Shown here: positions 1 through 64,000 of the stretch, piece by piece
Position numbering within the stretch: position 1 is the first letter of the stretch
Layout of the letters: each line of letters opens with the position of its first letter
Assembly (NCBI RefSeq): GCF_030159055.1
Contig: NZ_BQXQ01000006.1
Span: forward strand, 62,001-126,000
Source of the DNA: Acidovorax sp. SUPP3334
Lineage (GTDB): Bacteria > Pseudomonadota > Gammaproteobacteria > Burkholderiales > Burkholderiaceae_C
DNA: 64,000 nt
Reading direction: 5' to 3'
The notes under the pieces: model-generated
The model's input: the letters and a program-made list of their open reading frames with translations, nothing else
What the model was told of the DNA's origin: nothing
The model's database searches: none
Program-made: the position numbers and the translations under genes

Positions 1-1
1 C

Positions 2-1664
<1,663 letters not shown>

Positions 1665-1687
1665 TTCCCCTTTTGCAGGAGCCCACC

Positions 1688-2944
1688 ATGGACACGAAAG
1701 CCAAGACCGACATCCGCCAACTGCGCATCAACGGCGAGCGCCTGTGGGATTCGCTCATGGAGCTGGCGCAGATCGGCGCCACGCCCAAGGGCGGCGTCTG
1801 CCGCCTCACGCTCACCGACCTGGACAAGCAGGGCCGCGACCTCGTCACCCGCTGGGCACGCGAGGCCGGCATGACGGTCACCATCGACCAGATCGGCAAC
1901 GGCTTCATGCGCCGCGCGGGGCGCGACAACAGCCTGCCGCCCATCATGACCGGCAGCCACATCGACACCCAGCCGACCGGCGGCAAGTTCGACGGCAACT
2001 ACGGCGTGCTGGCCGGCATCGAGGTCGTGCGCACGCTGAACGACCACGGCATCGAGACCGAGGCCCCGATCGAAGTCGCTTTCTGGACCAACGAAGAGGG
2101 CTCGCGGTTCGTGCCGGTGATGATGGGCTCGGGCGTGTTCGCCAAGGCCTTCACCCTGGAACACGCCTATGCCGCCGCCGACACCGAGGGCAAGACGGTG
2201 AAGGGTGAACTCGAGCGCATCGGCTACGTGGGCGACCAGGTGCCGGGCGACCACCCCATCGGCGCGTATTTCGAAACCCACATCGAGCAGGGCCCGGTGC
2301 TGGAGGACAACGACAAGACCATCGGCGTGGTGACCGGCGTGCTCGGCATCCGCTGGTACGACTGCACCGTGACCGGCATGGAAGCCCACGCCGGCCCCAC
2401 GCCCATGGCCCTGCGCAAGGACGCGCTTCAGGTCGCCACCCACCTCATGCAGGAGGTGGTGGCCTGCGCCCATCGCCACCCGCCGCACGGGCGCGGCACG
2501 GTGGGCATGGTGCAGGTGCACCCCAACAGCCGCAACGTGATTCCGGGGCAGGTCAAGTTCAGCATCGACCTGCGCAACGCCACCGATGCCGATTGCGAAA
2601 GCATGGACCGGGACATCCGCGACGTGGCGGCCCGCCTCAGTGTCGAGACCGGCCTGCCGATCCAGATCGACCTGGTGTCCAGCTATCCCGCGCAGGTGTT
2701 CCATCCCGACTGCGTGGAGGCGGTCGGCCGGGCCGCCGCCAGCCTGGGCTACAGCCACATGCCCGCGGTGTCCGGCGCCGGGCACGATGCGGTGTACATG
2801 GCGCGCCTGGCGCCGGCCGGCATGGTGTTCATTCCCTGCAAGGACGGCATCAGCCACAACGAGATCGAAGACGCCAAGCCCGAGCACATCACGGCCGGCT
2901 GCAACGTGCTGTTGCACGCCATGCTGGAGCGCGCGGGCACCTGA
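1688..2944 (+). CDS. N-carbamoyl-beta-alanine / N-carbamoyl-L-amino-acid amidohydrolase (M20 family)
   Basis: Zn-dependent hydrolase of 418 residues that removes the carbamoyl group from the product of the preceding enzyme, releasing CO2, ammonia and an amino acid. M20/AllC-type signatures are present: GSHIDTQPTGGKFDGNYG (metal His and Asp), TNEEGSRF (bridging Glu), THIEQGPVLE, and the C-terminal GAGHDAVYMA with a metal-binding His. The ATG at 1688 is preceded by AGGAG and lies 23 bp after the hydantoinase stop. Allantoate amidohydrolase belongs to the same family, but the hydantoinase next door favours N-carbamoyl-beta-alanine or a carbamoyl amino acid. The stop codon is the start of a tandem decamer repeat. 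Confidence 0.88.
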   Translation: MDTKAKTDIRQLRINGERLWDSLMELAQIGATPKGGVCRLTLTDLDKQGRDLVTRWAREAGMTVTIDQIGNGFMRRAGRDNSLPPIMTGSHIDTQPTGGKFDGNYGVLAGIEVVRTLNDHGIETEAPIEVAFWTNEEGSRFVPVMMGSGVFAKAFTLEHAYAAADTEGKTVKGELERIGYVGDQVPGDHPIGAYFETHIEQGPVLEDNDKTIGVVTGVLGIRWYDCTVTGMEAHAGPTPMALRKDALQVATHLMQEVVACAHRHPPHGRGTVGMVQVHPNSRNVIPGQVKFSIDLRNATDADCESMDRDIRDVAARLSVETGLPIQIDLVSSYPAQVFHPDCVEAVGRAAASLGYSHMPAVSGAGHDAVYMARLAPAGMVFIPCKDGISHNEIEDAKPEHITAGCNVLLHAMLERAGT

Positions 2945-2980
2945 GTGGCACTGAGTGGCACTGAATGGCACTGAATGGCA
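2941..2980. repeat. four tandem 10-bp repeats at the end of the amidohydrolase gene
   Basis: Four back-to-back copies of the decamer CTGAGTGGCA / CTGAATGGCA: the first two are identical and the last two carry one shared G-to-A change. The array begins in the last codon of the amidohydrolase, so its first TGA is the stop codon, and every unit brings another TGA. It could be a slippage-prone microsatellite. Confidence 0.9.
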
Positions 2981-3096
2981 GCGTCTGCCGGGCGCGCAGG
3001 GCCTGCGGCGCTGTTACAGCAACCCTCCCGCGGTAGGGTTGTGGCACTGCGGCGGCGCGCATAACGTCCATCGCTTTGCTCCAAGCGATGCCTTCC

Positions 3097-4224
3097 ATGA
3101 CGACACCGACCCTGCACGCCCGCCACGCAGCCCCCGCGCCCATCCCTGCTTTCCCTGCAGCCCGCCTTTCCCTCCTGGCCGCCACGGTGGCCGCCGCCCT
3201 GGCACTGGCCGGCTGCGAAACCACCAACATGCGCATGGGCAGCCCCGACGCCAAGACCGTGGCCACGGGCAGCGCTGCCGGCGGCGCCACGCAAGGTGCC
3301 AGCAGCGAACTGGAACGCTGCGACGCGCCGCTGGGCACCGTCTCGCTCATCGAAAACCAGCAGGCCGGCTGGTACACCATTCTGCGCAACGAATACCGCC
3401 TGCCGCCGACGGCCAACCTGCTGCGCCTGCTGGTGCAACAGTCCAACTGCTTCGTGGTGATCGAGCGCGGCGCGGCCGGCATGACGGCCATGGACCGCGA
3501 GCGCGCCATCATGCAATCGGGCGAAATGCGCGGCGGCAGCAACTTCGGCAAGGGCCAGATGGTCGCCTCCGACTACGGCATGTCGCCCGAGATCGTGTTC
3601 AACAACGACAACGCGGGGGGCGCCTCCGCGTCCCTCGGCGGCCTGGTGGGCGGACGGGCGGGCGGCCTGCTGGCTGCGCTGGGCGGCAGCTTGAACACCA
3701 AGGAAGCGAGCGCGATGCTCACCCTCATCGACAACCGCTCCGGCGTTCAGGTGGCGGCGTCCGAGGGCAGCGCCTCCAAGACCGACTTCGGCGCGATGGG
3801 CCAGTTGTTCGGCGGGTCGGGTGGCGCGCGCCTGGGCGGCTACAGCAACACGGCCGAAGGCAAGGTGATCTCCGCGGCCTTCATGGACGCTTTCAACCAG
3901 ATGGTGCGGTCGCTGCGCAGCTACAAGGCGCAATCGGTGAAGGGCCAGGGCCTGGGCGGCGGCGGGCGCCTGGGCGTGGATGGCGGCGCGGCGCCCTCGC
4001 AGACCTCGGCACCTCGGGCGCAGGCCGCAGCAGCTGCTGCTGCTGGCGGAATGTCGCTGCGCGATGCGCAGGCCAAGCTGAACGCGCTGGGGCACGACAC
4101 CGGCACGCCGGATGGCGCCATGGGCGCCAAGACCGCGGCAGCCCTGCGCGCCTTCCAGAAAGAGCGCGGCCTGCCCGTGACCGGCCGGCTCGACGCCGCC
4201 ACTGCGGCACAGCTCAGCCAGTGA
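3097..4224 (+). CDS. CsgG-like lipoprotein with C-terminal peptidoglycan-binding domain
   Basis: Predicted exported lipoprotein, 375 residues from ATG 3097 (ATG 3088 and TTG 3076 are in-frame alternatives). The N-terminus is long and Ala/Pro-rich, followed by a hydrophobic segment ending in a lipobox (LALAGC, Cys at about residue 40). The middle part resembles the CsgG / curli-assembly family: a YTILRNEYRLPP segment, a VIERG strand, a Gly/Ala-rich helical stretch and a repeated ALNQMVRSLRSY-like end. Residues of about 318-375 form a PG_binding_1 domain (SLRDAQAKLNALG then AALRAFQKERGLPVTG). A low-complexity Ala/Gln linker joins the parts. The likely location is the periplasmic or outer-membrane face, tethered to peptidoglycan. 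No curli genes are nearby, so a role in curli export is not implied. Confidence 0.7.
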   Translation: MTTPTLHARHAAPAPIPAFPAARLSLLAATVAAALALAGCETTNMRMGSPDAKTVATGSAAGGATQGASSELERCDAPLGTVSLIENQQAGWYTILRNEYRLPPTANLLRLLVQQSNCFVVIERGAAGMTAMDRERAIMQSGEMRGGSNFGKGQMVASDYGMSPEIVFNNDNAGGASASLGGLVGGRAGGLLAALGGSLNTKEASAMLTLIDNRSGVQVAASEGSASKTDFGAMGQLFGGSGGARLGGYSNTAEGKVISAAFMDAFNQMVRSLRSYKAQSVKGQGLGGGGRLGVDGGAAPSQTSAPRAQAAAAAAAGGMSLRDAQAKLNALGHDTGTPDGAMGAKTAAALRAFQKERGLPVTGRLDAATAAQLSQ

Positions 4225-4231
4225 CGGTTTT

Positions 4232-4260
4232 CCGGGCGCGCCTTGACGGGGCGCGCCCGG
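4232..4260 (+). terminator. perfect 11-bp GC hairpin after the CsgG-like gene
   Basis: CCGGGCGCGCC and GGCGCGCCCGG flank a 7-nt loop, starting 8 bp after the stop codon. There is no T-run, so it may be a transcript-stabilising stem or a weak terminator. Confidence 0.55.
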
Positions 4261-4423
4261 TGGCCGAGCCGCTCGGCGCCGTCGCTGCGCCGCGGCAATA
4301 GGCCCTTGCCGCCCGTTGCGCGCACGCATCAAGGCACACGGAAACCGGGCTTTTACCCCCGCTCATCCATGGACGTTTCCCGTATCGTTGTTTCTTTTTG
4401 TAAACGATCTTCGGAGAAATGCC

Positions 4424-5986
4424 ATGAAATTGCGCACGCGCATCCTGCTGCTGTGCGGGGCCACCCTGCTGGGGCTGGTCGTGTTGTCGGCGGTGGCCCT
4501 GACCACCTTGCGCCAGTCGATGATGACCGAGCGGACCAACCAGCTGTCCACGCTGGTGGTGCTGGCCCATGCGGCCGCGCAGAAGGCCTATGACCTGGAA
4601 AAGGCCGGCCAGCTGTCCCATGAAGACGCCTTGAAGGAGGCCAAGCGCGCCATCGGCAGCTTTCACAAGGGTGACCAGTATTTCTTCGTGCGCGGTTTCA
4701 CCGACGACGTGAACTACGTGCACCCCAACCCCAAGCGCGTCGGCATCGTCGATGCCAAGGTGGGCAAGGAAGCCGGCGTGCGCTACCGCGCCGCGTTGCA
4801 AGGCAAGACCATCGGCACGGTGATCGCCAACGGCACGCGCCCCGGGGCCAAGGAAGAGGTCGAGAAGCTCTACGCCATCATCCATTTCGAGCCTTTCGAC
4901 TGGATCATCGGCTTCGGCGACTACATCGACGACATCGACCAGGCCTTCTGGCGCAACACGGCCATCCTGCTGTCCATCGGCGGCGTGCTGATGCTCGTGC
5001 TGGTGGCGCTGGCGTGGGACATGCTGCGCACCCTGGTGCGCCAACTGGGCGGCGAGCCGCAATACGCCGCAGAAGTGGTCCGCCAGATCGCCGACGGCAA
5101 CCTCGCCGTGGACGTGCACACCCGGCCCGGCGACAGCACCAGCATCCTGCATGCCATCCGCGCCATGCGCGACAACCTCGCGCGGTTGGTGCAACAGGTG
5201 CGCGACAGCACCGGCTCGATCACCACCGCATCGGCCGAGATCGCCTCCGGCAACGGCGACCTGTCGTCCCGCACCGAGTCGCAGGCCAGCGCCTTGCAGC
5301 AGACCGCCGCGTCGATGGAGGAGCTGACCTCCACCGTGCAGCAGAACGCCGACAACGCGCGCCGCGCCAACGAACTGGCCATGTCCGCCTCGGGCGTGGC
5401 CGTGCGCGGCGGCGCTGTGGTCGATCAGGTGGTGGACACCATGGGCTCGATCGATGCCTCGTCGCGCAAGATCGTGGACATCATCGGCGTGATCGACGGC
5501 ATCGCCTTCCAGACCAACATCCTGGCGCTCAATGCCGCCGTGGAAGCCGCCCGCGCGGGCGAGCAGGGCCGGGGCTTCGCCGTGGTCGCCTCCGAGGTGC
5601 GCAGCCTGGCCCAGCGCAGCGCGGCCGCCGCGAAAGAGATCAAGGGGCTGATCGACGACTCGGTCGCCAAGGTCGGCGTGGGCACCCAGCTGGTCAAGCA
5701 GGCCGGTGCCACCATGCGCGAGATCGTGGAGGGCGTGCAGCGCGTCACCTCCATGGTGGGCGAGATCAGCGCGGCCAGCGCCGAGCAGAGCGCCGGCATC
5801 GCCCAGGTGAACCAGGCCGTCTCGCAGATGGACCAGGGCACGCAGCAGAACGCCGCGCTGGTCGAAGAGGCCCTGGCGGCGGCGCAATCGCTCAGCCACC
5901 AGGCCCAGGCGCTGGCCCATACCGTGGACCAGTTCCGCGTGGCGCAGGACGTGGGGAGCGTGACCAGTCGGCAATTGCTGCTCTAG
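4424..5986 (+). CDS. methyl-accepting chemotaxis protein with periplasmic single-Cache domain
   Basis: Inner-membrane chemoreceptor of 520 residues that relays ligand binding to CheA/CheW. Order: transmembrane helix 1 (about 7-28), periplasmic single Cache domain (about 35-170, with [10 protein letters not shown] and HPNPKRVG motifs typical of sCache_2), transmembrane helix 2 (about 178-198), HAMP (to about 265), then the MCP signalling domain with the conserved tip [20 protein letters not shown]. No C-terminal CheR-docking pentapeptide is present; the protein ends RQLLL. The start at 4424 follows GGAG at suitable spacing. No che genes are adjacent, so this is an orphan receptor. Cache_2 receptors often sense small organic acids, but the ligand is not readable here. 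Confidence 0.93.
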
Positions 5987-6104
5987 TGCTTCGCCCGCTG
6001 CGCTAGTAACCAGTTGCTCGGCCGGCTGTGAAAACCGTTGCTGGGTGCTCACGCCCACGCAAAGCCATGCCATGCCTTGGGTCCATGTCGGCTGAAAGCA
6101 GCCT

Positions 6105-6755
6105 TTATGGCTTGCGCTTGCGCAATTCGTCGAGAAAGCGCTTTGCCCAGGGCGAGCTTTGCTCCACTGAATTCGGATCGATCAGCCCCAGTAGCTTGAA
6201 GGAATGGGCTCCTTTCCCATAAGGGAGCTTTGTCCGGCAGGAGGCTGTGGCACTCTGCAGTGCCGCATAGACAATCGCCTTGCTGGTGGATTCGCACGTG
6301 GACGCGGGTTTGGCCTGCGCCTTGAATCCGTGCCCGAAAAATGCAGCCACTGTGTTCCAGTCGGCCAGAAACCAGCTTTCCATGCATTGCGCCATCAAAT
6401 GGGCATCTTGATCGGTGGCTTGAGCGGGAACGCTCCAACCCGCCTGATCCGACAGATGGCTCCACGGTCTGAAGGCGGGGCTGTGCGGAGGCTGATGCTG
6501 CGCTTTTAGCGGCTCTTCACTGTCCACCAGCAGCATGGCGTTCCGTCCTTGTTGTATAGCCGTTCGGAAGCTGTCGAATGCCTGCTCCCTGCCGCCGCAA
6601 GCGACGACGCGAGGGCGGCGAGTGTTACCTAGGTCTGTCTTGGCGAAAAAGGCAGCGAAAGCCTTGCGCAACTCTTTGTTCAGTGATTCGCTGTGGGCCC
6701 CGCTTCCACCGCCTTCGGCATAAACATAAAGATCGTCTTTGGTGCGCTTTACCAT
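6105..6755 (-). CDS. DUF4276-like (TOPRIM-type) protein, partner of the ATPase
   Basis: Protein of 216 residues starting MVKRTKDDLYVYAEGGG. It shows the plan of DUF4276/RloB-like proteins, which are thought to have a TOPRIM-like fold: an early strand with an acidic residue and glycines (YAEGGGSG), a strand with RPRVVACGGR, then AMLLVDSEEPL with clustered acidic residues. A WFLADW helix and a basic C-terminus (DELRKRKP) follow. The start overlaps the ATPase stop (ATGGTAA) and is preceded by GGGGGAACGAG, so the two are translationally coupled. Base composition is visibly lower in GC than in the flanking core genes, suggesting acquisition. In known ATPase-TOPRIM pairs the second protein is the nuclease or toxin effector; that role is inferred here. 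Confidence 0.7.
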   Translation of the reverse strand: MVKRTKDDLYVYAEGGGSGAHSESLNKELRKAFAAFFAKTDLGNTRRPRVVACGGREQAFDSFRTAIQQGRNAMLLVDSEEPLKAQHQPPHSPAFRPWSHLSDQAGWSVPAQATDQDAHLMAQCMESWFLADWNTVAAFFGHGFKAQAKPASTCESTSKAIVYAALQSATASCRTKLPYGKGAHSFKLLGLIDPNSVEQSSPWAKRFLDELRKRKP

Positions 6756-7978
6756 CTCGTTCCCCCTATCTGGCCCCGCATCCACAGATCCCCCAGGCGG
6801 TATTTTTCAAGCCAGGGAGCCATGTCTGTCGCATCCAGCCGCTCGATGCGCGAACCGCTCGCCCCCCTTGCCCCAACGGGCTCTGCTGATTCACTTGGTT
6901 CGCGGGTGCCGCCCGGGTCTCGCTCGCACACCAGGATGTTTTCCGGGCGTTCTGAAAAAGCGTCCACAAAAGCCGGGGCGTGGGTGGTCACGATCCACTG
7001 GGCGCGTGTACTGGCCTCTGACAACAGATGGGCCAGTTGGGGAAGGATGTCTGGATGCAGCCCCAGCTCAGGCTCTTCCAACACTATCAGCGGAGGCGGC
7101 GCCGGGTCGCATAAAACCGTGAGCAGGGCGAGGTATCGCAAAGTGCCATCGGACAGGCGCGTAGCGGGTATGGGTCCTGAGGTTTCAATCAGGAAGATTT
7201 GCGCATTGCCGCCGTCGTTGATCTGGACATGCATGTCTTCGATGCCCTCATAAACCAGCCGCAGCCCTTCCATGAATTGTTTCCAGGCGGGGCGGTGCAT
7301 TTTGAGGCGATTGATCACCAGTGCCAGGTTCGAGTAGTCCTGTTCCAGCCGATCGCTTGGTAAATCGGTCCGCTGCTGCAGCCGGGGCGTCGCATAACGC
7401 CCGAACGTCCATTCCCTGTACAGCCGGATAGCGTCGAACTGATCGGCCAGCCAAGTCATTTCCGGATACAGGTCCGCATCGCGCTTTTGCGCCAGGATGG
7501 ATTGGTCGGGTTTGATGGTCTCACGCACCAGCTTGCGTTCACCGATGCCGCGCGTGTTCAGTACAGGCCGGCCCTCGTTCCAACGGTAATAGAAATAGGG
7601 GTCCTCCCTGCCGGGGGCGGCCTGCTCGTTTTCCAGGAACTCGTCCCGCACGGCAAGGCGGCCACCCTCCTGGTTCAAGGCCAAGCCATAACGGAAGTCG
7701 TTGTTTCCCTGGGGGTTGGCGATCAGGGCCTCGATGCGCGCATCGCGACGGGCCGCCGACGATTCCGATTTGTAGAGCCAGTCCTGGATGCCGCCACCGT
7801 CGCGAATGGGCTTGGTGAGCTGCCCCGGCGCGGCCTGGAGTATGGAGAGCGCCTCCAGAAAGTTGGACTTCCCCGATCCGTTGGGTCCGATGAGGATGTT
7901 TAACGGGCCCAGGGGGACGGCTTCGCTTTCCGGGCCGTAGCTCAGAAAGCTGGTGAGTTTCAGGCTTTTGATCAGCAT
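6749..7978 (-). CDS. AAA ATPase (AAA_15/AAA_21, ABC/SMC-like)
   Basis: ATPase of 409 residues with an ABC/SMC-type head. It has a Walker A at 31-38 (GPNGSGKS) just after an N-terminal FLSYGPE strand, a signature-like RLSDGTLRYLALL, a Walker B and D-loop region (LIVLEEPELGLHPD) and a switch strand (WIVTTHAPAFVD). The central part is a helical insert without recognised domains. This is the plan of the RecF-like ATPases found in OLD, PARIS, AbiL and related defence modules. It lies 24 bp after nadM in the same direction and overlaps the DUF4276-like gene downstream. GC content is lower than in nadM. An alternative is a house-keeping RecF-like ATPase, but pairing with DUF4276 argues for an accessory two-gene module. 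Confidence 0.85.
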   Translation of the reverse strand: MLIKSLKLTSFLSYGPESEAVPLGPLNILIGPNGSGKSNFLEALSILQAAPGQLTKPIRDGGGIQDWLYKSESSAARRDARIEALIANPQGNNDFRYGLALNQEGGRLAVRDEFLENEQAAPGREDPYFYYRWNEGRPVLNTRGIGERKLVRETIKPDQSILAQKRDADLYPEMTWLADQFDAIRLYREWTFGRYATPRLQQRTDLPSDRLEQDYSNLALVINRLKMHRPAWKQFMEGLRLVYEGIEDMHVQINDGGNAQIFLIETSGPIPATRLSDGTLRYLALLTVLCDPAPPPLIVLEEPELGLHPDILPQLAHLLSEASTRAQWIVTTHAPAFVDAFSERPENILVCERDPGGTREPSESAEPVGARGASGSRIERLDATDMAPWLEKYRLGDLWMRGQIGGTRW

Positions 7979-8002
7979 GGCGATGCTTGTGGCTGACGGT
8001 GC

Positions 8003-9043
8003 TTACGCGGCGCTATCGGTGATTTTCAAGAAGTGGTCCAGCATGTGGAAGTGGTCTTCGAAGAAGGCCTCTTCCATGGCCGCCAGTTCGGCGATGGGCG
8101 TCCATTGCACCTGCATGGCGTCGTCGTCGGCCTGCACGGCGGGGAAGGGCGCATCGCCCAGATCGAAGTAGTGGGCGTGCGTGATGGTGCGCCCGCGCTG
8201 GCTGCGGTCGGGGTGGTCGAAGACGGCGGTGTCGCGCAGGGCGCGGCGCAGGATGGCGGCGGGCACGTCGCAATGCGTTTCCTCGGCCAGTTCGCGCAGG
8301 CACGACTGCCACAGCGTCTCGCGCTGCTCGATGAACCCGCCCGGCATGGCCAGCTGGCCTTTGCCCGGGGCGTGCGCGCGGCGGATGATGAGCACGTGGT
8401 CCTGGCAGCGCAGCACGGCGTCCACGGTGACGAACACCGGCGCATAGGGCGCCTGCGCCCAGGATTCGCGGTAGCGGCGCAGCACGCGCCATTCTTCCTG
8501 CAGGGCCGCGTAGTGCGGCTGCTGCGCGAACACGTCCAGAAATTCGAGCGTGCTCGCCGGTACCTGGTCGGCCAGCGGCCCCAGCGCCGTGAGCACCCCC
8601 TGCGGCGACGCGCCGAAGTAGGCTTCGCGGATGGCCGTGGCATCGATGGTGCCCTGGCGTTCCATCGGAATGAGCGACCAGCCCGGGAAGGCATCCAGAT
8701 AGCTGCTGGTCGCGTCCTTGAAGTGCCCCACCAGGCCGATGCGCGCATCGGGCAGCACATGCAGCGACACGGCACGCAGCACGGCGGCGACCCACAGGGC
8801 CTCGTTGTAGTAGTCGCGCACGGGCAGCACGGTCAGCCGGGCGCGGTCGGCCTCGGGCAGGGCGTTGCGCAGCATGGATTCGCGTTCGGCCCAGGTGAAC
8901 GGGTTCTTGGGCGAGCGGGCCTGCCAGGCCGAACCCATGACCACGATCACGTTGTTGGCGCTGTCCAGCGCGCGCTGCAAAAGGGCCAGGTGGCCGTTGT
9001 GGACGGGCTCGAAGCGGCCGATGTAGATGGCGGTGTCGTACAT
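8003..9043 (-). CDS. nadM: bifunctional NMN adenylyltransferase / Nudix hydrolase
   Basis: Two-domain cytoplasmic enzyme of 346 residues. The N-terminal NadM nucleotidyltransferase makes NAD from NMN and ATP (YIGRFEPVHNGH at 8-18, and TIDATAIRE near 132 as the ISTxxxR-like motif). The C-terminal Nudix domain has an intact box: Gly236, Glu242, Arg250-Glu251, Glu254-Glu255, expected to hydrolyse ADP-ribose or a related compound. The fusion is the classic NadM-Nudix arrangement. The start at 9043 gives the expected MYDTAIYIG. It is the last NAD gene of the cluster; the ATPase/DUF4276 pair follows after only 24 bp. A 228-bp gap with a repeat separates it from nadE, so it may have its own promoter. 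Confidence 0.95.
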   Translation of the reverse strand: MYDTAIYIGRFEPVHNGHLALLQRALDSANNVIVVMGSAWQARSPKNPFTWAERESMLRNALPEADRARLTVLPVRDYYNEALWVAAVLRAVSLHVLPDARIGLVGHFKDATSSYLDAFPGWSLIPMERQGTIDATAIREAYFGASPQGVLTALGPLADQVPASTLEFLDVFAQQPHYAALQEEWRVLRRYRESWAQAPYAPVFVTVDAVLRCQDHVLIIRRAHAPGKGQLAMPGGFIEQRETLWQSCLRELAEETHCDVPAAILRRALRDTAVFDHPDRSQRGRTITHAHYFDLGDAPFPAVQADDDAMQVQWTPIAELAAMEEAFFEDHFHMLDHFLKITDSAA

Positions 9044-9177
9044 GTGTGTTCCGGTTGGGCTCCCCGTGCCGTGAGCGGCGCCGTCGGGGCTGCTGGGAAT
9101 GTAGCCGGCATGGCCGGGGCGGGCGGCCAGCCCTGCCAGAAACCCCGCTGCGGCCTGCTGGACGCATGTAAAAGCGT

Positions 9178-9237
9178 TTGCTATAAAAATAATAGCTATA
9201 TGCCGTAGTATTTATTGTGCTGGAGGCCTTTTTGATG
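9178..9237 (+). repeat. interspersed 60-bp repeat, copy A
   Basis: Near-complete copy of the repeat that recurs in this window: hairpin GCTAT-N7-ATAGC (9180-9196), then TATATGCC, an AT-rich spacer, and GCTGGAGGCCTTTTTG. It lies in the 228-bp gap between nadE (stop 9272) and nadM (start 9043). Confidence 0.85.
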
Positions 9238-9271
9238 CATGGCCTTCAGGGCTGGCAGGGCACGCGCCCGT

Positions 9272-10975
9272 TCACACGTACCGCGCGGCGATGGGCATCT
9301 GCCGTCCCGTACCGAACGCCTTGGCGCGCACGCGCACGATCGGCGGGGCCTGGCGCCGCTTGTATTCGCTGCGCGCCACCATCATGCGCACCCGGTGGGC
9401 CAGCGCCCGGCCTTCCTCGCTGGTGCTCAGCTGGGCGGCGAACGCGTGGGCCGATGCGTACTCGGCGCGCGACAGGCCTTCTCCTTCGATCAGCAGCTTG
9501 AGAATCTCGTCCAGCACCGGGTAGGGCGGCAGGCTGTCGGCGTCTTTCTGGCCGGGCGCGAGTTCGGCCGACGGGGGCTTGTCGATGATGGCCTGCGGGA
9601 TGAGTTCGCGCCCCGCGTTCTCGTTGACGTGTCGCGACAGCTCGAAGATCTCCGTCTTGTAGAGGTCGCCCAGCAGCCCCAGGCCGCCGTTGGTGTCGCC
9701 GTACAGCGTGCAGTAGCCCACCGAGATCTCCGACTTGTTGCCGGTGGTCAGCAGCAGGTGCCCGAAGGCGTTGGAATATTCCATCAGCGTCGTGCCGCGG
9801 ATGCGCGCCTGCACGTTCTCCAGCGGCAGCCCGCGCAGCGGCTGGCCGAAGCTGGCCTCGAACTGCTTCGAAAAACCCGTCACCAGTTCCGCGATGGGGT
9901 GCGTGTGCAGCACCACGCCCAGGTTGCGGCACAGCTGCACGGAATCGTCCACCGAGCCGCTCGACGAAAAGTGCGAAGGCATGGTGATGCCCACCACGTT
10001 CTCCGGACCGAGCGCCTCGGCCGCCAGCGCCAGGGTGAGCGCGCTGTCGATGCCGCCCGAGCTGCCCACCACCGCCTGGGTGAAGCCGCAGCGGCGCGCA
10101 TAGTCCCGCAGGCCCAGCACGATCTGCTGGCGGTAGAACGCCATCGTGGGCAGGCCTTGGCGCGGCACGGGGGGCAGGTCGGAGCCGTCCAGCCGGGCGA
10201 AATGCCCGTTGTCCAGCAGTTGCACGGTGGACACGTCTTCTTCGAAGCGGCGCGCCTCGAACACCACGCCGTCCTCCGGCTCGACCGCGAAGGATGCGCC
10301 GTCATACACCACCTGGTCGTGCCCGCCGACCTGGTTCACGTAAACGATCGGCAGGCCGTGCCGGCGCGCCGCATCGCCGAACACCTGGTGGCGCACCTCG
10401 CGCTTGCCGATGTGGCTCGGGCTCGCGTTGATGCTCACCACCAGGTCGGGTGCGGCATCGGCCATGCGCTGGAAGGGATTGGTCAGGTAGTCGGCGCCGG
10501 CATCGTTCCAGCCGTCCTCGCAGACGAGAAAGCCCACTTGCGACGTGCCGATGCGCAGCACCTTCGCCACGTCGGGCCCCGGCTCGAAATGGCGGCGCTC
10601 GTCGAAGATGTTGTAGGTGGGCAGAAGTTGCTTGGCGTACGACAGCCGCACCTCGCCGGCCCGCAGCACGCGCAGCGCGTTGTGCAGCCGCTTGCCCGGT
10701 CCGGGCGTGCGAATCGGCATGCCGACCACCCAGTGCAGCGCGGGCATGCCAGCAGAGGCCTGGCACAGCCGCGCCAGGCCCGCGTCCAGCCGTTCGAGAA
10801 AGGCGGGTTCGTCCAGCATGTCGCCGGGGTAGTACCCGCACAGCGAAAGTTCGGAGAACACCACCAGGTCGGACTGCGCGGCCGCGGCCTGCTGCGCGGC
10901 GGCGATCATGCGTTCGACGTTGCCTTCGATGTCGCCCACGGTGAGGTTGAGCTGGGCCAGGGTGATGCGGAGCAT
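9272..10975 (-). CDS. nadE: NAD+ synthase, glutamine-dependent
   Basis: Converts nicotinic acid adenine dinucleotide to NAD using glutamine as the amide donor. The protein has 567 residues. The N-terminal nitrilase-type glutaminase domain carries the triad Glu42 (SELSLCGY), Lys115 (SYAKQLLP) and Cys152 (VCEDGW). The C-terminal synthetase domain carries the PP-loop GSSGGIDSA at 304-312. The length is right for the two-domain form. The start at 10975 gives MLRITLAQLN, the usual beginning; upstream in-frame sequence is non-conserved. It lies 76 bp after pncB in the same direction and completes the salvage route nicotinamide, nicotinate, NaMN, NaAD, NAD, apart from a NadD step not seen here. Confidence 0.96.
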   Translation of the reverse strand: MLRITLAQLNLTVGDIEGNVERMIAAAQQAAAAQSDLVVFSELSLCGYYPGDMLDEPAFLERLDAGLARLCQASAGMPALHWVVGMPIRTPGPGKRLHNALRVLRAGEVRLSYAKQLLPTYNIFDERRHFEPGPDVAKVLRIGTSQVGFLVCEDGWNDAGADYLTNPFQRMADAAPDLVVSINASPSHIGKREVRHQVFGDAARRHGLPIVYVNQVGGHDQVVYDGASFAVEPEDGVVFEARRFEEDVSTVQLLDNGHFARLDGSDLPPVPRQGLPTMAFYRQQIVLGLRDYARRCGFTQAVVGSSGGIDSALTLALAAEALGPENVVGITMPSHFSSSGSVDDSVQLCRNLGVVLHTHPIAELVTGFSKQFEASFGQPLRGLPLENVQARIRGTTLMEYSNAFGHLLLTTGNKSEISVGYCTLYGDTNGGLGLLGDLYKTEIFELSRHVNENAGRELIPQAIIDKPPSAELAPGQKDADSLPPYPVLDEILKLLIEGEGLSRAEYASAHAFAAQLSTSEEGRALAHRVRMMVARSEYKRRQAPPIVRVRAKAFGTGRQMPIAARYV

Positions 10976-11051
10976 GGTTCGTTTCCTTCGGGTTCTTGCG
11001 TCGGGGTCGTGTGGGATGCGCGTCGGTCGCTTCAAGGCGCTGCGCGGCCTG

Positions 11052-12242
11052 TCATTCGGGGCGCACGTTGAACACCTGCCGCAGATAGGCCAGGTAGGTT
11101 TCGTCGTCGCACATCGTCTTACCGGGGCTGTCCGACAGCTTGGCGACCGGCTGGCCGTTGGCGCGGGTGATCTTCATCACGATGTTGAGCGGCGCCACGC
11201 CCATGTCGTTGGTGAGCTGCGTGCCGATGCCGAAACCCAGCGGTACCCGATCGCTGAAATGCCGGTACAGCGCCAGCGCCTTGTCCACGTTCAGCCCGTC
11301 GGAGAACACGAGCCGCTTGGTGTGCGCGTCGATGCGCAGGCGGGCATAGTGCGCCAGCGCCTTTTCGCCCCAGGCCACCGGGTCGCCCGAGTCGTGGCGC
11401 AGGCCGTCGAACAGCTTGGCGAAGTACAGGTCGAAGTCGGCCAGGAAGGCGTCCATGCCCACCGTGTCGGTCAGCGCGATCCCGAGGTCGCCCCGGTACT
11501 CCTGCACCCAGTCCTCCAGCGCGGCCTTCTGGAAATCTCGCAGCCGCACGCCCAGCGCCTGATAGGTCTGCAGGTATTCGTGCGCCATGGTGCCGATGGG
11601 CACCAGGTTCAGGTCGCGCGCCAGCAGCACGTTGGACGTCCCCTTGAACCACCGTGGCGCGTGCTGGGCGAACGCCTGCACCACCTCGCGCTGCCACGCG
11701 CCGCTGTAGCGCCGGCGCAGGCCGAAGTCGAACATCTCGAACGGGTGCGCCCGCTCGGGCTCGCCCGCCAGCGCCTGCACGTGCGCGATCTTTTCCGCCA
11801 GCCGGCGCCGGCCCTCGGCCAGCGCCGCCGCGGGGTCGAAGCGGCGAAAGTACAGCTCGTTCACGATTGCCAGCACGAAGATCTCGAAGCCCATCACATG
11901 CACCTGCGGGCCGCGCGCCACGATGTGCAGGTCTTCGCCCTCGGCCCGCGCTTCGATGAACGCGCGCTGGAACTGAAAGAGCCGCAGAAAGTCCACGAAG
12001 TCACTCTTGATGAATCGCAGCCCGGCCAGGTATTCCAGGTCGGCCGCCGAGAACCGCAGCGCGCACAGCCCGTCGAGCGCCTGGTTCACCTCGTCCAGCA
12101 GTTCGGCGAGCGGGTAGGCCGGCCGGTTGCGGCACACGTAGCGGTACTCCGCCTGCGTCTGCGGATGGCTGTGCAGCAATGCCTGCCACATCGTGAACTT
12201 GTAGAGGTCGGTATCGAGCAGGCTGGTGATGACGGGTTGCAT
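11052..12242 (-). CDS. pncB: nicotinate phosphoribosyltransferase
   Basis: Joins nicotinate to PRPP to give nicotinate mononucleotide. It has 396 residues, the normal bacterial length. Visible are the N-terminal [12 protein letters not shown] motif, [10 protein letters not shown] with the His (221) that is phosphorylated in the family, [12 protein letters not shown] for phosphate binding, and [10 protein letters not shown] near the C-terminus. The start at 12242 gives [15 protein letters not shown]. It is 46 bp downstream of the nicotinamidase gene, so nicotinamide deamidation and nicotinate capture are coupled. A degenerate copy of the interspersed repeat fills the gap between the two. Confidence 0.96.
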
Positions 12243-12246
12243 GGCG

Positions 12247-12302
12247 TTTGCTATGGTTTTAGGAGTCGATGCCGGGATGGAATATGCGCTAGAGGCTGAT
12301 TT
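12247..12302 (+). repeat. interspersed repeat, degenerate copy B
   Basis: TTTGCTATGGTTTTAGGAG, then GATGCC, then ATATGCGCTAGAGGCTGATTT match the repeat layout with the second hairpin arm lost. It lies between pncB and pncA and runs into the pncA reading frame: the last codons and the TAG stop of pncA fall inside it. Confidence 0.6.
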
Positions 12303-13152
12303 CGTCGCTGCGGGCCAGCTGCGCCCCCTGGGCGCGCATGGCATCGAGAAAATCCTGCTGCTGCGCCTCGAAGCCGGCCACGGGGCTCATGCAATCGGTC
12401 AGCAGCACGACGCGGCTGGCCTGCCAGCCGGGCTGCAGGCGCGGCAGGTGCAGCACGATGTGCTCTGCGGTGGCGCGCACGCAGTGGCTGCCGGCCTCGC
12501 CCGCGATGACCAGGCGGTCCGCCGTGCCCAGCGCGTGCAGCAGCCGGGTGTTCAGCGCGGTGGAGGGGTCGTCGGCATCGGGCACCTCGGCCTCGATGGC
12601 GCTGTAGTGCTCGGTCCACGGATTGGTGCCCTTGAACACGTTGCACACCGCGCGCTGGCGCTGCGCCTGCCACGCGCCGCAGGCGGCCAGCACGTCGGCA
12701 TGCACGCCGTGGCCCCAGCTGCCGATCTCGCAGTGCACGGGCCACACCATCAGCGTGTAGCGGCCCTGTGCCTCCAGCGCGTCCAGATAGGCGAGCACGC
12801 GGGCCATCGCGCCGCCGTCGCGCGGCACGAAGGCACCGGCACGCACCTGCGCCGCCGTGATGGGCGTGAACGGGGCGACCTCGCCGCCGTCTCCCCGGCG
12901 CCAGAACGTGGGGTGGGCCACGTCGTAGCGCTGGTGCGAATCGAGCGTGACCGTGACGCCGTCCAGCCCCTGGCCCACGCGGCGGATGAAGGCCGCCAGG
13001 CGCTGCATGTCGGCATGGGCGCCCGCCACGGGGAGGGTGGGCGCCACCGGCTGGCCGGTGAGCGGGCCGGCTGGCTGCCACGTTGCGGGCAGGTCGCAAA
13101 AATCGTTCTGCGGGTCGATCACCAACAGCTGGGTCGTCGAAGGGCGGGTCAT
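12289..13152 (-). CDS. pncA: nicotinamidase (isochorismatase-like cysteine hydrolase)
   Basis: Deamidates nicotinamide to nicotinate. It has 287 residues, clearly longer than the usual 200-220. The catalytic triad of the family is present as Asp13 (VIDPQNDF), Lys174 (NVFKGTNPW) and Cys224 ([11 protein letters not shown]). The metal ligands appear as Asp71 and His73 (LDSHQRYD) with His80 (AHPTF). The extra length comes from inserts between these motifs. The start at 13152 gives [15 protein letters not shown]. It is the first gene of the minus-strand NAD cluster and lies 42 bp from the NrtR-type palindrome. The C-terminus (DEISL and stop) falls in a degenerate copy of the interspersed repeat. 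Substrate assignment rests on motifs and context. Confidence 0.85.
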
Positions 13153-13181
13153 GGTGGCAAAGTCCTTGATGCGATGGGCGA

Positions 13182-13210
13182 AGTCTATTCCTCTTAGTTT
13201 GATTTTGCAA
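13182..13210 (-). promoter_or_regulatory. possible sigma-70 promoter of the pncA-pncB-nadE cluster
   Basis: On the minus strand TTGCAA (13210-13205) and TAGACT (13187-13182) are separated by 17 bp, each matching the consensus at 4 of 6 positions. The -35 element falls inside the palindrome at 13194-13214, so a bound repressor would occlude it. The predicted leader is about 25 nt. Confidence 0.4.
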
Positions 13211-13214
13211 CTAA
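13194..13214. promoter_or_regulatory. NrtR-type operator palindrome
   Basis: A 21-bp palindrome TTAGTT-N9-AACTAA sits in the divergent region between pncA (start 13152) and nrtR (start 13332). Its TTAGT/ACTAA half sites agree with what is known of NrtR boxes. Position beside nrtR and in front of the NAD genes makes it the likely site where NrtR represses them, relieved by ADP-ribose or a related NAD metabolite. Confidence 0.75.
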
Positions 13215-13331
13215 GTGGGTGTGACGACGTGTTCGTCGCTTTCCAACCGATGGAAACCGGGGGCGAAGGCCTGCCAGCCGCTTCGGGGTGATAGGCTTGT
13301 TCGTCCATTCCTGCACATAACTGCGATTCCG

Positions 13332-14015
13332 ATGACCGCCCACGACCCGCCAGCCATCATCTGCACCGTCGACACCGTGCTGCTCACGCTGCGGGCCGGC
13401 ACGCTCCACGTGCTGCTGGTGCGCCGCGACAAGGCGCCTTATGCCGGCGCCTGGGCATTGCCCGGCGGCTACATCCATGCGCAGGACGACGCCGATGCAC
13501 AGGCCAGCGCCGCCCGCGTGCTGCGCGACAAGGCCGGGCTGCAAAGCCCCTATCTGGAGCAGCTCTCCACCTTCTCGGGCCTGGCGCGCGACCCGCGCGG
13601 CTGGTCGATCGCCGTGGCCTATTGCGCGCTGGTGCCCGCCGAGGCGCTCGACGGGTTGCCGCCCCGCCAGGGCGTGAAACTGGTGCCGGTGGATGCGTTG
13701 CCGCCGCTGCCGTTCGACCACCGCGCGATGGTGGACGCCGCCCTGGCCCGCGTGCGCAGCAAAAGCCTCTATTCCTCGCTGCCCGTGCACCTGTGCGGCG
13801 AGGCGTTCACGCTGCCGCAGCTCCAGGCGGTGTACGAGGCGGTGCTCGGCGAGGCGATCAACAAGGTGAGTTTTCGCCGCAAGATGGACGAGCTGGGCAT
13901 GCTGGAGCCCGTGCCCGGAGGCATGGTGCAGGGTGGCGCCCACCGGCCCGCGCAGCTCTATCGCCTGCGGCCGGCGTTTCGCCGCACCCTGGCGCTGTCG
14001 GCCCGCGGGCTCTGA
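13332..14015 (+). CDS. nrtR: Nudix-related transcriptional regulator of NAD genes
   Basis: Repressor of 227 residues controlling NAD biosynthesis. The N-terminal Nudix-like domain (about 8-140: TVDTVLLTL, LLVRRDKAPYAGAWALPGGYI) has a degenerate box, with the catalytic REUXEEXGU segment replaced by RVLRDKAGL, as expected for a domain that senses ADP-ribose without efficient hydrolysis. The C-terminal winged-helix part (about 155-220) contains FTLPQLQAVYEAVLG and the NKVSFRRKMDELGML recognition region characteristic of NrtR. It is divergent from pncA-pncB-nadE, with the putative operator 118 bp upstream. The ATG at 13332 starts the conserved part; an in-frame upstream extension is non-conserved. 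Confidence 0.92.
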   Translation: MTAHDPPAIICTVDTVLLTLRAGTLHVLLVRRDKAPYAGAWALPGGYIHAQDDADAQASAARVLRDKAGLQSPYLEQLSTFSGLARDPRGWSIAVAYCALVPAEALDGLPPRQGVKLVPVDALPPLPFDHRAMVDAALARVRSKSLYSSLPVHLCGEAFTLPQLQAVYEAVLGEAINKVSFRRKMDELGMLEPVPGGMVQGGAHRPAQLYRLRPAFRRTLALSARGL

Positions 14016-14019
14016 CGTG

Positions 14020-14040
14020 AAAAAGCCCCTTGCGGGGCGT
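14020..14040 (-). terminator. Rho-independent terminator of the hemerythrin gene
   Basis: GCCCC-TTGC-GGGGC (14025-14038). Read on the minus strand the hairpin is followed by CTTTTTC, about 20 bp after the hemerythrin stop. It may also serve the converging nrtR gene. Confidence 0.75.
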
Positions 14041-14060
14041 CGGAGGAGCAAGCGGGGCGT

Positions 14061-14507
14061 TCAGGCCGGCACGGCCTTGGTCTCTTCGTAGGTCTGCAGG
14101 TACTGTCTGGCCAGCTCGGTTTTCTGCCTTTCGGTGAGCAGCTTGCCGGCCATCTGGAAGAAGCGGTGCTCCTCTTCCTCCAGGTGGTGATGCACCTTCT
14201 CGCCCAGCTTCTTGGCAATGGCCAGCCAGGCGGAACTGCTCGGGTCGGCGGCCTCCAGGTCTTCGACCAGTTCGTCGAGGGCGTGGTGTTCGGCGATGGC
14301 GTGGCGCGACAGGTCGATGCCCGCATCGTGCTCCATGAGCGGGCGGTAGAAGTGGCGGTCTTCCGCCAGCTCGTGGGCGGCCAGCTCGCGCTTGAGCTCG
14401 GCGAAGCGCTCATGCCGCTGCGGCGTATCGCCGCTGGTGGCTTCCACCAGGCGGACCATCTCGCGCTGGCGTTCGTGGCTCTCGCGCAGGGCTTCGAAAA
14501 TGTTCAT
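14061..14507 (-). CDS. hemerythrin HHE-domain protein
   Basis: Small cytoplasmic four-helix-bundle protein of 148 residues with the His/Glu pattern of HHE domains: ESHERQREM, AAHELAEDRHFYRPLMEH, IAEHHALDELVEDL and VHHHLEEEEHRFF. Such proteins bind a di-iron centre and act as oxygen, nitric oxide or oxidative-stress sensors or iron buffers. No fused regulatory domain is present. It is followed by a terminator and preceded, 14 bp away in the same direction, by a small DUF1328 membrane protein; a joint stress-response role is possible but inferred. Confidence 0.9.
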   Translation of the reverse strand: MNIFEALRESHERQREMVRLVEATSGDTPQRHERFAELKRELAAHELAEDRHFYRPLMEHDAGIDLSRHAIAEHHALDELVEDLEAADPSSSAWLAIAKKLGEKVHHHLEEEEHRFFQMAGKLLTERQKTELARQYLQTYEETKAVPA

Positions 14508-14520
14508 GCGCCGTACCGCC

Positions 14521-14706
14521 TTATTTCAGCGCCTTGCGGGCTGCGCCGATGCCGAGAACGGCCAGCACGACGAACACCACGGCGATGACCAGGAAGATGA
14601 AGAACAGGATCTTCGCGATACCGGCGGCGCCTGCCGCGACCCCGGTGAAACCCAGCGCGCCAGCGATGAGGGAAATGATGGCGAAGATGATGGCGTACTT
14701 CAGCAT
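14521..14706 (-). CDS. DUF1328 / YtjA-family small membrane protein
   Basis: Protein of 61 residues starting [16 protein letters not shown]. Two hydrophobic helices (about 3-25 and 30-52) are separated by a Gly/Ala turn, with a basic C-terminus (GAARKALK). This matches the YtjA/DUF1328 family of tiny inner-membrane proteins, often induced in stationary phase or envelope stress; no biochemical function is known. The start at 14706 is preceded by GGAG on the minus strand. It is 13 bp upstream of the hemerythrin gene and probably co-transcribed with it. Confidence 0.9.
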
Positions 14707-14820
14707 GGTGAGAGCTCCGTTGAGTAGGGGGGTGGAGCGATCATTCCAGCGCGGCCTGCCCACTGGCGTCAGCAGACCCGGAGTGCGCCTGTAGGAAAGG
14801 CGCGCAGACGGCGTCCAGGT

Positions 14821-14853
14821 CTCCGCCCGGCGGCCGGCGGCCGCCGGGCGGAG
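14821..14853. terminator. perfect 15-bp inverted repeat after the ankyrin gene
   Basis: CTCCGCCCGGCGGCC and GGCCGCCGGGCGGAG around a 3-nt loop, 11 bp beyond the ankyrin-gene stop. The stem is very stable, but no T-run follows in either direction; it may be a 3-prime transcript protector. Confidence 0.6.
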
Positions 14854-14864
14854 GGCTCAGGCGT

Positions 14865-17750
14865 TCAATCCGAACGCGAAGGACCGGCCTTTGTCAAAGC
14901 GTTTCGGGCTTCGACCAGCAGATGCAGCACCTTCGGGTGGCCCTTTGATTTCGCCAACCGCTCGGCTCGCGCCAGGCTGCCATGCGCTCCTGCGTCCAGC
15001 AGCAGCTTCACCACGTCCGCATGTCCATGGGCTGCCGCCTGGGTGAGTGCCGTCTCGGAGGACTCGCCCGACCGCATCTCCAGGTTGCCGGCCATGCCGT
15101 GGCGCAGCAGCAGCGAGACGACGTCGGCATGGCCGTTCATCGCCGCCAGCATGGTGGCGTTCTCCCCGTAGAACTTGGTGGCTTGCACGTCGCCGGCGGC
15201 TTCTTTCTTCAGCAAGGTTTCCATGACCTGCGCATGTCCATTGCTGGCGGCCAGCATGAAGGGCGTCAGCCCGTCTCTGTCCTTGGATGTCGAATCCACC
15301 TTTGCGTCCAAAAGCAGTTCCACGGCGGCGGTGTGGCCATTTTTCGTGGCCGCGAGGAGGGCGGAGTACCGAAACTCGGTGCGTTGGTCGGCCACCGCGC
15401 CCGCTTTCAGCAGCAGGGCCATCATCTCGACGTTGCCGGTTTCCGCCGATCGCATCAGCGGCGTGGTTCCATCGGGCGTGTCGCGGTGAACGCTCGCCTT
15501 GGCTGCGACCAGCAGCTTGGCGGCCCGCACATTCTGTTGCCCGACCGCCCGCATGAGCGCGCATTCCCCGCGCCAGTCGCGCTGGTCCAGGTGGCTGCGG
15601 CTCGATAGCATGGCCGCCATTTCGTAGTGGCCGTTATCGAGCGCCTCCATCAGCGGTGTCACGCCACCGTGCAGAAAGCCTGTGTAGGCGTTGGGCTTGG
15701 CGCCCGCCTGCAGCAGCACCCGCGCGACCCCCATGCGGCCTTGGCGTGCGGCCTCGTGCAGCGCCGTCCTGCCGTCATGGCTCGTTGCGTCCACGCGCGC
15801 TCCGGCGCCGTGCAGCATTTGCACGAGCAGCTCGTTGCCCGCGGCCGCGGCCACCATGAGGGGCGTTCTGCCCGCGCTGGATGACTGCTCCAGCATGCCG
15901 CGGTTTTTCGCGCCCTTGAGGGATGCCTGCACGAGGATGCCCACGGAAGCCACATCGCCTGCCTGGACGGCCAGGTACAGGGCCGTTTCTCCATTCTTGT
16001 TGCGGGCATCGGTCACCGCGCTGGCTCTCAGCAGCTCGCTCACCATGGCGGTCTGGCCATAGCGCGCCGCATGCATCAAGGGCGTGTCGCCCCGTTTGTT
16101 GACCGCCTGCAGTGCCTCAGGGGACATGAGCAGGGTGGCGACCGAGCCGGCGCCCGCAGCGGCGGCGTGGTGCAGCAGGGTGTTCTGATTCCGGTCCTTC
16201 CAGCCCGATGGCATCGGCAGCGTCACCAGCAGGCTGGCGAGCGCCAGGTCGCCGGCCATCAGGCTTTGCGCCACGGCACCGGGCCGTTCCTGCTCCGGGA
16301 GCTTGTCGACCTCTTCGGCAGCCTGGTTCAGCAGGAGGAATTCCGCTTCCCGGGAGGCTTGCCGGTAGCGCTTCATGGCGGGGTGCATCAGGGCGGCGAG
16401 CCAGGCGGCGTGCGGGGCGTCTGGCGAAGCGTTTTGCGAGGTGCCCGGCAAGGTGCCGGGCGAGGTGGAGGTGCCGTTGCGGACCATGCTCCAGACCTTG
16501 GCCGGATCGAGGCTGCGCAGCTCCTCGGAATCTTTCGTGGACTGGAAGGCGCTCATGAGCAGCGCCGCAGGCCATTCCATCGCCGCAGAGAGGTCGGAAA
16601 GCCGCAGGCTCCGGTAGCCGGTTCCGCCAGCCGCATCCCGCTCCTTGATGTAGAAATCTCCGTCACCGATGCGCTTGATTTTGCGGTCGCCCTCGGCCGT
16701 CGACATGCTATCGACGACCTCGAACTTCTCCTTGTCGATCAGCCCCTGCTTTTGCATGTTCTTGGCGATGACGCGCATGAGCAGCGCAGGATTTTCAAGG
16801 ATGGAATAGGGTGCGTCCTCTTCGCCGGTGGGCTCGTGTTCCGTGATGACGACCCAGGCAGGGATCGCTCCGAACCGCCCTTGCAGTCCAGCTTCCAGAG
16901 AATCCCCGTACTCCTTGTGCAACTGCCCCGCGGTTTCCAGCGTCAGCGGCCGCCCCAGGTGTTGCCTGAAGCGCTCATGCACTTCGCTCAGGCATTCCTG
17001 CGCCAGGTGCCGTACCAGCTCGACCGTGTTCACGCGGGCCTCCGCGAAGGCCGCCGCCTCCTGGACGTGGGCACTGACGGTCTGCACATCGACGAAGCTG
17101 TCGCTGCGTTCCGCGACGCCAAACCGTTCCGCCAGGAAATTGCGGTAGCCGTTCACATAGTGGATCTCGTTGCCCTCGTAGTTGGCAAGTCCCTTGTGCC
17201 TTGCGTGGCTGAAGTCGCGCAGCGCCTGGTCCAGCATGTCCTCCCATACCCTGTTGGCATAGGTGTGCAGGCCCTTGGTCAGGTTCAGGTCCTGCGTGGC
17301 CATGATCAGGTTGGTCGTGGTGCCTTCGGAGCAAACCAGCAGCCCCGATGCCAGGTTCTCGATGATGTCCATGCGTGTGGACAGCGGGATCGCGTGGTCG
17401 GCCACGGCCATGCACAGGGTGTCCAGCGACGCCTTGCCTTCGTCGTAGAGGCGCGATATCTGGGTGGAATAGTGTCCTGTCGAGCCGCCTTCGACCCGGC
17501 TTTTGAAAATATCCAGCGCCGTGATGGACTGCTGGGATTTGGCGGAGGGGTGTTCTTCCAGAAAGGTTTTCAGCTTGCCGATGCCGGCCCGGTACTGCGT
17601 CATCAGCTGTTTGCCGCGTCCCGATTTTTCGAAAGCCTTTATCGAAGTTCCGTCGCGGCTCGGCTCGTAGCGCACGGCTTCCTGCCCGGCGTAAGGCTGC
17701 GCCGCCGTCGTTGCGCGGGGCGGATTGTGGAAGTGTTTCGTGATCTGCAT
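14865..17750 (-). CDS. large ankyrin-repeat protein, candidate secreted effector
   Basis: Protein of 961 residues from ATG 17750 (ATG 17777, nine codons upstream, has no visible ribosome binding site). Residues 1 to about 500 have no domain I recognise; they are largely helical with no signal peptide or membrane segment, and the first 45 are rich in Ser, Thr, Pro, Gln and Arg. From about 520 to 945 there are about twelve ankyrin repeats with TPLMxAAxxGxxxxVxxLLxxGA-type consensus. A Pro/Ser/Thr linker (near 425-445) precedes the repeat half. Large ankyrin proteins without a signal peptide in plant- or host-associated proteobacteria are often type III or IV effectors, but no PIP box or secretion genes are visible here. 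A cytoplasmic scaffold is the alternative. Confidence 0.7.
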   Translation of the reverse strand: MQITKHFHNPPRATTAAQPYAGQEAVRYEPSRDGTSIKAFEKSGRGKQLMTQYRAGIGKLKTFLEEHPSAKSQQSITALDIFKSRVEGGSTGHYSTQISRLYDEGKASLDTLCMAVADHAIPLSTRMDIIENLASGLLVCSEGTTTNLIMATQDLNLTKGLHTYANRVWEDMLDQALRDFSHARHKGLANYEGNEIHYVNGYRNFLAERFGVAERSDSFVDVQTVSAHVQEAAAFAEARVNTVELVRHLAQECLSEVHERFRQHLGRPLTLETAGQLHKEYGDSLEAGLQGRFGAIPAWVVITEHEPTGEEDAPYSILENPALLMRVIAKNMQKQGLIDKEKFEVVDSMSTAEGDRKIKRIGDGDFYIKERDAAGGTGYRSLRLSDLSAAMEWPAALLMSAFQSTKDSEELRSLDPAKVWSMVRNGTSTSPGTLPGTSQNASPDAPHAAWLAALMHPAMKRYRQASREAEFLLLNQAAEEVDKLPEQERPGAVAQSLMAGDLALASLLVTLPMPSGWKDRNQNTLLHHAAAAGAGSVATLLMSPEALQAVNKRGDTPLMHAARYGQTAMVSELLRASAVTDARNKNGETALYLAVQAGDVASVGILVQASLKGAKNRGMLEQSSSAGRTPLMVAAAAGNELLVQMLHGAGARVDATSHDGRTALHEAARQGRMGVARVLLQAGAKPNAYTGFLHGGVTPLMEALDNGHYEMAAMLSSRSHLDQRDWRGECALMRAVGQQNVRAAKLLVAAKASVHRDTPDGTTPLMRSAETGNVEMMALLLKAGAVADQRTEFRYSALLAATKNGHTAAVELLLDAKVDSTSKDRDGLTPFMLAASNGHAQVMETLLKKEAAGDVQATKFYGENATMLAAMNGHADVVSLLLRHGMAGNLEMRSGESSETALTQAAAHGHADVVKLLLDAGAHGSLARAERLAKSKGHPKVLHLLVEARNALTKAGPSRSD

Positions 17751-17917
17751 GGACGGCCTTGGAGATGCCGGGACCATAGGGGGACGGCGCGCGTGGACAG
17801 TGCGCGCATCCGAAGCGATTGCCGGGTGGCCGCTGCCGCCAGGCCCCTATTGCTTTCGCGGCAGGGGCCTGCGTGAATGCGTGAAGGCGCGTGCACCACG
17901 CCGGTCGCGTGGCGGGC

Positions 17918-19099
17918 TTAGAGCCCTGCGGCTGCGCGCAGCGCTGCTGCCTTGTCGGTCTTTTCCCAGGTGAACTCGGGCTCTTCGCGGCCGAAGTGGC
18001 CGTAGGCCGCGGTCTTTTCGTAGATCGGGCGCAGCAGGTCCAGCATCTGGATGATGCCCTTGGGCCGCAGGTCGAAATGCTCCTGCACCAGCTTGGCGAT
18101 CTGGTCGTCCGGGATCACGCCCGTGCCCTCGGTGTACACGGTGACGTTCATCGGGCGGGCCACGCCGATGGCGTAGGCCACCTGGATCTGGCACTGGCGC
18201 GCCAGGCCGGCTGCCACGATGTTCTTGGCCACGTAGCGCGCGGCGTAGGCGGCCGAGCGGTCCACCTTGGTCGGGTCTTTGCCGCTGAAGGCGCCGCCAC
18301 CGTGCGGGCAGGCGCCGCCGTAGGTGTCCACGATGATCTTGCGGCCTGTCAGGCCGCAATCGCCTTGCGGGCCGCCGATGACGAAGCGGCCGGTGGGGTT
18401 GATCAGGTACTTGGTGTCCTTCAGCCACTCGCTGGGCAGCACGGGCTTGATGATCTCTTCGATGACGGCTTCGGTGAAGCTGGCCTTCATCCTGGTGGAC
18501 GTCTCGCTCTGGTCGGGGTGGTGCTGCGTGGAGAGCACCACGGTGTCGATGCTGTGGGGCTTGCCGTCCACGTAGCGCATCGTCACCTGGCTCTTGGCGT
18601 CGGGCCGCAGGAAGGGCAGGCGCCCGTCCTTGCGCAACTGAGCCTGGCGTTCGACCAGGCGGTGCGCGTAGTAGATGGGCGCGGGCATCAGCTCGGGCGT
18701 CTCGTCGCAGGCGTAGCCGAACATCAGGCCCTGGTCGCCGGCGCCGGTGTTCAGGTGGTCGTCGCTGGCCTGGTCCACGCCCTGGGCGATGTCGTTGCTC
18801 TGCTTGTCGTAGGCCACGAGCACGGCGCAACCCTTGTAGTCGATGCCGTAGTCGGTGTTGTCGTAGCCGATGCGCTTGATGGTGTCGCGCGCGACCTGGA
18901 TGTAATCCACGTGCGCGTTGGTGGTGATCTCGCCCGCTAGCACCACGAGCCCGGTGTTGGTGAGGGTCTCGGCCGCCACGCGGCTGCGGGGGTCTTGCTT
19001 GAAGATCGCATCGAGAATCGCGTCGGAAATCTGGTCGGCCACCTTGTCGGGGTGGCCTTCAGAGACGGATTCGGAGGTGAAAAGGAAATCGTTCGCCAT
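17918..19099 (-). CDS. metK: S-adenosylmethionine synthetase
   Basis: Makes S-adenosylmethionine from methionine and ATP. It has 393 residues, the full length. It begins [19 protein letters not shown] with the substrate-binding EGHPDK motif. Also visible are the P-loop-like [12 protein letters not shown] and the [16 protein letters not shown] motif. The start at 19099 has AGGAG nine bases upstream. It diverges from the lipid A acyltransferase pair. The 131-bp gap between them must hold promoters for both, but I could not identify a riboswitch in it. Confidence 0.97.
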
Positions 19100-19230
19100 T
19101 TGAATAAACTCCTGTGTTCCGGCATTTTGGGCGTTGCCCTCAGCCTTGGGAGCTTTGGCGAACGCTTTAGCAGATTTGTTTTACGTCGCCCTGCAAGTTG
19201 CTCATTTAACTCAGCGACCGCGCCATTTTA

Positions 19231-20085
19231 ATGCCAACCCTTTTTCGCTTTCTTTCGGGGCTTCCCCTCTGGCTCGCGCACGCCCTTGGCGCAGCGGCGG
19301 GCTGGCTGGTGTTTTTCGCCTCGCCCACCTATCGGCGGCGCTTTCGCGAGAACGCGGCGCGCGCCGGCTATTCGTTCGGCCAGGTGCGTGCCGCCGTGGG
19401 CCATGCAGGCCGCATGGCGGCCGAACTGCCGCGCCTGTGGCTGCGCGAACAGATGCCGTGCCGCATCGAAAACGCCGCCGCAGTCGAGCGGGCCTGGAGT
19501 GCCGGCAAGGGCCTCGTCTTTCTGACGCCGCACATCGGGTGCTTCGAGCTGTCGGTGCAGGCCGCAGCGCAGCGCTGGAGCGCCGAGCACGGTCCCATCA
19601 CCATCCTGTACCGCCCCGCGCGCCAGCCCTGGCTGGCCGAGGTGATGTCCACCGCGCGCAATCGGCCCGGCATCCGCGCGGTGCCCACGGCGCTGACGGG
19701 GGTGCGCCAGATGATCAAGGCGCTGCGCCGCGGCGAGGCCGTGGGTTTGCTGCCCGATCAGGTGCCGCCCCAGGGGCAGGGCGTCTGGTCGCCGTTTTTC
19801 GGCCGCGATGCCTACACCATGACCCTGGCCGCGCGGCTGGCGCAGCAGACCGGCGCGGCCGTGGTGCTGGCGCGCTGCGAGCGCCTGGGCGCGGGGCGCG
19901 GCTATGTCTTGCATTTCGAGGAGTTGTCCGTGCCCCTGTCCGAAGACCTCGACGAGGCCGTGCTGCAGATCAATCAGGCCATGGAGCGCACCATCCGCCA
20001 GAGCCCCGGCCAATACCTGTGGGGCTATGCCCGCTACAAGCAGCCCCGCGCCGAGCCCCACGCCTCCGCCGGGGGCGCGGCATGA
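19231..20085 (+). CDS. lipid A biosynthesis acyltransferase (LpxL/HtrB-like), first of pair
   Basis: Inner-membrane acyltransferase of 284 residues that adds a secondary acyl chain to lipid A. There is an N-terminal hydrophobic anchor (about 5-30). The catalytic HX4(D/E) motif is HIGCFE at about 105-110, followed by TILYRPARQPWL and a GLLPDQVPP motif. The start codon lacks a good ribosome binding site, but ATG 19231 gives the expected beginning. It overlaps the next gene by 4 bp (ATGA). Two paralogues in tandem suggest two acylation steps, as with LpxL and LpxM in enterobacteria, but which position each modifies is not readable. Confidence 0.88.
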   Translation: MPTLFRFLSGLPLWLAHALGAAAGWLVFFASPTYRRRFRENAARAGYSFGQVRAAVGHAGRMAAELPRLWLREQMPCRIENAAAVERAWSAGKGLVFLTPHIGCFELSVQAAAQRWSAEHGPITILYRPARQPWLAEVMSTARNRPGIRAVPTALTGVRQMIKALRRGEAVGLLPDQVPPQGQGVWSPFFGRDAYTMTLAARLAQQTGAAVVLARCERLGAGRGYVLHFEELSVPLSEDLDEAVLQINQAMERTIRQSPGQYLWGYARYKQPRAEPHASAGGAA

Positions 20086-20954
20086 GCGGGCGCCTGAACG
20101 TCTGGCTCATGGGCGTGCTGGCGCGGCTGCCGTTGCCGGTGCTTCGCGCCCTGGGCTGGCTCATCGGCCAGGTGCTTTATCTGCTGGCCGCGCCGCGCCG
20201 CAAGGTGGCGCTGCGCAACCTGGAGCTGTGCTTTCCCGACGCTTCGCCGGCCCAGCGGCGTGCCTGGGCGCGCGAGACCTTCGTGCGCTTTTGCCAGACC
20301 TGGCTGGACCGCAGCTGGCTGTGGATGGCGCCGCGCGCGGTGGTCGAGAAACGGCTCACCATCCACGGCGCGCTGCACGAGCTGGAGGGCGATGCGCCCA
20401 CCATCATCTTCGCGCCGCATTTCCTGGGCATGGACGCGGCGGGCACCGCGCTCACCCTGCAGACCGACCGGGCCTTCACCTCGATCTTCACGCCGCACCC
20501 GGACCCGGCCGTGGACGCCTGGCTGTTCGCGGGCCGCCAGCGCTTCGGCAACGTGCGCATGCTCAACCGGGGCGACGGCGTCAAGCCGATCCTGAGCGGG
20601 CTGCGCAAGGGCGGGCTGCTGTACCTGCTGCCGGACATGGACTTCGGCCCGAGCGAGTCGGTCTTCGTGCCGTTCTACGGCGTGCAGGCGGCAACGATCC
20701 CATCGCTGTCGCGCTTCGCGCGCCTGGGCCGCGCCAAGGTCGTGCCGCTGGTGGGGCGGCTCACGCCGACGGGTTACAGCGCGGAGATGATGCCGGCCTG
20801 GGAGAACTTTCCCACCGACGACGCCGAAGCCGACACCGCGCGCATGAACCGCGAACTGCAGCAGTGGATCGACACCATGCCGGGCCAGTACTACTGGGTG
20901 CACAAGCGCTTCAAGTCGCGCCCGGACGGCGAGCCTTCGGTGTACAAAAAATAA
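20082..20954 (+). CDS. lipid A biosynthesis acyltransferase (LpxL/LpxM-like), second of pair
   Basis: Second late acyltransferase, 290 residues. It has a hydrophobic N-terminus (about 5-35), RKVALRNLELCFPDAS typical of the family, the catalytic HX4D motif HFLGMD (about 105-110), and a conserved LLPDMDFGPSESVFVPF segment. The ATG overlaps the stop of the preceding acyltransferase (ATGA), so the pair is translationally coupled. The two are diverged paralogues rather than a recent duplication. Downstream lies a reverse-oriented degenerate interspersed repeat and the convergent hydrolase. Confidence 0.9.
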   Translation: MSGRLNVWLMGVLARLPLPVLRALGWLIGQVLYLLAAPRRKVALRNLELCFPDASPAQRRAWARETFVRFCQTWLDRSWLWMAPRAVVEKRLTIHGALHELEGDAPTIIFAPHFLGMDAAGTALTLQTDRAFTSIFTPHPDPAVDAWLFAGRQRFGNVRMLNRGDGVKPILSGLRKGGLLYLLPDMDFGPSESVFVPFYGVQAATIPSLSRFARLGRAKVVPLVGRLTPTGYSAEMMPAWENFPTDDAEADTARMNRELQQWIDTMPGQYYWVHKRFKSRPDGEPSVYKK

Positions 20955-20960
20955 ACGCAA

Positions 20961-21024
20961 ATTTCAGCCAAATCGGTGCCATGCCGGCGGTTTTATTGTC
21001 TGCGATGCTATTAATTTTGTAGCG
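20961..21024 (-). repeat. interspersed repeat, degenerate reverse copy H
   Basis: Reverse orientation of the 60-bp repeat: TTTCAGCCAAA at one end and the hairpin GCTA-N9-TAGC at 21006-21022. It lies between two convergent genes, and the hydrolase stop codon (21011-21013) is inside the hairpin. It shares the segment TTTATTGTCTG with copy I. Confidence 0.4.
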
Positions 21025-21934
21025 TTCTGTGCGACAGGCTGTCGGTGATGGCCTGGATCACCGCCCCGGGCTGCTCATGCACGATCCAGTGCGAGGCGCC
21101 CGGCACCTCGGTGCGGGTGAGCGACGGCACCCATTGCTCCAGCCCCTGCAGGAGCCCCGGCAGCAGGGCCGGGTCGTCCAGGCCCCAGACCACGCGGGTG
21201 GGCACGTTCACGGTGAGCATCGAATCCGGCAAGGTGAGCGCGCCGGCGGCGGCATCGCCCTCGCGCGGCGGGCGCAGGGGGCTGGCGCGGTAGTAGTTGC
21301 ACGGGCCGGTGAGGCCGCCGCTCCAGGTGTCGCGGTACTGGGCGCGCACCTCGGGCGTGAGCCAGTCGGGCGCGGTGCCGTCCGGCCGGTCGAAGAAGCC
21401 GAACAGGCGCCGGAAGCCGTCCGCCGCCAGCAACGCCTCGGCGTCCGGGCGGCAAAGAAAGTGCATGTACTGGCTGGCCGCCTGCTGGGCCGGGTTGGTT
21501 TGCAGTTCGCGCAGAAAGGTGCCGGGGTGCGGCGAATTGACGATCACCAGCCGCTGCATCAGGTGGGGCCGCTGGTTGGCCAGGTTCCAGGCCACCGCGC
21601 CGCCCCAGTCGTGGGCGATCAATGCGGCCAGCGATCCGTCGTCGCCGCATTCCGCAGCGATCAGGGCGGTGATGTCCTGCACCAGGTGCTTGGCGCGGTA
21701 CGCCTCGGCTTCGGGCGGGTGGCTCGACGGCGCAAAACCGCGCAGCCAGGGCGCCACGCAGCGGTAGCCGCCATCATGGGCCGGGTCGGCGAAATGCTCC
21801 AGCAGCGCATCCCAGATGAACGCGCCTTCGGGAAAGCCGTGCAGGAACAGCAGCACCGGACGGCCGCGCTCGCCGCGGGTGCGGCACTGCAGCGTGATGC
21901 CATGGGGCAGGGAGTGCGCGATGGTGTCGATCAT
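21011..21934 (-). CDS. alpha/beta hydrolase, epoxide-hydrolase-like
   Basis: Cytoplasmic hydrolase of 307 residues. It shows the oxyanion-hole motif LHGFPEGAFIW (about 31-41), the nucleophile elbow ALIAHDWGGAVAW (Asp nucleophile, about 110), a cap region, and a C-terminal VPGASHWIVHEQP with the catalytic His. An Asp nucleophile in HDWGG with HGFPE fits epoxide hydrolases or haloalkane dehalogenase relatives. The start at 21934 has GGAG upstream. It follows engB on the same strand, with a degenerate interspersed repeat between them. The natural substrate is unknown. Confidence 0.85.
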   Translation of the reverse strand: MIDTIAHSLPHGITLQCRTRGERGRPVLLFLHGFPEGAFIWDALLEHFADPAHDGGYRCVAPWLRGFAPSSHPPEAEAYRAKHLVQDITALIAAECGDDGSLAALIAHDWGGAVAWNLANQRPHLMQRLVIVNSPHPGTFLRELQTNPAQQAASQYMHFLCRPDAEALLAADGFRRLFGFFDRPDGTAPDWLTPEVRAQYRDTWSGGLTGPCNYYRASPLRPPREGDAAAGALTLPDSMLTVNVPTRVVWGLDDPALLPGLLQGLEQWVPSLTRTEVPGASHWIVHEQPGAVIQAITDSLSHRTLQN

Positions 21935-21944
21935 GGTGCTCCGC

Positions 21945-22001
21945 TTTTGATAGCATTCAGCGCATGACCTGTCTGCGCTGGAGGCTATTCTTGCTCTGAA
22001 T
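21945..22001 (+). repeat. interspersed repeat, partial copy G overlapping the end of engB
   Basis: ATAGC, then GCGCTGGAGGCTATTCTTG and CTCTGAA match the second hairpin arm and 3-prime half of the repeat. The last codons and stop of engB (encoding DSEQE and TAG) lie inside this copy. Confidence 0.65.
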
Positions 22002-22740
22002 CCTCGTCGGCGTCCGGGGTGCCGGCGTCCGCCGCATCCGCCGCATCCGCCGCTTCTGGCGAGGGGCCGGCCACCGGGTGGGACCACTGCCACAGCAGTT
22101 GCGCCACTTCGTCCACCCCTTGCTTCTTGAGGGCCGAGAATATCTTGACCTCGCCGCCGCCGGCCTGCAGTCGCGTGATGGACAGCGCCTTGGCCTGCTC
22201 GGCGCGGGTGAGCTTGTCGGCCTTGGTCAGCAGCACCAGGAATTTCAGGCCCGATTCGACGCGCGGGCGCACGGCCTCCAGCAGCGCTTCGTCCAGCTCG
22301 GTCAGGCCCAGGCGCGGGTCGCACAGCAGCACGATGCCGGTCAGGCTTTGGCGCGTGACCAGGTAGCTCAGCATCACCTGCTGCCAGCGGATCTTGTCCG
22401 AGCGCGACACGGCGGCGTAGCCGTAGCCCGGCAGGTCGGCCAGCACCGCATCGGTCACGCCCTGCTTGCCCAGCGAGAACAGGTTGATGTGCTGGGTGCG
22501 CCCGGGCTTCTTGGAGGCGAAGGCCAGCTGCTTTTGCTGCGTGAGCGTGTTGATGCAGGTGGACTTGCCGGCATTGGAGCGGCCGACGAACGCGATCTCG
22601 GGCACGTCGATGGGGGGCAGATGGTGCAGCTGCGCGGCCGTGGTCAGGAATCGCGTGGTGTGCAGCCAGCCCATGGCGACTTTGGCGTCAGGTGCGGGCG
22701 GGAGGGAGCCAGCAACTGGCGCATGTGATGTAGTCGTCAT
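21985..22740 (-). CDS. engB: ribosome biogenesis GTP-binding protein EngB/YihA
   Basis: TRAFAC GTPase of 251 residues needed for large-subunit maturation. Motifs: G1 GRSNAGKST (about 52-60), the switch GRTQHIN, G3 DLPGYGYAAVS and G4 LTKADKL. The start at 22740 gives MTTTSHAPVAG and the family-typical HTTRFLTTAAQLHHLPP. The C-terminal tail has an Ala-Asp repeat (AADAADAADAG) from 9-bp tandem units at about 22029-22055, and it ends in residues encoded by a copy of the interspersed repeat. The tail is probably dispensable. The gene diverges from the cytochrome c gene. Confidence 0.94.
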   Translation of the reverse strand: MTTTSHAPVAGSLPPAPDAKVAMGWLHTTRFLTTAAQLHHLPPIDVPEIAFVGRSNAGKSTCINTLTQQKQLAFASKKPGRTQHINLFSLGKQGVTDAVLADLPGYGYAAVSRSDKIRWQQVMLSYLVTRQSLTGIVLLCDPRLGLTELDEALLEAVRPRVESGLKFLVLLTKADKLTRAEQAKALSITRLQAGGGEVKIFSALKKQGVDEVAQLLWQWSHPVAGPSPEAADAADAADAGTPDADEDSEQE

Positions 22741-22824
22741 AACGGGGGTTACCAAGGATAGAGGGCCGGGGGGTCGCATTGTAGAATCGCGCCGTTTTGC
22801 GCCCATAACACAAGAACCCTCGAT

Positions 22825-23472
22825 ATGAAGAAATTGCTTGCTCCCATGCTGATGGCTGCCGTGCTGGCAGTTCCTGCTTTTCCAGCTTTTTCTCAGGGCC
22901 ACGCTCCCGCGGCAGCGGCGCAAAAACCCGCCAAGCCGGACCTCGCCAAGGGCGAAGCCACCTACACCGCCGTGTGCGTGGCCTGCCATGCGGCCGATGG
23001 CAACTCCGCCATCGCCGCCAATCCGAAGCTGGCCCAGCAGCACCCCGAATACCTCGTCAAGCAGCTGCAGGAGTTCAAGTCCGGCAAGCGCAACAACCCC
23101 ATCATGAAGGGCTTCGCCTCGGCCCTGTCGGACGACGACATGCGCAACATCGCGTGGTGGGTGACCTCCAAGCAGGCCAAGCCCGGCTTCGCCAAGGACA
23201 AGGAACTGGTCGCCCTGGGCGAGCGCATCTACCGCGGCGGCATCGCCGACCGCAACATCGCCGCCTGCGCCGGCTGCCACAGCCCCAACGGTGCCGGCAT
23301 TCCGGTGCAATACCCGCGCCTGTCGGGCCAGCATGCCGACTACACCGCCGCGCAGCTCACCGCCTTTCGCGACGGCGTGCGCAGCAACAGCCTGCAGATG
23401 ACGCAGGTGGCCGCCAAGCTCAACGACCGCGAGATCAAGGCCGTCGCCGATTACATCGCTGGCCTGCGTTGA
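22825..23472 (+). CDS. periplasmic diheme cytochrome c (c4 type)
   Basis: Electron-transfer protein of 215 residues. It has a signal peptide (MKKLLAPMLMAAVLAVPAF, cleavage near SQG). Two class I heme domains each carry a CxxCH motif: CVACH (about 52-56) and CAGCH (about 149-153), each followed by a distal methionine. The spacing and the YPRLSGQHADY motif fit cytochrome c4. Electrons probably pass from the bc1 complex to a terminal oxidase. It ends in a strong terminator and is followed by the ResB/CcsA maturation pair, which attaches heme to such cytochromes. Confidence 0.93.
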   Translation: MKKLLAPMLMAAVLAVPAFPAFSQGHAPAAAAQKPAKPDLAKGEATYTAVCVACHAADGNSAIAANPKLAQQHPEYLVKQLQEFKSGKRNNPIMKGFASALSDDDMRNIAWWVTSKQAKPGFAKDKELVALGERIYRGGIADRNIAACAGCHSPNGAGIPVQYPRLSGQHADYTAAQLTAFRDGVRSNSLQMTQVAAKLNDREIKAVADYIAGLR

Positions 23473-23543
23473 TCTGGGTCAATCCGCCCGGTGGGCGGCC
23501 CAGCCGCACCCCGGAACCTACCGCCGATAATCACACCCAAGAC

Positions 23544-23578
23544 GGGCGGGCGCATCTGAACGGATGGCCCGCCCTTTT
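23544..23578 (+). terminator. Rho-independent terminator of the cytochrome c gene
   Basis: GGGCGGGC (23544-23551) pairs with GCCCGCCC (23567-23574), followed directly by TTTT. It lies 70 bp after the cytochrome c stop and just before the resB start, separating the two units. Confidence 0.8.
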
Positions 23579-23589
23579 GTCTTTCTCCC

Positions 23590-25767
23590 ATGTCTGAAAC
23601 CACCCACGGCATCCGCCTCCATACCCGTTCGCAGGCCGTGCGCGCGGGCGTGGAGCTGCTGTCGTCCATGCGATTCGCGATCTCGCTGCTGACGGTGATC
23701 TGCATCGCTTCGGTGATCGGCACGGTGCTCAAGCAGCACGAGCCTTCGGCCAATTACGTGAACCAGTTCGGGCCGTTCTGGGCCGAGCTGTTCATGGCGC
23801 TCAAGCTCAACGCCGTGTACAGCGCCTGGTGGTTTCTGCTGATCCTCGCGTTTCTGGTGGCGAGCACCTCGCTGTGCATCGCGCGCAACGGCCCGCGCTA
23901 CCTGGGCGACCTGCGCAATTACAAGGAAAACATCCGCGAGCAAAGCCTGCAGGCCTTCGGGCTGCGGGCCCGAGGGCCGTTGCCGGGCGAAACGCCCGAG
24001 ACGGCCGCGCGCCGCATCGGCGACATGCTGGCCGGCGGCGGCTGGAAGGTGCGGCTGCAGCAGCGCACGACGCCGGCCGGGCCCGGCACCGGCTGGATGG
24101 TCGCGGCCAAGGCGGGCGCGGCCAACAAGATCGGCTACATCGCCGCGCACAGCGCCATCGTGCTGGTGTGCGTGGGGGGCCTGCTGGACGGCGACATGAT
24201 CGTGCGCGCGCAGATGTGGCTGGGGGGCAAGACGCCCTACAACGGCGGCGGGTTGATCTCCGAGGTCAAGCCCGAACACCGGCTGTCCGAGCGCAACCCC
24301 ACCTTCCGCGGCAACCTGCTGGTGGCCGAGGGCACGCAATCGAGCACGGCCATCCTGACCCAGTCCGACGGCGTGCTGCTGCAAGACCTGCCGTTCGCCA
24401 TCGAGCTGAAGAAGTTCATCGTCGAGCACTACTCCACCGGCATGCCCAAGCTCTTCGCGAGCGAGATCGTCATCCACGACAAGGCCACGGGCGAGGCCGT
24501 GCCCGCGCGGGTCGAGGTGAACCACCCGGCCAGCTACCGCGGCATCGAGATCTACCAGTCGAGCTTCGACGACGGCGGCTCGCGCCTGCAATTGCGTGCC
24601 GTGCCGCTGGCGCCCGGCATCCAGCCGTTCGACATCGAGGGCACGGTGGGCGGCTCCACGCCGCTTGCGGCCGGCGCCGCGGGCCAGCCGTACACGCTGG
24701 AGTTCACCGCGCTGCGCACCATCAACGTCGAGAATTTCACCGATACCGGCGCCGTCACTTCGGGGGCGGACGTGCGCAAGGTGGACCTGCGCCAGGCCAT
24801 CGAGTCGCGCCTGGGCGCCGGCAACAAGACCGTGACCCGCAAGGAGCTGCGCAACATCGGCCCGAGCGTGAGCTACAAGCTGCGCGACGCTGCCGGGCAG
24901 GCGCGCGAGTTCCACAACTACATGCTGCCGATGGATGCCGGCGACGGGCAGCCCGTGTTCCTGTTCGGCGTGCGCGAGACGCCTTCCGAGCCCTTCCGCT
25001 TCCTGCGCATTCCCGTGGATGACCAGGGTGGCATGCAGGGCTTTTTGCGCATGCGCCTCGCGCTGGCCGACCCCGCACTGCGCGAGCAGGCGGTGCGCCG
25101 CTATGTGGCGAAGGCGGTCGATCCGTCGCGCCCCGAACTGGGCGAGCAGCTCGCGCAATCGACCGTGCGCGCCCTCACGCTGTTTGCCGGCAGCGCCACC
25201 GGCGCTTCGGGCGCTGCCAGCCCGGGAACACCCGGTGCGATGCCCCGGGGCGGGCTGCAGGCGATCTCGGACTTCATGGAAGAGAACGTGCCGCCGGCCG
25301 AACGCGAGCGCGCGGGCGAGGTGCTGATCCGCATCCTGAACGGCGCCCTGTTCGAGCTGGCCCAGCTGACCCGCGAGCGCGTGGGCCTCAAGCCCCTGGA
25401 GCAGAGCGATGCCACCCAGGCGTTCATGACGCAGGCGGTGCTGTCGCTCAGCGATGCGCAGGCGTATCCGGTGCCCGTGGCGTTCGAGCTCAAGGATTTC
25501 ACGCAGGTACAGGCCAGCGTCTTCCAGGTGGCGCGCGCGCCGGGCAAGAACATCGTCTATCTCGGCTGCGCGCTGCTGATCATCGGGGTGTTCTCGATGC
25601 TGTATGTGCGCGAGCGGCGCCTGTGGGTGTGGCTGGTGCCGCACGACGGCGGCGCCCAGGCCACCATGGCGCTGTCGAGCAATCGCAAGACCCTGGACGG
25701 CGACCGCGAGTTCGCCCGGCTCACCGACAAACTCATCGGGGCCCGCCCCCATGGAGACACCGCATGA
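23590..25767 (+). CDS. resB: cytochrome c biogenesis protein ResB (Ccs1)
   Basis: Inner-membrane component of System II cytochrome c maturation, 725 residues. Three N-terminal membrane helices (about 25-47, 75-97 and 185-205) are followed by a large periplasmic domain (about 210-650) and a final helix near 660 (IVYLGCALLIIGVFSMLY). VELLSSMRFAISLL and LGxLIxxxxP-like segments mark the ResB family. Together with CcsA it delivers heme and keeps apocytochrome thiols reduced. It overlaps ccsA by 4 bp (ATGA), so the two proteins are made together. Upstream is the diheme cytochrome c gene, a likely client. Confidence 0.93.
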   Translation: MSETTHGIRLHTRSQAVRAGVELLSSMRFAISLLTVICIASVIGTVLKQHEPSANYVNQFGPFWAELFMALKLNAVYSAWWFLLILAFLVASTSLCIARNGPRYLGDLRNYKENIREQSLQAFGLRARGPLPGETPETAARRIGDMLAGGGWKVRLQQRTTPAGPGTGWMVAAKAGAANKIGYIAAHSAIVLVCVGGLLDGDMIVRAQMWLGGKTPYNGGGLISEVKPEHRLSERNPTFRGNLLVAEGTQSSTAILTQSDGVLLQDLPFAIELKKFIVEHYSTGMPKLFASEIVIHDKATGEAVPARVEVNHPASYRGIEIYQSSFDDGGSRLQLRAVPLAPGIQPFDIEGTVGGSTPLAAGAAGQPYTLEFTALRTINVENFTDTGAVTSGADVRKVDLRQAIESRLGAGNKTVTRKELRNIGPSVSYKLRDAAGQAREFHNYMLPMDAGDGQPVFLFGVRETPSEPFRFLRIPVDDQGGMQGFLRMRLALADPALREQAVRRYVAKAVDPSRPELGEQLAQSTVRALTLFAGSATGASGAASPGTPGAMPRGGLQAISDFMEENVPPAERERAGEVLIRILNGALFELAQLTRERVGLKPLEQSDATQAFMTQAVLSLSDAQAYPVPVAFELKDFTQVQASVFQVARAPGKNIVYLGCALLIIGVFSMLYVRERRLWVWLVPHDGGAQATMALSSNRKTLDGDREFARLTDKLIGARPHGDTA

Positions 25768-27125
25768 ACACCGCCGCCACGGACGCCGCCCGAAGCAGTG
25801 CCGACCGCACCATCACGCTGAACGAGGGATTCCTCGCGCGGCGCAACGTGTTCGACTGGGTTTTCGCGGCGCTCGTCGCGGCGGGCGGGCTCTACGCGCT
25901 GCAGCGCTACGGCGCGTTCATGGACGTGTACGAAAAAGGCATTTTGCTGGGCGCCATTCCCTGCACGGTGTGGCTGGGCTGGTTCTGGCGGCCGCTGCGC
26001 GTGCTGATGGTGGTGGTGGCCGCGTTCGCCCTGCTGGCCATCGGCCTGTACCAGCAGGACGGCGCCGGCAGCCTGGCGCGCGCCGACACGGTGTTCGGCC
26101 TCAAATACTTCCTGTCCAGCCAGTCGGCCATCCTGTGGATGAGCATGCTGTTCTTCATGAGCACGGCGTTCTACTGGATCGGCATGTTCTCGCGCGGCGA
26201 GGGCCGCACGCTCTCGCTGCTGGGTTCGCGCCTGGCGTGGGTGGGCATCGGCATGGCGCTGATCGGCACGCTGGTGCGCTGGTACGAAAGCTATCTCATC
26301 GGTGCCGACGTGGGCCACATCCCGGTCAGCAACCTGTACGAAGTGTTCGTGCTGTTTTGCTGGATGACCGCGGCGTTCTACCTGTACTACGAAGCCCAGT
26401 ATGAAACGCGCGCCCTGGGCGGTTTCGTCATGCTGGTGGTGAGCGCGGCGGTGGGCTTTTTGCTCTGGTACACCGTGGTGCGCGAGGCGCACGAGATCCA
26501 GCCGCTGGTGCCGGCCCTGAAAAGCTGGTGGATGAAGCTGCACGTGCCCGCCAACTTCATCGGCTACGGCACCTTCGCGCTGTCGGCCATGGTGGCGTTC
26601 GCCTACCTCATCAAGCAGCAGGCCGGCGAGACGCGCTGGTACAAGCTCGCGCCGCTGTGGCTGCTGGGCGTGGTGCTGTGCTTCGAGCCCATCGTGTTCC
26701 GCCAGGGCGCCACCGAGAACGGCGGCAGCTACTGGATGGTGTATTTCGGCGTGTCGGCGCTCATCGTGGCGGGCATTCTGCTCGGACGCCGCCGCATCGC
26801 GGCCCGGCTGCCGTCGTTCGAGGTGCTGGACGACGTCATGTACAAGGCCATCGCCGTGGGTTTTGCCTTCTTCACCATCGCCACCGTGCTGGGCGCGCTC
26901 TGGGCGGCCGAGGCCTGGGGCGGCTACTGGAGCTGGGACCCGAAGGAGACCTGGGCCCTGATCGTCTGGCTCAACTACGCCGCCTGGCTGCACATGCGCC
27001 TGATGAAGGGGCTGCGCGGCACCCTGTCCGCGTGGTGGGCCCTGGTGGGCCTGGGCGTGACCACGTTCGCCTTCCTGGGCGTGAACATGTGGCTGTCCGG
27101 CCTGCACAGTTACGGCACGTTGTGA
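25764..27125 (+). CDS. ccsA: cytochrome c biogenesis protein CcsA/CcsB (heme handling)
   Basis: Polytopic heme-handling protein, 453 residues. It carries the tryptophan-rich WWD-like motif of the family (GGYWSWDPKETWALIVWL, near residue 392-409) and conserved His residues in membrane helices (HSYGTL at the C-terminus and HVPANFIGYG). About eight membrane helices are expected. With ResB it forms the System II synthetase. The ATG at 25764 overlaps the resB stop. After it there are 71 bp to msrP. The family is named CcsA or CcsB/ResC in different genomes. Confidence 0.93.
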   Translation: MNTAATDAARSSADRTITLNEGFLARRNVFDWVFAALVAAGGLYALQRYGAFMDVYEKGILLGAIPCTVWLGWFWRPLRVLMVVVAAFALLAIGLYQQDGAGSLARADTVFGLKYFLSSQSAILWMSMLFFMSTAFYWIGMFSRGEGRTLSLLGSRLAWVGIGMALIGTLVRWYESYLIGADVGHIPVSNLYEVFVLFCWMTAAFYLYYEAQYETRALGGFVMLVVSAAVGFLLWYTVVREAHEIQPLVPALKSWWMKLHVPANFIGYGTFALSAMVAFAYLIKQQAGETRWYKLAPLWLLGVVLCFEPIVFRQGATENGGSYWMVYFGVSALIVAGILLGRRRIAARLPSFEVLDDVMYKAIAVGFAFFTIATVLGALWAAEAWGGYWSWDPKETWALIVWLNYAAWLHMRLMKGLRGTLSAWWALVGLGVTTFAFLGVNMWLSGLHSYGTL

Positions 27126-27196
27126 TGAAAATGTGAATCCTTGCGGGGCCAGCGCGCGTATAACGGGCGTTGCCCCCCGACACACAAGGATTCCCC

Positions 27197-28192
<996 letters not shown>

Positions 28193-28277
28193 CCACGCCG
28201 CGCGCCCTTCGCCTGGATCGCCATCCAGCCCTTACCCGCCACCGCCACGCCATCGCCTTCCTGCCAGGTCCGCCGCC

Positions 28278-28898
28278 ATGAAAAAACTGCTGATGCATCC
28301 CGCCGCCAAGCCGGTGGTGTTCGCGCTGTGCCTGTTGCCGCTGGCCTGGCTGGTGTTCGGCGCCATGACCGACCGCCTCGGCCCCAATCCCGCCGAGACG
28401 CTGATCCGGTCCAGTGGCGACTGGACGCTGCGGGCCCTGTGCCTGGCGCTGGCGGTGACGCCGCTGCGCGTCATCACCGGCACACCGGCCCTGGCGCGCT
28501 TTCGGCGCATGCTGGGGCTGTTCGTGTATTTCTACGCGGTGCTGCACCTCATGGCCTACGCCTGGCTGGACATGGGCTTCGACTGGCCCGAGATCGTGTA
28601 CGACATCGGCAAGCGGCCGTTCATTCTGGTGGGCACGCTGGCCATCGTGCTGCTCACCCTGCTGGCAGCCACGTCGTTCAACCGCGCCATCCGCTGGATC
28701 GGCGCCAAGCGCTGGCAGGCCCTGCACCGGATCGTCTATCTGGTCGCAGGGCTGGCGTTGCTGCATTTTTTCTGGATGCGCGCGGGCAAGAACAACTTCG
28801 CCGAGGTCGCCGTGTACGCCGCCATCATCGGCGTGTTGCTGGGCTGGCGGGTGTGGAAGCGCGTCGCCCGGCGCGTGCCGCCGGCCCGCACGGCCTGA
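28278..28898 (+). CDS. msrQ: heme-binding membrane subunit of MsrPQ
   Basis: Ferric-reductase-like membrane protein of 206 residues that passes electrons from the respiratory chain to MsrP. Six hydrophobic helices are visible, with heme-ligand His residues in VLHLMAYAWL, ALHRIVYL and LLHFFWMR. The start ATG 28278 gives MKKLLMHPAAKP. It lies 85 bp downstream of msrP, and the two form one operon. A full copy of the interspersed repeat follows the stop and separates it from the convergent MBL gene. Confidence 0.95.
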   Translation: MKKLLMHPAAKPVVFALCLLPLAWLVFGAMTDRLGPNPAETLIRSSGDWTLRALCLALAVTPLRVITGTPALARFRRMLGLFVYFYAVLHLMAYAWLDMGFDWPEIVYDIGKRPFILVGTLAIVLLTLLAATSFNRAIRWIGAKRWQALHRIVYLVAGLALLHFFWMRAGKNNFAEVAVYAAIIGVLLGWRVWKRVARRVPPARTA

Positions 28899-28905
28899 TG
28901 GTCAT

Positions 28906-28968
28906 TTTGCTATTGATTTAATAGCAATATGCCCTAGTACTTATTGCGGTGGAGGCCTTTTTGGCTTA
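28906..28968 (+). repeat. interspersed 60-bp repeat, copy C
   Basis: Full copy: GCTATT-N5-AATAGC hairpin (28909-28925), ATATGCC, then ATTGCGGTGGAGGCCTTTTT. It lies between convergent msrQ and the MBL-fold gene, and the TAA stop of the latter is at its edge. Confidence 0.85.
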
Positions 28969-29808
28969 AAAACGCCCCTGCACGGCATGCAGCGCCGGCC
29001 GCACCTGCCGCGTGGCCGGGTCGATGAGGGCCGTAGGGAACTGGTAGGCACGGTCGTCGAACAGGTCGATGCCGCACATCAGGTTCTCGATCCAGTCGAA
29101 GAAATCGCCGATCGCCTTCGGTCCCATGATCGGTGCGCCGTGCTGGGGCACCAGCATGGCGATGTCCATCTGGCGCACCATGCGCACCCACAGCCGCAGG
29201 ATCTTGTTGGACACCATGTAGCGGCGGTGAAAGCCCTCCATGCGCGGAATGTGCGGCGCCAGATCGGTCACCGGCTCGCGCGCTTCGGCGCCCGAGGTCA
29301 TCGACACGCCCAGGTCCCCCGTGAAGAGGATGCGGCTCACCGGGTCGTAGAAGTGGAAGTTGCCCTCGGAATGCATGAAGTGCGCCGGCAGCAGCACCAG
29401 TTCGTGCCGCCCCAGCGGCAGGTGTCCGCCGCCGTCCGGCACGCCGATCACCCGGTTTTCCGTCTTGCCGACCTTGGTGAAATGCGGTGCGAAGCGCTCC
29501 CACACGCGCGAGATCACCAGCGTGGCCCGGGTGCTGGTCATCCAGCGGTCCAGCGAGGCGATGATGTCCGGGTCGGCGTGCGAGGCGATCAGGTACGACA
29601 GCTTGTGCGGCGGGAAATGCTTGGACATTCCCATGAACAGCTCGTTGAAGGCGAGGTTGCCGCCCGGGTCGATGATGGCGCCCGTGTCGCCGTCCACGAT
29701 CAGGAATTGATTGGCCTGAACGGCCTGTCCGTCCTCTTCGATGAGGTCGGAAAACATCAGGCAGGCGTGGTGCTTGTCTCGGTACAGTTCCAGCGGTTCC
29801 AGGGCCAT
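28966..29808 (-). CDS. MBL-fold metallo-hydrolase, ODP (flavodiiron-like) type
   Basis: Protein of 280 residues with a metallo-beta-lactamase fold. The motif is HADPD (about 77-81) instead of the classic HxHxDH, followed by HSEGNFHFYD (about 146-155), TGDLG and VPQHG. The replacement of the first zinc ligands and the HSEGN motif resemble the oxygen/NO-binding di-iron domain of flavodiiron proteins (ODP). There is no flavodoxin domain. A redox or oxygen-related role is likely, in keeping with nearby msrPQ, but the substrate is unknown. The gene is isolated, with lysA about 90 bp away in the same direction. Confidence 0.82.
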   Translation of the reverse strand: MALEPLELYRDKHHACLMFSDLIEEDGQAVQANQFLIVDGDTGAIIDPGGNLAFNELFMGMSKHFPPHKLSYLIASHADPDIIASLDRWMTSTRATLVISRVWERFAPHFTKVGKTENRVIGVPDGGGHLPLGRHELVLLPAHFMHSEGNFHFYDPVSRILFTGDLGVSMTSGAEAREPVTDLAPHIPRMEGFHRRYMVSNKILRLWVRMVRQMDIAMLVPQHGAPIMGPKAIGDFFDWIENLMCGIDLFDDRAYQFPTALIDPATRQVRPALHAVQGRF

Positions 29809-29895
29809 GGCATGGGCATTCTTTGAAAAATGCCAATGTAGGCCGCCCTCCGCGACGGGGGCTTGATGCGAATCAAGCCCCGGCCAGTCAGCGGG

Positions 29896-31179
29896 TCAGT
29901 CCACCAGTTTTTCGTGGCGGAAGGTGTCGGCGGCGGATTCCCGCGCGCGGATCAGGTGCGCCTTGGCACCATCCACCATCACTTCGGCGGGCCGGGCGCG
30001 GGTGTTGTAGTTGCTGCCCATCGAGCTGCAATACGCGCCTGCCGACAGCACGGCCAGGTGGTCGCCGGGCTGCACGGCCAGCGTGCGGTCGCGGCCGATC
30101 CAGTCGCCGCTCTCGCACACGGGGCCGACCACGTCGTACACATCGGCCGACGCGGCGGCTGCCGCCGCCTGCACAGGCACGATGGCGTGGAAAGCCTGGT
30201 ACATCGCGGGGCGGGGCAGGTCGTTCATGGCCGCATCGACGATGCAGAAATTCTTCTGCTCGCCCGGCTTCACGTAGAGCACTTCGGTCACGCAGACACC
30301 GGCATTGCCCACCAGCGAGCGGCCGGGCTCGATCATGAACTGGCGGTCGCCGAAGCCGCGGGCATCGAGCTTGGCCAGCAGCTTGGCCCACAGCGCATCG
30401 GCGGCCGGGGGCGTGTCGCCGTTGTAGTCGATGCCCAGGCCACCGCCGAAGTCGATGTGGTGGATCGGAATGCCGGCCGCCTCGATGTCCTGGATCAGGT
30501 CGATCAGGCGGTCGGTGGCGTCGAGATAGGGCGTTTCGTCGGTGATCTGCGAGCCGATGTGAAAGTCGATGCCCGCCACCTGCAGGCCCGGCAGCGACGC
30601 GGCGTGCTGGTAGGCCGCGACGATGCGCTCGTGCGCCACGCCGAACTTGTTGCCCTTGAGCCCGGTGGAAATGTAGGGGTGCGTCTTCGGGTCCACGTTC
30701 GGATTGACGCGGATGCTGATCGGCGCCTTCCTGCCGCAGGCCACGGCCACCTCGCTCAGCACGTCCAGTTCGGACTCGCTCTCCACATTGAAGCAGCCGA
30801 TGCCCACGTCCAGGGCCTGCCGCATCTCGGCGCGGGTCTTGCCGACGCCCGAGAAAATGATCTTCCTGGGGTCGCCGCCGGCTGCCAGCGCACGTTCGAG
30901 TTCGCCACCGGAGACGATGTCGAATCCGCAGCCGTGGCGCGCGAACAGTTGCAGCACCGCCAGCGACGAATTGGCCTTCATGGCATAGCAGATCTGCACC
31001 TTGCGGCCCGCAAAGCCGCGCTGGTAGGCGGCCAGCGCGTCCAGCATCGACGCCTGCGAATAGACGTACAGCGGCGTGCCATGCGCGCGCGCCAGATCGG
31101 CCAGTGGCTTTTGCTCGATGAACAGCGCGTGGTCGCGGTAGGCAATGTGGGGGTGGCCGGGCAGGGTGGGCAAGGTCAT
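29896..31179 (-). CDS. lysA: diaminopimelate decarboxylase
   Basis: PLP enzyme of 427 residues catalysing the last step of lysine synthesis. The PLP lysine is Lys68 in CYAMKANSS. GGGLGIDY, EPGRSLVGNAG and the inter-subunit CESGDWIGRD motif with its catalytic cysteine are present. The start at 31179 overlaps the lptM stop (ATGA), so lysA is translated from the lptM-lysA message. Longer in-frame extensions upstream encode non-conserved sequence that overlaps lptM. Confidence 0.96.
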   Translation of the reverse strand: MTLPTLPGHPHIAYRDHALFIEQKPLADLARAHGTPLYVYSQASMLDALAAYQRGFAGRKVQICYAMKANSSLAVLQLFARHGCGFDIVSGGELERALAAGGDPRKIIFSGVGKTRAEMRQALDVGIGCFNVESESELDVLSEVAVACGRKAPISIRVNPNVDPKTHPYISTGLKGNKFGVAHERIVAAYQHAASLPGLQVAGIDFHIGSQITDETPYLDATDRLIDLIQDIEAAGIPIHHIDFGGGLGIDYNGDTPPAADALWAKLLAKLDARGFGDRQFMIEPGRSLVGNAGVCVTEVLYVKPGEQKNFCIVDAAMNDLPRPAMYQAFHAIVPVQAAAAAASADVYDVVGPVCESGDWIGRDRTLAVQPGDHLAVLSAGAYCSSMGSNYNTRARPAEVMVDGAKAHLIRARESAADTFRHEKLVD

Positions 31180-31421
31180 GGAGTCGGGGACGAAGCGGAG
31201 CGGGAGGGGGAAGGGGCGGGAGGGGCGGGAGGGGCCGGGACGATCGGCGTCGGCACGGGCGTGTCGCGCATCGGGTCCAGCGTTTGGGGCAGGGTGGCCC
31301 GCTGGCTGGCGGCGGGATCGGAGGGAAGGTACAGGGGGCCGCGCTGGCCGCAACCCGCGAAGGCCGCCGCACTTGCAGCAAGGGCAAGCGTCCTGACTAG
31401 AATTTGCGATGCTCTCAACAT
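31176..31421 (-). CDS. lptM: LPS-assembly lipoprotein LptM (YifL family)
   Basis: Small lipoprotein of 81 residues. A hydrophobic signal ends in AAAFAGC, followed at once by the family signature GQRGPLYLP. The rest is a disordered Pro/Ser-rich tail. LptM helps the LptD-LptE translocon mature in E. coli; the same role is inferred. It overlaps lysA by 4 bp, the arrangement also found in other proteobacteria, and diverges from cyaY. Confidence 0.9.
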
Positions 31422-31433
31422 CCGCCGATTCTA

Positions 31434-31769
31434 ATGACTGACCTCGAATTCCTGGACCACGCGGAAAAGCTCTTGCTCGCCGTCGAACAAGGCTGCGATC
31501 GCATCAACGACACCTCGGACGCCGATCTGGACGCGCAGCGCTCCGGGGGCATGGTCACCATCGCCTTCCAGAACGGCAGCCAGATCGTCATCAACCTGCA
31601 AAAGCCGCTGCACGAAATCTGGCTGGCTGCACAGTCCGGCGGCTACCACTACCGGTTCGACGGCCAGCGGTGGATGGACACCAAAGGCGCCGGCGAATTC
31701 TTCGAGGCGCTGGACCGCGCCGCCAGCCAGCAATCGGGATGGCCCCTGTCTTTCAGCGCCAAGCCATAG
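31434..31769 (+). CDS. cyaY: iron-sulfur assembly protein CyaY (frataxin)
   Basis: Bacterial frataxin of 111 residues that modulates iron-sulfur cluster assembly by IscS/IscU. There is an acidic N-terminal helix ([12 protein letters not shown], then [13 protein letters not shown]) followed by the beta-sheet with [27 protein letters not shown] and [17 protein letters not shown]. All are typical. The start at 31434 gives the conserved [11 protein letters not shown]. It is divergent from lptM-lysA and ends at a bidirectional terminator shared with mrcA. Confidence 0.95.
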
Positions 31770-31804
31770 CGGCGTTGGCGGCCTGCAAAATCCGGCGGTG
31801 ACAA

Positions 31805-31844
31805 AAAAGCCCTTGCCGCGATGAACGCGCAAGGGCTTTTCTTT
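31805..31844. terminator. bidirectional terminator between cyaY and mrcA
   Basis: AAAAGCCCTTG (31805-31815) pairs with CAAGGGCTTTT (31830-31840), with an inner CGCG/CGCG stem. T-runs are present on both strands, so it can end both convergent genes. Confidence 0.88.
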
Positions 31845-31897
31845 CGATCCGGCGGGCTGGCCCGCCGGACTCCGGCGCAGATCGATCTGCCGATGGA

Positions 31898-34294
31898 TCA
31901 GTTGCGGAACAGATCCAGGATGCGGTTGCGCTCTTCGGTAGGTGGTGGCGCCTGGGGGGGCGATCCGGGTACCGCGGCAGCCGCTGCTGCTGCATCTTCC
32001 ATCCCGACGCTGGCAACCCCTGCGTTGCGGGCGAACTCTTCGTAGAACCATTCACCGCCCACGTTGACCACGCCCGGCGGCACGGTCGGCTCCGCCACCG
32101 GAACGCCCTTGAGGGCGCGTTCCATGAAGCTGATCCAGATCGGCAGGCTCAACCCCCCGCCGGTTTCGCGGCTGCCCAGGTTGCGGGGCGTGTCGTAGCC
32201 GATCCACGTGACCGCGGCCACGGTGGGCTGAAAGCCGGCGAACCATGCATCGACGGCGTCGTTGGTCGTGCCGGTCTTTCCGTACAGGTCGGGACGCTTG
32301 AGCGTCGCCTGCGCACGGGCCGCCGTGCCGGAACGGGTGACTTCCTGCAGCAGGCTGTCCATCACGAACGCATTGCGCGCGTCGATCGCACGCGGGTTGT
32401 CGGATGTGGCGGGCGGCTGGAAGTCCGACAGGATGCGGCCCTTGTGGTCGGTGACGCGGCTGATCAAGTAGGGATTCACACGGTAGCCGCCATTGGCGAA
32501 CACCGAATATGCCGACACCATCTGCATGGGCGTGACCGAACCCGCACCCAGGGCCATGGTCAGGTAGGGCGGGTGCTTTTCGGCATCGAATCCGAACTTC
32601 GTCACCCACTCCTGGCCGTTCTTGGGGCCCACCGCCTGCAGGATGCGAATCGAGACGACGTTCTTGGACCGGGCCAGCGCCGTGCGCAGGGTCATCGGGC
32701 CGTCGTACTTGCCGTCATAGTTCTTCGGCTCCCAGGGTTGGCCGCCCGTCACGCCGGCGCTGAAGAAGAGCGGAGCGTCGTTCACCACCGTGGCGGGGGT
32801 GAAGCCCTTTTCGAGAGCCGCCGAGTAAATGAAGGGTTTGAAGCTCGAACCCGGCTGGCGCCATGCCTGCGTCACATGGTTGAACTTGTTTTTGTCGAAA
32901 TCGAAGCCGCCCACCAGGGCCTTGATGCCCCCGGTGCGGGGATCGACCGCCACCAGGGCGCCCTCGACTTCGGGCAGCTGCGTGATGTCCCAGGTCTTCT
33001 TGGGGGTCTGAATGATGCGGATGACCGCGCCCCGGCGGATCTTGACGTTCGGCGGTGCCTTGTCGCTCAATCCGGACAGGGCGGGCTTCAGCCCCTCGCC
33101 CGTGATTTCGATGGGTTCTCCGCTCGCGCGCGCCGCCACGATCTTCTTGGGCGTGGCCTCCAGCACCACTGCCGACATCACGTCACCGTTGTCCGGGTGC
33201 AGCGCCAGGGTGTCGTCGATCACGTCTTCGGCTTCCTGCGCATTGGTCGGAAGCGCCACGAACTTCTCGGGACCGCGGTAGTGCTGGCGGCGCTCGTAAT
33301 CCATGATGCCCTTGCGCAGCGCCACGTAAGCCGCTTCCTGGTCGCCGGCATTGAGGGTCGTGTAGACGTTCAGTCCGCGCGTGTAGGCCTCGTTGCCGTA
33401 TTGCGCGAAGATGAGCTGGCGGGCCATTTCAGCCACGTACTCGGCATGGATGCGGGTCGTGTCGGGGCCGGAGCGGATCTTCAGGTCTTCCTGCTTGGCC
33501 GCTGCCGCCTCTTGCGCCGTGATGAAACCGTTCTCCAGCATGCGGTCGATGATGTGCAGCTGGCGGATGCGAGCGCGCTTTGGATTGCTGATGGGGTTGT
33601 ACGCCGAAGGGGCCTTCGGCAGGCCGGCCAGCATGGCCGCTTCGGCCACGGAAATACTTTGTAGCGGCTTTCCAAAATAAGCTTCGGACGCTGCCGCAAA
33701 ACCGTAAGCCCTGTTCCCGAGATAAATCTGATTCATGTAGATCTCGAGAATCTGGTTTTTGGAGAGCAGATGCTCCAATTTAAACGTTAGTAATATTTCG
33801 TAAATTTTTCGAGTGAATGTTTTTTCAGACGACAAATAAACATTGCGGGCCACCTGCATCGTGATGGTCGAAGCGCCCTGGCTCTTCACCCTGCCCAGGT
33901 TGGCCAGCGCAGCGCGCACCACCCCCTTGTAGTCAACGCCCCCGTGCTGGAAGAACCGCGCATCCTCGATGGCCAGAACCGCGTTGGTCATGACCTTGGG
34001 AATGTCCTGAATCGGCGTGAGATTGCGGCGCTCTTCACCGAATTCACCCAGCAAGGCGCCCTCGACGGAGTACACCCGCATCGGCAGCTTCGGGCGGTAG
34101 TCCGCCAGGTCGGAAATGTCAGGCAGGTTCGGGTAAGCCACCGCCAGCGCCACCGCAATCGTGAGCGCGACCCCGATGGCGCCAGCCGCTGCCAGCCCCA
34201 GCAACCAGGCGGCGCTGCGGACGATCCAGCGCCACCATGCCGGCCTTTTCGGCGGGTTCTGATTGGGGGTCTTGTCGGTAGGTGATGACGGCAT
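31898..34294 (-). CDS. mrcA: penicillin-binding protein 1A (bifunctional)
   Basis: Class A penicillin-binding protein of 798 residues, anchored by one N-terminal helix (about 25-48). The transglycosylase domain has EDARFFQHGGVD, GASTITMQVARN and KILEIYLN-like motifs (here NQILEIYMNQIYLG). The transpeptidase domain has the catalytic serine motif PGSSFKPFIY, SKN (ARSKNVVS) and KTGTTNDAVDAW. The length is normal. The C-terminus has a low-complexity Ala/Pro stretch. It is divergent from pilMNOPQ, the arrangement seen in many beta- and gammaproteobacteria. Confidence 0.96.
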   Translation of the reverse strand: MPSSPTDKTPNQNPPKRPAWWRWIVRSAAWLLGLAAAGAIGVALTIAVALAVAYPNLPDISDLADYRPKLPMRVYSVEGALLGEFGEERRNLTPIQDIPKVMTNAVLAIEDARFFQHGGVDYKGVVRAALANLGRVKSQGASTITMQVARNVYLSSEKTFTRKIYEILLTFKLEHLLSKNQILEIYMNQIYLGNRAYGFAAASEAYFGKPLQSISVAEAAMLAGLPKAPSAYNPISNPKRARIRQLHIIDRMLENGFITAQEAAAAKQEDLKIRSGPDTTRIHAEYVAEMARQLIFAQYGNEAYTRGLNVYTTLNAGDQEAAYVALRKGIMDYERRQHYRGPEKFVALPTNAQEAEDVIDDTLALHPDNGDVMSAVVLEATPKKIVAARASGEPIEITGEGLKPALSGLSDKAPPNVKIRRGAVIRIIQTPKKTWDITQLPEVEGALVAVDPRTGGIKALVGGFDFDKNKFNHVTQAWRQPGSSFKPFIYSAALEKGFTPATVVNDAPLFFSAGVTGGQPWEPKNYDGKYDGPMTLRTALARSKNVVSIRILQAVGPKNGQEWVTKFGFDAEKHPPYLTMALGAGSVTPMQMVSAYSVFANGGYRVNPYLISRVTDHKGRILSDFQPPATSDNPRAIDARNAFVMDSLLQEVTRSGTAARAQATLKRPDLYGKTGTTNDAVDAWFAGFQPTVAAVTWIGYDTPRNLGSRETGGGLSLPIWISFMERALKGVPVAEPTVPPGVVNVGGEWFYEEFARNAGVASVGMEDAAAAAAAVPGSPPQAPPPTEERNRILDLFRN

Positions 34295-34555
34295 AGCGTT
34301 CCAGGAGAGAGCAACCGGCCATTATAAAAATATGGATCTCAGCCGTCTGCCAAATAGCTCGTGAGGGTGGAGCGCCTATACCACAGAGGTATGAATATCG
34401 GTATCGGAACGGACGGCAAATGAGCGTCTGCTTTTGACAACGAAAGTTCCGTAACAGCGCCGTAAAACTCTTGGCTGGCCTGCAACCTTGCTGATAGCAT
34501 TCATGCGAAGTGTTAAGTTTTGTTGCGTCAAATCGGCAAGTTACGGGGGCTAATT

Positions 34556-35635
34556 TTGATCTCTTTGGGGTCTTTGTTCAGTCGCCAGTCCGCGCCACTG
34601 CTGGGTATCGACATCAGTTCTTCAAGCGTCAAGCTGGTTGAGTTGGGGCGCGACAAGGCAGGAGGGCTGGTACTGGAGCGATGTGCGATCGAGCAGTTGG
34701 AGCGCGGTTGGATCACCGACGGCAACATCGAGAAATTCGATGAAGTCGCGGAGGCTCTGCGCCGGCTGGTCAAGAAGAGTGGAACGCGCACCAAAAACGT
34801 GGCGCTGGCGTTGCCGCCATCCGCCGTCATCACCAAGCGCATCACCTTGCCGGGCGGTATGTCCGAGCAAGAGCTTGAAGTGCAGGTCGAATCCGAAGCC
34901 AATCAGTACATTCCGTTCTCCCTCGACGAGGTGAGTTTGGATTTTTGCGTGGTCGGCCCGAGCAAGAATTCGCCGGGCGATGTCGATGTATTGATCGCGG
35001 CCTCGCGCCGTGAAAAAGTGCAGGACCGTCAAGGTCTGGCTGAAGCAGCCGGGCTCAAGCCCGTGATCATCGACATCGAATCGCACGCTTCCCGCATGGC
35101 TGCGGGACGCCTCATCGAAGCGCTGCCCAGCCACGGCAACGACGCCTTGGTGGCGTTGTTCGAAGTCGGCGCTTTGACCACCAGCATGCAGGTCATCCGC
35201 AACGACGAAGTGCTGTATGACCGAGACCAGGCCTTTGGTGGGGCGCAGCTCACGCAGTTGATCGTGCGCCAGTACGGCTTCTCTCTGGAAGAGGCCGAGG
35301 GCAAGAAGCGCAGCGGGGATTTGCCGGAAGACTATCAGTCCGCCGTGCTGCGCCCGTTCGTGGAAAGCATGGCCCAGGAAATTGGCCGTGCGCTGCAGTT
35401 CTTCTTCACCAGCACTCCCCATAACCGCGTCGATCACATCATGCTGGCAGGGGGCTCGGCCCCGTTGCCCGGTTTGACGGAGGCCGTCACTCAGCACTCG
35501 GGCTGTGCCTGCACTGCCATCAATCCGTTCGAAGGCATGGAGATCGGAAGTGCAGTGCGTTTGAAGAAGATGGTTCGCGAGGCGCCTTCCTACCTCACGT
35601 CATGTGGCTTGGCTATGCGGAGGTTCCTGCAGTGA
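34556..35635 (+). CDS. pilM: type IV pilus assembly protein PilM
   Basis: Cytoplasmic actin-like ATPase of 359 residues that links the pilus motor to the inner-membrane PilNO complex. Nucleotide-binding motifs LLGIDISSSSVKLVEL (phosphate 1), FEVGALTTSM and LAGGSAPLPG are present. I chose TTG 34556 because GGGGG lies six bases upstream and it gives the usual MISLGSLFSR start; TTG 34520 in frame is the alternative. The stop overlaps the pilN start. Confidence 0.93.
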   Translation: MISLGSLFSRQSAPLLGIDISSSSVKLVELGRDKAGGLVLERCAIEQLERGWITDGNIEKFDEVAEALRRLVKKSGTRTKNVALALPPSAVITKRITLPGGMSEQELEVQVESEANQYIPFSLDEVSLDFCVVGPSKNSPGDVDVLIAASRREKVQDRQGLAEAAGLKPVIIDIESHASRMAAGRLIEALPSHGNDALVALFEVGALTTSMQVIRNDEVLYDRDQAFGGAQLTQLIVRQYGFSLEEAEGKKRSGDLPEDYQSAVLRPFVESMAQEIGRALQFFFTSTPHNRVDHIMLAGGSAPLPGLTEAVTQHSGCACTAINPFEGMEIGSAVRLKKMVREAPSYLTSCGLAMRRFLQ

Positions 35636-36258
35636 TTCTCATCAACCTGCTGCCTCATCGCGAGGCTGCCAGAAAGCGCCGCAAGGAAGCCTTCCAAGCA
35701 ACGATGTTCGCGTCGTTCCTGGTCGGTCTCGCCATTGCCGGTGGCATTTATTGGTGGTACCAGATGGTGATCACCGGTCAGCAAGACAAAAATTTGTTCT
35801 TGCAAAGTGAAATCAAGGTCCTTGAAGGCCAGATCAAGGAAATCGCCTCGATCGAAGAGGAAATTGCGGCCCTGCGCGCTCGCCAGAAGGCGGTGGAAGA
35901 TCTCCAGTCCGATCGCAACCTGCCGGTGCATTTGCTCAACGAGTTGGTTCAGCAGTTGCCAGATGGGGTTTACGTTACCAATCTCAAGCAGGTCGATCAG
36001 GTCATCACCATGCAAGGGATGGCGCAGTCGAACGAACGCGTGTCGGAGATGCTTCGCAATCTGGCCGACAACACGCCATGGTTTTCGAAGCCTGAGCTCG
36101 TGGAAATCGTCGCCGCGAACATTGCGTTGAATCCCCGCGAGCAGCGCCGTGTGGCTTCGTTCAACCTCCGGTTCCGACTGATGCGCACGAGCGAAGCGCA
36201 GAAAACCATGGACGCTGCCAGTGCGCCAGCCACTGCGCCCAAGGCGGCTGGGAAGTGA
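35632..36258 (+). CDS. pilN: type IV pilus assembly protein PilN
   Basis: Inner-membrane protein of 208 residues. The GTG at 35632 gives the typical MILINLLPHREAARKRRK start, the segment that binds PilM. One membrane helix (about 25-45) is followed by a coiled coil (about 50-95) and a ferredoxin-like periplasmic domain. It overlaps pilM by 4 bp (GTGA). With PilO it forms the periplasmic alignment complex of the pilus. Confidence 0.95.
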   Translation: MILINLLPHREAARKRRKEAFQATMFASFLVGLAIAGGIYWWYQMVITGQQDKNLFLQSEIKVLEGQIKEIASIEEEIAALRARQKAVEDLQSDRNLPVHLLNELVQQLPDGVYVTNLKQVDQVITMQGMAQSNERVSEMLRNLADNTPWFSKPELVEIVAANIALNPREQRRVASFNLRFRLMRTSEAQKTMDAASAPATAPKAAGK

Positions 36259-36260
36259 AC

Positions 36261-36932
36261 ATGGCAACGAAAAAAGCATCCTCCATCGATTTTTCGGCCG
36301 TGCAATCCGGCTTGCAGCGACAGTTTCGCAATCTCGATCCCAAAGATCCGTCACTGTGGCCCGCATTGCCCCGGGCGCTGCTCTGCATCGCCATTGCCGT
36401 CGGCATCGCAACCTTGTTGTGGTTCTTCAAGCTCAACGAGTACGAGGCTGAACTGGAAGCCGAGCAAGCCAAGGAAGTGACCTTGCGCGCCGACTATGAA
36501 AAGAAGCTCGTCAAGGCGGTGAGCCTCGAAGCACTCAAGAAGCAGCGGGAACAGGTCCAGCAATATGTGATTCAGCTGGAAAAGCAATTGCCCAGCAAAG
36601 CGGAAATGTCAGCCCTTTTGTCCGATATCAATCAGGCAGGCTTGGGCCGCAGTTTGCAATTCGAATCTTTCAAGCCAGGTCAGATCGTTGTACGCGACTA
36701 TTACGCCGAGTTGCCGATTTCCATCAGAGTGACAGGCAAGTACCACGACATCGGGGCATTTGCGGCAGATATTGCCAATCTTTCCCGGATCGTGACGCTC
36801 AATAATATTTCGATCACGCCCGGTAAAGACGCTGGCAGCCTCACGATGGATGCGACGGCAAGAACGTTCCGCTATTTGGACACTGAAGAAATTCAGGCGC
36901 AGCGCCAAGCCGCAAGTGGAGCGAAGAAATGA
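36261..36932 (+). CDS. pilO: type IV pilus assembly protein PilO
   Basis: Inner-membrane protein of 223 residues with a membrane helix near 40-60, a coiled coil (about 65-115) and a C-terminal ferredoxin-like domain with DYYAELPISIRVTGKYHDIG, which is highly conserved in PilO. ATG 36261 lies just after the pilN stop; GTG 36255 overlapping it is possible. It overlaps pilP by 4 bp. Confidence 0.94.
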   Translation: MATKKASSIDFSAVQSGLQRQFRNLDPKDPSLWPALPRALLCIAIAVGIATLLWFFKLNEYEAELEAEQAKEVTLRADYEKKLVKAVSLEALKKQREQVQQYVIQLEKQLPSKAEMSALLSDINQAGLGRSLQFESFKPGQIVVRDYYAELPISIRVTGKYHDIGAFAADIANLSRIVTLNNISITPGKDAGSLTMDATARTFRYLDTEEIQAQRQAASGAKK

Positions 36933-37468
36933 GAACCTGGCAAATCGCATGCTTCGCCTTGTGCGCCATGTTGGCGGGTTGTGGCTCTTCTGGTGAAGAC
37001 GAACTCCGGCAGTGGATGACGGAGTTGCGGGCCAACACGAAGCCGCGCATCACCCCGTTGACGGAACCGAAGCAATTTAAACCGCAGAACTACAACGCCG
37101 AGGCCGCTACGGACCCGTTCAACTCCATCAAGTTGACCCAGGCTCTGCGTCGGGATTCGACTCAACTGGCCGCCAACGCCACTTTGATTGCTCCTGAGAT
37201 GGCTCGCCGCAAGGAGCCTCTGGAAGCCTATCCCTTGGACACCATGGCCATGGTTGGCAGTTTGAATAAAACAGGTAATCCGACCGCGTTGCTCAAGGTC
37301 GACAACCTGTTGTACCAGGTGCGGGTTGGAAATTATCTTGGTCAAAATTATGGAAGGATTACCCAGATCACTGAAACAGCCATTCAGTTGAGGGAAGTCG
37401 TTCAGGATGCAACGGGTGACTGGATAGAGCGTCAAACCACGCTTGATCTCCAAGAGGGGAAGAAATGA
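36929..37468 (+). CDS. pilP: type IV pilus lipoprotein PilP
   Basis: Inner-membrane lipoprotein of 179 residues that couples PilNO to the secretin. The lipobox is MLAGCGSS. A flexible linker is followed by the PilP beta-sandwich (about 105-175) with MVGSLNKTGNPTALLKVDN and YRVRVGNYLGQNYG-like motifs (here YQVRVGNYLGQNYG). It overlaps both pilO and pilQ by 4 bp, so the whole pilM-Q run is translationally coupled. Confidence 0.94.
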   Translation: MRTWQIACFALCAMLAGCGSSGEDELRQWMTELRANTKPRITPLTEPKQFKPQNYNAEAATDPFNSIKLTQALRRDSTQLAANATLIAPEMARRKEPLEAYPLDTMAMVGSLNKTGNPTALLKVDNLLYQVRVGNYLGQNYGRITQITETAIQLREVVQDATGDWIERQTTLDLQEGKK

Positions 37469-39606
37469 TTCAGAAAAACAGTTTTGGTGCACGCTATCGA
37501 GCGTTGTTGTTGGCTGCGGTTGCGTCGTTTGGCAGTACCTGGGCTTGCGCACAGACAGCCATCGAGGCCGTCCAAGGGGTCATGCAGGGCGGGACCGAAT
37601 TGGTGCGCATCGATTTGTCGCAGCCGCTTTCTTCCCTGCCGACCGGTTTTGCCATTCAGGCCCCGGCCAGGATCGCACTCGATTTTCCTGCGACGACCAA
37701 TGGCACTGGCAAGTCGCTGGTGGAGGTCAATCAGGGCAATCTGAAATCGGTGAACATCGTGCAGGCGGGGGACCGGTCCCGCGTCGTTCTGAACCTCAAG
37801 CAACCGACGTCCTACCGCGCTGAAATTCAAGGCAAGTCGTTGATGGTGTCGCTGGAGCCCGTGTCGAACACGGCGGCGGCACAACCGACTCCAGTGGCAG
37901 TCTTCGCCGAAGACCGCAACAGCGATGTGCTGCCTTTGCGTGACCTCGACTTCCGACGCGGTAGCGATGGCGCCGGTCGCGTGATCGTGGGGCTGGCCAA
38001 CAATCAGGTTGGAGTGGATCTGCGCCAGCAAGGCAAGGGCCTGGTGGTTGAGTTCCTGAAATCGTCGCTGCCGGAAGGTTTGCGCCGCCGCCTGGATGTG
38101 ACCGACTTCGGCACCCCGGTGCAGATCGTCACGACTTCGCAGCAAGGCGAGCGCGTCCGGATGACCATCGACCCGATCGGGGAGTGGGAGCACAGCGCCT
38201 ATCAGAGCGACAACCAGTTTGTGGTGGAAATTCGCCAGAAGAAAGTGGACCTGAGCAAGCTGACACAGGGCCCCGGTTTCAGCGGCGAAAAGTTGTCGCT
38301 GAATTTCCAGAACATCGAAGTGCGCTCGCTGCTGCAAGTGATTGCGGACTTCACGAACTTCAACATCGTCACGTCCGATACGGTGACGGGCGCGCTGACG
38401 CTGCGGTTGAAGGACGTGCCGTGGGACCAGGCCTTGCAAATCATCATGGATGCCAAGGGCCTGGGCATGCGCAAATCCGGCACCGTCCTCTGGATTGCGC
38501 CCAAGGATGAGATCGACTCCCGTACCAAGAAGGACTATGAGGCGGCGCTTGCGATTCAGAAGCTCGAGCCGCTGCGCACGCAGGCATTCCAGCTGAACTA
38601 TGCCAAGGCTGCCGACATGGTGACCCAATTGGCAACCAGCACCAGCAGCGGCGGTAGCAGCGGTGTTTCCACGCGCTTTTTGTCCGAGCGGGGCAGTGCG
38701 ATCTCCGAACCGCGTACCAACCAGCTTTTTGTGACGGACACGCCGAGCAAGCTGGAGGAAGTGCGGCAACTGCTGTCCACGCTGGACGTGGCTGTGCGTC
38801 AGGTGATGATCGAAGCGCGGATAGTCGAGGCGCGAGACACCTTTGGCCGGTCGCTTGGGGTCAAATTGGGCGCATCCGATTTGAGGGCCAGCCGCGGTGG
38901 TGATGGCGGTTACGGCATCGGTGGCAGCAACCGTGTCGCTTTCGGTACGAGTTACAACAATGCGGTGTCCACCAGTGGCGCGAGTGCTACGGCCACCGAT
39001 GCGGGAGGCACATTCGTGAATTTGCCAGCCCAGCTTTCCACTACCCCTGCCGTGGGTTCCTTCGCCCTGTCCATCTTCAATTCGGCAGCCAATCGTTTCC
39101 TGACGCTCGAGTTGTCGGCCATGGAGGCTGACGGCCAAGGCAAGATCGTCTCCAGCCCCCGTTTGATCACGGCAGACCAGACCAAGGCCTTGATCGAGCA
39201 GGGCACGGAATACCCGTACTCCGTGACGGCTCCCAACGGCGCTACGACCATTGCCTTCAAGAAGGCGGTGCTCAAGCTGGAAGTGACGCCACAGATCACT
39301 CCAGAAGGCAACATCATTCTTGACCTGGATGTGAACAAGGACAGCCGCGGCGAGAGCACCACGCAAGGCGTGGCCATCGATACCAAGCACATCAAGACCC
39401 AAGTGCTGATCGAAAATGGCGGGACCGTGGTGATCGGCGGTATCTTCGAGATGGAAGAAACCAATCAAGAAAATAAAATCCCACTGCTTGGCGACGTGCC
39501 AGTGGTCGGCAATCTTTTCAAGAGTCGCACTAAAGAATCCACCAAGCGCGAAATGCTGGTCTTTATCACCCCGAAGGTGATCTCTGACCGCGGACCTGTG
39601 CGTTGA
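37465..39606 (+). CDS. pilQ: type IV pilus secretin PilQ
   Basis: Outer-membrane secretin of 713 residues through which the pilus exits. A signal peptide (about 1-29) is followed by an AMIN domain (about 35-135), a second peptidoglycan-binding region, an STN/N0 domain (SLNFQNIEVRSLLQVIADFT, about 277-296), an N1 domain, and the secretin core ending with GTVVIGGIFEMEETNQENKI and the C-terminal VFITPKVI. Length is normal. A Ser/Gly-rich loop (about 390-400) may be extended. Only 34 bp separate it from the next gene, which is not part of the pilus set. Confidence 0.96.
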   Translation: MIQKNSFGARYRALLLAAVASFGSTWACAQTAIEAVQGVMQGGTELVRIDLSQPLSSLPTGFAIQAPARIALDFPATTNGTGKSLVEVNQGNLKSVNIVQAGDRSRVVLNLKQPTSYRAEIQGKSLMVSLEPVSNTAAAQPTPVAVFAEDRNSDVLPLRDLDFRRGSDGAGRVIVGLANNQVGVDLRQQGKGLVVEFLKSSLPEGLRRRLDVTDFGTPVQIVTTSQQGERVRMTIDPIGEWEHSAYQSDNQFVVEIRQKKVDLSKLTQGPGFSGEKLSLNFQNIEVRSLLQVIADFTNFNIVTSDTVTGALTLRLKDVPWDQALQIIMDAKGLGMRKSGTVLWIAPKDEIDSRTKKDYEAALAIQKLEPLRTQAFQLNYAKAADMVTQLATSTSSGGSSGVSTRFLSERGSAISEPRTNQLFVTDTPSKLEEVRQLLSTLDVAVRQVMIEARIVEARDTFGRSLGVKLGASDLRASRGGDGGYGIGGSNRVAFGTSYNNAVSTSGASATATDAGGTFVNLPAQLSTTPAVGSFALSIFNSAANRFLTLELSAMEADGQGKIVSSPRLITADQTKALIEQGTEYPYSVTAPNGATTIAFKKAVLKLEVTPQITPEGNIILDLDVNKDSRGESTTQGVAIDTKHIKTQVLIENGGTVVIGGIFEMEETNQENKIPLLGDVPVVGNLFKSRTKESTKREMLVFITPKVISDRGPVR

Positions 39607-39640
39607 TGGTGATTCAGCAATATTTTTATCAGGGGAATAG

Positions 39641-41227
39641 ATGAAGTTCTTAAAAAAAATCCTCATGGTCTCGGTGGCCGTGACTTTGGTAGCCTGTGGC
39701 GGCGGTGGCGGCAATCCTGGGACGACCCCCGGCTCGGGCACTGGTACCAGGGATATTGCCAATTTCGAGTACCAACTCGATAAGAATACGGTGACGAACT
39801 CCGGTACCGACCAGGCTGTGCTCACGATCACGGCACTTGATAGCAACAACAACCCGGTTACCGGGGTTCCATTGGCCGTGGTCGTCGATTCTGGTATCTA
39901 CACGCCGGTAGTGGCCACGACGGACACCAGTGGCAAGGCGTCCGGGAATATCACCATCGGAAGCGCGAAATCCAATCGCAGCATCAAATTCACGATGACT
40001 GTCGGTACCAAAACGAAGTCTGATGTGCTGGCGGTAACCGGCAGCCAAGTGACTTTGGGTGCCGTGCCTGCAGCCCCAGCGCCTAGCGCACCTGTTTCTG
40101 TTTCCGTCAAAGTTGCAGATGTGAACGGCACGGGGATCGCCAATACGGACGTATCGCTGACGGGAACCTTGGGTTTCAGCCAAACACTGAAAACGGACGC
40201 GAGCGGCAATGCCGTGGCGAATATTGCAGCGGCTCCTGCCGCTCCTGGTAATTACACCGTTCAGGCGGTTGCTGCAGGTGTTACGGTATCCCGCGATGTG
40301 CAAGTTGCCAGCGCCAGCGGTGGTATTCCTAATGCAGTTGGCGTGATCAGTGCTGCCAGTTTGGCCATTACGCCCAATACCATCGCGCCCAATACGTCGG
40401 GCTCTGTCACGAATCGTGCAGGTTTGCGCGCCATCTTCCTCAATTCTGCGAATCAGGCGATCAGGAACGTGCGAGTGCGCTTCGAAATCCTGCCGCCCGG
40501 CCTGGGCAGTGGAGAACAACTCTCTTCCGGCTCCGCAGTTGTCTACACGGACGTGAATGGCGTGGCTACCGCAGATTACATTGCCGGCACACGTGCCAGC
40601 CCAACCAACGGTGTTTCGATTCGCGCTTGCTTCGGTAATACCGATGCTGACGTGGCCAACGGAGCTTGCGCCAACTCGCGCACTGCCACCATGACCGTGG
40701 CTAGCGAACCTCTGTCGATCACTCTTGGCGACAACAACGAGTTGCAAAAGGGCGCTGACAATCTGACTTACATCAAAAAATTCGATGTTGCCGTGGCGGA
40801 TGCTGCAGGCAATGCAATTTCCAATGCTCAGATTTCGGCCAGCGTGGATCTGGTCACCTATCTCAAGGGCCCTTATGTCGGTCCTCGGACTGCTTGTCTC
40901 AATGAAGACAGGAATCGCAATGGCCAGTTGGATGTTGGTGAGGATTTGGATGGGGATGGTATTTTGACGCCCCGTAAGGCAGACGTCATCATTTCGTACG
41001 TAGGCTCTCGCACCACGGGGACGAACGGCCGGGCGACCATTCAGGTGGAGTATCCACAGAACGTGGCCACGTGGCTTCAATACGCTGTGAAGGTCACCAC
41101 CAGCGTGGCAGGCTCAGAAGGCACGGTTGAAAAGTCTTATGTGACAAGATTTGTTGAGGGCGATGACACGAACGGGTCGTTCTTGACCCCCCCATACGGC
41201 TTTAACGGTTGCTCTACCCCTAAGTAA
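39641..41227 (+). CDS. Ig-like (Big_1 type) lipoprotein with EF-hand-like loop
   Basis: Exported lipoprotein of 528 residues; Cys19 follows LVA in the signal and is followed by a Gly-rich linker. Repeated Ig-like units with LTITALDSNNNPVTGVPL, TDTSGKASGNI and TDASGNAVANI are typical of bacterial Ig-like domain 1 (invasin/intimin type); three to four domains are expected. Near 420-440 a DRNRNGQLDVGEDLDGDG stretch looks like a dockerin- or EF-hand-like calcium loop. Codon use is less GC-biased than in the flanking genes. It sits between pilQ and aroK, where these are usually adjacent, suggesting an insertion. A surface-exposed or adhesive role is inferred. Confidence 0.75.
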   Translation: MKFLKKILMVSVAVTLVACGGGGGNPGTTPGSGTGTRDIANFEYQLDKNTVTNSGTDQAVLTITALDSNNNPVTGVPLAVVVDSGIYTPVVATTDTSGKASGNITIGSAKSNRSIKFTMTVGTKTKSDVLAVTGSQVTLGAVPAAPAPSAPVSVSVKVADVNGTGIANTDVSLTGTLGFSQTLKTDASGNAVANIAAAPAAPGNYTVQAVAAGVTVSRDVQVASASGGIPNAVGVISAASLAITPNTIAPNTSGSVTNRAGLRAIFLNSANQAIRNVRVRFEILPPGLGSGEQLSSGSAVVYTDVNGVATADYIAGTRASPTNGVSIRACFGNTDADVANGACANSRTATMTVASEPLSITLGDNNELQKGADNLTYIKKFDVAVADAAGNAISNAQISASVDLVTYLKGPYVGPRTACLNEDRNRNGQLDVGEDLDGDGILTPRKADVIISYVGSRTTGTNGRATIQVEYPQNVATWLQYAVKVTTSVAGSEGTVEKSYVTRFVEGDDTNGSFLTPPYGFNGCSTPK

Positions 41228-41246
41228 AGCGGATGACCGCTGGCTT

Positions 41247-41786
41247 GTGATCCCGATTGTTTTATTGGGCCTCCCAGGCTCCGGGAAATCCACCGTCGGG
41301 CGTCAACTCGCCCGGCGGTTGGGGATTCCCTTCATCGATTCGGACCACGTGATCGAACAGCGCATCGGCTGTTCGATCCGTGGTTTTTTCGATCGTGAGG
41401 GTGAAGCTGCCTTTCGCGATATCGAAGAGCAGGTGATCCGCGAACTGACTTCTGGCGATGGATCGAGCCATGTGCCAGCCCAGGTGCTGGCGACCGGTGG
41501 CGGTGCCGTGCTGCGTGCTCCCAACCGGGACCGGCTGAAGGCGCACGGCAAAGTGGTGTACCTCGACGCATCGCCAGAGGACATCGTTCGCCACCTGCGG
41601 CACGACACGTCCCGTCCCTTGCTGCAAGGGGCAGACCCTCTCGGACGCTTGAAGGAGCTGCACCGGCAGCGCGACCCGTTGTACCGCGCGACCGCGCACT
41701 ACGTCGTGCCGACCGGGCGCGGCAAGACCGTGGCCGCTTTGGTGAGCCACATCGCCATGCAGTTGGAGCTCACTGCTGCCGGCTGA
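41247..41786 (+). CDS. aroK: shikimate kinase
   Basis: Phosphorylates shikimate in aromatic amino-acid synthesis. It has 179 residues. The Walker A is LGLPGSGKST, and the shikimate-binding motifs are DSDHVIEQRIG, FRDIEEQVI and LATGGGAVL, with LRHDTSRPLLQG as the lid. The GTG start at 41247 places the P-loop near residue 8, as usual; the ribosome binding site is weak. It lies only 19 bp after the Ig-like lipoprotein. Confidence 0.94.
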   Translation: MIPIVLLGLPGSGKSTVGRQLARRLGIPFIDSDHVIEQRIGCSIRGFFDREGEAAFRDIEEQVIRELTSGDGSSHVPAQVLATGGGAVLRAPNRDRLKAHGKVVYLDASPEDIVRHLRHDTSRPLLQGADPLGRLKELHRQRDPLYRATAHYVVPTGRGKTVAALVSHIAMQLELTAAG

Positions 41787-42032
41787 CGGGCCATGCCGTG
41801 CGTGAATCGCGGTACTGCAGGCTGCGCAGGCTTGCATAGGCTGCATAGGCATGCAGGCATGTGGCAAAGACGGCCAGAACTCTCTCGGCCCAATATTCTC
41901 GCGGTGCGAACCTGCAAAGATCCGAGGCAGTGGTTTTTTTGCAGATTGCCGCACGCTTTCAGTCCCGTGCTGCTTCGCTGCCATTGGCTGCGTTCAGCCG
42001 TATCCGTGAGTGGGCCCGCTAGACTCTCGCCC

Positions 42033-43208
42033 ATGGATCACGACACGTCTTTGGCTCCCCAGGCTTCGGCCGCTTCCACCGTACACCCCCATGCTGATGC
42101 GCATATTGGCTGCGTCCCTGCATCAGTGAACATTGCGCTCGGCGATCGCAGCTACCCCATCGTCATCGGCGAAGGATTGCTGGGCCAGCCGGCTACTTAC
42201 CAAAACCTGCCAGCCGCCGCATCGGCATTGATCGTCACGAATTCGACGGTCGCTCCGCTTTACGCGCAGCGTTTGCACGATGCACTGGCGGCGCGCTACC
42301 CCCGCGTGCTGCAGGTGGTGCTGCCTGACGGCGAGGAGCACAAGACCTGGCAGACGCTCAACCTCATCTTCGACGCGCTGCTGTCCAACGGCTGCGATCG
42401 CAAGACCGTGATGTTCGCATTGGGCGGTGGGGTGGTGGGCGACATGACGGGGTTCGCAGCAGCCAGCTACATGCGGGGCGTGCCTTTCGTACAGGTGCCC
42501 ACCACGCTGCTGGCGCAGGTGGATTCGTCGGTGGGCGGGAAGACCGCCATCAACCACCCGCTCGGCAAGAACATGATCGGCGCGTTCTACCAGCCGCAGT
42601 TGGTGGTGTGCGACCTGGCCACGCTGGACACCTTGCCGCCCCGCGAACGGAGCGCGGGATTGGCCGAAGTGCTCAAGTACGGTCCCATCGCCGACATGGC
42701 GTTCCTCGACTGGCTCGAAACCTCCATCGACGCATTGCGCGCGGGCGACCATGCGGCTTTGGCGCATGCCGTGCGGCGCAGTTGCGAGATCAAGGCGTTC
42801 GTGGTCGGGCAGGACGAGCGGGAAGCCGGCCTGCGCGCGATCCTCAACTTCGGCCACACCTTTGGCCACGCCATCGAGGCGGGCATGGGCTATGGCGTCT
42901 GGCTGCATGGCGAAGGTGTGGCGGCAGGAATGGTGATGGCGGCAGAGCTGTCGCGCCGTCTGGGGCTGGTGGATGCGGCGTTCGTGCAGCGCCTGCGCCA
43001 GCTGATCGAGCGGGCCGGGCTGCCGGTGCGCGGCCCGGTGATCGATGCCGGCGACAACGCCGGGCGCTATCTGGAGCTGATGCGGGTGGACAAGAAATCC
43101 GAGGGCGGCGAGATTCGTTTCGTCGTGATCGACGGTCCGGGGCGTGCCGCGGTTCGCCCGGCGCCGGACGCCATGGTGCGTGAAGTCATCGACGCCTGTT
43201 GTGCATGA
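42033..43208 (+). CDS. aroB: 3-dehydroquinate synthase
   Basis: Converts DAHP to 3-dehydroquinate. From ATG 42033 it has 391 residues; a GTG at 42126 would give 360, closer to the family norm and starting [12 protein letters not shown]. Motifs: [42 protein letters not shown] and [10 protein letters not shown] with zinc-binding His. The 246-bp gap before it contains short runs such as GCATAGGCTGCATAGGCATG but no clear gene. The start is unresolved; neither candidate has a good ribosome binding site. Confidence 0.94.
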
Positions 43209-43268
43209 TTGCTATGGAAATCATAGCTATATGCCGAATCAGATAATGCGCTGGAGGCCATTTTGATA
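43209..43268 (+). repeat. interspersed 60-bp repeat, copy D
   Basis: Full copy: GCTATG-N5-CATAGC hairpin (43211-43227), TATATGCC, then ATGCGCTGGAGGCCATTTTG. It fills the whole gap between aroB and dgt. GGAGG and the TTG at 43263 inside it look like the ribosome binding site and start codon of dgt. Confidence 0.85.
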
Positions 43269-44435
43269 CAGCAAGCCGGGCTTGCGCCCTATGCCTGCGA
43301 CCCCGCTCAGAGCCGGGGCCGGCGCCACGCCCAGCCCGCCGCGCCCACGCGCTCCGAATACCAGCGCGATCGGGACCGCATCGTGCATTGCACGGCCTTT
43401 CGCCGGCTGGTCTATAAGACGCAGGTGTTCCTGAACCACGAAGGCGACCTGTTTCGCACGCGGCTTACGCATTCCCTCGAAGTGGCGCAACTGGGCCGCT
43501 CGATCGCGCGGTCGCTGCGCATCAACGAAGACTTGGTGGAGGCCATCTCGCTGGCGCATGACCTGGGGCACACCCCGTTCGGCCACGCGGGGCAGGACGC
43601 GCTGCACGACTGCATGGCCCGGCATGGCGGCTTCGAGCACAACCTGCAGAGCCTGCGCGTGGTGGACGAGCTGGAAGAGCGCTATCCCGACTACGACGGC
43701 CTGAACCTGACCTTCGAGGCGCGCGAGGGCATCCTCAAGCACTGCTCGCGGGCCAATGCCGAGCGCATGGAAGCCCTGGAGCCCGGCGGGATCGGCCAGC
43801 GGTTCCTGAAGCGCGAGCAACCCAGCCTGGAGGCGCAGCTTTGCAACCTGGCCGACGAGATCGCCTACAACGCGCACGACATCGATGACGGCGTGCGTTC
43901 CGGCCTCATCACCATGGCGCAACTGAGCGAGGTGCCTTTGTTCGAGCACTACCGCGCCGAGGCGGAGCGCGACCACCCCCATCTGGCGGAGCCTGCGGGC
44001 CAGCGCCACCTGTTGAACGAAGCGATCCGGCGCATGCTCAGCGCGCAGGTGTACGACGTGATCGATGCCACGAGCGCGGCCATCGCCCAGGCTGCGCCGT
44101 CCCATGTGGACGACGTGCGCCGGGCACCGCCGCTGGTGTCGTTCAGTGCGGAAATGCGCGCACAGTCGCAGGCCTTGAAGCGGTTCCTGTTCCAGAACCT
44201 CTACCGCCACCCCCAGGTCATGGAAACCACCGGCCGGGCCCAGCAAGTGGTGCGCGACCTGTTCGACGCCTACTCGCGCTCGCCCGAGGCCATGAAGCCG
44301 CGTTTCGCCGCACGCGCCGCGGCAGCGGCCGAGGCGCAGCGGTTGCGGACGGTGGCGGACTTCATCGCCGGCATGACCGACCGGTTCGCGGTGCGTGAGC
44401 ATGAGCGGCTGACAGGCCAGCGGCTGCTGGCCTGA
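43263..44435 (+). CDS. dgt: deoxyguanosinetriphosphate triphosphohydrolase-like protein
   Basis: HD-domain dNTPase of 390 residues. Signature: THSLEVAQ, then AHDLGHTPFGHAGQ, and NLADEIAYNAHDIDDG with metal-binding His and Asp. It removes triphosphate from dGTP or other dNTPs. I took TTG 43263, which lies 6-7 nt after GGAGG; both elements belong to a copy of the interspersed repeat. The conserved block begins about residue 10. It follows aroB, as in many betaproteobacteria. Confidence 0.92.
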   Translation: MIQQAGLAPYACDPAQSRGRRHAQPAAPTRSEYQRDRDRIVHCTAFRRLVYKTQVFLNHEGDLFRTRLTHSLEVAQLGRSIARSLRINEDLVEAISLAHDLGHTPFGHAGQDALHDCMARHGGFEHNLQSLRVVDELEERYPDYDGLNLTFEAREGILKHCSRANAERMEALEPGGIGQRFLKREQPSLEAQLCNLADEIAYNAHDIDDGVRSGLITMAQLSEVPLFEHYRAEAERDHPHLAEPAGQRHLLNEAIRRMLSAQVYDVIDATSAAIAQAAPSHVDDVRRAPPLVSFSAEMRAQSQALKRFLFQNLYRHPQVMETTGRAQQVVRDLFDAYSRSPEAMKPRFAARAAAAAEAQRLRTVADFIAGMTDRFAVREHERLTGQRLLA

Positions 44436-44522
44436 AGACCCGGGGGTCTTGGTGCAGGCGTGCGCCGTTCGGCGGTCGGCGGTCGGCCGATAAAATGGGC
44501 GCCCCCGCTGAAAGCCCTTTCC

Positions 44523-45146
44523 ATGACCGAAACCCTCCCCACGCCAACGCCTGCTTCTTTCCCGCACGACACCGTGAAAGAGGACATGGTGCGCTGGCTG
44601 GAGCGTGCGGTGATCGGGCTTAACCTGTGTCCGTTCGCCAAGGCGGTGCATGTGAAGGAGCAGATCCATTACGTCGTGAGCGAGGCCACCGATGGCCGGG
44701 CCCTGCTGGAAGACCTGCAGCGCGAACTGGAGGCGCTGGCTGAAATCTCTTCGGAGCGGCGCGACACCACGCTGTTGATGGCGCCGGCTTGCATGGAAGA
44801 TTTTCTGGATTTCAACGATTTCCTCGCGCTGGCCGACGATCTGGTAGAGGCCATGGACTTAGGGGGCATCCTTCAGGTGGCTTCGTTCCATCCCCAATTT
44901 CAGTTCGAGGGTACGGACGTGGACGACGTGACCAACAGCACCAACCGCGCGCCGTACCCCACGCTGCACCTGCTGCGCGAGGACAGCATCGACCGGGCGG
45001 TGGAGGCCTTCCCCGAAGCCGAGGCGATTTTCGAGCGCAACATCGAAGTGCTGGAGGACCTGGGCGCGGACGGCTGGAAAGCGCTGGACGTGGGGCCGCG
45101 TTGCCCTGTCGCCGCGCGCCCCGCGAGCGCACGGGAGGGTGCATGA
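44523..45146 (+). CDS. DUF1415 family protein
   Basis: Conserved protein of 207 residues with no known function. It shows the DUF1415 pattern: WLERAVIGLNLCPFAKAVH with a conserved Cys, TTLLMAPACMEDFLDFNDFL, and VASFHPQFQFEGTDVDDVTN followed by RAPYPTLHLLRE. No signal or membrane segments. The stop overlaps the next start (ATGA), coupling it to a methyltransferase, so a joint modification role is possible but unproven. Confidence 0.88.
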   Translation: MTETLPTPTPASFPHDTVKEDMVRWLERAVIGLNLCPFAKAVHVKEQIHYVVSEATDGRALLEDLQRELEALAEISSERRDTTLLMAPACMEDFLDFNDFLALADDLVEAMDLGGILQVASFHPQFQFEGTDVDDVTNSTNRAPYPTLHLLREDSIDRAVEAFPEAEAIFERNIEVLEDLGADGWKALDVGPRCPVAARPASAREGA

Positions 45147-46075
45147 AGCGCCAGAAAGACACCGCTCGGCAGGGCGGCGCTTCTTCCGCGCAGGCCAAGA
45201 TGTCGCCCGAGGATCAGGTCCTGCAGGAACTGCGGCCGGGCCAGTCCATTGAACTGTTGAAGGCGCTGCACATCCTCACGCGGGAAGGGCGGCTCAACCA
45301 GGACTCGCGGCGCAAGCTCAAGCAGGTCTATCACCTGTTCCAGTTCATCGAGCCGCTGCTGCAGGAGCTGTCGCAGGACGGCCATGCGGCCACGCTCGCG
45401 GACCACGGTGCTGGCAAGTCGTACCTCGGCTTCATCCTGTACGACCTGTTTTTCAAGGCGCTGGGGCGTGGCCACATCTACGGCATCGAGACCCGGGCCG
45501 AACTGGTGGAGCATTCGCGTGCGCTGGCCGAGCGGCTGGCGTTCGAGCGCATGTCGTTCCTGAACCTGTCGGTGGCGGAGTCCACCGATGCCTCGGCGCT
45601 GCCGCAGCGGATCGACGTGGTCACGGCCCTTCACGCCTGCGACACGGCCACGGACGACGCCATCGCCTTCGGGCTGGCCAAGCAGGCCCGCGCGATGGTG
45701 CTGGTGCCTTGCTGCCAGGCCGAAGTGGCCGCTTGCCTGCGCCAGGGCAAGGCGCTGCAGTTGTCGCGCACGCCGCTGGCCGAGCTGTGGCGCCATCCGC
45801 TGCACACGCGCGAGATGGGCAGCCAGATCACCAACGTGCTGCGCTGCCTGCACCTGGAAGCCAGTGGCTACCAGGTGACGGTGACCGAGCTGGTGGGCTG
45901 GGAACACAGCATGAAGAACGAGTTGATCGTGGCCCGCTACACCGGCCAGAGAAAGCGCAGCGCGGCCGAGCGGCTGCGGGCCATCCTGGCGGAGTTCGGG
46001 CTGGAGCAGACGCTGGCTGCGCGGTTCGGCCTGCATGTCGAAGCCGCCGCCGAGGCGCCGTCCGCATCGGACTGA
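45143..46075 (+). CDS. class I SAM-dependent methyltransferase
   Basis: Protein of 310 residues. Motif I is LADHGAGKSYLGFILYDL (about 86-103) for SAM binding. YGIETRAELVEHS has the acidic ribose-binding residue, and VVTALHACDTATDDAI with LVPCCQAEV resembles the METTL25/Methyltransf_32 group. The HACDTATD and PCCQ motifs suggest an RNA or protein substrate, but the target is unknown. It overlaps the DUF1415 gene by 4 bp. Confidence 0.85.
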   Translation: MKRQKDTARQGGASSAQAKMSPEDQVLQELRPGQSIELLKALHILTREGRLNQDSRRKLKQVYHLFQFIEPLLQELSQDGHAATLADHGAGKSYLGFILYDLFFKALGRGHIYGIETRAELVEHSRALAERLAFERMSFLNLSVAESTDASALPQRIDVVTALHACDTATDDAIAFGLAKQARAMVLVPCCQAEVAACLRQGKALQLSRTPLAELWRHPLHTREMGSQITNVLRCLHLEASGYQVTVTELVGWEHSMKNELIVARYTGQRKRSAAERLRAILAEFGLEQTLAARFGLHVEAAAEAPSASD

Positions 46076-46140
46076 AGCGCGGGCCCGGCGGCCAGGGCTG
46101 TAGAAGGCGAGCCGAGGATTCAGTCTTTTCGGACTCGCGC

Positions 46141-46190
46141 CGTGATGTTTATTGTCTGTTTTGCTACATAAAGCATAGCAAACCATTCTG
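46141..46190 (-). repeat. interspersed repeat, degenerate reverse copy I beside the RAYT gene
   Basis: TTTATTGTCTG then TTTGCTA-N9-TAGCAAA, a perfect 7-bp stem (46161-46183). In reverse, GCTATGCTTT matches the hairpin of copy F, and TTTATTGTCTG matches copy H. It lies about 100 bp upstream of the RAYT start. Confidence 0.45.
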
Positions 46191-46285
46191 GTGTCTGGGC
46201 TGAGACCGAAGCGCCTTGGAGCCCTAACCGGTGCTGGATTCTCATTACCATGGCGCCAGCTTCACTCTGTGCGAACCTTCACGCC

Positions 46286-46987
46286 ATGGCCCGACTGCCC
46301 CGCCTGACCCTTGCCGGCTACCCGCACCATGTGATCCAGCGCGGCAACAACCGCCAGGCCATTTTCGCGGACCGGCCAGACCACGAGACGATGCTGGCCC
46401 TGCTGACCGAGCAGGCGCGCCGCTGCAGCGTGGCGGTGCATGCCTATGTGCTCATGGGCAACCATTTCCACCTGCTGGCCACGCCCCAATCGGCCGATGG
46501 CCTGCCGCTGATGATGCAGGCGGTGGGTCGCAGCTATGTGCGCTATTTCAACAACCGGCACACCCGCTCTGGCACGCTGTGGGAGGGGCGCTACCGCTCC
46601 ACCGTGCTGCAACCCGAGCGCTACCTGCTGGCCTGCATGGCCTATATCGATCTGAATCCGGTGCGCCACGGGCTGGTCACCCAGGCGGTGGACTATCCGT
46701 GGTCGAGCCACGCCCATTGCCTGGGGCTGCGCAGCGACCGGCTCATCACGCCCCATGCGCTGTTCTGGGCGCTGGGCAATACGCCCTTCGCCCGCGAGGT
46801 GGCGTATGCCGCGCTGGTTCAGGCCGGGGTGAGCGGCCTTCAGCAGCAGGCACTGACCGATTCGGCATTGTCCGGATGGGCTTTGGGCGAGCCTGCATTC
46901 GTTGAGGATTTACAGCGCCGAACCGAGCGGCGAGTCGTCAAGGCCAAAGCGGGGCGCCCGTCAGCGGCGCCCAAGATCAGCGCCTGA
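46286..46987 (+). CDS. REP-associated tyrosine transposase (RAYT, Y1_Tnp)
   Basis: Single-copy HUH-type transposase of 233 residues. The metal-binding HUH motif is MGNHFHLLATP (about 68-78), the catalytic Tyr lies in MAYIDLNPVRHG, and HVIQRGNNRQAIF and SGTLWEGRYRS are RAYT family motifs. No terminal repeats of an IS200 element are visible. RAYTs mobilise short palindromic REP elements and are usually domesticated. It lies between the methyltransferase and gltB beside a degenerate copy of the interspersed repeat. Confidence 0.88.
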   Translation: MARLPRLTLAGYPHHVIQRGNNRQAIFADRPDHETMLALLTEQARRCSVAVHAYVLMGNHFHLLATPQSADGLPLMMQAVGRSYVRYFNNRHTRSGTLWEGRYRSTVLQPERYLLACMAYIDLNPVRHGLVTQAVDYPWSSHAHCLGLRSDRLITPHALFWALGNTPFAREVAYAALVQAGVSGLQQQALTDSALSGWALGEPAFVEDLQRRTERRVVKAKAGRPSAAPKISA

Positions 46988-47038
46988 TCACCGAAATGCG
47001 CAGATATCCATTGGGATTGTTGCTACTTTTTTTGATAT

Positions 47039-47101
47039 GTCCCCAATTTAAATAAATGCGATAAATTCTCATCGATAATTTGTATCCGACCCCAATTAAA
47101 G
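47039..47101. repeat. direct repeat in an AT-rich segment upstream of gltB
   Basis: GTCCCCAATTTAAA (47039-47052) and GACCCCAATTAAAG (47088-47101) are near-identical and 49 bp apart, in an AT-rich stretch between the RAYT gene and gltB. They could be regulator sites for gltBD or remnants left with the RAYT. Confidence 0.5.
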
Positions 47102-47170
47102 TGCTTGCCCGACCTTGCTGCAATGCACTAACCTTGCTCTCCCTGCGACCCATTTCCCGAGGAGAGCGCC

Positions 47171-51925
<4,755 letters not shown>

Positions 51926-51975
51926 GGCCCGCCCGATCGACCCGCACCGCATTCAACGATTCAAGGACAGACATC

Positions 51976-53454
51976 ATGGGAAAGACCACCGGCTTCATGG
52001 AATACGGGCGCATCGAAGAGGGCTACCGCCCCGCCTCCGAGCGCTTGAAGCACTACAAGGAATTCGTCATCGGCCTCGATGACGCGCAGGCCAAGATCCA
52101 GGGCGCGCGCTGCATGGACTGCGGCACGCCGTTCTGCAACAACGGCTGCCCGGTCAACAACATCATTCCGGACTTCAACGACCTGGTGTACCAGCAGGAC
52201 TGGAAGAGCGCCATCGCGGTGCTGCACAGCACCAACAACTTTCCCGAGTTCACCGGCCGCATCTGCCCCGCGCCCTGCGAGGCGGCCTGCGTGCTCAACG
52301 TGAACGACGACCCGGTGGGCATCAAGTCCATCGAGCACGCCATCATCGACCGTGCCTGGGCCGAGGGCTGGGTCAAGCCGCTGCCCCCGAAGCACAAGAC
52401 CGGCAAAAAGGTCGCCGTGGTCGGCTCCGGCCCGGCCGGCATGGCGGCGGCGCAGCAACTGGCGCGCGCTGGCCATGACGTGACGCTGTTCGAGAAGAAC
52501 GACCGCATCGGCGGCCTGCTGCGCTACGGCATTCCCGACTTCAAGATGGAGAAGTCGCACATCGACCGGCGCGCCGAGCAGATGGCTGCCGAGGGCGTCA
52601 CCCTCCGCACCGGCGTGTTCATCGGTGCGGTGAAGGACGGCCTGGGCAAGGGCTCCAAGGTCACCAACTGGGCCAAGGAAACCATCACGCCCGAGCAGCT
52701 GCAAAAGGACTTCGATGCCGTGCTGCTGACCGGCGGCGCCGAGCAGTCGCGCGACCTGCCCGTGCCCGGCCGCGACCTGGACGGCGTGCACTTCGCGATG
52801 GAGTTCCTGCCCCAGCAGAACAAGGTCAACGCGGGCGACAAGCTCAAGGGCCAGCTGCGCGCCGACGGCAAGCACGTCATCGTGATCGGCGGCGGCGACA
52901 CCGGCAGCGACTGCGTGGGCACCAGCAACCGCCACGGCGCCGTGAGCGTCACGCAGTTCGAACTGATGCCCCAGCCGCCCGAGGTGGAAAACCGCCCCAT
53001 GACCTGGCCGTACTGGCCGATCAAGCTGCGCACCAGCTCCAGCCACGAAGAGGGCTGCGAGCGCGAGTTCGCCATCTCCACCAAGGAACTGCTCGGTGAG
53101 AAGGGCAAGGTCACCGGCCTCAAGACCGTCCGCGTGGAATGGAAGGAAGGCAAGATGGTCGAGGTGGCCGGCTCCGAGCAAATTCTGAAGGCCGACCTCG
53201 TGCTGCTGGCCATGGGCTTCGTGAGCCCCGTTGCCCAGGTGCTGGATGCCTTCGGCGTGGACAAGGACGCCCGCGGCAACGCGAAGGCCACCACCGACTT
53301 CGACGGCGGCTACGCCACCAACGTGCCCAAGGTGTTCGCCGCGGGCGACATGCGCCGGGGCCAGTCCCTGGTGGTGTGGGCCATTCGCGAAGGCCGCCAG
53401 GCCGCGCGCTCGGTGGACGAGTTCCTGATGGGGTACTCCGACCTGCCGCGCTGA
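51976..53454 (+). CDS. gltD: glutamate synthase small subunit
   Basis: NADPH- and FAD-binding subunit of 492 residues that feeds electrons to GltB. N-terminal cysteines ([17 protein letters not shown] and CPAPCEAAC) bind 4Fe-4S clusters. The FAD motif is [16 protein letters not shown], and [11 protein letters not shown] binds NADPH. The length is normal. A terminator follows about 35 bp after the stop, closing the gltBD operon. Confidence 0.97.
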
Positions 53455-53488
53455 GCTTCTCCAAAAGCGGCACGTCCGCAGAAAAAAC

Positions 53489-53516
53489 AAACGGCGCTCT
53501 TCGGAGCGCCGTTTTT
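53489..53516 (+). terminator. Rho-independent terminator of gltBD
   Basis: ACGGCGCTC (53491-53499), TTCG loop, GAGCGCCGT (53504-53512), then TTTT. It begins 35 bp after the gltD stop. Confidence 0.92.
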
Positions 53517-53542
53517 CGGGGTGCCGCTGGCCCGCGGGAGCC

Positions 53543-53575
53543 AAAAAAAAGCCCCCGCCGAATGGCAGGGGCTTT
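53543..53575 (-). terminator. Rho-independent terminator of the stefin-like gene
   Basis: GCCCCTGCC pairs with GGCGGGGGC on the minus strand, and the stem is followed by eight Ts (A-run 53543-53550 on the plus strand). It lies about 85 bp past the stefin-like stop. Confidence 0.88.
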
Positions 53576-53658
53576 CGCGGGAAGGCCAGCGTTTGCGGCG
53601 CAGCGCCGTTCACCTTTTTCCTTCCTCTTTTTTCTCCTGCCTCCCTCTCCTACCGAAA

Positions 53659-53934
53659 TCAGGGTGTGATTTCGATGATCTGGGCGATGTGGGGCTGGCC
53701 TTGGCCTGGCAGCGGTTGGTAGATGTGGAGCTTCACCACGCGCACAGTGTTGGGCACCACGTACTGGGCCTGGGACAGGAACGAGTAGTTGGTGCCGGCG
53801 ACCACTTGGGTTGCGAAGGCGAACGGGGTGTACTTGGTCCCCGCCAGGGTCACGGCTTCCGCGAAGACCTTCTTGGCCTCTGCGGTAAGTTCGAAATTGA
53901 AGCCGGTCCAGCCGCCTGCAAGATTGTTCGACAT
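53659..53934 (-). CDS. stefin (type-1 cystatin)-like small protein
   Basis: Protein of 91 residues from ATG 53934, chosen because AGAGAGG lies nine bases upstream; the ATG at 53943 has none. It has the layout of a stefin: Gly7-Gly8 near the N-terminus, one helix (about 17-31), then the cystatin papain-binding loop QVVAGTNY at 43-50, a following strand and LHIYQPLPGQ (69-78), which corresponds to the second hairpin loop. The QVVAG motif and the LPGQ loop are both characteristic of animal stefins A and B. There is no signal peptide or disulfide cysteine, as in type-1 stefins. The likely role is inhibition of a papain-type cysteine protease. This is a motif-based call. Confidence 0.75.
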   Translation of the reverse strand: MSNNLAGGWTGFNFELTAEAKKVFAEAVTLAGTKYTPFAFATQVVAGTNYSFLSQAQYVVPNTVRVVKLHIYQPLPGQGQPHIAQIIEITP

Positions 53935-53974
53935 GTCGCTCATCCTCTCTAGGTTTTGGTCGCTGCGTGAGTGA

Positions 53975-54006
53975 AGCCAAAAACGTGCGAGCCTCCGTTT
54001 TTGGCT
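53975..54006. promoter_or_regulatory. inverted repeat in the leader of the stefin-like gene
   Basis: AGCCAAAAACG (53975-53985) and CGTTTTTGGCT (53996-54006) form a perfect 11-bp inverted repeat with a 10-nt loop, 41 to 72 bp upstream of the start. It could be an operator or an RNA hairpin. The remaining upstream sequence to 54197 shows no gene. Confidence 0.65.
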
Positions 54007-54196
54007 GTCCATTCGTCATCGGAGAGCGATTTTTTTGAATGCTTGGTGATTCTTCGAATGCGTCGTTCCCAGCCTGCGGATTGTGGCGACGGGCCTTGCT
54101 TTTGCCCTTAACAGGGGCTGAGAAGTCCTGAAACGTTCTGAATTTTCCGGGGCCCCGCGATCGGTGCGCAGTGCGGCCTTCTGCCCTGAAAGCAAA

Positions 54197-54216
54197 ACGA
54201 CGCCTTGCGGCGCCGT
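54197..54216 (-). terminator. hairpin downstream of the first TonB receptor
   Basis: ACGGCGCC and GGCGTCGT on the minus strand form an 8-bp stem with one mismatch, followed by TTTGC. It lies about 75 bp past the receptor stop. Confidence 0.5.
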
Positions 54217-54221
54217 TCCTG

Positions 54222-54287
54222 AATGCTATGAAAATGTGAGCTATATGCCGGCGCATTCATTGCACTGGAGGCTGTTTTGGCTCTGAA
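54222..54287 (+). repeat. interspersed repeat, copy E
   Basis: GCTAT...GAGCTATATGCC, then ATTGCACTGGAGGCTGTTTT and GCTCTGAA. It lies 3 bp past the stop of the TonB-receptor gene, in the 356-bp gap to the stefin-like gene. The first hairpin arm is degraded. Confidence 0.75.
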
Positions 54288-54290
54288 TCT

Positions 54291-56480
54291 TCAGAACTTG
54301 TACTGCATCCCCACCGTCACCTGACGCGGGCTGCCCGGCATGACCCAGACGCGGTTGTAGGCGCTGTGGTAGTAGGTCTTGTCGAACAGGTTGTCCACGT
54401 CCAGCGACACGCGCAGGCGCTTGTCCAGGTTCCAGTAGGTGGTGAGCTTGGCGACCGTGTAGGCGGGCAGGCGCGGCTCGCCCGTGTCGCCGTGGCGTTC
54501 GCCCACATGGGTGAACCCGCCGCCCACGCCCAGCAGGCCGCCGCCGGCCAGCGCCATCTCGTGCGTGACGAAGGCGCTGGCGCTCTGGCGCGCGAACTGG
54601 GTGATGAGCGGGTCTGCGTCCAGATAGGTGTAGCTCAGCGCCACGCGCCAGCCGGGGGCGACCCAGCCGGCCAGTTCCGCCTCCAGCCCCCGGTTGCGCA
54701 CCTTGCCCGGCCGTGGCACGAGGTACACCCCGTCGTCGTCCCACGTCGCCGTGTTGCGCTTGCTGATGTCGAACAGGGCCACGCTGCCGCCAAGACGCGC
54801 ATCGGCGCTTTGCCACTTCATGCCCAGCTCGCGCGCGTTGCCGATCTCCGGCTTGATCTGCTCGCCCGCGGCCGTGGTCTGGGCCTGCGCGCGAAAGGAC
54901 CGGCCGGCGCTGGCATACACCGACACTTCGGGCGTGGCCAGCCAGGTCAGCCCCAGGCGCGGCGAGGTGGCGCTCGGGTCTTGCGTGGTGACGCGGCCCG
55001 CGCTGCGCTCGTCGATCTCGCCGCGGTAGCGGTCGTGGCGCACGCCGGCCAGCAGCTTCCATTGGGGCGACAGGCTGATCTGGTCCTGCGCGTAGAACGC
55101 GGTGGTGCGGTCGTTGACCGTGCGGTCGATGGCCCGCGCGGTGAGCGCGGGGCGGGGCGCCGCGCCGTACACCGGGTTGGCCACGCTGATGCCATAGCCG
55201 AAGCGCCCGCCGCCCGCCTGCGTGAGCATGGTCTGGTCCATGTCGAAGCGCGAGACCTCGGCACCGATCAACAGGTCGTGCTGGAACGCGCCGGTCGCCA
55301 TGCGGCCATTGAGGTCGATCTGCACCGTGGTGTCGTCGGACTGGAAGTCGCGGCGGATGAGCCGGCGGCACAGCCAGCCGCTGGCCTCGACCGAGGTCTG
55401 GCAGGGCGAGGGGCCGTACTGGTGCGATTCGCTGGCCAGGCCGTCGAGCGTGCCGCGCTTGTATTGCAGGCCGGCGCGCAGGCTCCAGTCGGCCGACAGG
55501 GCCTGCTCCAGGAAGAACTGGTGCGTCTGGTTGTCCACCGTGATGTCGCCGTCGCCGGGCTCGCCGTAAAAGCGCGAGGTGGGCACCGCACCCAGCTGGC
55601 CGCTCACCGAGACGACGCCCCGGTCCAGCGGCGCGCGCTGGCGCAGCCACTCGCCGTCGTAGCGCAGCACCGTGTCGGGGCCGAGCTTCCAGGTGATGGC
55701 CGGGGCGATGAGTTCGCGGCGGCTGTGCACGAAGTCGCGAAAGCTGTCCTTGTCCTCCACCGACACGTTGAGCCGGTAGGCCAGCGTGGCGGGCTCGGTG
55801 GCGCTGCCGTTCAGCGGGCCGGTGCTGTCCAGCGCCAGGCGCTTGGCGTCGTGCGTGCCGTAGTAGGCCTCGACCGAATGCGCCGCCTTGAACAGCGGCG
55901 GCTTGGTCACCACGTTGACGGTGCCCCCGGGTTCGCTGCTGCCGTAGAGCGCCCCCATGGTGCCTTTGAGGAACTCGAAGCGCTCCACATTGGCCGTGTC
56001 GCGCGGCGCGTTGAAACCGCGGTTGGCCGGCATGCCGTTGCGCAGCAGGCTCATGCCCATGTCCTCGTGGCCCACGAAGCCGCGCATGGCCACGTTGTCC
56101 CAGATGCCGCCGAAGTTGTTCTGCCGCGACACGCCGGCCACGTAGTCCAGCACATCGTCCAGCCGCTGGGCGCCCAGGTCATCGACCAACTGCCGCGTGA
56201 CCACGCGCACGGCCTGGGGCACCTCGCGCAGCGGCGTGTCGGTCTTGGTGGCGCCCTCCGACTCCTGGGCGTGGTACTGGCCGGACTGCTGGCGGCCCAC
56301 CACTTCGGTGGCGGGCAGTTGCGGTTCGGCGGCCGCTGGCGCCTGGGCGAAGGCGGGCAGGGCGGCGCCCTGCACCAGGGCCGCGAGGCTGGCGGCGGCC
56401 AGCAGCGACCGGCGCGGTGCAGGGGCGATGGTGGGCGGGAGGATCGGAAATCGCTGGTCAGGGGTCGGGTGGCGGTGCAT
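54291..56480 (-). CDS. TonB-dependent siderophore receptor without STN domain
   Basis: Outer-membrane receptor of 729 residues from ATG 56480. A signal peptide ends near FAQA. The plug domain (about 65-175) has DDVLDYVAGVSRQN and GSSEPGGTVNVVTK. The 22-stranded barrel follows, ending YKF with a terminal Phe as needed for outer-membrane insertion. The N-terminal STN signalling domain is absent: the plug follows almost directly after the signal. It is a close paralogue of the next gene upstream, with the same motifs and gene order, so this is a tandem duplication. It probably takes up a ferric siderophore that does not need FecR signalling. Substrate unknown. Confidence 0.9.
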   Translation of the reverse strand: MHRHPTPDQRFPILPPTIAPAPRRSLLAAASLAALVQGAALPAFAQAPAAAEPQLPATEVVGRQQSGQYHAQESEGATKTDTPLREVPQAVRVVTRQLVDDLGAQRLDDVLDYVAGVSRQNNFGGIWDNVAMRGFVGHEDMGMSLLRNGMPANRGFNAPRDTANVERFEFLKGTMGALYGSSEPGGTVNVVTKPPLFKAAHSVEAYYGTHDAKRLALDSTGPLNGSATEPATLAYRLNVSVEDKDSFRDFVHSRRELIAPAITWKLGPDTVLRYDGEWLRQRAPLDRGVVSVSGQLGAVPTSRFYGEPGDGDITVDNQTHQFFLEQALSADWSLRAGLQYKRGTLDGLASESHQYGPSPCQTSVEASGWLCRRLIRRDFQSDDTTVQIDLNGRMATGAFQHDLLIGAEVSRFDMDQTMLTQAGGGRFGYGISVANPVYGAAPRPALTARAIDRTVNDRTTAFYAQDQISLSPQWKLLAGVRHDRYRGEIDERSAGRVTTQDPSATSPRLGLTWLATPEVSVYASAGRSFRAQAQTTAAGEQIKPEIGNARELGMKWQSADARLGGSVALFDISKRNTATWDDDGVYLVPRPGKVRNRGLEAELAGWVAPGWRVALSYTYLDADPLITQFARQSASAFVTHEMALAGGGLLGVGGGFTHVGERHGDTGEPRLPAYTVAKLTTYWNLDKRLRVSLDVDNLFDKTYYHSAYNRVWVMPGSPRQVTVGMQYKF

Positions 56481-56574
56481 CGGCGCTTTTCTCGTTGGTG
56501 GTATCGAGAAGAAGACACGCAGCACCCGGGAAAGGGGACAGCCTTTCGTGCGATTTTTCTTCTTCTTCAAACCA

Positions 56575-59013
56575 TCAAAACGTGTGCTTCGCCGTGAACG
56601 TGACGTGGCGCGGCGCACCGGGCACCACCCATACGCTGTTGTAGGCGCTGGCGTCATAGCGCCGGTCGAAGGCGTTGTCCACCTGCAGCGACAGGCGCAG
56701 CGATGGCCCCGCCTGCCAGTGCGCGAGCAGCCGCACGGTGGTGTAGGCGGGCAGCCGGGGCGAGCCGGCATCCCCCGTGCGCTCCCCCACGTGCGTGAGC
56801 CCGCCCCCGAAGCCGACCGTGTGCCCGCCTGAGCCGGTGCCGCCCGCGCCTGCGTCCAGCGCCCACTCGCGCACCAGCAGCACGCTGCCGCTTGCGCGCG
56901 GAAACTGCGGCAAGGCCCGCTGCAGCCAGGCCGCGCCGGACACGACGTTCCAGCCCGGCACGGGCCGGCCCGTCAGTTCGAACTCCACGCCCCGGCTGCG
57001 CACGCGCCCCGCCGCCACGCTGTGGTCGGGGTTCTGCGGATCGGTGACGAGCACGTTGCGCTTGGCGATGTCATAGATCGCGAGCGAGGCCGACAGCCGG
57101 CCCTCGGGCGGCTGCCATTTCACGCCGAGTTCGCGCGCCAGGCCCTTCTCGGGCGCGAACGCGCTGCCTCGCACATCGACCCCCACGTTCGGGCGGAACG
57201 AAGCGCCGACGCTGCCGTACACCGCCCATCCCGGCACGGGCAGCCACGTGAGGCCGGCGCGCGGCGAGAACGCGCCCTGCGCCTGGCGCCGCGTGCCGCC
57301 GGCCAGCCGGTCGTCCACGGCCTGGCGGAAGCGGTCGTGGCGCAGGCCCAGCAGCGCCTGCCACTGCGGCGCGAGCTGGATCTGGTCCTGCACGTACAGG
57401 CCCACGCCGCGCTGGCGTTCGTCGGTGGACAGAAAATCCTGCGTGCTCGGCCGCGCGGCCCCGTACACCGGGTGGCGCACATCGATGCCGTCGCTCTCCC
57501 AGGCGCTGGCCGGTGCCTGCTGCATGACCTGCGACAGGCTGAAGCGAAACGCCTCGGCCCCCGCCAGCAGCGTGTGCTGCAGCCCACCGGCCACCCACTG
57601 GCCCTGCAGATCGATCTGGCCCGACCGGTCGGACGACGCGAAGTCGCGCCAGCGCCGCTGGCGCCACAGCCAGCCGCGCGCCTGCAGGTCGGCCAGGGCC
57701 TCGCCGTAGCCGTGGCCGTAGGTGGTGGTGCCCCGCATCGTGCCGCGCCGCGCCATCAGGCCCGCATGCAGGCGCCAGCCCGGCGACAGCGCATGCTCCA
57801 GCAGCCACTGGTGCGTCTGGTTGACCATGGTGAGGTCGCCGTCGCCGGGCTCCCCGTAGAACGCGCCGATCGGCACCGTGCCCAACTGCCCGCCGAGCGC
57901 GACCACGCCCCTGTCCAGCGGCGCGCGCTGGCGCAGCCATTCGCCGTCGTAGCGCAGCGTGGTGGCCTCGGCCAAGTGCCATGTGAGCGCAGGCGCCAGC
58001 ATTTCGCGGCGCGTGCGAACGTGCTCGCGAAAGCTGTCCTTGTCCTCTGCCACGGCGGTCAGCCGGTAGGCGATGCGGGCGGGCGCGGGCGGGTCGTCGC
58101 CTGCTTTTCCGTCTCCGTTGACGCCAGCGTGGGCGTCAACGTCCAGCGGGCCGCCCAGGGTGAGCGCGGCACGCCGTGCGTTCCAGCGGCCCAGGCTCCA
58201 TTCGATGGTGCGCAGCGGCTCCCACGGCGCCGGCTGCGTCACCACATTGATGGTGCCGCCGGGCTCGGACACGCCGTACAGCGCGGCCACCGGACCGCGC
58301 AGGAATTCAAAGCGCTCCACGTTGGCCGTGTCGCGCGGCGCGTTGTAGCCGCGGTTGCCGGCCATGCCGTTGCGAAGCAGGCTCATGCCCGTGTCTTCGT
58401 GCCCGGCGAAACCCCGCACGGCCACGTTGTCCCAGGTGCCGCCGAAGTCGTTCTGGCGCGATACGCCGGGCACGTAATCGAGCGCGTGGTCCAGCCGCGT
58501 GGCACCCAGCGCATCGAGCGACTGGCGCGACACGACCGACAGGGCCTGCGGCACGGCCAGGGACGGCGTGTCGGTGCGAATCGCGGCGCCAGCAGCGCTC
58601 CATTCGACGCCTTCGTCCGGCGCTGCGCCGCGCCGGGCCGTCACCCGCACCACGGGCAGCACCTCGGCCTCGGGAGCAGGGAGCGCAGGCCACGGGGCCG
58701 TCGCCTGGCGCCGCAGCACGAACACCCCTGGCGATTCTTCGGCCGCGGCGAGCCCGCTGCCCGCCAGCAGGCGTGAAAGCGCCTCGCCCGCCGTGAGCCG
58801 GCCCGCCACCCCCGGCGCCTGCACGCCACGCAACAAGGTCGCGTCGGCCTGCACCGAGGCGCCGGTCTGGGCCGCCAGCGCGGGCAATCGGTCGGCCAGC
58901 GGCCCTGCCGGCAGATCGATGGCGAGCGGCCCGGGGCCTGCTGCCTGTGCGTTGGCAGCGGCCAGCAGGCACAGCGCCAGGGAGCCGGCCAGTGCGCGCG
59001 TGCGGGCCACCAT
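56575..59013 (-). CDS. TonB-dependent siderophore receptor with STN (FecA-like) domain
   Basis: Outer-membrane receptor of 812 residues. The ATG at 59013 overlaps the fecR stop (TGATG). A signal peptide is followed by an STN domain (about 27-100: LAIDLPAGPLADRLPALAA and TAGEALSRLLAGSGL), a TonB-box-like short stretch, the plug (about 150-260) with RGFAGHEDTGMSLL and VSEPGGTINVVT, then the barrel ending HTF. The STN domain contacts FecR to report ligand binding and turn on the FecI sigma factor. It is the signalling partner of the set; the downstream receptor is a paralogue without it. Confidence 0.93.
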   Translation of the reverse strand: MVARTRALAGSLALCLLAAANAQAAGPGPLAIDLPAGPLADRLPALAAQTGASVQADATLLRGVQAPGVAGRLTAGEALSRLLAGSGLAAAEESPGVFVLRRQATAPWPALPAPEAEVLPVVRVTARRGAAPDEGVEWSAAGAAIRTDTPSLAVPQALSVVSRQSLDALGATRLDHALDYVPGVSRQNDFGGTWDNVAVRGFAGHEDTGMSLLRNGMAGNRGYNAPRDTANVERFEFLRGPVAALYGVSEPGGTINVVTQPAPWEPLRTIEWSLGRWNARRAALTLGGPLDVDAHAGVNGDGKAGDDPPAPARIAYRLTAVAEDKDSFREHVRTRREMLAPALTWHLAEATTLRYDGEWLRQRAPLDRGVVALGGQLGTVPIGAFYGEPGDGDLTMVNQTHQWLLEHALSPGWRLHAGLMARRGTMRGTTTYGHGYGEALADLQARGWLWRQRRWRDFASSDRSGQIDLQGQWVAGGLQHTLLAGAEAFRFSLSQVMQQAPASAWESDGIDVRHPVYGAARPSTQDFLSTDERQRGVGLYVQDQIQLAPQWQALLGLRHDRFRQAVDDRLAGGTRRQAQGAFSPRAGLTWLPVPGWAVYGSVGASFRPNVGVDVRGSAFAPEKGLARELGVKWQPPEGRLSASLAIYDIAKRNVLVTDPQNPDHSVAAGRVRSRGVEFELTGRPVPGWNVVSGAAWLQRALPQFPRASGSVLLVREWALDAGAGGTGSGGHTVGFGGGLTHVGERTGDAGSPRLPAYTTVRLLAHWQAGPSLRLSLQVDNAFDRRYDASAYNSVWVVPGAPRHVTFTAKHTF

Positions 59014-60008
59014 CAGCCTTGCGCGTCGGCCGGCAGCACCCGAGCCCAGTAGCGCGTGCGCCAGGCCACACGCACGGGCAGGGTGCGGGGCAGGGCGTCG
59101 AGCACGGCGTCGGTGCGGTCGATCTGGAACGCGCCGGCGATGCGCAGCCCGGCCACGGCCGGGTCGCACTGCACGATGCCCGCGCGGTAGCGCGCCAGTT
59201 CACCGAGGAATTCGCCCAGCGGCTGGTTGCGCGCCACCAGCAGCCCCTCGGTCCAGCGACCGGTGAACGGGTCGGCCGGCACGCTGGGCGACAGTTCGCC
59301 GGCCGTGAAGCGCATCGCCTGGCCCGCCGCCACCGTTCGCGCCAGCCCCTGCGCCGTGCGCACGGCCACGGCGCCCTCGTGTACCGTGAGGCCGCAGCCA
59401 TCGGCCGAGTCGCGCACCACGAAGCGCGTGCCCAGCGGGCGCAGTTCGCCCTCGCGCGTGGCGAGCACGAAGGGCCGCGGCGCGGCGGCCTGCGCGTGCG
59501 CAGCGGTTTCGATCAGCACCTCCCCGCGCAGCAGCCGCACGCTGCGCTGCGCGGGCGAATAGGTCACGTCGATGGCGGTGTCGGTGTTGAGCCAGATGCG
59601 CGTGCCATCCGGCAGGGTGATGTCGCGGCGCTCACCCAGCGCGGTGCGGTGGTCGGCCGTCCATGCCGGGCCCCACTGGCGCCAGGCCAGGTGTGCGGCG
59701 GGCACCGCCACCACCAGACCGCCCAGGGCCCTCAGCGCGCTGCGGCGGCCCGTGTCGCGCGCGCGGCCCAGCACGGCATTCGCAAGCGGCGGTGTGATCA
59801 GCCCCAGTTGCGCCTGCATGCGCTGCGCGCGCTGCCAGGCCCGCTCGTGTTCGGGGTGCGCCGCGCGCCAGCGTTCGCAAGCCGCTTGGTCGTGCGCATC
59901 GGCGTGGCCGCTGTGCAGCCGCGCCAGCCATTGGGCGGCGGCGCGCACGGCGTGGCGCTCCAGGGGCAGGGCCACGCCAGTGCCGGCCGGTTCTGCGCTG
60001 CCGCTCAC
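59013..60008 (-). CDS. fecR: FecR-family transmembrane sensor / anti-sigma factor
   Basis: Protein of 331 residues from GTG 60008. The N-terminal cytoplasmic FecR_N part contains AAAQWLARLHSG and WRAAHPEHERAWQRA, which binds the sigma factor. A single membrane helix (about 92-110) is followed by the periplasmic FecR domain with RRDITLPDGTRIWLNTDTAI and LGTRFVVR, which meets the receptor STN domain. It starts 1 bp after the fecI stop and overlaps the receptor gene, so the three are one unit. Confidence 0.93.
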   Translation of the reverse strand: MSGSAEPAGTGVALPLERHAVRAAAQWLARLHSGHADAHDQAACERWRAAHPEHERAWQRAQRMQAQLGLITPPLANAVLGRARDTGRRSALRALGGLVVAVPAAHLAWRQWGPAWTADHRTALGERRDITLPDGTRIWLNTDTAIDVTYSPAQRSVRLLRGEVLIETAAHAQAAAPRPFVLATREGELRPLGTRFVVRDSADGCGLTVHEGAVAVRTAQGLARTVAAGQAMRFTAGELSPSVPADPFTGRWTEGLLVARNQPLGEFLGELARYRAGIVQCDPAVAGLRIAGAFQIDRTDAVLDALPRTLPVRVAWRTRYWARVLPADAQG

Positions 60009-60009
60009 C

Positions 60010-60570
60010 TCACTCCACCGCCAGGATGTACGCCTCGAACGCCTGCGCCATGTAGCGCTTGACGCTGCGCTCGGTCACGCCCAGCGCCACGGCAACGCGG
60101 GCGTAGTCCTGGCCGTCGATCTGCGACAGCAAAAAGGCCCGCCGCGCGCGATCGGACAGGCCGGCCAGCGCGGCATCGAGCCGGTGCAGCGCCTGGCGGG
60201 CCATGGCGTGCTGCTCGGCCGATGGCAGCTGCGCCTCGGGCAGCGTGGCGAGCGCATCCAGCCAGGCGCGCTCCAGCGACAGGCGGCGAAAGTGGTTGGC
60301 GACGAGCCGGCCCGCCACCGTGACCAGATAGGCGCGGGGCTCGCGCGGGGCGGCGGCATCGCTGCCGTCACCGAAGCCGCTGCCCAGGCGGTGCACCAGC
60401 AGGCGCACGAAGATGTCCTGCGCCAGATCAGCCGCCTGGTGCGGGCAGCCCAGCTTTGCCCGCAGCCAGCCCAGCAGCCAGCGGTGGTGCTCTCCGTACA
60501 GGCGGCCGATCTCGTCGGCCGGCCGGAGGGCGGGCGCAGCGCAAGGGTGAGCGGCGGACACGGAGGCCAA
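60010..60570 (-). CDS. fecI: ECF sigma factor, FecI family
   Basis: RNA polymerase sigma factor of 186 residues. Region 2 has GWLRAKLGCPHQAADLAQD and IFVRLLVHRL, and region 4 has LDAALAGLSDRARRAFLLSQ and ERSVKRYMAQAFEAY. The start is TTG 60570 (or GTG 60561). A Fur box lies 20 bp upstream, so iron starvation relieves repression, after which FecR and the STN receptor activate the sigma factor to drive the receptor genes downstream. Confidence 0.9.
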   Translation of the reverse strand: MASVSAAHPCAAPALRPADEIGRLYGEHHRWLLGWLRAKLGCPHQAADLAQDIFVRLLVHRLGSGFGDGSDAAAPREPRAYLVTVAGRLVANHFRRLSLERAWLDALATLPEAQLPSAEQHAMARQALHRLDAALAGLSDRARRAFLLSQIDGQDYARVAVALGVTERSVKRYMAQAFEAYILAVE

Positions 60571-60589
60571 GGGCGGAAGTCCTATGAAT

Positions 60590-60608
60590 GAGAATGTGTC
60601 GCATTATC
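60590..60608 (-). promoter_or_regulatory. Fur box upstream of fecI
   Basis: GATAATGCGACACATTCTC on the minus strand agrees with the 19-bp Fur consensus at 14 positions. It lies 20-38 bp upstream of the fecI start, in the expected promoter position for iron control. Confidence 0.8.
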
Positions 60609-60730
60609 TCATCCGTTGGCGGCTGCAGGCCCGCAGCGTGTCGAGCAGTCCTCCGACGGAGCTAACTCTTGCTGATGTCGCGCGGCAACATGCAGATCAA
60701 TGCGTACCGCTACGGCGCCCAGCCGGGCGA

Positions 60731-60991
60731 ATGCAATTACTTGGCGCCGGGCGGAGCCCTGGCAGAGCACTGATCGCAGACGACCTGCTCGCCTTGCAGA
60801 CCGCCATGGGCTACACGCAGCAGGAGGCGACGCAGCAGTTGGGCATCTCCTGGGCGACTTACAAGCGCCACTTGGTGGGGATCCCTGCCAATGGGTTTGG
60901 CCTTCGCCGCGCTGGCGACCGGGTTGTCGCCATGGTCCCACCAACCGCCCCAACGATGCAAGAGCGCCAAGGCAGCTACGGCTTGGCTTGA
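60731..60991 (+). pseudogene. possible remnant with a helix-turn-helix segment
   Basis: The frame from ATG 60731 encodes 86 residues containing ALQTAMGYTQQEATQQLG followed by ISWATYKRHLVG, which looks like a DNA-binding helix-turn-helix. The frame extends upstream across the Fur box, so its beginning is not credible, and another frame at 60675 reads well only for about 30 residues. It is probably a decayed gene next to the toxin-like pair. Low confidence. Confidence 0.3.
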
Positions 60992-61467
60992 GGCGTTGAC
61001 GCCTGCTCGTTCACCCAATCCAGGCTCTTGCCTTTGACACACCATGCTGGATCGCGTACCCAGTCGGTGAACCACATCGTGGGGTTGTCCTGCAAGTCCG
61101 CACAGATTGTGTAGCCCAAACTCGGCATGTAATACCTCACACTCACTGCAGTCACAGGCACCATCAACAAGGCTACGCCGCTGGCGATCACCGCAATATT
61201 GGCTGCACGCTCTGAACTCTTGATTACGCGGTCGCTGCAGGGAATTGCCCGCATGCAAGCCACCACCATGCCGATAAGGCAAGTAACGGCGATAAATGGC
61301 GCCAACTGTGCAGCAGGAGAAATCCTGACTGCGGGTGCTATTGACGCGATTGCCTTCAGTGTCGGAACGATCTCATGGGAAATCATCAGGATGCAGCCTG
61401 CAGCCACGCCCAAGCAAAGCGGAATACCCCATATCAAGCCCTGTCGGATTTGTTGAATGTTGTGCAT
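60976..61467 (-). CDS. polytopic membrane protein, candidate immunity protein
   Basis: Protein of 163 residues from ATG 61467 (TTG 61482 is possible). Three hydrophobic helices: about 11-33, 55-75 and 90-115. The last third, with CADLQDNPTMWFTDW and WCVKGKSL, carries cysteines that could form disulfides in the periplasm. It is encoded just downstream of a hydrophobic 312-residue protein. Colicin-type pore-forming toxins are neutralised by small polytopic membrane immunity proteins, so the arrangement suggests an immunity partner. The family is not recognised with certainty; similarity to DUF1240-type proteins is only an impression. Confidence 0.6.
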   Translation of the reverse strand: MHNIQQIRQGLIWGIPLCLGVAAGCILMISHEIVPTLKAIASIAPAVRISPAAQLAPFIAVTCLIGMVVACMRAIPCSDRVIKSSERAANIAVIASGVALLMVPVTAVSVRYYMPSLGYTICADLQDNPTMWFTDWVRDPAWCVKGKSLDWVNEQASTPQAKP

Positions 61468-61485
61468 TGAAGTCGATTCCAATGA

Positions 61486-62424
61486 CTAATAACGTCTGCA
61501 GGAGATTCGGCAAAGCCAATCCTTGACGCCGGTGTCAATCGCACGCCCCATCTCCACTTTCTTTTGCTCAATGACATTGCGCAACTCGTCCTGCCAAGAT
61601 TGCACCTTGGTGTCGATGTAGTAGAGACCTTGAGCGGTGTTTTCGGGAAGCGTCTTGAGGGCCGCAATCACGTTGCTCTTAATTTTGTAGTCACGGTCCA
61701 GCACATTCAGGCCGATGCCCGCGCCTACTGCTACGACAGCCATGAAGACCAGCGGAAGGACGGCAACGGTAGTAACCATTCCTCCAAAAAACGCACCAAG
61801 CCCGTAGGCGACCAACGCCCCCAGGCCGCCTTTGACGGCCTCCACGCCGATCCCGCCCACCAAGTCATACATGGTCTTCTCGTCATTGAACATGAAGTCC
61901 ATCAACTCAATCCCCGTTGACACGACCACGCCCAGCATGAAGCCGCCCTTGGCGATGCCCTGCAGGCTTTTCATGCCCAGGCCCAGTTGCAGCATCTTCG
62001 GATGGGTCGCCAGATACCGAGTGCCTTGCAGCGCACTGCTGCGCCGTGCCGAGTAGCCCTTGATGATGATGTACGTGCCTGCTGCCGTGGTCTTGATGTA
62101 GCTGCCGATGCCGGCAATGCCGATGGCGTTCAGCGTCTTGGTGATGGCGAGAGCGTCGTTGGCGCCCTGGGCCACCGGCCCGACCCACGGCTCACCCGCA
62201 TTCGGGCTGAACTCTTTCTGCCAGTACTGCCCGAAGGTGGATTGGGACAGCATCTTGCGCAGGCTGAATTCCAGCGCCGCGCTGTTCCTGGCCTTGTCCT
62301 GCAGGATGCTCATGTACTGGCCCTGCGTCAGCACCAGCACGTCCACCTGGTTCTTGTCCATGGACTGGGCCAGGGTCTGTCCGTAGCCGACGTTGAAGAA
62401 CGTGGCCGCCAATTCAGCGCTCAT
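61486..62424 (-). CDS. hydrophobic protein, candidate pore-forming toxin
   Basis: Protein of 312 residues. ATG 62424 follows GGGGG at 8 nt. The first 95 residues are soluble and helical (AATFFNVGYGQTLAQS, YMSILQDKARNSAALEF). Three or four hydrophobic stretches follow (about 98-120, 152-172 and 185-240), the last a long Gly/Ala/Val-rich segment, GLGALVAYGLGAFFGGMVTT then VAVLPLVFMAVVAVG. It ends in a charged amphipathic region (QDELRNVIEQKKVEMG) and CRRY. No signal peptide. This resembles membrane-inserting toxins such as pore-forming effectors, but I did not recognise the family. GC content is lower than in the surroundings. Confidence 0.55.
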   Translation of the reverse strand: MSAELAATFFNVGYGQTLAQSMDKNQVDVLVLTQGQYMSILQDKARNSAALEFSLRKMLSQSTFGQYWQKEFSPNAGEPWVGPVAQGANDALAITKTLNAIGIAGIGSYIKTTAAGTYIIIKGYSARRSSALQGTRYLATHPKMLQLGLGMKSLQGIAKGGFMLGVVVSTGIELMDFMFNDEKTMYDLVGGIGVEAVKGGLGALVAYGLGAFFGGMVTTVAVLPLVFMAVVAVGAGIGLNVLDRDYKIKSNVIAALKTLPENTAQGLYYIDTKVQSWQDELRNVIEQKKVEMGRAIDTGVKDWLCRISCRRY

Positions 62425-62640
62425 TCAATCCCCCCTTGAGATTGCGTTTTCGTTGGGTGCGAATGCTAGCTGCAGGCGAAAACGGGAAAGACGTCAGGAT
62501 GCAACAAGGTGTTTGAACAGCCTTTGGTCGGGCCGGCAGAGGGCCTCGCGGAAAATTTCCGTGAGCATGCTTTAGAAGACTCGGTTAAAGCACTTGGTGC
62601 CCAGGCCCAGGTGGCTTGCAGCCTGCCGCCCCTGGTCGTG
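62425..62640. other. intergenic stretch without recognisable genes
   Basis: No ORF or RNA motif stands out. Together with the repeats at 62641-62780 it forms a 471-bp divergent gap between the toxin-like gene (minus) and the solute-binding-protein gene (plus). Probably promoters for both. Confidence 0.5.
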
Positions 62641-62706
62641 AATTGCTATGCTTTTAGTAGCTGTATGCCGGCGTATTGATTGTGCTGGAGCCCTTTTTGA
62701 CTCAAA
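62641..62706 (+). repeat. interspersed repeat, copy F
   Basis: GCTATGCTTTTAGTAGC hairpin (62644-62660), TGTATGCC, then ATTGTGCTGGAGCCCTTTTT and GACTCAAA. It lies 190 bp upstream of the transporter gene start. Confidence 0.8.
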
Positions 62707-62720
62707 GTGCCCGAGCACCC

Positions 62721-62780
62721 TGCACCGCCCTGCACCGCCCTGCACCGCCCTGTGCCGCTTTGGGGCGCTTTGGGGCGCTT
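62721..62780. repeat. short tandem decamer repeats upstream of the solute-binding protein
   Basis: TGCACCGCCC three times in a row (62721-62750, with a further partial unit before), then TGTGCCGCTT and two copies of TGGGGCGCTT (62751-62780). The period is 10 bp throughout, as at 2941-2980. Confidence 0.85.
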
Positions 62781-62895
62781 TACGCGTCTCGGAGACAATA
62801 TTGCCCTGGACCCACTCCCATCGCGCGTGGCCGCCTGCCCCTGCAGGCTGCCGCGCGCGTTTGCTTTTCGTCTCCCTGGAAAACTCACTCAAGCC

Positions 62896-63681
62896 ATGAA
62901 CAAGATTGCAGCCGTTTTATTGATGTCCCTGGGCGCCCTGCTGGCCGGTTGCGGCAAGAACGACAGCGCGCAGCAGGCTGCACCCGCCGCCGTCACCAGG
63001 ATCGTGGTGGGGCTGGACGACAACTTCCCGCCCATGGGCTTTCGCGACGAGAAGAACACGCTGGTGGGTTTCGACATCGACATGGCGCGTGAAGCCGCCA
63101 AGCGCATGGGCGTCGAGGTCGAGTTCAAGCCGATCGACTGGAGCGCCAAGGAGGCCGAGCTGTCCGGCCAGCGCGTCGATGCGCTGTGGAACGGCCTGAC
63201 CATCACGCCCGAGCGCAAGCAGAACATCGCCTTCACCGCGCCTTACATGGAGAACCACCAGATCGTCGTGGTGTCCGCCAAGTCCGCCATCAAGACCAAG
63301 GCCGATCTGGCCGGCAAGGTGGTGGGCGCGCAGGAGGGCAGCAGCGCGGTCGATGCGGTCAAGAAGGAAGATGCCGTGTTCAAGTCGTTCAAGGAATTCA
63401 AGACCTTCGGCGACAACGTGACCGCGCTCATGGACCTGTCCACCGGCCGCCTGGAAGCCGTCGTGGTCGATGAAGTCGTGGGCCGCTACTACGTGGCCAA
63501 GAAGCCCGCCGAATACGCCGTGCTGGACGAGAACTTCGGCACCGAAGACTACGGCGTGGGCGTGCGCAAGGACGACACCGCGCTGCAGGGCCGCCTGGAC
63601 AAGGCCCTGGCCGACATGAAGCAAGACGGCACGGCCGGCAAGATCGCCACGCAGTGGTTCGGCAAGAACATCGTCAAATAA
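62896..63681 (+). CDS. amino-acid ABC transporter, substrate-binding lipoprotein
   Basis: Periplasmic-binding-protein family 3 protein of 261 residues with a lipobox (LLAGCGKN, Cys at about 19). Signature: IVVGLDDNFPPMGFRD, then LVGFDIDMAREAAKRMGV and TITPERKQNIAFTAPYM, typical of polar amino-acid binders. A partial permease gene follows about 200 bp downstream on the same strand. The amino acid cannot be read from sequence; the motifs fit polar or cationic types. Confidence 0.92.
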   Translation: MNKIAAVLLMSLGALLAGCGKNDSAQQAAPAAVTRIVVGLDDNFPPMGFRDEKNTLVGFDIDMAREAAKRMGVEVEFKPIDWSAKEAELSGQRVDALWNGLTITPERKQNIAFTAPYMENHQIVVVSAKSAIKTKADLAGKVVGAQEGSSAVDAVKKEDAVFKSFKEFKTFGDNVTALMDLSTGRLEAVVVDEVVGRYYVAKKPAEYAVLDENFGTEDYGVGVRKDDTALQGRLDKALADMKQDGTAGKIATQWFGKNIVK

Positions 63682-63688
63682 AGAACAA

Positions 63689-63835
63689 CCCCCTGAGGCG
63701 CTGCGCGCCTTCCCCCTTCACCCTTCTCTCGCATCACTGCGTGATGCGGGAAGGGGGACCGCAGCCGGCGCGGCGGGGCGGCCCTTGCGCGGCTGCCGCT
63801 GGTATCTGGCCGCGCCAGTTGCCCAGGCTGCAGGC
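63689..63835. repeat. hairpin-rich intergenic element between binding protein and permease
   Basis: The gap between the two transporter genes holds a strong hairpin: CCCTTC...CGCATCA, a short loop, TGATGCG...GAAGGG (about 63721-63757), flanked by GC-rich segments (GAGGCGCTGCGCGCC and GGCGCGGCGGGGCGG). I have an unverified impression that such segments recur in Comamonadaceae intergenic regions. It might dampen permease expression relative to the binding protein. Confidence 0.5.
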
Positions 63836-63880
63836 CTTTCCGGCCGCAGTCGTTTAGCCATGGACTCTCGTCGCTCATAG

Positions 63881-64000
63881 ATGGATTACGTTCTTTCCCT
63901 GCTGGGGCCGATGGCGCAGGGCGCCGCGGTCACCCTGAAGCTCTTCGCCATCACGCTCGTGCTGGCCGTGCCGCTGGGCCTCGCGCTGGCGCTGGCCCGG
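63881..64000 (+). CDS. amino-acid ABC transporter permease, N-terminal fragment
   Basis: Forty residues reach the window end. MDYVLSLLGPMAQGAAVTLK is the usual beginning of His/Glu/Gln/Arg-type permeases: a short leader then a first membrane helix (LFAITLVLAVPLGLALALA). It belongs with the solute-binding protein 199 bp upstream. The rest, and any ATPase, lie outside the window. Confidence 0.88.
   Translation, partial: MDYVLSLLGPMAQGAAVTLKLFAITLVLAVPLGLALALAR

Follow-up and report, generated by a model that had tools for sequence, protein, structure and literature searches.

The window (the whole stretch of DNA analysed, 64,000 nucleotides) carries a 91-residue open reading frame whose product is, on sequence homology and the fold predicted for it, most probably a genuine relative of animal stefins (type-1 cystatins, inhibitors of papain-like proteases), and adds a bacterial stefin to an already known, barely tested kind. 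Taken as a whole, the best explanation, which we consider probable, is that the protein is a cytosolic stefin that would block a papain-like cysteine protease of foreign origin. The host bacterium probably belongs to a genus that includes plant pathogens; the genus was taken as Paracidovorax, and the congeneric set comprised 17 genomes, including that of the window. The features are as follows.

53659 to 53934, minus strand: stefin-like coding sequence, 91 amino acids plus stop (orthologues, dN < dS, profiles, model)
53911 to 53916, minus strand: N-terminal GG, the trunk glycine, residues 7-8
53785 to 53808, minus strand: QVVAGTNY, residues 43-50, the first binding loop, lying in the turn that joins strands 33-44 and 48-58 of the model
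53701 to 53712, minus strand: LPGQ, second-loop segment, residues 75-78, between model strands 64-73 and 82-89
53944 to 53950, minus strand: AGAGAGG, 9 bases ahead of the ATG and likely the ribosome binding site, with AGAGG at the same place in the six orthologues
53958 to 54005, minus strand: leader with stem GCCAAAAACG/CGTTTTTGGC and loop GAGGCTCGCA, the loop able to pair, pseudoknot-like, with a downstream GCGACC (folding and registration)
53547 to 53576, minus strand: hairpin resembling an intrinsic terminator, downstream of the stefin gene, 13 pairs

A conserved coding gene and its locus

The 91-residue frame given in the preliminary description was confirmed on the minus strand, with codons running from 53934 down to 53662 and the stop codon to 53659. 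A second in-frame ATG lies 9 bases upstream of the chosen one and makes the start uncertain; in genome G1034 the upstream ATG is absent and AGAGAGG stands equally distant from the chosen ATG. The gene was found in 6 of the 17 congeneric genomes, in all six beside gltD, which is itself present in 17/17. Among eight homologues, dN was below dS in all 26 finite pairs (ratio 0.02-0.86, the top values involving the congener G1044; 2 of the 28 pairs were saturated). Because orthologues lie at the same place and dN is below dS, the stefin gene is coding and conserved. Since single-sequence searches were insignificant, and the window is GC-rich with many overlapping open reading frames, a chance motif in non-coding DNA or in an unrelated frame might be suspected; the orthologues in 6/17 genomes, the dN/dS pattern, and the profile and fold matches described below rule this out and leave it next to no probability.

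One congener, G1045 (L043:982-1500), offers a natural empty site, where gltD and a receptor gene (97.6% identical over 327 residues) remain and the alignment shows the stefin gene and its leader gone as one block. Loss of the stefin is the simpler reading, because more distant congeners carry it at the same place.

The tail-to-tail neighbour of the stefin gene (51976-53454, plus strand) encodes a GltD-like oxidoreductase with Fer4_20 and Pyr_redox_2 domains; we take the neighbouring genes to be gltB and gltD. Upstream of the stefin gene on its own strand lie two genes for TonB-dependent receptors with plug and barrel domains (54291-59169, minus strand), neither of which turned up in the 12 kb covered at the G1044 stefin locus. 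At 60.8%, the G+C content of the stefin gene is below that of gltD (67.0%) and of the window (65.7%). With the GltD-like oxidoreductase and the two receptors as neighbours, there is no peptidase gene beside the window stefin. An operon partner was rejected, as matches to gltB, gltD and the receptors occurred at Paracidovorax loci only and at none of five others (L001, L002, L037, L038, L039), and no recurring partner gene was seen by eye in the open reading frame listings of nine loci.

The gene had also been credited with its own start signal, leader hairpin and terminator. This held for AGAGAGG before the ATG, the leader hairpin upstream and the terminator-like hairpin downstream, but the number of terminator-like sites was near chance (3 found in the scan versus 1.7, sd 1.2, expected) and the scan for sigma-70-like promoters found 0 versus 0.3 expected.

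Stefin identity and predicted fold

Profile searches tie the family to known stefins with E-values of 2.8e-6 and 5.5e-7. Searched singly, the window protein had no match to the cystatin family PF00031, nor to any other Pfam family (0 in all), the I42 domain of chagasins included. The profile behind the value of 2.8e-6, like the counts given below for alignments A2 and A6, is free of motif-selected rows, save row L019 of A6, which came from a profile search. The model has the cystatin fold, an antiparallel sheet wrapped round one helix, and its structural alignments to animal type-1 cystatins give 22-24% identity; a first AlphaFold run on 4 sequences was poor (pLDDT 52), and no claim was drawn from it. 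At 91 residues and with no cysteine, the protein resembles the type-1 norm of about 100 residues and no disulphides. There is no signal-like start, with no K or R in the first 8 residues and a top 12-residue hydropathy of 0.93 within the first 35, as judged without a dedicated predictor. The identification as a stefin, which the preliminary description had drawn from the motifs, is thus supported by the profile matches, the predicted fold and the conserved main loop.

The binding edge

The first loop is conserved. QxVxG occurs in 9/9 rows of the close alignment A6, in 9/10 of A2 and in 16/16 of A3, the last count being partly circular because most of the remote rows were fetched with loop-containing patterns. 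All nine close-family rows are identical at residues 41-45 and 47-50. QVVAGTNY, proposed earlier as the papain-binding loop, sits at the first hairpin turn of the model and keeps the conserved QxVxG. The N-terminal glycines likewise proved to be where a cystatin would place them, with GG in 9/10 rows of A2 and 7/9 of A6, the remaining two A6 rows having one G. For the claim that the two loops follow in the same order and spacing as in animal stefins, the order is alike and a second hairpin loop is in place (model residues 74-81), but the phmmer alignment to stefin A has a 5-residue insertion between the loops, and the exact letters LPGQ stand in 5/9 A6 rows, window protein included. Because the letters are kept in only those five rows, the literal match to stefin A is probably incidental. 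The earlier two-loop comparison is therefore correct in general terms, with the LPGQ letters counting for little.

The cystatin fold might have been adapted here to bind something without inhibiting a protease, as in monellin, SQAPI or CRES. The invariance of residues 41-45 and 47-50, and the fusion of a chagasin to a stefin in a relative (L005, below), count against such a use, which we regard as improbable.

Two divergent members were seen. A remote one in genome G076 (L006:1503-1758; 31-33% identical) has RDLGG in place of the QVVAG loop and is perhaps a non-inhibitory paralogue; another, in G974 (L020), has its first loop shortened to ATQVNYSF within a short frame and is perhaps a decayed copy.

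A leader with pseudoknot-like pairing

Fourteen leaders were looked at, 12 by folding and 2 by sequence. Eight of them, the closest (L001, L002 and the six from Paracidovorax), can be aligned as a stem whose loop, reading AGGCTCGCA, AGGCGCGCA or AGGTTGC, pairs downstream with GCGACC, GCGCCC or GCAACC just before the ribosome binding site; no such pattern was noticed by eye in the remaining six. The loop pairing is complete in 8/8 leaders (48/48 cells, with one bulged base passed over in six of the eight) versus 11-22/48 when slid by 1-3 bases, and the first stem forms 5-10 pairs out of 9-11 positions without bulges. Two-sided changes occur in G1044 (G-C versus T-A elsewhere) and in L001 and L002 (T-A versus C-G elsewhere). 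The registration was made by hand and is biased towards the structure, and the independent lineages number only three. In a loose pseudoknot scan the leaders did not rise above shuffles (for each leader, between 10 and 168 of the 200 shuffles also matched, and the real G1044 leader gave none).

Rfam gave no family match over the leader. A known RNA family was rejected for the leader; 17 weak matches lay elsewhere in 53400-54400, the best being sX6 (E 0.0042, 21 bits versus a gathering score of 40). At orthologue loci there was no Rfam match at E <= 1 in four, L001 had two chance-level matches and L002 none. The pattern AGGCTCGCAYG..GCGACC occurs once in the window genome, at the stefin gene, and in 29/299 genomes; because a reversed control pattern also gave 29, its occurrences away from the stefin gene look like chance. 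The leader may act as an RNA pseudoknot in the control of translation; since the changes affect both sides of the pairing, a DNA operator is less favoured.

Distribution and relatives

Stefin relatives were found in 3/299 genomes of the same bacterial family and 1/369 of the class, and profile searches gave 9/398 genomes of the phylum and 3/349 of the order, each count including the window's own genome. The distribution, which had been put forward for checking, is therefore rare and patchy (3/299 in the family, 6/17 among congeners). Six peptide patterns run over a species-genome collection returned three loci, 73-76% identical, in a Neisseriaceae, a Rhodocyclaceae and Paracidovorax anthurii. 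Because the Neisseriaceae and Rhodocyclaceae homologues are nearer to the window protein than is that of the congener G1044 (60-63%), horizontal transfer of the stefin gene is suggested by the sequences; a 16-protein tree, with support below 80 on 8 of its 13 inner branches, did not resolve transfer.

Carriage of the close family as phage or plasmid cargo was rejected. Phages gave no match to the close family, and three plasmid records hold homologues that are 38-42% identical. Viral contigs gave nothing with the window protein; a profile scan gave 8 remote loci, and two scans with remote relatives gave 6 and 1, on partly shared contigs.

The family also appears in other architectures. In genome G126, of the same bacterial family, a 208-codon open frame (L005:1138-1761) joins two domains, an I42 domain of the chagasin type (E 4.2e-10, above cut-off) and, after it, a stefin domain 43% identical to the window protein. 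An IMG/VR contig (L014:3-5255) has a stefin-like domain at the C-terminus of a 1751-residue frame, open at the locus end, which also contains copper amine oxidase N-terminal and cadherin-like domains. The Aureibacter plasmid pAT1 (L008:3980-4543) encodes two tandem stefin-like domains in one frame, PF00031 matching the second at E 0.0015, below cut-off. At L021-L026 (five genomes of the window's class, one from a different class), lipoprotein-like leaders recognised by eye precede a GGW..QVV[AN]G domain and point to exported versions of the family.

Proposed function and target

The gene product would be a cytosolic type-1 cystatin whose binding edge is made up of the N-terminal Gly-Gly stretch, the QVVAG hairpin and the second hairpin loop; inserted like a wedge into the active-site cleft, this edge would reversibly block a papain-like (C1A) cysteine protease. 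The target would be foreign, belonging to a host plant, a protist or a rival, and might be reached by shielding inside the cell, by release on lysis or by export through the type III system of the window genome. Beyond the homology, predicted fold and main-loop conservation that we observe, we infer inhibition and, with less confidence, a foreign target. The best hint of function is L005, which argues that the stefin branch would inhibit cysteine proteases, because it fuses two unrelated folds that share this activity. The target is more likely foreign because a Peptidase_C1 search (PF00112) was negative in the window genome and its 16 congeners (0/17, this search only), the same search being positive in 3/14 control genomes.

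Self-regulation is weakened by that result, yet the protein could regulate an endogenous cysteine peptidase outside C1, much as staphostatins act on their bacterium's own staphopains. Staphostatins are cytosolic, and the window protein has no signal-like start. Staphostatins are also endogenous inhibitors of secreted staphopains (PMC7863939, the part available). Set against these parallels, no peptidase gene adjoins the window stefin, and PF00112, the one clan CA family searched, is absent from all 17 genomes; we hold endogenous regulation to be improbable.

Direction at a host was also weighed, in which the stefin would reach plant cells or the apoplast by a type III system or by lysis and block immune papain-like proteases. 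Paracidovorax anthurii, the source of one close homologue, is a plant pathogen. HrcV scored above cut-off in 13/17 congeneric genomes, comprising 6/6 stefin carriers versus 7/11 non-carriers, and the window genome's own match (826 bits, above cut-off) attests one component only of a type III system. Inhibitors of plant papain-like proteases have been described from bacteria and oomycetes (PMC12485229, the part available). However, the hrcV association is not significant (one-sided Fisher p 0.14, uncorrected for kinship), the protein has no signal-like start, and close homologues occur in Neisseriaceae and Rhodocyclaceae genomes with no known relation to plants. The PIP box is TTCGB-N14..16-TTCGB, and none lies within 400 bases upstream of any of the six orthologues; this counts against an HrpX-controlled effector. 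We regard a host-directed effector as unlikely, though the least so of the alternatives. It would be a long shot to suppose further that a plant-associated bacterium turns the stefin on plant papain-like immune proteases, convergently with the oomycete EPICs, under an undescribed pseudoknot leader that moves with the gene between bacterial families.

The cytosolic stefin with a foreign target thus remains our preferred reading. The literature searched, with subscription journals largely outside it, yielded no assay of any bacterial stefin. The window stefin is ordinary in its category and useful as a test case: because self-regulation is weakened and only some close relatives carry the gene, one of the others having an empty site, the purpose of a bacterial stefin becomes directly testable.

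Comparison with known systems

Animal type-1 cystatins (stefins A and B, Fasciola 6i1m and CsStefin-1 5zc1) share with the window stefin the predicted fold, the N-terminal glycines and QVVAG, and both lack cysteines and a signal-like start; they differ in sequence (22-24% identity), in the five extra residues between the loops relative to stefin A, and in a second loop that varies within the bacterial family.

The chagasin fold is unrelated to the stefin fold, and Cip1 is chagasin-like. Bacterial chagasins (I42) and Cip1 inhibit papain-like proteases, and an I42 domain is fused to the window-stefin relative at L005, whereas the window stefin has no I42 match. In the part of the source available, the Phytophthora EPICs and Cip1 (C14-inhibitor protein-1) of Pseudomonas syringae block plant immune papain-like proteases (PMC12485229).

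In staphostatin systems the target protease gene is adjacent to that of the inhibitor. The window stefin has no adjacent protease. Staphostatins (I57) resemble it as bacterial protein inhibitors of cysteine proteases, but fold as a beta-barrel and are each dedicated to one target protease (PMC7863939, the part available).

The nearest precedent is that of Kordis and Turk (2009), who, in the accessible portion of the paper, report bacterial cystatin-superfamily proteins with conserved eukaryotic motifs, patchy over 17 listed genera that include Betaproteobacteria such as Burkholderia and Lutiella, describe a stefin-chagasin fusion in Bacteroides fragilis, and propose bacterial stefins as inhibitors of host proteases (PMC2784779). 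Compared by genus list rather than by sequence, the 17 genera named there do not include Paracidovorax or Acidovorax. In kind, in patchiness and in chagasin fusion, here in the relative at L005, those bacterial stefins, as far as that portion describes them, and the window stefin are alike.
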